Origin: a virus
DNA length: 26,505 nt
Strand: one strand, 5' to 3'
IMG/VR virus record: IMGVR_UViG_3300020406_000023
Span: 1-26,505 of that record
The translations under genes and the position numbers were made by a program. The notes under the pieces were generated by a model, which did not search any database, was not told where the DNA came from, and saw only the letters and a program-made list of their open reading frames with translations. This document shows positions 1-26,505 of this stretch, one piece after another; within the stretch, counting starts at the first letter, position 1; each line of letters begins with the position of its first letter.

Positions 1-15
1 AGAAAGGATAAGATC

Positions 16-156
16 ATGCCAGGTAATTATGGAAGTTATTCAAAAGGACAAAAGAAGATTGCAAAGATGTCAGGCAACAAAAAGAAGATGGAAGCATCTG
101 ATTTTAAGAAGCTTAGAATGTTTGCTAAGAAGAAAAAGAAAACAGCGACTGCCTAA
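16..156 (+). CDS. Small lysine-rich basic protein (46 aa)
   Basis: ATG at 16 is preceded by AAAGGA at a suitable distance. The frame runs 46 codons to a TAA at 154-156, whose last A is the first base of the endolysin ATG (TAATG overlap), so the two genes are translationally coupled. The product is strongly basic, with a lysine-rich C-terminal half ending in a run of five K, then TATA. It has no membrane segment, so it is not an obvious holin. Small KKK-rich proteins beside tail fibre or lysis genes are common in marine phages, but I know of no assigned function. Nucleic-acid binding is possible from charge alone. The start is supported by the ribosome-binding site and the coupling. Confidence 0.6.
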   Translation: MPGNYGSYSKGQKKIAKMSGNKKKMEASDFKKLRMFAKKKKKTATA

Positions 157-602
157 TGGACATAGAAAAACTTAGAGACCAACTCAAGATAGATGAGGGT
201 TGTGTCAATTCTGTGTATTTGGACCACTTAAATTTACCCACGATAGGAATCGGTCACCTGGTGACTGAGTGGGATGATGAGTATGGTAAACCAGTTGGCA
301 CTGAAGTATCTGAGGAAAGAGTAAACGAATTGTTTGACCAGGATGTCCAGGTAACAATCGATGAGTGTAAACTATTGTACAATAACTTTGATGAGTTACC
401 TGAAGAAGCTCAACAGATAATAGCAAACATGATGTTCAATATGGGAAGGCCCAGGTTGTCCAGGTTTCATAAAATGAAAAAGGCAGTTGATGCTAGAAAT
501 TTTGTTTTGGCAAGTCAGGAGATGAAGCAGTCTCGCTGGTACAATCAAGTAACAGCGAGAGCCGAAAGGTTAGTTGAGAGGATGAAAGCTATCCAGGTTT
601 AA
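156..602 (+). CDS. Endolysin, T4-type lysozyme (GH24 muramidase)
   Basis: This 148-aa protein closely parallels T4 lysozyme along its length. The GH24 catalytic triad is visible as E14 in IDEG, D23 in VYLDH and T29 in LPTIGIGH, with the same 9- and 6-residue spacing as E11/D20/T26 of T4. NMMFNMG and the SRWYNQVTARAER segment near the C-terminus also match the T4 fold. It would hydrolyse the MurNAc-GlcNAc bond of peptidoglycan at the end of infection. No signal peptide or SAR segment is visible, so a holin is needed, and none is evident beside it. The ATG overlaps the stop of the preceding basic-protein gene. The last 33 bases overlap, tail to tail, the oppositely oriented winged-helix gene. 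Confidence 0.93.
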   Translation: MDIEKLRDQLKIDEGCVNSVYLDHLNLPTIGIGHLVTEWDDEYGKPVGTEVSEERVNELFDQDVQVTIDECKLLYNNFDELPEEAQQIIANMMFNMGRPRLSRFHKMKKAVDARNFVLASQEMKQSRWYNQVTARAERLVERMKAIQV

Positions 603-818
603 AGATATACTTCTTGATAATCCTGGTAACCTGGTTATCCATCCTCTTTTTTGTATCTTATCTAAATGATACTTGCATGTTTGTTGAGTAACTCCAAAGT
701 GATTTGCAATATCTATTTGTCTAGGCATTACACCTTCACTCTTGAAGTAGTTTTGAATAAACAAAAAAATTTCTTTTTGCTTTTCTGTCATGGGATACTT
801 TACTGATTGACTAGACAA
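570..818 (-). CDS. LexA N-terminal-domain-like winged-helix protein
   Basis: The 82-aa product matches the DNA-binding domain of LexA. MTEKQKEIFLFIQNYFKSEG corresponds to the first helix, PRQIDIANHFGV to the helix before the recognition helix, then a recognition-helix region, and RLPGLSRSISL to the wing, where LexA usually has G.SRGI.L. The S24 peptidase half of LexA is absent, so RecA-stimulated self-cleavage is not expected. I chose the TTG start at 818 because AGGAAAG lies 5 bases upstream; the in-frame ATG at 791 has no good ribosome-binding site. It overlaps the 3' end of the RecT-like gene by 8 bases and is the last gene of the leftward operon. It probably binds DNA as a small regulator; its target is unknown. 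Confidence 0.75.
   Translation of the reverse strand: MSSQSVKYPMTEKQKEIFLFIQNYFKSEGVMPRQIDIANHFGVTQQTCKYHLDKIQKRGWITRLPGLSRSISLNLDSFHPLN
616..652 (+). terminator. Candidate rho-independent terminator after endolysin
   Basis: GATAATC (616-622) can pair with GGTTATC (633-639), giving a 7-bp stem with one T-G wobble and a 10-base loop. A run of six T at 647-652 follows shortly after. It sits just past the endolysin stop and inside the 3' part of the convergent winged-helix gene. The stem is modest and the T-run begins 7 bases after it, so this is a candidate only. Confidence 0.4.
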
Positions 819-1665
819 TGTACTTTCCTATCTCTGTTTCTATTTGTGCTTGTTGCATTTCATCAAGAAGTTTTATTGTCTCAGAATTTTTATCTTTTAG
901 ATCATGCATAAGACTAACTTTTTGTGCCTGAGTTTTTTCTAACTTATCAATAGCCAGCAATGTATCTGAAAATTTCAGGATAAAATCACTAGCTACTGCA
1001 TAAATTATAGGTTTATGACCACCAATAAAATGCATTGTGTATTTAATGGCAATTTCAGAGCCGTCAGGCTTGTTTAGTTTCTTTTTGATATCATCAATCA
1101 CATTAGTATCTTTATCGCTACCAGTGACCTTCTTAAGAGGTTTATTTTCTTCAGGGTAGTCCTGAGCTTCTTCTGTAGTGATAAGACCTTTGATTGCATC
1201 AGGAAATGCATCTCGAAGAGCAAAACCTCTAGCTCTAAGTTGCATCATTCTTTTTGGATAGTCTTGCCAAGGACCTGGTTTATTTGCCAGTCTTGCTTTC
1301 TGTGCATCCTTGTAAGAAAATTCAGCCTTGGTTACTTCAGTCTCACCATGCACATTTCTTTTGACAATGCAGACAGCCTTATCTTCTTCTTCAATGTAGG
1401 TCTCTTCAATACCTCTCCATTCAGGATGGTGTTTGCAGACAGCTATCAAACTATCTCCCCACAATGAAGGCCTACCATTTATGACTGCAATATTCTGAAG
1501 AGCTTGCATAGGTGCAAGGCCAATCTCATATCCCCATTGAATAGCTACCAGGATATCATTTGGTTTTCCCTGGAACTGTTTTGGAATGTGACCTGATGTA
1601 GAAACAAACTTTGCAAACTCAATTGCTTCAGTCAGGTTAGTTGGATTCAAAGTTGGTAATGACAT
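811..1665 (-). CDS. recT: RecT-family single-strand annealing protein
   Basis: This 284-aa protein has the hallmarks of RecT-type recombinases. After a short N-terminus come PKQFQGKPNDILVAIQWGYE and GLAPMQALQNIAVINGRPSLWGD, then a core ending in GPWQDYPKRMMQLRARGFA and LRDAFPDAIKGLITTEEA. RecT-like proteins anneal complementary single strands exposed by a partner exonuclease, and the nuclease gene lies just upstream in the same operon. The frame is open back to 1695, but I place the start at 1665: AAGGAG lies 7 bases before that ATG, and this start sits against the stop of the 58-aa gene. The C-terminal third (after about residue 180) is less conserved and charged, with a long helical region. 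Confidence 0.9.
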   Translation of the reverse strand: MSLPTLNPTNLTEAIEFAKFVSTSGHIPKQFQGKPNDILVAIQWGYEIGLAPMQALQNIAVINGRPSLWGDSLIAVCKHHPEWRGIEETYIEEEDKAVCIVKRNVHGETEVTKAEFSYKDAQKARLANKPGPWQDYPKRMMQLRARGFALRDAFPDAIKGLITTEEAQDYPEENKPLKKVTGSDKDTNVIDDIKKKLNKPDGSEIAIKYTMHFIGGHKPIIYAVASDFILKFSDTLLAIDKLEKTQAQKVSLMHDLKDKNSETIKLLDEMQQAQIETEIGKYIV

Positions 1666-1666
1666 A

Positions 1667-1843
1667 TTATTTCTCCTTCTTTTTAAGATCTTCAATTTGT
1701 TGATTCATTATTTCAAAATCATTTAGTGTCTGTTTAATAATATTGCTAAGATAATATAATTGTTCTCTGATGAGTTGATTTCTCTGTTTTACCCAATTCA
1801 TTTCTCTTTCAATATTATCTTTTTTTATTTCAGTAACTTTCAT
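1667..1843 (-). CDS. Small charged helical protein (58 aa)
   Basis: ATG at 1843 is preceded by AAGGAG at the right distance. The frame runs to a TAA at 1669-1667, almost touching the ATG of recT; its own last codons (AAG AAG GAG AAA) form the recT ribosome-binding site. The product, beginning MKVTEIKKDNIEREMNW, is rich in K, E, Q, I and L throughout and looks like one long amphipathic helix or coiled coil. It is sandwiched between the exonuclease and annealing-protein genes, so a helper role in recombination is conceivable, but no family is recognised. Ribosome-binding sites at both ends make it a real gene. Confidence 0.7.
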   Translation of the reverse strand: MKVTEIKKDNIEREMNWVKQRNQLIREQLYYLSNIIKQTLNDFEIMNQQIEDLKKKEK

Positions 1844-1844
1844 A

Positions 1845-2768
1845 TTAGTTCTCCTTCTTTTCTATTTTAAATTTACGATAATATGTAGTTTCTTTTGCTG
1901 GCACTATTTTCTCAGGCTGTGCCTTCCTGGTAATGGTGGGATAGGCTATATTGATATCACCTACCTCAGCATGTTCTGCTTCGTTCTGTTCCATTATTCT
2001 TTGCAACAGTTTCTGATCTTCTTCTTTTTTCTTGGTCCACTTCTTGATTTCAGCATCACACATAAGCCAGTCTTCAGCTACACCAATAAGACTATCTTTG
2101 ATATCTAAATGATCTAGATTTATTATTGATGGTGGCCCATTGTCCAATGGTGGATAAGGTTCATCCAGGTCTACCTTCTGCCAAAACTCATTCACCTTTT
2201 CCATAATCTGATCGAAGATATCCTGGTCAGCTTCAAAAGGTACAAGTGTAAGTTTTTGAGCTTTACCGAATACTGCAATGATGCCCCACTTAAAACCACT
2301 GCATAGCAATTGTGTTTGCAACTGTATGATTTGATCAGTCCTGGGTAGATCATCAGTGTTTGTAGTTTTGATCTCCAATGCACCGAAGCCTGACAAGATC
2401 ACTGGTTCACCAGTCAGTTGATTATGCATAGTTATCTCACCTTTGATATTCAGGATAGCATCCAGGGAAGCACACAACTTTAGTTCATCTATTCTATATC
2501 CCTGGGTAACCTTGCAAAGTTGAACTTCTGATGCTGGTCCGATATCAGCAACCTTATCTCTTGCCCATTTGATTATGGCATCTTCAAGATAGTTACCTCT
2601 TTCTTTTGCATCCTTACCAAACTCAGTCTCGATAGTCTCGATACCTTGCCTGGCATGTAAGGTTTTTTGTCTTTCTCTTTCATTAGTTGAGAAACTAGTT
2701 TTACCTAGTACGATAGCTGGAACTCTTGAAGCTCCAAGCTCTACTGCATCATTACTATATTTAGCCAT
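1845..2768 (-). CDS. Lambda-exo/YqaJ-like PD-(D/E)XK exonuclease
   Basis: The 307-aa product carries the phage-recombination nuclease motifs in order: an ASRVPAIVLG start motif near residues 13-22, GNYLE with E62, D103 in CASLDAIL, the E132-x-K134 pair in ALEIKTT, and a glutamine motif QLQTQLL at about 149-155. These are the metal-binding and catalytic elements of the lambda Exo/YqaJ group of the PD-(D/E)XK superfamily. The enzyme would chew one strand of double-stranded ends and hand the other to the RecT-like protein, forming a Red-type module. The last 60 or so residues are a charged helical region. The ATG overlaps the stop of the upstream membrane-peptide gene (TAATG), with GGAG upstream. 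Confidence 0.87.
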   Translation of the reverse strand: MAKYSNDAVELGASRVPAIVLGKTSFSTNERERQKTLHARQGIETIETEFGKDAKERGNYLEDAIIKWARDKVADIGPASEVQLCKVTQGYRIDELKLCASLDAILNIKGEITMHNQLTGEPVILSGFGALEIKTTNTDDLPRTDQIIQLQTQLLCSGFKWGIIAVFGKAQKLTLVPFEADQDIFDQIMEKVNEFWQKVDLDEPYPPLDNGPPSIINLDHLDIKDSLIGVAEDWLMCDAEIKKWTKKKEEDQKLLQRIMEQNEAEHAEVGDINIAYPTITRKAQPEKIVPAKETTYYRKFKIEKKEN

Positions 2769-2914
2769 TATACAATCTCCACAAAGTTACGAGCAAAACA
2801 TGCATCATCGATGAGACACACAAAATGAAATGCATAATAAACAATTACACATAAGATAAAAAAGAGAATACATTCTGCAATGTACACTCCATAATTTTTT
2901 ATAAATTTAACCAT
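2768..2914 (-). CDS. Small single-pass membrane protein (48 aa)
   Basis: ATG at 2914 has GGAGA a few bases upstream. The frame of 48 codons ends in a TAA whose final A starts the exonuclease ATG, and its first 8 bases overlap the 3' end of the serine recombinase gene. It thus exactly fills the gap between two certain genes. The product, MVKFIKNYGVYIAECILFF onward, has one hydrophobic stretch over about residues 9-34, with basic residues before it, then IDDACFARN. It should span the inner membrane once. No family is recognised. Options include a superinfection or host-membrane factor, or a holin-like peptide, although it is far from the endolysin and in an early operon. Confidence 0.65.
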   Translation of the reverse strand: MVKFIKNYGVYIAECILFFILCVIVYYAFHFVCLIDDACFARNFVEIV

Positions 2915-3623
2915 AATTTTTCTCCAATCTTTTTACGGCATTGCTAACTGTAGATGCATACCACTTGCCACCTCTAGCAGTATTTGCACCCATTTGATTA
3001 AGCTGGCTGGCTATCTGTCTATAGCTATCACCAACACTTAATAATTTTTGAATTACTGATTCAATATCTTTTACTCTTGTATCTGCTTTGAGCTTGATAA
3101 CTTCAGCACTTCTTTGCCTTGCAAAATCCATGTTTGAATGACAACCAAGTGAGCTAATCAATTTACCTGATTTAGTTTTGTATGTACCATTAGCTTTGAT
3201 CTCATCCTTAATTCTTTGAAGGGCAGACCTGGTTCTCTCTGAGATCTTTTCTTGTTCCATCTGAGCAAACAAAGTTCTCAATGCAAACTTATCTTTACTT
3301 TCAGATATTGTAGGATCATTACAAACAACAAGTTTGACCTTGCCGTTTTTCAATACCTGGTCAAAGAACTTTAGAGTGTGCCAGTCAGTCCTGGAAAATC
3401 TATCCAGGTCAGCTACAATCAATGTGCCTTTACTGGCCCTGACTGTATCAATACATTTGGAAAGCTCAGGTCTAAGCTCAGGAGCTACCTTACCTGAAAC
3501 ACCTTGTTCTTTGAACCATATGACCTGGTGATCTGTATCACCAAGCCATTTCTTTATTTCATTCTCTTGTCTTGCGACATCCTGGGTATCTGTTGATACT
3601 CTTACATATGCACAATAGATCAT
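2907..3623 (-). CDS. Small serine recombinase (resolvase/invertase family)
   Basis: The 238-aa protein begins with the resolvase catalytic motif YVRVSTDTQ, with R8 and the nucleophile S10. The LIVADLDRFSRT motif holds R75 and R78, matching the active-site arginines of gamma-delta resolvase. A long E-helix segment (QMEQEKISERTRSAL) follows. The C-terminus from about residue 195 is a helix-turn-helix of the Hin/resolvase kind (SYRQIASQLNQMG, then a recognition helix with ASTVSNAVKRL). The length is that of a small resolvase/invertase, not of a large serine integrase. It could resolve multimers, invert a segment such as fibre genes, or integrate. No recombination site was identified. It overlaps both neighbours. 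Confidence 0.92.
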   Translation of the reverse strand: MIYCAYVRVSTDTQDVARQENEIKKWLGDTDHQVIWFKEQGVSGKVAPELRPELSKCIDTVRASKGTLIVADLDRFSRTDWHTLKFFDQVLKNGKVKLVVCNDPTISESKDKFALRTLFAQMEQEKISERTRSALQRIKDEIKANGTYKTKSGKLISSLGCHSNMDFARQRSAEVIKLKADTRVKDIESVIQKLLSVGDSYRQIASQLNQMGANTARGGKWYASTVSNAVKRLEKNYG

Positions 3624-3877
3624 TAGTTTGTCTCCTCAGCTTGTTTTAATTTTTTGACTAGTGCATCTCTATTAATTTGAAACTGTTTATACAATTCTTT
3701 CGTTTCAGGATATTCATCTTGTTTAATTGCATCACAAAAATCTTCGTCTATAGATAACGAGCCAAGCTCTACTGCAACTGAGTAACTGCCCCATTTTTCA
3801 AATGTTTCTTCATCAAATTCCATTAAACTGAGAACTTCTAGGTCTTCTTTGGTGAGATTTATCTTTAAGTTAATCAC
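3623..3877 (-). CDS. Hypothetical acidic protein (84 aa), first gene of leftward operon
   Basis: I place the start at the GTG at 3877 because AAGGAG (3889-3884) lies 6 bases before it; the longer frame from a TTG at 3892 would contain that ribosome-binding site in its own coding part. The stop overlaps the recombinase ATG (TAATG). The product is acidic and predicted helical, with LTKEDLEVLSLMEFDEETFE near the start and a charged C-terminus ending KKLKQAEETN. No membrane segment, cysteine cluster or recognisable domain is visible. Being the first gene after the divergent promoter region, it is probably expressed early. Function unknown. Confidence 0.65.
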   Translation of the reverse strand: MINLKINLTKEDLEVLSLMEFDEETFEKWGSYSVAVELGSLSIDEDFCDAIKQDEYPETKELYKQFQINRDALVKKLKQAEETN

Positions 3878-3921
3878 TAGTTTCTCCTTCAAATAGTTTT
3901 AACATATACTTTACACATATA

Positions 3922-3950
3922 CATATATCAGTTCGATATCGTAATATCAA
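3922..3950 (-). promoter_or_regulatory. Candidate sigma70-like promoter for leftward early operon
   Basis: Read leftward, TTGATA (3950-3945) and TATATG (3927-3922) are separated by exactly 17 bases, a good -35/-10 pair placed about 45 bases before the GTG of the first leftward gene. A perfect 8-base palindrome CGATATCG (3934-3941) lies in the spacer, where a repressor could act; the RHH-like or LexA-like proteins are candidates. The whole divergent gap, 3878-3988, is very AT-rich. No equally good rightward promoter was seen. Transcription start is not shown. Confidence 0.45.
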
Positions 3951-3988
3951 GTGTTTTACAAAAAATATTTTAAAAAGGTTAATTTGAA

Positions 3989-4249
3989 ATGATTGATGAG
4001 ATAAAGATAAGACCTTTTCTTTGTCGTATATCTGAAGAATGTCATACAATGTTGAAGGAGCAAGCCAAGATAGAAATGTGTTCTATGTCAGCATTGGCTG
4101 AGATTATATTCAGGGATGCATTGAGGAAAAGGCAACCAGGTAGTATTAGTAATAGAATGCTGGTGTTTGGTGATCAGACTGAACAGCTTCAGGATGTAGA
4201 TATAGCAAAACAAGTAGATAGAATGGTGAAGGCAAATGACGAAGTATAA
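3989..4249 (+). CDS. Ribbon-helix-helix-like regulator (86 aa)
   Basis: First rightward gene after the divergent region. The N-terminal half has the layout of an Arc/CopG/MetJ-type ribbon-helix-helix fold: a short strand (IKIRPFLCRIS), a helix (EECHTMLKEQAKIEM), a turn with S, and a second helix (MSALAEIIFRDALRKR). The C-terminal half is polar, with QTEQLQDVDIAKQVDRM. RHH proteins bind operators as dimers, and this one sits beside the divergent promoters, fitting an early regulator. Its ribosome-binding site is weak (AAAAGG, distant). Its end overlaps the next gene by 14 bases. The domain call rests on pattern only. Confidence 0.6.
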   Translation: MIDEIKIRPFLCRISEECHTMLKEQAKIEMCSMSALAEIIFRDALRKRQPGSISNRMLVFGDQTEQLQDVDIAKQVDRMVKANDEV

Positions 4250-4571
4250 AGCAAAAAAGACAGTAGTTGATGGTATTACTTTCGATAGCATGAAGGAAGC
4301 CAAGAGATATGGCATATTAAAGATGATGGAAAAATCAGGTGTAATTAGAAACCTGGAGCTTCAGCCGTCATTTGATTGTTATGTAAACCAGGTGAAGGTA
4401 TGCACATACAAAGCTGACTTTCAGTATTTTATGCAACATGGTAAAGGTCCACAGAATCAGGAAGGGTATTGTGTTGTTGAGGATGTAAAAGGTTTCAAGA
4501 CAGCAGTATACAAGCTAAAGAAAAAGTTAGTTGAAGCTTGCCATATCGGTGTAAAGATAGAGGAAGTATAA
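4236..4571 (+). CDS. DUF1064 PD-(D/E)XK nuclease-like protein
   Basis: The 111-aa protein fits the phage DUF1064 family: KYKAKKTVVDGITFDSMKEA at the start, NLELQPSF in the middle, then YKADFQY and VVEDVKG followed by KLKKKLVEA. The likely metal-binding residues are E21, D61, and E82/D83 with K85, in an (E/D)xK arrangement. The family resembles small phage endonucleases, possibly Holliday-junction or branched-DNA resolving enzymes, though its activity is not settled. Such a role would suit a phage that replicates with recombination and must clear branches before packaging. The stop overlaps the methyltransferase ATG (TAATG). Confidence 0.82.
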   Translation: MTKYKAKKTVVDGITFDSMKEAKRYGILKMMEKSGVIRNLELQPSFDCYVNQVKVCTYKADFQYFMQHGKGPQNQEGYCVVEDVKGFKTAVYKLKKKLVEACHIGVKIEEV

Positions 4572-5560
4572 TGCCCTACAATATGAAAGTGCTTGATCTT
4601 TTCAGTGGTATTGGTGGGTTTGCATATGCAAGTGAAAGAATAGTTGGTGGATTTGAAACAGTTGGTTTCTGTGAAATTGATCCCTTCTGTCAGAAAGTTT
4701 TAAAAAAGAATTTTCCGAATGTACCGATTTATACAGACATAAAGGAGCTTGAAAAAAATGCAGTACGATTTAGAGGATATGTTGACGTTATCTGTGGTGG
4801 ATTCCCATGTCAGGTTTTCTCAAATGCCGGCAAAAAAGAAGGACACAAGGACAAAAAAGGTCGTTATCTCTGGCCAGAAATGGTTTCCATTATTGAACAG
4901 ATTTTACCGAGGTTTGTCATTGGAGAAAATGTGCGAGGATTTGTTAACATGCCAATGGGATTGCCAAGATCGGTCAATGACCTGGAAAGCATCGGCTATA
5001 GGGTCGCAAGCTTTGTCATTCCATCTGCATATGCACTCGGATTACCACACAGAAGAGACCGATGCTGGATTATCGCACAATATGTGGCAGACACCAACGA
5101 CAGTTCAGATAGAGCCAACCGAGGAAAGACGAGAGAAAAGGAAAGCTTACAGAAAGAGTATAGGCAGAAAGGATTCTCCTGGTTCTCTGACAGAACAAGT
5201 GATGACTCCGAGCCTATGGCCAACACCGAGAGCATCGATAGGAATGTCAATGGGATTGTCAGAGAACATGGCAAAGCTAAGATACAAGAAGTATCTGGAA
5301 ACAGAAATGGCATATCAGATACACAAGGAAAAGAACAAGAATCAGGTCGGAAGTCTTTCCTCAAAATGGGTAACCTGGCTGATGGGATATCCCAAAGACT
5401 GGCTTACGATTACACCATCGAACCAAAAGACTTGCCAAGAGTTGTCAAAGGAGAAGAAAAAAGGGCAGACAAATTGAAGGCACTTGGTAACTCCATAATT
5501 CCACAATGTGCATCAGTGTTCTTTCAGGCCATCAGGGATATAGTAGATGAATATGATTGA
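4571..5560 (+). CDS. DNA cytosine-5 methyltransferase
   Basis: The 329-aa enzyme shows the C5-MTase motifs: motif I DLFSGIGGF (9-17, AdoMet binding), E35-I-D37, motif IV GGFPCQ with catalytic C80, motif VI E119-N-V, motif VIII PHRRDR (159-164), and a C-terminal motif IX/X region with KALGNSIIPQ. It methylates cytosine in an unknown short DNA target, probably to evade restriction. I chose the ATG at 4571, coupled to the previous stop and preceded by AGGAAG, not the frame opening at 4538. The region between motifs VIII and X, where the target-recognition domain should lie, is polar and odd, and is exactly where the +1 frame encodes another recognisable protein. The stop overlaps the replication-initiator start by 14 bases. 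Confidence 0.93.
   Translation: MPYNMKVLDLFSGIGGFAYASERIVGGFETVGFCEIDPFCQKVLKKNFPNVPIYTDIKELEKNAVRFRGYVDVICGGFPCQVFSNAGKKEGHKDKKGRYLWPEMVSIIEQILPRFVIGENVRGFVNMPMGLPRSVNDLESIGYRVASFVIPSAYALGLPHRRDRCWIIAQYVADTNDSSDRANRGKTREKESLQKEYRQKGFSWFSDRTSDDSEPMANTESIDRNVNGIVREHGKAKIQEVSGNRNGISDTQGKEQESGRKSFLKMGNLADGISQRLAYDYTIEPKDLPRVVKGEEKRADKLKALGNSIIPQCASVFFQAIRDIVDEYD
4758..5477 (+). CDS. Overprinted +1-frame protein inside the methyltransferase gene
   Basis: A 239-codon frame lies wholly within the C5-MTase gene, shifted by +1. Its first ATG (4758) has a perfect AAGGAG at 4742-4747, 10 bases upstream, just after an in-frame TAA at 4740-4742. The product contains SMTWKASAI (around residue 76), a SFHL....TEETDAGL stretch, MWQTPTT, LWPTPRASIGMSMG and SSKWVTWLMGYPKDWL (W204 onward). 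I recognise this pattern as recurring in phage proteins often filed next to, or misnamed as, DNA methyltransferases; no function is known to me. The same DNA also encodes conserved MTase segments (LESIGY...FVIP...PHRRDR). Caveats: the plus strand is T-poor here, which lowers stop frequency, and expression is unproven. Confidence 0.55.
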   Translation: MQYDLEDMLTLSVVDSHVRFSQMPAKKKDTRTKKVVISGQKWFPLLNRFYRGLSLEKMCEDLLTCQWDCQDRSMTWKASAIGSQALSFHLHMHSDYHTEETDAGLSHNMWQTPTTVQIEPTEERREKRKAYRKSIGRKDSPGSLTEQVMTPSLWPTPRASIGMSMGLSENMAKLRYKKYLETEMAYQIHKEKNKNQVGSLSSKWVTWLMGYPKDWLTITPSNQKTCQELSKEKKKGQTN

Positions 5561-6671
5561 TGTTCCTAAGATTGATAAAGCCCAGGAGATATTGAAGGCA
5601 AGAGAAGAGATCACACTGCCACCAAAAAAGCATAGGATTACAGAAGAGCAGTCACCTTCACCATATATCAATATACCTTCAAGAGCTTTGGCCGATAGAC
5701 GTATCATAGCTAACCCTTCAGCACTCCAGGTGTTGTGTGTTTTATGTTCTTATGTATCAGGTCAGTCAGGTACAGCATTCCCTTCTCAGCTTCTCCTTGC
5801 CAAAAGACTGGGCCGATCTCAGCAAGCAATATCCAGGCAGATCGTTAAGCTTATTGATTGGGGATATATAAAGAAGATTATCAATGAAAATGCCCTACGT
5901 CAGAAAGGTAAAAAGACAGCTACATATCGTATCATTTATGATCCAGGTATAACCGATACTCAACTTATCAAGACATCTACTGATCCTATTGTAGAGCAGA
6001 ATAAGGTAGAAGTTACACTCAAGAAGATGGAAAAGAAGTATGTCAAGTTATCTCCGGCACAAGAAAAGCTTGCTGAAGATATTACCCAGCGATACCTAAA
6101 AGATGAGACTGAGTTCTTTCCTTATGAGACAATACACAAAGCTATGGTCACTTATCTATCAGGTAAACAGACTATTGATGCCTGGAATAAGATCGGTTGT
6201 GGCCTACTTTCACCCATAGAAAAAGGCTATTTAAAAGCCCAAGATATACAACGTAAGGTTGTGAATAAGAAGGAGTTATACAACACTAGAGGTTGTGCCG
6301 ATACACAACACAATGATGTTGTACAGAACTATAATACTATAACTAATAATATTAATATTAAGGATAAAGTTTATGAATTGTTAAGAAGCTATTCACATGC
6401 ACTCGATGAAGTCACCAAGACAAGAGGACAATGGCGATGGACCAAAAGAGAAGAAGCAATAGCTGAAGAGATGATAGAAGCTGGAGTGACGATAGATGCA
6501 TTCATGAAAGAAGTTGGCAAGGTATTGAATAGATGTAACCAGGAACAATCTAGACCACCTTACACGATAGCTTACTTCAAGAGTATATGGCAGACTAACA
6601 AGAAGAAACCTCAGGATACCAAGCAGATTATAAAGGGTCTAGTAAATAAAATGAATACAAGATACACTTAA
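5547..6671 (+). CDS. Replication initiator protein, winged-helix N-terminus
   Basis: The 374-aa product has an N-terminal winged-helix domain of the HTH_36/Rep type at about residues 55-115: LQVLCVLCSYVSGQSGTAFP, a two-helix unit with LLLAKRLGRSQQAISRQIVK, and a wing with LIDWGYIKKI. A helical middle part, a low-complexity N/T/Q-rich linker (about residues 240-275) and a helical C-terminal domain with RWTKREEAIAEEM follow. This is the layout of lambda O-like initiators: origin-binding N-terminus, linker coded by the origin itself, and a C-terminus that recruits a helicase loader or helicase. The linker DNA carries the candidate origin described separately. No phage helicase or polymerase is seen in the window. 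The start overlaps the MTase stop; an ATG at 5553 is an alternative. Confidence 0.78.
   Translation: MNMIDVPKIDKAQEILKAREEITLPPKKHRITEEQSPSPYINIPSRALADRRIIANPSALQVLCVLCSYVSGQSGTAFPSQLLLAKRLGRSQQAISRQIVKLIDWGYIKKIINENALRQKGKKTATYRIIYDPGITDTQLIKTSTDPIVEQNKVEVTLKKMEKKYVKLSPAQEKLAEDITQRYLKDETEFFPYETIHKAMVTYLSGKQTIDAWNKIGCGLLSPIEKGYLKAQDIQRKVVNKKELYNTRGCADTQHNDVVQNYNTITNNINIKDKVYELLRSYSHALDEVTKTRGQWRWTKREEAIAEEMIEAGVTIDAFMKEVGKVLNRCNQEQSRPPYTIAYFKSIWQTNKKKPQDTKQIIKGLVNKMNTRYT
6248..6365 (+). other. Candidate replication origin inside the initiator gene
   Basis: Six copies of ACAAC or its complement GTTGT alternate in orientation: 6248-6252 with 6258-6262, 6280-6284 with 6292-6296, and 6305-6309 with 6318-6322. 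They form three inverted repeats with 5-, 7- and 8-base gaps in 75 bases. An almost pure A+T block follows at once (6327-6362, with TATAATACTATAACTAATAA). Repeated initiator sites beside an easily melted block, within the linker-coding part of the initiator gene, is the lambda ori/O design. Whether the protein binds these boxes is untested. Confidence 0.5.
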
Positions 6672-6753
6672 TGTACAAGAACTAGATGGTCGTTTAGATT
6701 ATGTACACACACAAAAATAAAAAAGGCACACACTGCAAAGCCAGGCATACCCT

Positions 6754-6782
6754 CCCCCCAGCTACTGCTGTAGGGTGGGGGT
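6754..6782 (+). terminator. Strong GC hairpin between replication and late operons
   Basis: A run of six C plus A (6754-6760) faces TGGGGG (6776-6781), with an inner stem CTAC/GTAG around a TGCT loop (or alternatively CAGC/GCTG around TACT). It is by far the most GC-rich spot in an AT-rich 151-base gap, and the gap holds no gene. Downstream comes TCTCACAAAAATATTTT, not a clean T-run, so a textbook rho-independent terminator is not proven. It may end replication-operon transcription, protect the late mRNA 5' end, or be part of a packaging site upstream of the terminase genes. Two TGTACA palindromes, 6672-6677 and 6702-6707, lie 30 bases apart in the same gap. Confidence 0.4.
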
Positions 6783-6822
6783 CTCACAAAAATATTTTCC
6801 AATTTTTCATATAGGAGTTTAA

Positions 6823-7245
6823 ATGATTATTTACAGTAAAAAACTTTTGTTACCTATGACAACGTATCCCAAAAAAATACCTACTCGACTATTAAATATT
6901 TTGATAAATCGACTTCCTACCTGGCTAAATACTATCAGTTATCAAGAAATTATTGAAAAAGGCGATAATTTGTATGTTGGTGATTTTGTTGGAATATCTA
7001 AATTTTCATGGTTACATGAGCCTGGATTTGGTCCTAAATCACTTAATGAGCTTAAAGAGATACTAAATTATTTTGGTCAAGATATTGCTAAATATCATAT
7101 AGAAGATGGTCCTAATAATAAACATGAGTTTGGTAGAAATTGGAGACCTGATAATTTCCAAGAATTACTAGATGCGAATTCTGATTTTTATTTAAAAGAT
7201 TGGTTAGGATATCCAATAACACAAAAGGAGGAAGCACATGGATAA
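6823..7245 (+). CDS. RNA polymerase alpha C-terminal-domain-like protein
   Basis: First gene of the long late operon; ATG at 6823 has TAGGAG 6 bases upstream. Residues 50-85 align without gaps with the helix-hairpin-helix half of bacterial RNAP alpha-CTD: YVGDFV for YIGDLV, and PGFGPKSLNELKEIL for PNLGKKSLTEIKDVL in E. coli, keeping the G, K and S that correspond to G296, K298 and S299. The positions of the UP-element contacts R265 and N268 instead read S and E, so minor-groove binding may be altered. A further C-terminal region of about 50 aa (WRPDNFQELL...) is unlike alpha. It might redirect or mimic host polymerase, or simply be an HhH nucleic-acid-binding protein. The fold assignment is good; the role is inference. 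Confidence 0.7.
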   Translation: MIIYSKKLLLPMTTYPKKIPTRLLNILINRLPTWLNTISYQEIIEKGDNLYVGDFVGISKFSWLHEPGFGPKSLNELKEILNYFGQDIAKYHIEDGPNNKHEFGRNWRPDNFQELLDANSDFYLKDWLGYPITQKEEAHG

Positions 7246-7498
7246 AGAAACATTAGACTTAGTTCAAGCTAAGAATTACACCGACAAGGAAGGCAATGAG
7301 AAAACCCAGTGGATTAAGATTGGCAAGCTGTTTACCAAGATGGGTATACCGAGTTCCATGAAGTTGGATTGTTATCCTATCCCTGATGATAAGGGTGAGG
7401 TATGGCTGAAGATATTCCCAAAAGATTATAAGGCTGTTGATCAGCAAAATGGTTTTACAAGTGAAGATGCAACCCTGGAGAGTGATATTGCCTTCTAA
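7238..7498 (+). CDS. Small protein with SSB-like acidic tip (86 aa)
   Basis: ATG at 7238 follows GGAGGAAG. The product has a compact N-terminal part (YTDKEGNEKTQWIKIGKLF, then MKLDCYPIPDDKGEVWLKIF) that looks like an all-beta fold. Its acidic tail ends E-S-D-I-A-F, resembling the DDDIPF tip that SSB proteins use to recruit partners. Similar small proteins with a W-x-x-I-G segment and a LDxxP segment occur in many marine phages without a firm function. A small OB-fold single-strand-binding protein is a reasonable guess and would complement the exonuclease/RecT pair, but it lies in the late operon. Not proven. Confidence 0.6.
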   Translation: MDKETLDLVQAKNYTDKEGNEKTQWIKIGKLFTKMGIPSSMKLDCYPIPDDKGEVWLKIFPKDYKAVDQQNGFTSEDATLESDIAF

Positions 7499-7895
7499 AA
7501 GAGTTATTCCAAAGATGAATAATCTTGGTGGTGTAAGAGACATCAAGAAAAAGTTAAGAGGATCAGATGTTATATTTGAAAATAGAGAGAAGCTTGCAGA
7601 AGCTCTACTCTCGATTAGTCAGGCAAAGGTTACTGATGTTGTGGATTGGGATGATCAAGGCAAGGTTACGATTAAGAATATGGATGAAATACCGGAGCAT
7701 GCATTACAATCCATTAAGAAGATTAAAGCGAGACCAGTGGGTGACAATTACGAAGTCGAAATCGAAATGATTGATAAAGTAAGAGTTCTGCAAATGCTGG
7801 CTAAGAGTGCTGGTATTTTGGATAAGGAACATGAAAGTGAAAAGCCGAGTGTCATAGAAGTTAACATGGTAGGACCGACAGATGGAAAAACCTGA
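7488..7895 (+). CDS. Probable terminase small subunit
   Basis: This lies directly before the large terminase gene and overlaps its start by 14 bases. The middle and C-terminus look like small terminase subunits of the type carrying strands with VTIKNMDEIPEHAL, then KKIKARPVG, VEIEMIDKVRVLQMLAKSAGIL, where small terminases often have K..H-DK..AL..L.K..G. It would recognise the packaging site and regulate the motor. The start is uncertain: the frame is open from 7437. I favour the TTG at 7488 because GGAG (7477-7480) is 7 bases upstream, but the ATG at 7515 is possible. A clear N-terminal helix-turn-helix is lacking, and the protein (about 135 aa) is short for the family. Confidence 0.6.
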   Translation: MPSKRVIPKMNNLGGVRDIKKKLRGSDVIFENREKLAEALLSISQAKVTDVVDWDDQGKVTIKNMDEIPEHALQSIKKIKARPVGDNYEVEIEMIDKVRVLQMLAKSAGILDKEHESEKPSVIEVNMVGPTDGKT

Positions 7896-9402
7896 TAAAT
7901 TAAATTTAGATTTTAGTACCTCACCTACTGTGTGGAAGTTCTTAAAAGATGATAGTTTTGTTAGAGGATTGATTGGTCCGGTGGGATCAGGTAAATCATA
8001 TGCTAGTTGTGCTGAAGTATTTAAAAGGGCCGTACAACAAAAACCTTCACCCAGGGATGGTGTAAGATATTCTAGATTTGTTGTTGTCAGAAATAGTTAT
8101 CCTATGCTCAAAACGACTACGATAAAAACCTGGTTAGAATTATTCCCTGAAAATATTTGGGGTGGCCTACACTGGTCACCACCAATCAAACATCATCTAA
8201 AACTACCAGCCAGGGGCAATGCATCCGGTATAGATTGTGAAGTAATATTTCTTGCATTAGATCAACCCAAGGATACTCGAAAACTTTTGAGTCTTGAACT
8301 CACTGGGGCATTCGTCAATGAAGCACGAGAGCTTCCAAAAGCCGTTATAGATGGATTGTCTCATAGGGTAGGAAGATATCCTTCTATGGCTGATGGTGGA
8401 TGTACCTGGCGAGGAATATGGATGGATAGTAACCCATGCGATGATGATCACTGGATGTATAAATTAGCTGAGAAAGAAAAACCAAAAGGGAAGTTTGCCT
8501 GGCGATTTTATCGTCAACCAGGTGGTGTCTTAGAAGTGCCATTGAAAGATGTACCAAAAGAAATACCGGAAGCTCAGGGATATATATCGGCTGGTGGTCG
8601 CTGGTTTAAAACTAATCCAAAGGCTGAGAATTTACATAATCTGCCGGATGGATATTATGATCAGTTGCTTGGTGGTAAGAATCTAGATTGGGTTAGATGT
8701 TATGCAGAAGGGAAGTATACCTATGTCCAGGAAGGAAGACCAGTATGGCCTGAATATGATGACAGCACTATGTCTGCTGATCTAGAGGTCGATGAGAATA
8801 TACCAGTACAAGTAGGACTGGACTTTGGCCTGACACCTTCGGCTGTCTTTGCACAAAAAATGCCTAATGGTGCATGGCATGTCTTACATGAGATTGTAAC
8901 TTTTGATATGGGCCTGGATAGATTTGTGAATCTATTGAAATCAGAAATGGCTATCAGGTTTCCAAAAAATAATGAGTTCATGGTTTGGGGCGATCCGGCT
9001 GGTGCTTCAAGAGAAGGTATTTATGAACAGACATCGTTTGAGTTTCTAAAAACAAATGGGATACTGGCAAGACCTACAGCAACAAATGATTTCAAAGTTA
9101 GACGAGAAGCAGTCGCTATGCCGATGAATAGACTGATACAAGGCAAGCCTGGTTTCCTGGTGAATAGAAAATGTCTCAGGCTAAGAAAGTCACTATCCGG
9201 TGGCTATCACTTTACCAGGGTAGCTGTAGGGGCTGGCCAGGAAAGATTCAGAGATAAGCCCAATAAAAATGAACATTCGCATGTTGGAGATAGTCTTGGG
9301 TATTGTCTGCTTGGTGGTGGCGAGATGAGAAGAATGACTAGAGGAACAAAAACATTTAGCAAGCCAGTCGTGGCACAAACAGATTTCAATGTATTTGCAT
9401 AG
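7882..9402 (+). CDS. terL: Terminase large subunit (DNA packaging ATPase/nuclease)
   Basis: The 506-aa protein has an N-terminal ATPase with Walker A GPVGSGKS (residues 32-39) and a Walker B-type segment GAFVNEAREL with E147. The C-terminal RNase H-like nuclease has acidic residues D314 in VGLDFGLTP, D371 in WGDPAG and D470 in HVGDSLGY. It drives DNA into the procapsid through the portal and cuts the concatemer. Length and motif spacing are normal for phage large terminases and all key residues are present. It follows the small-subunit candidate with a 14-base overlap and precedes the GNAT gene. Confidence 0.95.
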   Translation: MEKPDKLNLDFSTSPTVWKFLKDDSFVRGLIGPVGSGKSYASCAEVFKRAVQQKPSPRDGVRYSRFVVVRNSYPMLKTTTIKTWLELFPENIWGGLHWSPPIKHHLKLPARGNASGIDCEVIFLALDQPKDTRKLLSLELTGAFVNEARELPKAVIDGLSHRVGRYPSMADGGCTWRGIWMDSNPCDDDHWMYKLAEKEKPKGKFAWRFYRQPGGVLEVPLKDVPKEIPEAQGYISAGGRWFKTNPKAENLHNLPDGYYDQLLGGKNLDWVRCYAEGKYTYVQEGRPVWPEYDDSTMSADLEVDENIPVQVGLDFGLTPSAVFAQKMPNGAWHVLHEIVTFDMGLDRFVNLLKSEMAIRFPKNNEFMVWGDPAGASREGIYEQTSFEFLKTNGILARPTATNDFKVRREAVAMPMNRLIQGKPGFLVNRKCLRLRKSLSGGYHFTRVAVGAGQERFRDKPNKNEHSHVGDSLGYCLLGGGEMRRMTRGTKTFSKPVVAQTDFNVFA

Positions 9403-9410
9403 GGCGATAT

Positions 9411-9896
9411 ATGTTTACATCAGAAGAAATTATGGAAGTTATGGAGTTGGATGGAATAAAGCATAGAGTTGTTCCATTTCATCAAAGACATATCCATATG
9501 GCAAACTTTAGATCATTTGAAAAAGAAGTGCTTGAAGGATATGGAAGGCCACATATAGAAGATTATGGTGTCGAAGGTTTGTCTTTCACCGGCATAAGAA
9601 ATGCTAAGGTAATCGTAATATGGGGATTGTATCCATTATGGAAAGGTGTAGCTGAAGCCTGGATGCTTCCAACACATGATCTTGAACCTAGCAAAATGAT
9701 TTTTCATAAAGGTGCATTAAGATTTTTTGAGTATGCAACAGAGAAGCTCAAGCTTCACAGACTGCAAACATACGTTTGTAAAACAAATAACAGAGCCGTT
9801 AAATGGATGGAAATGTGTTACTTTGATAGGGAAGGGCTGTTGAAAAAATATGGCCCTGATATCAAAGACTATTATGTTTATGGGAGATTGTTTTAA
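9411..9896 (+). CDS. GNAT-like protein of the T7 gp13 position
   Basis: The 161-aa product resembles GNAT N-acetyltransferase-like proteins found among podovirus head genes. It has a central EAWMLPTHDL strand, an RFFEYATEKLKLHRLQTYV helix-strand unit, a NNRAVKWMEM helix, and the C-terminal pattern FDREGLLKKYGPDIKDYYVY ending GRLF. Such proteins occupy the place of T7 gp13 between packaging and head genes. Whether they acetylate anything in the virion or host is unclear; the acetyl-CoA loop (Q/R-x-x-G-x-G/A) is not evident. Its TAA overlaps the next gene's ATG. Confidence 0.8.
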   Translation: MFTSEEIMEVMELDGIKHRVVPFHQRHIHMANFRSFEKEVLEGYGRPHIEDYGVEGLSFTGIRNAKVIVIWGLYPLWKGVAEAWMLPTHDLEPSKMIFHKGALRFFEYATEKLKLHRLQTYVCKTNNRAVKWMEMCYFDREGLLKKYGPDIKDYYVYGRLF

Positions 9897-10129
9897 TGGG
9901 TGGTTTATTCGGTGGTTCAAAGCCACCACCAGGTCCTTCTCAGGAAGAGCTAGATAGACAAGCAGACAGAGAAGCAAGAGCAACAGCACAAGAAAACGAA
10001 GAAAAAAGAAAGATAGCTTCACGGCAAATTTCTAGAAGTAGACGTAACCGAATGCTTATGTCAGGTGATGTAACTGGTGTTGAGCCACCACAAAGAACTT
10101 TAGGGCCAGGTAGAAATCCAAGAGCATGA
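9896..10129 (+). CDS. Small Gly/Pro-rich then charged protein (77 aa)
   Basis: It starts at a TAATG overlap with the GNAT gene and ends at an ATGA overlap with the next small gene. The N-terminus is MGGLFGGSKPPPGP, followed by a helical stretch rich in E, R, Q and A (about 15-50), then a basic segment with RSRRNRMLM and a flexible end. The MGGLFGG start with a short helix recalls small virion or internal-protein leaders in podoviruses, but no family is recognised. The tight coupling on both sides supports a real gene in the head module. Confidence 0.65.
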   Translation: MGGLFGGSKPPPGPSQEELDRQADREARATAQENEEKRKIASRQISRSRRNRMLMSGDVTGVEPPQRTLGPGRNPRA

Positions 10130-10272
10130 GATCATACCCTCGTAATCCTAAAAAATTTGAAAAGGGTTTACCTATTTGTCCAGTCTGCAAAATTGCTATG
10201 GCCAAGGTAGAAGAGGATGATGAAGTAAAGTTTGAATGTCCAGCTTGTAAGTTAAAAACAGATGGTAGCTAA
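10126..10272 (+). CDS. Zinc-ribbon mini-protein (48 aa)
   Basis: The ATG at 10126 overlaps the previous TGA (ATGA), and the TAA at 10270-10272 lies 11 bases inside the next gene. The product has two CPxC pairs, C18-P-V-C21 and C38-P-A-C41, separated by 16 residues: a classic four-cysteine zinc ribbon. The rest is charged. It fills the whole space between two neighbours, and the ordered cysteine pairs argue strongly against a chance frame. Single zinc ribbons often bind nucleic acid or a partner protein; its role between terminase and portal is unknown. It may be made in the late phase with head proteins. Confidence 0.7.
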   Translation: MRSYPRNPKKFEKGLPICPVCKIAMAKVEEDDEVKFECPACKLKTDGS

Positions 10273-10558
10273 AAAATATCAAAATCCAAAGGGTGGATTG
10301 AACGAAGCTGGTAGAAAATTTTTTAAAAGAACTACTGGTGCAAATTTAAAACCACCAACAAAAACAACAAAAAGAGGAACAAAAGATTTTAAAAGAAGGG
10401 TATCATTTGGAGCAAGGATGGGTGCAAATGATGGACCTGAGTATGATGAAAAAGGAAGACCAACACCATTACTTAGAAGCCTTAGAGCATGGGGATTTAG
10501 AAACAAAAAAAGTGCTAGAAATTTTGCAAGAAGAAACAAAGGGTTGATGAGTGCATGA
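10262..10558 (+). CDS. DUF6321-like basic protein (98 aa)
   Basis: It begins NPKGGLNEAGRKFFKRTTGA with NLKPP, then a conserved-looking RRVSFGARMGANDGPEYDEKGRPTPLLRSLRAWGF segment and a basic C-terminus. The KGGL...G...TG..LKPP and RRxSFxARM pattern is one I associate with small proteins of marine and other phages, labelled DUF6321. It is highly basic (many K and R), consistent with nucleic-acid binding or packing in the capsid, but its function is unknown. Its start overlaps the zinc-ribbon gene, and its stop overlaps the portal ATG (ATGA), placing it firmly in the head operon. Confidence 0.75.
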   Translation: MVAKKYQNPKGGLNEAGRKFFKRTTGANLKPPTKTTKRGTKDFKRRVSFGARMGANDGPEYDEKGRPTPLLRSLRAWGFRNKKSARNFARRNKGLMSA

Positions 10559-12126
10559 CAAAATTAAATCCAAAAGACCTAAAGAAAAGATTTGATCAAG
10601 CAGAAAGACAGAAGGCTCACTGGCGAGCTATCTATGAAGATGCTTACAGATATGCTCTACCAAACAAAAATTTATACGATGGTTATTATGAAGGTAGTGT
10701 GCCAGGCCAAAATAAAATGAGACAAGTCTTTGATTCAACAGCCATGCAATCGACACAAAAGTTCGCTAATAGAATACAATCAGGTCTATTTCCTCCCCAG
10801 CAAGCCTGGTGTCGGTTGCAACCAGGTGAACAAATTCCTGAAGAAAGACAGATAGAAGTTCAAAAAATTTTAGATAAATATGCAGATCAGATGTTCTCAG
10901 TTATGAGACAATCAAAGTTTGACCTGGCCATCGGTGAGTTTCTCCAGGAACTTGCTATAGGTACAGCCGTTATGTTGATACAGCCAGGAGATGATGTAGA
11001 GCCTATCAGGTATACTTGCATACCAACTTTTCTTATTTCATACGATGAAGGGCCAAATGGCAGTGTTGAAAAAGTTTACAGAAAAATGAAAAGGCCATAT
11101 GAAATTCTAGATCAGGAGTTTCCTGACATAAAGATACCACAAAGCATGGCAAAAAAGTATGAGCAAAATCCAACTGATGAAGTAGAACTCATTGAAGGTA
11201 CATACTTTGATAAACAAACTGGTAACATTCATTATCAGATTATTGATTATGCTGGACAAGAAGAACTTGTGTATAGAGAACTCAAAAGTTTCCCTTGGGT
11301 TATATCCAGGTATAGTAAAACGGCTGGCGAAAGATATGGAAGAGGTCCGGTGTTGTTGGCACTGCCTGACATAAAAAGTTTGAATACAACAAAAAATTTA
11401 GGTTTGAAAAATGCTAGTCTATCCATTGGTGGTGTATTCACAGCCAGTGATGATGGTGTTTTGAATCCAAATACAGTTCGTATTGTACCAGGAGCTATCA
11501 TACCAGTAGCAAGGAATGGTGGACCACAAGGTGAAAGCTTGAAGCCTTTACCTAGATCAGGTGATCCACAGTTAACACAATTCACAAGTAATGATCTCAT
11601 ATCATCTATAAAAACAATTATGCTGGATGAAAGTTTGCCACCTGACAATATGTCAGCAAGATCAGCAACAGAGATACAAGAAAGAATGAAGCAGTTATCT
11701 CAAAACTTAGGATCAGCATTTGGAAGACTGATATCTGAAACTATGTATCCGATTGTAAGACGTACACTAGAACTAATGGATGAGCTTGGCATGATAGAAC
11801 TGCCGTTGAAGGTCAATGGTTTACAAGTAAAGATCAGTCCTACTGCACCACTTGCTATGGCTCAGAATATGGAAAAAGTACAAGAAGTTTTAAATTATAT
11901 GCAGATACTTCAGGGGCTAGGGCCACAAGGCCAACTATTTATGAACCAGGAAAAGGCTATGGATTTTATTGCTGATAATCTTGGTATACCAGCAAGCTTG
12001 AGAACGACACTGGAAGAAAGACAAGCCTTGTTGCAACAAGCTCAAGAGGTGGCACAAATGGCACAACAAGGAGGAATGATGGATGGACAAGGACCAGGCA
12101 CAGAAGATCAGATACCTGAACAGTAA
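10555..12126 (+). CDS. Portal (head-tail connector) protein, T7 gp8-like
   Basis: The 523-aa product is close in length to T7 gp8 (536 aa) and has family features. The N-terminus is helical with a YRYALPNKNLYDG segment, followed by RQVFDSTAMQSTQKFANRIQ and a LFPPQQAWCRL motif. A middle part has FKFDLA-like and IGTAVMLI-like core strands. A later helix region has LPPDNMSARSATEIQERMKQ, and the tail is Q/M/G-rich. Twelve copies would form the ring through which DNA enters and leaves and to which the tail binds. It precedes the Bbp19-like, scaffold and capsid genes, the usual order. The 3' end contains the ribosome-binding site and first codons of the next gene. Confidence 0.93.
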   Translation: MTKLNPKDLKKRFDQAERQKAHWRAIYEDAYRYALPNKNLYDGYYEGSVPGQNKMRQVFDSTAMQSTQKFANRIQSGLFPPQQAWCRLQPGEQIPEERQIEVQKILDKYADQMFSVMRQSKFDLAIGEFLQELAIGTAVMLIQPGDDVEPIRYTCIPTFLISYDEGPNGSVEKVYRKMKRPYEILDQEFPDIKIPQSMAKKYEQNPTDEVELIEGTYFDKQTGNIHYQIIDYAGQEELVYRELKSFPWVISRYSKTAGERYGRGPVLLALPDIKSLNTTKNLGLKNASLSIGGVFTASDDGVLNPNTVRIVPGAIIPVARNGGPQGESLKPLPRSGDPQLTQFTSNDLISSIKTIMLDESLPPDNMSARSATEIQERMKQLSQNLGSAFGRLISETMYPIVRRTLELMDELGMIELPLKVNGLQVKISPTAPLAMAQNMEKVQEVLNYMQILQGLGPQGQLFMNQEKAMDFIADNLGIPASLRTTLEERQALLQQAQEVAQMAQQGGMMDGQGPGTEDQIPEQ

Positions 12127-12376
12127 TAGTGGCTGGGAAGGTATTGATGAAGAGTATGTCGTTTATAAAAACGAACCCAGCGAGATTGATAAAACTTATA
12201 TGAGATGTTTTTCTACTGAAGAAGGACAAAAAGTTTTACAACATTTACAATCTATAACTATAGATCAACCAGCATGGACACCTGGTACAGAGCCGTCTTA
12301 TGGTTATGCCAGGGAAGGACAGAACTCAATTGTAAGAGAAATTATTCAACGTATGAGGAGATGCAATAATGAATGA
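12083..12376 (+). CDS. Bbp19-like protein between portal and scaffold (97 aa)
   Basis: The ATG at 12083 lies inside the portal gene, but AAGGAGGA (12068-12075) stands 7 bases upstream, so I accept this start and a 44-base overlap. The C-terminal two thirds (YMRCFSTEEGQKVLQHLQ, then PAWTPGTEPSYGYAREGQNS and a helix IVREIIQRM) match the Bbp19 type of small proteins: F.T..G..VL..L, then a G..A...G....V pattern. Bordetella phage BPP-1 and other podoviruses carry such a gene near the portal. The molecular function is not established; a head-assembly accessory role is inferred from position. Confidence 0.75.
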   Translation: MDKDQAQKIRYLNSNSGWEGIDEEYVVYKNEPSEIDKTYMRCFSTEEGQKVLQHLQSITIDQPAWTPGTEPSYGYAREGQNSIVREIIQRMRRCNNE

Positions 12377-13151
12377 TGAAAAAGATGTAGTGCAAGAAGA
12401 ACAGCAATCTGCTGGCCTTATGGCTGAAGAAGCACAAAACATAGAAAGCGAGGAGAAAAATGCCGAAGAAGAAGGAATATCTCACATCCAAAATGAAGAA
12501 GCTGGAACAGAAGAAGAACTTGGAGAAGGCGAAATCTACGAAAGGCCGGACTGGTTTCCTGAAAAATTTTGGGATGAAAGAGATGGTCCAAACATTGAGA
12601 ACATGGCTAAAAGCATTAATCACCTGGAGAAAAAGTTAGGCGAGACAGCACCTGATAAATATGATTTATCTGAAGTTGGTGTTGATCCTGATGATGCAGT
12701 CATCCAGGCTGTACTTGAGTTTGGAAAAGAAAAACAACTATCAAACAAATCTGTAACTGGTTTGATCAATAAAGTTATAGAAATAACTGGTGGTGTACAA
12801 CAAGAAGAAGAAATCAATATAGCCCAGGAAAAAGAAAAGCTTGGTGTCAATGCTTCAGAAATAATTCAATCGAATATTAACTGGAGTAAAAAACTTGTAG
12901 CTGATGGTGTCTTCACCAATGATGACTACAAAGAACTTGAGGTTCTTGGTGGCACTGCTGAAGGTCAAAGAGTGATGCAAAAAATTAGAGGTCTGATAAA
13001 CGGCAAGCAAGAGATACCAACAGTTTCTATTGAAGGCGATATGCCTGATAAAACAGAACTCCAGGCAATGGTGGCTGATCCTAAATATCAAACTGATCCG
13101 GTTTACAGAAAGAAAGTGGAAAGAGCATTTGAACAAGCCTATGGCACTTAA
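12369..13151 (+). CDS. Capsid scaffold/assembly protein
   Basis: The 260-aa product lies between portal and capsid genes, where T7 has scaffold gp9. The first 55 residues are extremely acidic (E-rich), followed by RPDWFPEKFWDERDG, a motif common to T7-like scaffolds (P.WLP.KF..). A helical central part follows, and the C-terminus (about 215-260) carries TELQAMVADPKYQTDPVYRKK, another scaffold hallmark. The basic helix at the end probably binds the coat protein. It would guide procapsid shell assembly and exit before DNA fills the head. The start overlaps the previous gene by 8 bases. Confidence 0.88.
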   Translation: MNDEKDVVQEEQQSAGLMAEEAQNIESEEKNAEEEGISHIQNEEAGTEEELGEGEIYERPDWFPEKFWDERDGPNIENMAKSINHLEKKLGETAPDKYDLSEVGVDPDDAVIQAVLEFGKEKQLSNKSVTGLINKVIEITGGVQQEEEINIAQEKEKLGVNASEIIQSNINWSKKLVADGVFTNDDYKELEVLGGTAEGQRVMQKIRGLINGKQEIPTVSIEGDMPDKTELQAMVADPKYQTDPVYRKKVERAFEQAYGT

Positions 13152-13299
13152 TGTATTCTAGACTTTACAAACTACTATATGTTGGTGTATCGTCTTCATA
13201 GATCGATAACTCTCGTCAGCCGATCATACTTGTATAAAAGTTGAGGTCGGATTTTCCGGTAACCAAAACGATGTAATAATTTAACTATGGAGAAGCTTT
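13152..13299 (+). promoter_or_regulatory. Untranslated leader before the capsid gene with inverted repeats
   Basis: This 148-base gap is one of only three sizeable breaks in the late region. It contains GATCG (13201-13205) facing CGATC (13221-13225), a CCGA/TCGG pair beyond it, a small CGGA-TTT-TCCG hairpin (13248-13258) and the clear ribosome-binding site GGAGAAG (13289-13295) before the capsid ATG. A TATAAA at 13233 lacks a convincing -35 box. The most abundant virion protein follows, so an extra promoter or an RNA-processing site is plausible, but the sequence does not decide. No gene is seen apart from a 16-codon frame from 13151. Confidence 0.3.
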
Positions 13300-14154
13300 A
13301 TGGCTACAACACTAAGTCCAGCATTTGTGACTTTATTTGAAGCCGAGGTTCATCAAGCTTATCAAGGCTCTGCCACTCTTAGAAATGTTGCTCGTATGAG
13401 AACTGGAGTGGAAGGTAGCACTGCTAAGTTTCCGATCTTGGCTAAAGGTTCAGCTTCAGTTAGAACACCTTCAACTGATGTTGTTCCATTAAATGGTACA
13501 TTTTCAAGTGTAACTGCAACTCTTACTGATTATGTTGCTTCTGAATATTCAGACATATTCAACCAGGCAAAAATCAACTTTGATGAAAGACAAGAGCTTG
13601 CAAAGTTAGTTGGAAATGCAATAGGAAGAAGAGAAGATCAAATCATTATTGATGCATTGATAGCTGGTTCTGCTGGAACTACAGTGGCTAATACTGTTGT
13701 TACTTCAGGTTCTGCAAGTGCTTCAGATTTGAATGTAGGAAAGATAATCGAAGCGAAAAAAGGTATGGATGCTAAATCAGTTCCACCTACAGATCGCCAC
13801 ATGATTATCCATGCCAACTCACTAGCATCATTGCTTGGCGATGAAAGAGCAATTTCAGCAGACTTTGCTCAGGTTCAGGCATTAGTCAGAGGTGAAGTAA
13901 ACTCATTCATGGGTTTTGAAATTCACATGATTGGTGATCGTGATGAAGGTGGACTTCCAAAAGATGGGTCTAATGACAGAACTTGCCTGGCATTTCATAG
14001 AGATGCTATAGGTTGTGCTGTTGGTATCCCACCTAAAACAGAAGTAAACTACATTCCTGAGAAAACTTCCTTCTTAGTAACAGCAATGTATTCTGCTGGA
14101 GCAATCGTGATTGATGCGAATGGTCTAGTCGATATCACTTGTAGGGAGAGTTAA
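13300..14154 (+). CDS. Major capsid protein
   Basis: The 284-aa product has the expected position after the scaffold and a strong GGAGAAG site. Sequence features fit HK97-fold coat proteins of podoviruses: an N-terminal helix ending with FEAEVHQAYQGSATLRNVAR, an E-loop-like strand region (FPILAKGSASVRTPST), a long spine helix (RQELAKLVGNAIGRREDQII with IDALI), P-domain strands with DRHMIIHANSLASLLGDERA, and FMGFEIHMIGDR near the end. The PPKTEV...KTSFLVTAMYSAGAIVID C-terminal stretch is the usual A-domain end. It is shorter than T7 gp10A, so it belongs to a different coat subgroup, of the kind seen in marine podoviruses. Confidence 0.93.
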   Translation: MATTLSPAFVTLFEAEVHQAYQGSATLRNVARMRTGVEGSTAKFPILAKGSASVRTPSTDVVPLNGTFSSVTATLTDYVASEYSDIFNQAKINFDERQELAKLVGNAIGRREDQIIIDALIAGSAGTTVANTVVTSGSASASDLNVGKIIEAKKGMDAKSVPPTDRHMIIHANSLASLLGDERAISADFAQVQALVRGEVNSFMGFEIHMIGDRDEGGLPKDGSNDRTCLAFHRDAIGCAVGIPPKTEVNYIPEKTSFLVTAMYSAGAIVIDANGLVDITCRES

Positions 14155-14155
14155 T

Positions 14156-14437
14156 ATGGCATTTAGTAGAACTGGATGGAATCCAATCGGTGGTCAATCC
14201 AAAAAAGGAGTAGCCCCACAACTATTTACTTACACAACAACAGATGCAGTAGGAACTGTAGATGGTGCTGGATACTTCAATGATGTATCCGATGATGTAA
14301 GTGTAGGCGATGTCATTATATCTGTAACAAGCACTGGTGGTACATTAGCATCATCAATACACACTGTAGTTTCAAATGCTTCAGGTGTTGTTGATGTAAG
14401 TGATGGAACATCAATTTCTCAGACAGATAGTGACTAA
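14156..14437 (+). CDS. Small beta-rich protein after capsid gene, possible head decoration
   Basis: The 93-aa product follows the capsid gene at once. It opens with a basic, polar leader (TGWNPIGGQSKKGVAPQLFT) followed by strands: YTTTDAVGTVDGAGYFNDV, VGDVIISV and a VVSNASGVVDV end with TDSD. Proteins with YxxxDxxxxVxxxGYF and VGDxI in this position are frequent in podoviruses of marine samples. The pattern suggests a small virion-surface or stabilising protein, but I know no experiment. It has no membrane segment. Its own ribosome-binding site is AGGGAGAG before the ATG. Confidence 0.7.
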   Translation: MAFSRTGWNPIGGQSKKGVAPQLFTYTTTDAVGTVDGAGYFNDVSDDVSVGDVIISVTSTGGTLASSIHTVVSNASGVVDVSDGTSISQTDSD

Positions 14438-14455
14438 CAACTAAAAGGCGAGGAT

Positions 14456-15073
14456 ATGGCTGAAGGCGATACTGATGTAAGCATTTGTTCACAAGCTCTC
14501 CTTCTACTTGGAGCAAATCAAATCACTTCGTTTGCAGACGGCACAGCCCCTAGCTCAGTCTGCTCAGTGCTATATCCTCGTGTCAAAGCACAAACCCTGG
14601 GAATGTATCCCTGGTCCTTTACACTAACAAAACAGCAGTTAGGCCAACTTACAACGACACCTACGAATGTTTACTTGTATGCTTACCAACTACCATCAGA
14701 TATGTTTAATGGTGTTCCAAGGGCCGTATATGCTTCTTTATCAACTGGTACATTGCCTAAGATAACTGAGTATGAAATCCAGGGTGATCAATTATTTACA
14801 AATGAAACAACAATAGTTTTAGATTATCAAAAGCTAGTGTCTGAAGTTGATATGCCGGCATACTTTGTACAGATGCTAGTCTATCAGATGGCCTGGCATT
14901 TAGCCGAGCCAGTTACAGATCAAACAACAAAAAGTGATTATTGGCGAACTGTAGCTTTGGGAACACCTTCTGAAAATATGAGAGGTGGATATTTTAGACA
15001 AGCAATAAACATAGATGGGGCTGGACAATCAAAAACAGTTATAGCTGATTATTTACTGACTGAGGTACGATAA
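14456..15073 (+). CDS. Tail tubular protein A (T7 gp11-like)
   Basis: The 205-aa product is the length of T7 gp11 (196 aa) and carries family motifs: ICSQALLLLGANQITSF at the start, a LYPRVKAQTLGMYPWSFTL segment, Y-x-LPSDM, then YEIQGDQLFTNE and a LVYQMAWHLAEPVT helix. It attaches to the portal and forms the gatekeeper ring on which tail tubular protein B assembles. It is preceded by a GGCGAGGA site. The TAA overlaps the ATG of tail tubular protein B (TAATG), so the partners are made together. Confidence 0.93.
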   Translation: MAEGDTDVSICSQALLLLGANQITSFADGTAPSSVCSVLYPRVKAQTLGMYPWSFTLTKQQLGQLTTTPTNVYLYAYQLPSDMFNGVPRAVYASLSTGTLPKITEYEIQGDQLFTNETTIVLDYQKLVSEVDMPAYFVQMLVYQMAWHLAEPVTDQTTKSDYWRTVALGTPSENMRGGYFRQAINIDGAGQSKTVIADYLLTEVR

Positions 15074-17106
15074 TGTCTAGAGTTACCCAGTACCAATCAA
15101 ACTTTACAGTAGGTGAGATTGATCCCCTTCTATTTGGTAGAATTGATATACAACAATATGCATCAGCTTTAGAAAAAGCACAGAATGTTGTTGTGCTTCC
15201 CCAGGGTGGTTTTGAAAGACGGCCTGGTTTGAGATTTATGTTAGATATAACATCCCACCTGGGTGGATCATTTACAACATTAGATGGTATTAGATTAATT
15301 TCTTTTGAATTTTCTACGACACAATCATATATGCTGGTGTTTGTTAAAAACACAACTAGCAATACCAGGATGTTTGTCTTTGCAAATGGTCAACAGATTA
15401 CAAACATCAATAGTTCCGGTAATGATTTTCTTGTTTGTGCCTTGGGTGATATCGATCTTGATCGTTTGTACTTTACTCAAAGTGCAGATACTTTGATCCT
15501 GGTCCATGAAGATATGTCTCCTAAATCTATAGTTAGAGGTGGTAGTAATTCTAGCTGGACATTTTCAACTATATCACTGACATCTCCAAAACATGCATTT
15601 ACTTTATCAACTAGCAATCCCTCTGCTACAATAACACCGGATGCTGTAGACGGCACAGTCAATATTACAGCATCATCTTCAGTCTTTTCATCATCCCATG
15701 TTGATCAGTATATCAATGTTCTAAATGGGTTTGGAAGAGCTAGGATAGTTGAGTTCACCTCCGGAACGGCTGTAAAGGTTGTCACCGAGTTTCCTTTCTT
15801 TGAAAAAGATGTAGCTATAGCATCCGGTTCTTGGGAACTTGAGCAAGGGTATGAAGATGTCTTTTCAAGCACTAGAGGTTTTCCAAGGACATGCACATTC
15901 CATGAAGGAAGATTATTTTTTGGTGGCAGTAAATCTTTACCTAATGCTTTGTTTGGATCTAAGATTGGTGACTTTTTTAAATTTAAAGCACATGAATCTT
16001 TAGATGACGATGCTTTGTTTGTGACGATAGCCACCGATAGTGTCAATGCTATTACAGCTATGAGATCAGGAAGAGACCTACAGATATTCACAACTGATGC
16101 AGAGTTCTTCGTTCCCCAGGCTGATCTAGATCCTATTACACCATCTAACCTGGTTATCAAAAATGCTACAAGACGAGGATCGAAAGAAGGTATCAAACCA
16201 GTGTCGGCAGAAGGTGGTACATTATTTATTCAACGAGAGGGCAAGGCTCTAAGAGAGTTTTTATTTAGTGATGTTGATCTAAACTATCAGGCTAATAATA
16301 TTTCATTGCTGTCATCACACTTATTGAAAACACCTAGGTCTATGGCATTGAGAGTTGCAACATCTACTGATGATGGTGATCTTCTTTTGATTACAAATGA
16401 CCAGGATGGAACAATGGGTGTATTCTCTATTTTAAGATCACAGAATGTTGTAGCTCCTTCAGAGTTTGTAACCGATGGTAAGTTTCTTGATGTAGGTGTT
16501 GATATCACAGATATTTATGTTGTGACAGAAAGAACAATCAATAGTGCTACAAAAAGATATGTTGAGATGTTTGATGATCAAAGAACAACAGATGCAAACA
16601 TACAATACTTTTCAGGGGCAACTACTCCTGATCAATCTTTACCAGGTAATACAACTTGCTCCAACCTATCTCACCTGGAAGCTAAGACTGTTGATGTCGT
16701 TAGAGACAACTTTGTTCTGACTGACAAGACTGTATCGAGTGGAGCTATAACTATAGATGAAGCACCAACAACATTTGTTGAGGTTGGCCTTCCCTACACT
16801 GTAGAAGTAAAGACATTACCAGCAGAACCAAAGTTATCATCAGGAGTTGTTGTTTCTAGAAAAAGAAGAATATTAGAAGCTTCTCCAGTTTTAGATCGTA
16901 CACAAAATATTGCTATCAATGGTTTTGAAGTGCCATTAGAAACACTGCCATATACTATGGGTTCTGTTCCAACAACATTTACTGGCAGAAAAAGAATAGC
17001 ACCTTTACTAGGATACAGTGACACAGCACAAATAACATTTACACAAACACAACCTCTATTCGCAACTGTGTTAGGAGTAGAGTACAAACTAAGTACTGGA
17101 CAATAA
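15073..17106 (+). CDS. Tail tubular protein B (T7 gp12-like nozzle)
   Basis: The 677-aa protein begins with YQSNFTVGEIDPLLFGRIDI and QQYASALEKAQNVVVLPQGG then FERRPGL, the standard opening of the gp12 family, and is rich in beta strands throughout (T7 gp12 is 794 aa). Inner features such as a GFPRTCTFHEGRLFFGGSK motif and FFVPQADLDPITPSNL followed by ATRRGS are typical of the family's propeller. It forms the tapered nozzle of the short tail. It overlaps its partner upstream by one base and is separated by one base from the first internal protein. Confidence 0.95.
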   Translation: MSRVTQYQSNFTVGEIDPLLFGRIDIQQYASALEKAQNVVVLPQGGFERRPGLRFMLDITSHLGGSFTTLDGIRLISFEFSTTQSYMLVFVKNTTSNTRMFVFANGQQITNINSSGNDFLVCALGDIDLDRLYFTQSADTLILVHEDMSPKSIVRGGSNSSWTFSTISLTSPKHAFTLSTSNPSATITPDAVDGTVNITASSSVFSSSHVDQYINVLNGFGRARIVEFTSGTAVKVVTEFPFFEKDVAIASGSWELEQGYEDVFSSTRGFPRTCTFHEGRLFFGGSKSLPNALFGSKIGDFFKFKAHESLDDDALFVTIATDSVNAITAMRSGRDLQIFTTDAEFFVPQADLDPITPSNLVIKNATRRGSKEGIKPVSAEGGTLFIQREGKALREFLFSDVDLNYQANNISLLSSHLLKTPRSMALRVATSTDDGDLLLITNDQDGTMGVFSILRSQNVVAPSEFVTDGKFLDVGVDITDIYVVTERTINSATKRYVEMFDDQRTTDANIQYFSGATTPDQSLPGNTTCSNLSHLEAKTVDVVRDNFVLTDKTVSSGAITIDEAPTTFVEVGLPYTVEVKTLPAEPKLSSGVVVSRKRRILEASPVLDRTQNIAINGFEVPLETLPYTMGSVPTTFTGRKRIAPLLGYSDTAQITFTQTQPLFATVLGVEYKLSTGQ

Positions 17107-17107
17107 C

Positions 17108-17647
17108 ATGACAGTAGCAGTCGCATCATTAGTATTAGCTGGAGTAAGTGCATTTGCTCAGATAAAAGCCGGAGAAGCACAAAAGAAGGCATACTACTCT
17201 CAGGCACGATTTAAGGAACTTGAAGGCCGTATAGAAGCAGTGAAGGCAAAAGAGCAAGGCACAAAAGCTTTGGAGAACACAAGACGAGCTTTAGCTTCTG
17301 TAAATGCTACAGCTTTTGCTGGTGGCCTAGAGCCTACAATCGGCACACCAAATACATTTGCAATCAACAATATTATAAAACCTGGTACATCAGACTTTTT
17401 TACTGCCAGGGATAATGCATTCTTAGCAATCAGTTCTTCTCAGGCCCAAGCCCAAGATTTACGTTTTGCTGGAAGGCAAGCAAAGCAACAAGGATATATA
17501 AGTGCTTTAGGAACTCTTGCCAGTGCTGGCATGAACTATGCTTCATTAGGTGGTCCTGGAACTACTGGAACAACCGGCACAACATCTACTGGCATGACAA
17601 GAGGTCCAAGTCCTGGTTTTTATCAGGCAAGGTATGGAGCTAGATAG
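17108..17647 (+). CDS. Internal virion/ejection protein, T7 gp14-like
   Basis: The 179-aa product is near the length of T7 gp14 (196 aa) and lies right after tail tubular B, as gp14 does. The N-terminus is hydrophobic and small-residue rich (VAVASLVLAGVSAFAQI), followed by a long helix with the Q/K/E/A pattern GEAQKKAYYSQARFKE. A second helical half ends in a G/T-rich tail. gp14-type proteins leave the virion first and insert in the outer membrane to begin the DNA ejection channel. The stop TAG overlaps the GTG start of the next gene. Confidence 0.82.
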   Translation: MTVAVASLVLAGVSAFAQIKAGEAQKKAYYSQARFKELEGRIEAVKAKEQGTKALENTRRALASVNATAFAGGLEPTIGTPNTFAINNIIKPGTSDFFTARDNAFLAISSSQAQAQDLRFAGRQAKQQGYISALGTLASAGMNYASLGGPGTTGTTGTTSTGMTRGPSPGFYQARYGAR

Positions 17648-19512
17648 TGGCTAGAACAAGGTTTCAATCATTATCATCTAGAATACAACTTGGTAATATC
17701 CAAGGGCCTTCCGGTATTGGAGCAAGAGAGCAAGGTAGGACATTGAGTTTGTTGAGCAGTGAGCTTAACAAAATGAGTAACTTTTTTTTCAAAAGAGCAG
17801 AAGCAGAAGCACAAATACAAGGTGAAAAATTTGGTGCTGAGAACACTCCGACTGTACAAGACTATCAAAAATCTATAGCCAAAGGTGAGAACCCTTTAGA
17901 ACAATTTGATAGAAAAACAGTTTTTGGATCATCTGCATTTAACCAGGTAGCCAAGACACTTGGTAACAGTCTTATTGTTTCTGCTAGTAATCAAATGAAT
18001 CAAAGGTTTCTAGAGGTAGAACAAACTCCAATAAGTATTGATGAATTTAAAAAAGACCTGAATGCAATAATTTTAGAAACATCCAAACTAGCATATGACA
18101 TCTCACCTGGGATTGGTGAACAAATTACATCTGATCTAAGTATTAAGGCTAATGGTCACTTTTACAAGTATGGTGTTCAGCTAAATAAAATTACAACTCG
18201 TGGTTTACAAAGTGGTGCAACATTAATTTTAGATAATCACCTTAATAATTTAGAGAGTGAAATAACAGCTATACTTCCAAAAAACACAGACACTGTAAAT
18301 CAAAAAGAACTTGCACAAAAAATATATGGCAAGGGTGGTATCAAAGACAGTCTGTTAAACAAATACAGTCAAACGATGATTGGTGCTAGATTTGAAAAAG
18401 AAGCATTTAGATCAGGTGTAAAAGATTGGAACACAGCATTCAAGACAAGTATGTTCTCAACACTCAAAACATTAGCACTCAACAATGGTAAAGATGTATC
18501 AGACATTACAGATGATCTAAGAAGAGGTAAAGCCACTGGTGATAAAATTATAGATGCTTTGGTATCAGGCTTGTCCGGAGTTGATAGGAAACAACTTGCT
18601 ACTGAAATCACAACTATGGTAAATAATCAAAACTCAATAGAAGATTTAGCTGATGAAGAAACAAATGCTTTAGCTGGTGCAACAGCTTCAGAACTAGAAG
18701 TTAAAATTACTAACGACATAGAGCAAGGAAAACCTCAAGCGACAATAATTGCAGATTTAGCTAAGTTAAAAAAACTTGTTGATCTAGACGATGAAACAAA
18801 TGCTTGGGAAACTTTGACAAAAAAGAACAACAAGGCTGGTGGTGTTAGAACTGTTAGTGTTCAAAAAACATTTCTAGACTTGAACAAGAAAGCTGGGTTT
18901 GGAACACTTACATATAAACAACTTAACGATAAGGCTGACCAACTAATACCAAAAGATTTTAATTCAATACTTACAAAACTTAATGGCCAGCAATCACAGA
19001 GCTTTGCAGATGCTAAAACTATACTGGCAAAAGAATTAGGATTTTTAGTTGATAGAGAAATAAGAGATCAGAAAGATCCACAATATGCAAAAGGCGAAGT
19101 GTTTGTACAGATACTCGGTAAACTGCAAGAACAAGAGTTGAACTACAATAAAACAAAAACCACTGCCGATGCTCCCTTTAATCATGTGAAGGTTGTGCAA
19201 GATTTAGTTAAAGTAGATGGTGAACTAATTTTACAAGAAATATTTACAAAAAAAAGAGATAGCTTCAAAAGAAATTACTTTGATACTTTTGTTAGAGAAT
19301 TTCCTGATTTGATATCTGCTGATCAGCCTATGACAAGAGCAAATGTTTTAAAGATGGAAGATAGGCTAGAGGATATGCTTGAAGATAAAAACAAAAGAAA
19401 AGGAGTTAAAGGCACATTTGAATCAGGCAACGAGAAAAAAGAAAAAGCAAGAATTGAAACATTTATATCAATTACAAAAAGTATGCTTGCTGAAGAAAGG
19501 TTTAGCCAATGA
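17647..19512 (+). CDS. Internal virion/ejection protein, gp15-like (621 aa)
   Basis: It starts with GTG at 17647, overlapping the previous stop (TAGTG), with GGAG upstream. The product is long, hydrophilic and mostly helical with many K, E and Q, lacking membrane segments: the character of T7 gp15, which occupies this place. The N-terminal region has RIQLGNIQGPSGIGAREQG and a helix with FKRAEAEAQIQGEKF. The remainder alternates helices with charged linkers. It probably joins the periplasmic part of the ejection channel. I rely on context and composition, since no catalytic motif is visible. Confidence 0.75.
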   Translation: MARTRFQSLSSRIQLGNIQGPSGIGAREQGRTLSLLSSELNKMSNFFFKRAEAEAQIQGEKFGAENTPTVQDYQKSIAKGENPLEQFDRKTVFGSSAFNQVAKTLGNSLIVSASNQMNQRFLEVEQTPISIDEFKKDLNAIILETSKLAYDISPGIGEQITSDLSIKANGHFYKYGVQLNKITTRGLQSGATLILDNHLNNLESEITAILPKNTDTVNQKELAQKIYGKGGIKDSLLNKYSQTMIGARFEKEAFRSGVKDWNTAFKTSMFSTLKTLALNNGKDVSDITDDLRRGKATGDKIIDALVSGLSGVDRKQLATEITTMVNNQNSIEDLADEETNALAGATASELEVKITNDIEQGKPQATIIADLAKLKKLVDLDDETNAWETLTKKNNKAGGVRTVSVQKTFLDLNKKAGFGTLTYKQLNDKADQLIPKDFNSILTKLNGQQSQSFADAKTILAKELGFLVDREIRDQKDPQYAKGEVFVQILGKLQEQELNYNKTKTTADAPFNHVKVVQDLVKVDGELILQEIFTKKRDSFKRNYFDTFVREFPDLISADQPMTRANVLKMEDRLEDMLEDKNKRKGVKGTFESGNEKKEKARIETFISITKSMLAEERFSQ

Positions 19513-21287
19513 TGGTATTTGATGAAGATCAGATTTTATCAGAAATATTTGCTAGTAATACACTAAGAGACAAAGGTGTAAATCTAAACATTGCAATTTC
19601 AGAAAATGGTGCAAACATCCAAAAACAAAGGACTATTATTGATGAAGCAGTAGATGTTGTAAAAGCGACTCCAGGTGCTGTTGGTGATTTTGGTGTAGGT
19701 GTTGCTAAAGGTGTTCCAGGTGGTGCAAGTAAGTTTGGTACTGAGATAATGGACACTATCACTAATGGTGCATACAGCAAATCATTTATACCTTTTGTAA
19801 ATGAAAAGTTACCTATCATAGGTGATATAAATAATTATATAAATAATTTGTTGAAGCCTGAAGGCACTGCTCAAAAAGCTGGTGCTGGTTTTGGTGAAGC
19901 CATTGGTCAGGTGGTTGTACCTGGTGCTGTGGGAGCAAAAGCTCTTCAAGGTGCTAATATTTCATCATCATTTTTGAGAAATGTTTTAGGCTATGGCACG
20001 GCTGAAGTTATAGGCATGAACCCAAAAGACCCTGGGTTAATTGAGCTTGGTACATCTTTATTCGTATCTAATGATAATTTAAAACAAGAAATAATAAACA
20101 GCCTAAAAGCCGATGAAGATCAATCTGTATTAATGCAAAAAATACAAAAAGCACCACAAAGGTTTTTTGAGGGTGGTATTGTAGGAGAAGCATTAGGCAA
20201 GGCTCTAGAAGGTGTTGGTGTTTTATATAGGGCTATGAAAGGTAGTGATAAGATTAAGAATGCCTTGCAGAACATTGGAGAAAAAGCCCAGGGTGAATTA
20301 GACCTAGATGCTAATACGACTACCCTATCCATGAATGCTGTAGGTGAAGCAGATAAATTAATCAAACAAGGTTTAGCAAAGTTAAAAAAACCAACTGATA
20401 AAGAAGATGGTATACTTGCGTTTCATGGTAGTGGTGCAGACTTTGATGAATTTAAATTAAGTAAGATAGGAACTGGTGAAGGTAATCAGGCTTTTGGATA
20501 TGGTTTATATTTTACTGACAGTGAGGACATAGCTAAGTTTTACAAAAATCAAATCTTGAAAACACAAAATGTAGAATTTAAGGGCAAGCCCATAAAATTT
20601 ATGTCAGATAAACAAGATATTAGCGATAAAGATGCTGTTTTAAGTAAGGTAAGAGATAGAATTATAGGTGGTAAATTTGATGCAAAAGAAGCTATTGATA
20701 ATGTAAAATATGAATATGAGCAAACAATAGAAAATAGTTTTGATTTGACTAATGATCTTAAAGGCATTGATAAAATAGATTATGAAAGATTAAAATCAAG
20801 TTTAGATTTTATTAATAATTTAGATGTCAATGATTTTGATTATCAACCAGGCAAACTTTATAAAGTAAATCTGAAAACTACAATTCAAGATTTATTAGAC
20901 TATGATTTACCTCTAAAAGATCAGCCTGATAATATTAAAAAAGCAATCAAAAAACTAAATTTAGATTTTATAAATGAAAATAGCACTGGAGAGGATATTT
21001 ACGACCTAATAGCTGTTAGAAAGTTCAGTTTAGGAGATAATAAGTTAGATAGAGATATGTTAAAATTTGACGACAAAAGAGTTAGCGAGTTGTTAAATTC
21101 AGTAGGTATAAAAGGTTTAAAATTTAAATCAGGCCAATTATCAGGTATTGAAGATAGTAAGGATACTAATTTTGTAATATTTGATGATAAAATCATAAAC
21201 ATTTTGGCTAAATATGGAATAGTTGGTCCAGTTGCTGTCAGTTCCTTGGGCTTATCTAAACAAGGGGATGATGATGGCTCTACTTGA
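19509..21287 (+). CDS. Ejected virion protein with ADP-ribosyltransferase-like domain
   Basis: The 592-aa product has two parts. Residues 1-250 are small-residue rich and amphipathic (KATPGAVGDFGVGVAKGVPG, then a GAGFGEAIGQVVVPGAVGAK stretch), like membrane-active ejection proteins. From about residue 302 it matches the ADP-ribosyltransferase domain of phage polyvalent proteins: FHGSGADFDEFKLSKIGTGE (H306-G-S), FGYGLYFTD, and a C-terminal VGIKGLKF...NFVIFDD..I. This is the H-Y type of ART fold, binding NAD+. The third catalytic position is not certain by eye. Position among the internal proteins means it would enter the cell with the DNA and could modify host proteins early. Its start overlaps the previous gene by 4 bases. 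Confidence 0.75.
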   Translation: MMVFDEDQILSEIFASNTLRDKGVNLNIAISENGANIQKQRTIIDEAVDVVKATPGAVGDFGVGVAKGVPGGASKFGTEIMDTITNGAYSKSFIPFVNEKLPIIGDINNYINNLLKPEGTAQKAGAGFGEAIGQVVVPGAVGAKALQGANISSSFLRNVLGYGTAEVIGMNPKDPGLIELGTSLFVSNDNLKQEIINSLKADEDQSVLMQKIQKAPQRFFEGGIVGEALGKALEGVGVLYRAMKGSDKIKNALQNIGEKAQGELDLDANTTTLSMNAVGEADKLIKQGLAKLKKPTDKEDGILAFHGSGADFDEFKLSKIGTGEGNQAFGYGLYFTDSEDIAKFYKNQILKTQNVEFKGKPIKFMSDKQDISDKDAVLSKVRDRIIGGKFDAKEAIDNVKYEYEQTIENSFDLTNDLKGIDKIDYERLKSSLDFINNLDVNDFDYQPGKLYKVNLKTTIQDLLDYDLPLKDQPDNIKKAIKKLNLDFINENSTGEDIYDLIAVRKFSLGDNKLDRDMLKFDDKRVSELLNSVGIKGLKFKSGQLSGIEDSKDTNFVIFDDKIINILAKYGIVGPVAVSSLGLSKQGDDDGST

Positions 21288-24129
21288 TAATCTTATAAAG
21301 TTATTAAAGGCTGGTGAGAAAAAACAAGCTCAGATAACTAAAGATAGACTGCCAAGTGATGAAGTTACTTTTGGCTCATCAGGTGTAACTTTCAGGGCTA
21401 TTGATGATAAAAATATAGATGCATTCAACCAAGCATTGAAGCAAGAAGGTTACAAAGGTCCAGGTATAAACCTTCAAAGAGTTGGTGAAATATTATCTGA
21501 AAAACTAGATGGTCAAATGAAAACTCTTAATTTAGAAGAGTTGATATTAGCCATATCTAAAGATAACGAAAAATTCTTCAAGTTTTTAAAAAGAGATCCA
21601 CAAAGCTTAGAGGAAGTTGTTGCGACTGCAAAAGGTATGGGCCTGGATAGAATAGCAGACGATTTACTTAGAAGAAACCCAGGTGATGTTTTACCAGTTG
21701 AACATCTAGTTGGTGGCATGATGTTAATAGCATCTCTAGGTAGAAACTTAGATGACATGGCTACAAAAATTAAAGGTATGTCAAAAGGCCAAGAGAAAGT
21801 TGATCTATACAAACAATTTAATATCAACATAGCAATAATGAAAAATCTTATTGGCCAGGTTAGTGGTGTAGGATCAGAAGCTGGTAGAACTCTTGGCATA
21901 TTATCAGCTATGAAAAAATTATCTAACATTGATATGGTAGATTTCTATGTAAAAGCAGATAAGATTTTACCAACGGAAGATGATAATTTTATAAATTCAT
22001 TTGTAGATATGTATGCAACACTTCCAAAACCAGGTCGTATGGAGTTTGCAAAACAAGGTGCATTTGTAAGAGCTTATGATGTTGCTATGGAGATATACAT
22101 AAATGCCCTACTATCTTCACCGGTAACTCATGTAGTCAATATGGCCGGTAATGCTATTTATTCTGCACAAAGAACTTTAGAAACTGGACTAGCTGGTCTT
22201 GTTGGAGAAGCAAGAACTAGGATGGGTATAGGTGGCAAAACTGGTGATAGAGTTTATCTTGGTGAGTTCAATGCAGAAGCTCATGGAGCTAAGATGGCAT
22301 TGATGGATGCTATGAAAAGCTTTGCACTTACCCTGGGTATTGAAGGCTCAGAAAGTGTTGCAACAAAGATTGATCTTAAAAATCTTACATCTATAGGTAA
22401 CACTGACAATATAAGAACAGTAGTAGAGCAAATACAAAATATAAAAGGTGGTGGCCTGGTAGAGTTTGGTAAAACATCATTCATGCCAGCCTTAAATATT
22501 TTAGGTATTATGACTAGAATGCCAGGCAGATTTCTCGCTTCAGAAGATGCATTTTTTAAAGTGATTACTGAGAGAAAGGTTTTATATAGAGAAGCTTATC
22601 GTAATATGCAGATTAAGTATGAAACACTTATAAATGGTGGTGCAAGTAAAGAGGTAGCAAAGAGAGAAGCAGAAAACGTATACAAAGATATTTTACTTAA
22701 TACTGATAAGTATGATGATATCAAACAGCTAATGACACAAGAAGCCAGGGAATCTACTTTTCAAGAAGACCCTCAAGGAGCTTTTTCTGCATTGGTCAGG
22801 GCATCTAACATACCTGGTGGAAAAGTAATTATACCTTTTTCCAAGACACCTACAAACATTGTGAAGGCTGTTTTTGACAGAACTTTGAATTGGTCACCAG
22901 TTTATAGAGCAGTAAAAAAAGGTGAAGGTGCTGAGTTTGACAAAGCTTTTTCAAAACTAGTTTTAGGTAACTCAATATTTGCAAGTATGGTTTATTTGGC
23001 TAGTGGTGAGTATGGTGATCAAATAGTCATAAACGGCAGTGGTCCAAGTAATCCAAAGGCTAGAAAATTTAATGATGCACCACCCTACTCTATTGGTTTT
23101 AAACAAGAAGATGGCTCATATAAATATTTTACATTTTCAAGGTTTGATCCTATCTCAGGTGTTTTAGCTATGGCATCTGACTATGCATATTATGCTCAAA
23201 ACTCAGGTGATGCAGATATGGTAAGTCTAGAAAATATATATACATCTGGTGTGTTGGCTATATCAGAATATGGTTTAAGTCTGCCTTTTTTCCAGGGTGT
23301 ATCAGAATTGCACAAAGCAAGTTTTAATCCTCAGGGGTCTACTGAAAAGTTTATTGAACGTATACAAATATATCTTGGTCAAAAAGCTGGTGGTGTTGCA
23401 ACTACAACTAATGATTTTATAAATCAATTTTTGCCAGGACAACCTCTTATAGGTGCAACATCATTTACTGCAACACTTGAAAGAGTTGGCAATCCTGATG
23501 CATCAAATGTAATGCTTGATGAAGAGCAATTACTTAAAGTTGAAAGATCAGGATTTCCAAATGTTATGAGAGGTTTTTATTTAGCCCTGAATAGAGCAAA
23601 GTCTAGAAATCCAATATTTAGTGATCAGCTGCCACCAGCACTGAATTACTGGGGAGAAGTTAGACAACAGACATCAGGTAAATTTACTGATTATTTTAAT
23701 CCAATAAAAATACAAGAAGTTGGGTATGATGCTGTCAATGAAGAGTTAAGAGCTTTAGCAGAAAATGGATCAGGTGTTTTTGGTGGTCATAAAAAAAGAT
23801 ATGAAGGCAGTTACTTTACAGCAGAAGAGTATAATAAATACATTGAGTTATTCAACACTATCAATGTTGTTGATCAAACTCGTGGTTTGTATTTAACTAA
23901 AAGTGATCCTGGTTGGAGACCTGAAAATACTATCAAAGAAAAATTAAGAATAAAAATTACTGATGATCAATCAGGATATAAAGAATTATCTTCTGATGAA
24001 AAGTTTCAAGAACTAAATGCTATCAGGTCTAAGTACTCAACTGGAGCTATAAAAAAACTATTTGAAATGATGCCAAGTACAAAGATGAGAGTTGAGAATC
24101 CTGAGAAGCTTGCGATAGGGGGATCATAA
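21274..24129 (+). CDS. Large ejection/polyvalent virion protein (951 aa)
   Basis: It takes the place of T7 gp16. I choose the third of three successive ATGs (21274) since AAGGGG (21262-21267) is 6 bases upstream; the frame itself opens at 21223. The N-terminal and middle parts are helical, including small hydrophobic stretches (YINALLSSPVTHVVNMAGN). The C-terminal half has the mark of large phage polyvalent proteins: IPGGKVIIPFSKTPTNIVKA, SIFASMVYLASGEYGDQ, then NGSGPSNPKARK and YFTFSRFDPISGVLAMASDY. No lytic transglycosylase motif like that in T7 gp16 was found. It probably forms the inner-membrane part of the channel for DNA entry. Confidence 0.8.
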   Translation: MALLDNLIKLLKAGEKKQAQITKDRLPSDEVTFGSSGVTFRAIDDKNIDAFNQALKQEGYKGPGINLQRVGEILSEKLDGQMKTLNLEELILAISKDNEKFFKFLKRDPQSLEEVVATAKGMGLDRIADDLLRRNPGDVLPVEHLVGGMMLIASLGRNLDDMATKIKGMSKGQEKVDLYKQFNINIAIMKNLIGQVSGVGSEAGRTLGILSAMKKLSNIDMVDFYVKADKILPTEDDNFINSFVDMYATLPKPGRMEFAKQGAFVRAYDVAMEIYINALLSSPVTHVVNMAGNAIYSAQRTLETGLAGLVGEARTRMGIGGKTGDRVYLGEFNAEAHGAKMALMDAMKSFALTLGIEGSESVATKIDLKNLTSIGNTDNIRTVVEQIQNIKGGGLVEFGKTSFMPALNILGIMTRMPGRFLASEDAFFKVITERKVLYREAYRNMQIKYETLINGGASKEVAKREAENVYKDILLNTDKYDDIKQLMTQEARESTFQEDPQGAFSALVRASNIPGGKVIIPFSKTPTNIVKAVFDRTLNWSPVYRAVKKGEGAEFDKAFSKLVLGNSIFASMVYLASGEYGDQIVINGSGPSNPKARKFNDAPPYSIGFKQEDGSYKYFTFSRFDPISGVLAMASDYAYYAQNSGDADMVSLENIYTSGVLAISEYGLSLPFFQGVSELHKASFNPQGSTEKFIERIQIYLGQKAGGVATTTNDFINQFLPGQPLIGATSFTATLERVGNPDASNVMLDEEQLLKVERSGFPNVMRGFYLALNRAKSRNPIFSDQLPPALNYWGEVRQQTSGKFTDYFNPIKIQEVGYDAVNEELRALAENGSGVFGGHKKRYEGSYFTAEEYNKYIELFNTINVVDQTRGLYLTKSDPGWRPENTIKEKLRIKITDDQSGYKELSSDEKFQELNAIRSKYSTGAIKKLFEMMPSTKMRVENPEKLAIGGS

Positions 24130-24182
24130 TATTCTTTATAATTTTTTTGAATTAGTGTATAAACAAAAAAGAGGTATCTTAT
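24130..24182 (+). promoter_or_regulatory. AT-rich gap before fibre module with TATAAT box
   Basis: The 53-base gap contains a perfect TATAAT (24137-24142) followed by a run of seven T, then AGAGG (24170-24174) 8 bases before the fibre ATG as ribosome-binding site. The best -35 candidate (TTGCGA, 24110-24115) is too far away (21-base spacer), so an independent fibre promoter is only possible. The T-run lacks a good upstream hairpin, so it is not a convincing terminator. Confidence 0.25.
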
Positions 24183-25082
24183 ATGGCAGACTATGACGTA
24201 ACAGATCAAACTTCGGCAAGAAGAGTGCAGTTTACTGGTAATGGCACGGCTGGGCCTTTTGCTTTTGCTTTCCAGGTCAATGCAACCAGTGAAGTAAAAG
24301 TGTATGTGGATACAACAGAAAAGACAGAAACTAGTCATTATACAGTAACTCTTAACTCAAGCACTGGTGCTGGTACAATATCGTTTACAACTGGTAATCA
24401 TCCAACAAGTAGTCAGACAATAACTATACTAAGTGACATACCTTTATCCAGGACATCAGTTTATACATCAGGTGGTCAACTTACAGCTTCATCTTTAGAA
24501 GATGATTTTGATACAAATATGTTTGTACATCAGCAAACAAATGAAGAAATCAATAGATCATTAAGGCAAGCAGAACATGATGTTTTATCAGGTGCTGATA
24601 TGACAATACCAGTTAAGGCAGATAGATTAGGCAAGGTGTTAGGATTTAATTCTTCAACTGGTAATCCTGAAGCAACACAACAAGTTACAAATGCAAGTGT
24701 ATCTGTTAGTAGTTTGAGTACTGGTGCAAGTCCGACTGCTTCAGTGTCAGTGTCAGGTGGCACAGCAAGTTTTTCATTAGGAATACCAACTGGGGCAACT
24801 GGTGCTACCGGTAATACTGGTGCTACTGGTTCAACTGGTTCAACTGGAGCTACTGGTCCTCAAGGAGCTACCGGACCACAAGGGCCACAAGGACCAGCCG
24901 GCACTGGTGACATGTCAAGTTTTACTGTAGCTGGTTCGTCAGGTTCAAACCAAACTATAGAGGATGGTAACACATTAACTATTGCTGGAGGTACTGGGAT
25001 AACAACAACAGCTAGTGCGACTGATACTATAACTATAGCAGTTACTGATGATCCAACAGCTTTAGCAATTGCACTAGGATAA
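24183..25082 (+). CDS. Tail fibre with T7 gp17 N-domain and collagen-like repeats
   Basis: The 299-aa product opens with a T7 gp17-type virion-attachment domain (about 1-145): a VTDQTSARRVQFTGNGTAGP start, FAFAFQV, KVYVD, YTVTL, GTISFTTG, ILSDIPLSRTSVY and a helix EEINRSLRQAEHDVL. Residues 204-242 are 13 Gly-X-Y triplets (GAT, GNT, GST, GPQ), a collagen-like triple-helix stalk. A short beta-rich tip with TIAGGTGITTTAS follows. The fibre is a trimer that binds the tail and projects a short stalk; the tip is small, so receptor binding may rest with partner proteins coded downstream. The stalk DNA is a repetitive ACTGGT-type array that can change length by slippage. Confidence 0.88.
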   Translation: MADYDVTDQTSARRVQFTGNGTAGPFAFAFQVNATSEVKVYVDTTEKTETSHYTVTLNSSTGAGTISFTTGNHPTSSQTITILSDIPLSRTSVYTSGGQLTASSLEDDFDTNMFVHQQTNEEINRSLRQAEHDVLSGADMTIPVKADRLGKVLGFNSSTGNPEATQQVTNASVSVSSLSTGASPTASVSVSGGTASFSLGIPTGATGATGNTGATGSTGSTGATGPQGATGPQGPQGPAGTGDMSSFTVAGSSGSNQTIEDGNTLTIAGGTGITTTASATDTITIAVTDDPTALAIALG

Positions 25083-25093
25083 GGAGAAAATAA

Positions 25094-25450
25094 ATGGCAA
25101 ATACATTTAAATTAGTAACAAGAGATGTTGCCCCAGCCAGTTCAGGGTCACCTGAAACTCTTTATACAGTTCAAACTGGAAGTACAATTGTTGTATTAGG
25201 ATTGACACTGGCAAATGTACACACAACTTCAGTTACTGGAACAGTGCAAATAGTAAGCACAACCACACAAACATCACAGACACAAAATACTACAGCACAT
25301 CTTGTAAAAGATATACCAGTTCCAAATGGAGCTACTGTTGAAATTATGGCTGGTAATAAAATAATTTTAAATGTTGGAGATATAGTAAAAATAGATTGTT
25401 CTGTAGCAGATAAACTGTCAGTGACCATGAGTTATATGGAGATCACATAA
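25094..25450 (+). CDS. Small beta-rich fibre-module protein (118 aa)
   Basis: AAGGAG stands 7 bases before the ATG. The sequence alternates strands: TLYTVQTGSTIVVLGLTLAN, TGTVQIVS, HLVKDIPVPNGATVEIMAGN, KIILNVGDIVKIDC and a VTMSYMEIT end. The order LYTVPxGxTxVVxGLxLxN ... VKDxPxPxG ... GNKIxL is common in small structural proteins of marine cyanophages and other phages, where they occur near fibre genes. A jelly-roll-like virion appendage is likely. Its TAA overlaps the ATG of the next fibre gene. Confidence 0.7.
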   Translation: MANTFKLVTRDVAPASSGSPETLYTVQTGSTIVVLGLTLANVHTTSVTGTVQIVSTTTQTSQTQNTTAHLVKDIPVPNGATVEIMAGNKIILNVGDIVKIDCSVADKLSVTMSYMEIT

Positions 25451-26127
25451 TGCCATTCTTAGGAAGACAACCAACTTCAGTACCATTAACATCATCTGAT
25501 ATTACAGATGGAATTATATCTACTGCTAAGATTGCAGATGATGCAGTAGGTAATACAAAATTAGATTTAACTGCAAACTATGCTTTTACTGGTACTGTAA
25601 CTGGTGCGGGTGGATTAGTTAAATTGTTGAGTGCTACAATATCAAGTGCAGTTTCAGAATATGATATTTCATCTACTTACATAAATTCAACCTATGATAC
25701 TTATTTATTACAAGCACACTTATTTCCTGCAACAGATAGTGTTAATGCTTATTTTCGTGTATTTGTGGGTGGCTCTATTCAAACTGGAACTATTTATGCA
25801 CCAGAAGTAGCGGGAAGATCGTCTAGTAATTATTCTTCTTCAAATGGAACAGAACAATTTTACTTCAACACTAATGCAATAGGGAATGCAACTGGTGAAG
25901 GCATTGCTTATCATCTATTAATGCAAAATGTAAACAGTACAACTGCACCATTTTGTTATGATGGTGGTTCTAATGTTTTTAATACATCTGGGTCTCATAA
26001 TAGCCATGACCTTGGGGGTAGTTTGGTTGTTGCAAATGTAAGTAATGTTGTGAATGGTGTTAGGTTATATTTTAATACTGGTAACATAGCTAGTGGCACA
26101 GTTCTATTATATGGATTAGTTAAGTAA
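25450..26127 (+). CDS. Tail fibre-like protein (225 aa)
   Basis: The first 45 residues, with FLGRQPTSVPLTSSDITDGI followed by ISTAKIADDAVGNTKLD, form the short leader that often begins fibre and appendage proteins of marine phages and probably anchors them in the virion. The remainder is a beta-rich domain with aromatic residues (YDISSTYINSTYDTYLL, FRVFVGGSIQTGTIY, then GTVLLYGLVK at the end), fitting a carbohydrate- or receptor-binding jelly roll. The TAATG overlap ties it to the small protein upstream. Receptor specificity cannot be read from the sequence. Confidence 0.75.
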   Translation: MPFLGRQPTSVPLTSSDITDGIISTAKIADDAVGNTKLDLTANYAFTGTVTGAGGLVKLLSATISSAVSEYDISSTYINSTYDTYLLQAHLFPATDSVNAYFRVFVGGSIQTGTIYAPEVAGRSSSNYSSSNGTEQFYFNTNAIGNATGEGIAYHLLMQNVNSTTAPFCYDGGSNVFNTSGSHNSHDLGGSLVVANVSNVVNGVRLYFNTGNIASGTVLLYGLVK

Positions 26128-26137
26128 GGATTTAGTA

Positions 26138-26392
26138 ATGGCAAATGATTATAGAATGGTTGATGATAAGTTGGTGCAACTTACTAATGCCGAGCAAAAA
26201 GAATTAGATGCTAGAAATAAAGCATGGACAGATGGACAAGCTGAAAGAGATTCCACAAAATATCAAAGAGATAGAGCAGAAGCATATCCACCAATAGGAG
26301 ATCAATTAGATGCACTTTATCATGGTGGTGTATTTCCAAAAGAAATGACAGATATACTTAAAGCAGTAAAAGACAAATATCCGAAGGGTTAA
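26138..26392 (+). CDS. Tail fibre assembly-type protein (84 aa)
   Basis: The N-terminus has strands and a helix: YRMVDDKLVQLTNAEQKELD. The C-terminal part, YPPIGDQLDALYHGGVFP then EMTDILKAVKDKYPKG, is the well-known motif of XkdW-like and fibre-associated phage proteins (YPxIxDQLDxLYH..G). Members are thought to help assemble or cap tail fibres. It lies between two fibre genes. The ribosome-binding site is AAGGA before the ATG. Confidence 0.78.
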   Translation: MANDYRMVDDKLVQLTNAEQKELDARNKAWTDGQAERDSTKYQRDRAEAYPPIGDQLDALYHGGVFPKEMTDILKAVKDKYPKG

Positions 26393-26395
26393 AAT

Positions 26396-26505
26396 ATGGC
26401 ATATATAGGTAAAACACCACAAGTAGGTAACTATGTTAAGCTAGATGCTATAACTTGTTCATCTACGAATACATATAATCTTACTCAAGATTCTGTGGCA
26501 TTTAC
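26396..26505 (+). CDS. Tail fibre-type protein, 5' part only
   Basis: An ATG at 26396 opens a frame that runs out of the window without a stop. The 36 complete codons encode MAYIGKTPQVGNYVKLDAIT, then CSSTNTYNLTQDSVAF. This start is the standard opening of many marine phage fibre/appendage proteins (MAYIGKTPxxGNYxxxD), so it is likely another virion appendage. There is little space for a ribosome-binding site other than AAGGG at 26384-26388. Only the leader is visible. Confidence 0.7.
   Translation, partial: MAYIGKTPQVGNYVKLDAITCSSTNTYNLTQDSVAF

Follow-up and report, generated by a model that had tools for sequence, protein, structure and literature searches.

In T7, the ejection proteins exit the head ahead of the DNA and build a conduit. 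In polymorphic toxins of the CdiA-CT type, a constant N-terminal delivery part and a short conserved linker are followed by unrelated C-terminal enzymes that are swapped by recombination. ADP-ribosyltransferase (ART) domains in injected polyvalent proteins, at times fused to virion parts, have already been described, and in the Tox-ART-HYD2 clade (ART-PolyVal) the characteristic residues are a His on strand 1, a Tyr on strand 2 and an Asp on strand 5 (PMC5512222). A 2022 survey reported NAD-ADPr components in 18% of podoviruses, with ARTs often adjoining head genes (PMC9503650). Given these two reports, an ejected ART as such is a known kind of protein. No paper was found when the literature was searched for an internal virion protein combined with an ART or for hypervariable ejection proteins, and none of the papers searched describes a split gp16 whose cargo slot is fixed in place and rapidly swapped, with a glycosylase-type module among the alternatives.

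The window analysed here, a stretch of 26,505 nucleotides of DNA from a marine phage, encodes a 592-residue protein, P0001, that carries an ART domain in its C-terminal half. This domain shares with the ART-PolyVal/Tox-ART-HYD2 proteins of Iyer et al. (2017, PMC5512222) the sequence family, the strand-1 His, the strand-2 Tyr, the context of late virion genes and a proposed injection with the DNA, but one or two cargoes here end a putative split gp16 and are swapped as cassettes, whereas the described examples are large multidomain proteins. Like polymorphic toxins, the P0001 family joins a constant N-terminal part to exchanged C-terminal domains; unlike them, its cargo would be delivered by the virion, and no immunity gene follows, the next gene being the overlapping gp16 core. 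The sequence-only reading had likened P0001 to T4 Alt, which holds as an analogy of principle, that of a packaged and injected ART acting ahead of phage transcription, but not as regards the clade: Alt is a standalone head protein of a contractile-tailed phage and belongs to the Alt/VIP2 clade with an R-S-E active site, while P0001 shows H306 and Y334 in place of R-S-E (definitions in PMC5512222). Membership of the Alt clade is ruled out by these active-site letters, which are those of the H-Y polyvalent clade.

The explanation preferred here for the whole locus, to which a probability of about 0.65 is given, is that P0001 is the N-terminal protein of a split gp16 with the ART as interchangeable cargo, and that it would be packaged, injected before transcription and active in NAD+-dependent ADP-ribose transfer.

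Gene neighbourhood

The features discussed are the following, in window coordinates.

17108..17647, + strand: gp14-like internal virion protein (phrog_418, E 1e-12; Pfam T7_gp14, E 0.018, under the cut-off)
17647..19512, + strand: gene in the gp15 position, 621 aa, without family match, its place conserved among relatives
19509..21287, + strand: ART-carrying protein P0001, 592 aa, open reading frame with ATG start
19509..20384, + strand: residues 1-292 of P0001, constant among relatives and probably corresponding to the N-terminal region of gp16 (identity in relatives, profile match)
20310..20384, + strand: linker preceding the cargo, NTTTLSMNAVGEADKLIKQGLAKL, counterpart of TTLSSMGxGEI..LAKLAP elsewhere and here the 5' exchange border
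20409..21269, + strand: ART domain, residues ~301-587 (family, fold and conserved residues)
20424, 20478, 20508, 21168 and 21183: ART residues H306, E324, Y334, N554 and D559, respectively
21259..21290, + strand: 3' exchange border, ATGGCTCTACTTGATAA, at which the final bases of the cargo gene are shared with the conserved beginning of the gp16 core gene
21274..24129, + strand: gp16-like core (internal virion protein D), a separate gene starting MALLDNL (phrog_6651, E 1e-14)

The gene for P0001 overlaps the last 4 bases of the upstream gene as well as the start of the downstream one. Its setting among ejection genes, as proposed from the sequence alone, is borne out by the gp14-like gene upstream and the gp16-like internal virion protein downstream, and the motifs quoted at that time are present in the protein at residues 305-315 (FHGSGADFDEF), 329-337 (FGYGLYFTD) and 554-560 (NFVIFDD). 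Matches to the gp16-like core by tblastn are internal virion protein D of pelagiphages, roseophages and Desulfovibrio phage ProddE. The nearest isolate found is Methylophilales phage MEP301, whose terminase is 65% identical and which has neither an RNA nor a DNA polymerase gene, its transcription being host-dependent (PMC8024684). The proposed place among gp14/15/16-like genes is supported, but the phage is not a classical T7.

An ART domain of the polyvalent protein family

The assignment of an ART domain to the C-terminal half agrees with family profiles, relatives, invariant residues and predicted fold. Pfam ART-PolyVal (PF18760) covers residues 304-347 of P0001 with E 1.5e-4 for the whole protein and 6e-5 for the domain alone, a match of 24.2 bits that stays below Pfam's own threshold of 31.2. 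The same family is matched at E<=0.01 by 52 out of 52 members of a second alignment of relatives (best 9.5e-8), and PHROG 31411 matches P0001 with E 3e-6. Relatives detected by tblastn include phiGT1_5 (30% identity over 285 aa, E 8e-24), vir555 and LS06, and a scan of IMG/VR located relatives encoded at no fewer than 589 places. Sequence searches of the PDB, started from either the ART domain or its profile, gave no match.

An alignment of 81 sequences keeps H306, G307, G323-E324-G325, G330, G332, Y334, F335, Y345 and Y451 invariant. The sequence-only reading had staked its proposal on the H and Y NAD-binding positions, and both of them, H306 and Y334, are present in 81 of 81. Further downstream, N554 is kept in 79 of 80 sequences and D559 in ~68 of 80, the former beginning a predicted strand and the latter coming after it; either may correspond to the strand-5 Asp of the published description. 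As judged from these comparisons, the motif patterns of P0001 are not a matter of chance. Codon comparison of the window with its relative L005 indicates purifying selection on the ART, with 19 synonymous versus 8 non-synonymous changes in 300 codons.

Structure predictions were built on two alignments (A7 and A8), a full-length mixed alignment (A6) having been discarded with its ART rows misplaced on the N-terminus. The AlphaFold model of the ART half, made with 52 sequences, reached a pLDDT of 83.5 and places H306 within the first predicted strand (302-308) and Y334 within the second (333-336). Foldseek alone returned nothing significant against the PDB for this model. Its top match in VIA-align was 9k3a_B, residues 1418-1604, from the pre-ejectosome of cyanophage A4 (Z 10.8, rmsd 4.6, 157 aligned residues), followed by diphtheria toxin (Z 7.8) and by ParT, tankyrase and PARP1 (Z 6-7), scores that are middling outside A4. 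Among predicted viral proteins, the matches included phage ART-PolyVal-like and large polyvalent proteins, with E down to 6e-18. On this model, the C-terminal half of P0001 (~301-587) is of ART fold and belongs to the ART family of phage polyvalent proteins.

In Anabaena phage A-4L, the structurally matched part of ORF27 (1717 aa) contains LYHGTR and GSGTYF; therefore, a solved podophage pre-ejectosome includes an ART-fold domain. The A4 protein (PDB 9k3a, A4L_27) resembles P0001 in holding an ART-fold domain with H-G-T and G-x-G-x-Y-F inside a podophage ejection protein, but it differs in that the domain lies near the C-terminus of 1717 aa and in that the profile detects no sequence relation to the P0001 ART. 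No relation was found between the remainder of A4L_27 and the gp16 core either.

That an ordered ART-fold domain sits inside the A4 pre-ejectosome is also what would be expected if the fold were purely structural, a degenerate, non-catalytic domain that fills or stabilises the stack of the ejectosome core. The third active-site position of P0001, judged by eye, is N554 where PARPs have Glu, which fits such a role and makes ART activity uncertain, and the ART copy of locus L150 has no His at all (AYSGSG), so that some ART copies may be inactive. Against this stand the invariance of H306, Y334 and the nearby glycines in the 81 sequences, as well as the loss of the domain and its replacement by unrelated folds in the relatives described below, neither of which a needed brick would tolerate. 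A purely structural domain is thus considered unlikely, and a catalytic ART cargo is retained as the preferred reading.

The N-terminal part and a probable split gp16

Residues 1-292 are 76-90% identical in the first six or seven close IMG/VR relatives, the C-termini of which differ. When a profile of this constant part (P0001 and relatives) was compared with the N-termini of 35 unsplit gp16-like proteins, 118 columns were matched with a probability of 87% and E 4e-6, in a single comparison; no profile match was obtained against HTVC011P alone. Unsplit gp16 proteins of pelagiphages, roseophages and ProddE measure ~1230-1330 aa and have some 530-680 residues ahead of the core region. The gp16 proteins of HTVC011P (gp34), ProddE and CRP-114 are like the putative split one in their place after gp14 and gp15, their homologous core and a moderate N-terminal profile match, and differ from it in being unsplit and without recognised cargo among those sampled.

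Other phages show the ART in related arrangements. It lies within one unsplit gp16-like protein at L031, L033 and L047, in a gene immediately 5' of a separate gp16 core at L017, L018, L020, L023, L024 and L087, and in vir555 in a single very long protein at the corresponding place. From these arrangements, the gene context and the profile match, P0001 is read as the first portion of a gp16 that is split in two, carrying the ART cargo at its end. By profile comparison, residues 1-292 are suggested to be the N-terminal part of a split internal virion protein D. Of all steps, this link to the gp16 N-terminus is the weakest, the match from that single profile comparison being moderate. Among the loci compared, the profile of the constant part (A1) recovered the immediate family alone, and nothing was recovered in phage records; homology to the N-terminal regions of remoter ART proteins was not shown.

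These results modify the earlier view of P0001 as an ejected virion protein with an amphipathic, ejection-type N-terminus. Its place among the ejection genes supports an ejected protein, but the profile match makes it better read as a part of gp16 than as an extra ejection protein. Amphipathicity is weakly visible (mean helical moment of 0.27 versus 0.22 in the ART half, Gly+Ala of ~22% and no strongly hydrophobic stretch), and the profile match to the gp16 N-terminus is the better argument for an N-terminus of ejection type.

Related modules of phiGT1 and CRP-212 sit between portal and coat and not in the place of gp16, which would suit a protein made late and acting, unpackaged, in the producing cell, either on host factors or on competing phages. 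The fusion of the ART to a gp16-like ejection gene, or its tight overlap with one, in several lineages and the structure of the A4 pre-ejectosome both speak against action in the producing cell, and we regard it as quite unlikely; delivery as part of a split gp16 agrees better with this evidence.

A proposed slot for exchangeable cargoes

All of the first six IMG/VR relatives have residues 1-292, and L005 is the only one of them with the ART. By blastn, the window and its near relatives are collinear across the structural region at 72-93% DNA identity, interrupted at the cassette, with break points at 20308-20384 on the 5' side and 21259-21263 on the 3' side. L008 and L012, the most distant of the relatives in blastn, show additional small breaks outside the cassette. 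About 40 further contigs, retrieved with a gp16-core profile, keep the order gp14, gp15, constant part plus cargo, gp16 core. The states of the cargo comprise the ART (window and L005), A plus a second domain, A-like alone, B, a distant form of B, C, D, E, B followed by the ART in one protein (L150), E plus the second domain of A, and almost none (L129 and L143). As it is replaceable and absent from most near relatives, the ART is a cargo and not a core virion function.

The borders of the slot are conserved. The linker ahead of the cargo is mostly like TTLSSMGxGEI..(A/S)KLAP, with the variant TLSMNAVGEADKLIKQGLAK in the window, L005, L009 and L132. The gp16 core gene overlaps the cargo gene at all junctions read, and this overlapping start accounts for the C-terminal DGST common to cargo proteins. 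A programmed frameshift joining cargo to core was considered and set aside, since visual inspection of seven junctions showed no conserved slippery site and an overlapping start is simpler.

Closely similar backbones carry different cargoes. The backbones of L137, L141 and L142, which are 94-97% identical at the DNA level, carry D, C and A-like, respectively; the backbones of L116 and L118 are 93-94% identical, their cargoes likewise differing; and L129 and L132 share gp15 and core proteins at 98-99% identity, L129 being without cargo. Conversely, L009 and L132 share C cassettes with 93.5% DNA identity, yet their gp16 cores and gp15 proteins show only 43% and 27% protein identity, and for the B cassettes of L010 and L106 (89% DNA identity) the values are 65% for the core and 41% for gp15. 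The cargo label must change at least 19 times on a 45-row tree of the gp16 core, against a possible minimum of 10 for 11 labels, a count that is approximate because the tree is a quick one with two long branches and the labels were assigned by hand. Sequence comparison thus indicates that recombination, with one border in the linker and the other where the gp16 core begins, has probably exchanged the cargoes.

The close relatives are all metagenome contigs, so that differences in cargo might be ascribed to assembly chimaeras. This is highly improbable considering that (i) the identical in-frame junction recurs across contigs of many metagenomes, (ii) the cargo frames are open, with linker and start overlap fitting both sides, and (iii) cargo C recurs directly before the gp16 core, in 43 of 73 loci. 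Genuine exchange of cargoes is hence the reading carried forward.

Cargo C, found in L009 and relatives and distinct from the window's own cargo, matches DUF7178 (PF23802) with E 6e-11. Its model (pLDDT 86) displays an HhH-GPD fold, the top solved matches by VIA-align being two 8-oxoguanine DNA glycosylases of the HhH-GPD type, from M. jannaschii (Z 9.4) and T. maritima (Z 9.0), with the queuosine enzyme DUF2419, AGOG and MutY lower down; for helical proteins, Z values below 13 count as modest. Foldseek alone found nothing significant in the PDB for this model. K205, D223, T224, H225 and R228 are invariant in 45 sequences, a K-x17-D-T-H-x-x-R pattern with the Lys-to-Asp spacing of endonuclease III, which makes K205 and D223 candidate catalytic residues. 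Cargo C is thus predicted to adopt the fold of an 8-oxoguanine DNA glycosylase. In Roseobacter phage CRP-212 it is the gene between portal and coat that holds cargo C.

Patterns similar to K...D-x-[HW] are also seen in A, A-like, E and F, and are suggestive only. When cargo profiles were compared, C was paired with LS06 (93%) and A-like with F (78%), the remaining pairs giving nothing, and a shared HhH-GPD ancestry of A, B, E and F with C was left unconfirmed. The profile match between B and the ART stems only from the ART fused to B in L150.

In our judgement it is reasonably probable that MEP301-like marine podophages have a dedicated slot at the gp16 split, marked by the linker TLSSMGxGEI..LAKLAP and by the start of the gp16 core, in which ART, HhH-GPD DNA-glycosylase-like and other enzymes would be swapped rapidly between near-identical genomes, providing each phage with a different weapon or counter-defence that acts before transcription.

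Proposed mechanism and significance

We infer packaging, injection, ART catalysis and a host target for P0001. The protein would be the N-terminal portion of a gp16-like ejection protein and end in the ART cargo, the rest of gp16 being made from the next, overlapping gene. Inside the head it would sit on the portal alongside the gp14-like and gp15-like proteins and the gp16 core. It would leave the virion before or with the DNA, carrying the ART into the host cytoplasm ahead of phage gene expression; by analogy with T7, a cargo joined to the gp16 N-terminus may arrive there before any phage transcript is made. The ART would then move ADP-ribose from NAD+ onto host macromolecules, its likeliest use being to favour host transcription of phage DNA or to disarm host defence. 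As MEP301 is without an RNA polymerase, such a phage would gain immediately from an injected ART that disables a defence or biases the RNA polymerase of the host.

Taken together, the sequence comparisons point to an interchangeable weapon slot in the phage ejectosome. If this is true, the proteins that enter the cell first would form a rapidly evolving arsenal, even among streamlined ocean phages without their own RNA polymerase. The slot would be a natural site where ejection proteins accept folded domains of very different size, and an ejected DNA-glycosylase-like enzyme would be, within the literature searched, a class of injectant new to phages. Pairs of near-identical phages with the cargo as their sole difference would provide natural experiments on the roles of ejected enzymes and on the defences that drive their exchange.

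Alternative cargoes between the constant part and the gp16 core

The slot between the constant part (corresponding to residues 1-292 of the window protein) and the gp16 core is occupied by alternative modules, and the loci considered here are the following.

L009 8877-10052, also loci L216-L288: cargo C, DUF7178-type
L121, L123, L131, L133, L136, L145: cargo D, in slots with end MFSATPLVVGQENE
L006 9600-10312, also L112-L117, L147: second domain, phrog_2563
L129 7629-8195 and L132 5609-7384: slot genes compared
L150 4785-8015: single protein with the constant part, then cargo B, then the ADP-ribosyltransferase domain (ART)
L093 5069-8656: gp25, gp24 and gp23 of MEP301, the nearest isolate

Cargo C is predicted to adopt the HhH-GPD fold of 8-oxoguanine glycosylases, with a Lys and an Asp conserved. 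Of 73 loci, 43 have it immediately ahead of a gp16 core. Cargo D (425-566 aa) conserves a YIEEIQSDWGQ motif, contains highly variable insertions, and matched no Pfam family. The phrog_2563 domain is common to cargoes A and E, and the cassettes are therefore themselves mosaic.

The backbones of L129 and L132 are near-identical, and L129 lacks cargo C apart from its final residues; either its slot is empty or the cargo was lost in assembly. In the tandem protein of L150, the ART has lost its His, where it reads AYSGSG, together with the Glu of the GTGEG motif. In the cultured MEP301, the constant-part position is taken by a 161-aa protein without cargo, and gp24 and gp23 look like a gp16 split at a different place.

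Other genes of the window

573-3623 (-) and 4571-5560 (+): LexA-type DNA-binding protein, RecT, serine resolvase and C5-cytosine methylase
6823-7245 (+): alpha-CTD-like protein, 140 aa, assigned by PDB and Pfam matches

A resolvase-domain protein has been described for MEP301 as well (PMC8024684). At residues 46-88, the 140-aa protein is similar to the alpha-subunit C-terminal domain of RNA polymerase, with a match to PDB 9zum at E 2e-5. The match of this protein to Pfam RNA_pol_A_CTD has an E-value of 0.08. T4 Alt modifies alpha, so a phage mimic of the alpha C-terminal domain could bear on the question of the ART where, as in this lineage, the phage has no polymerase of its own.
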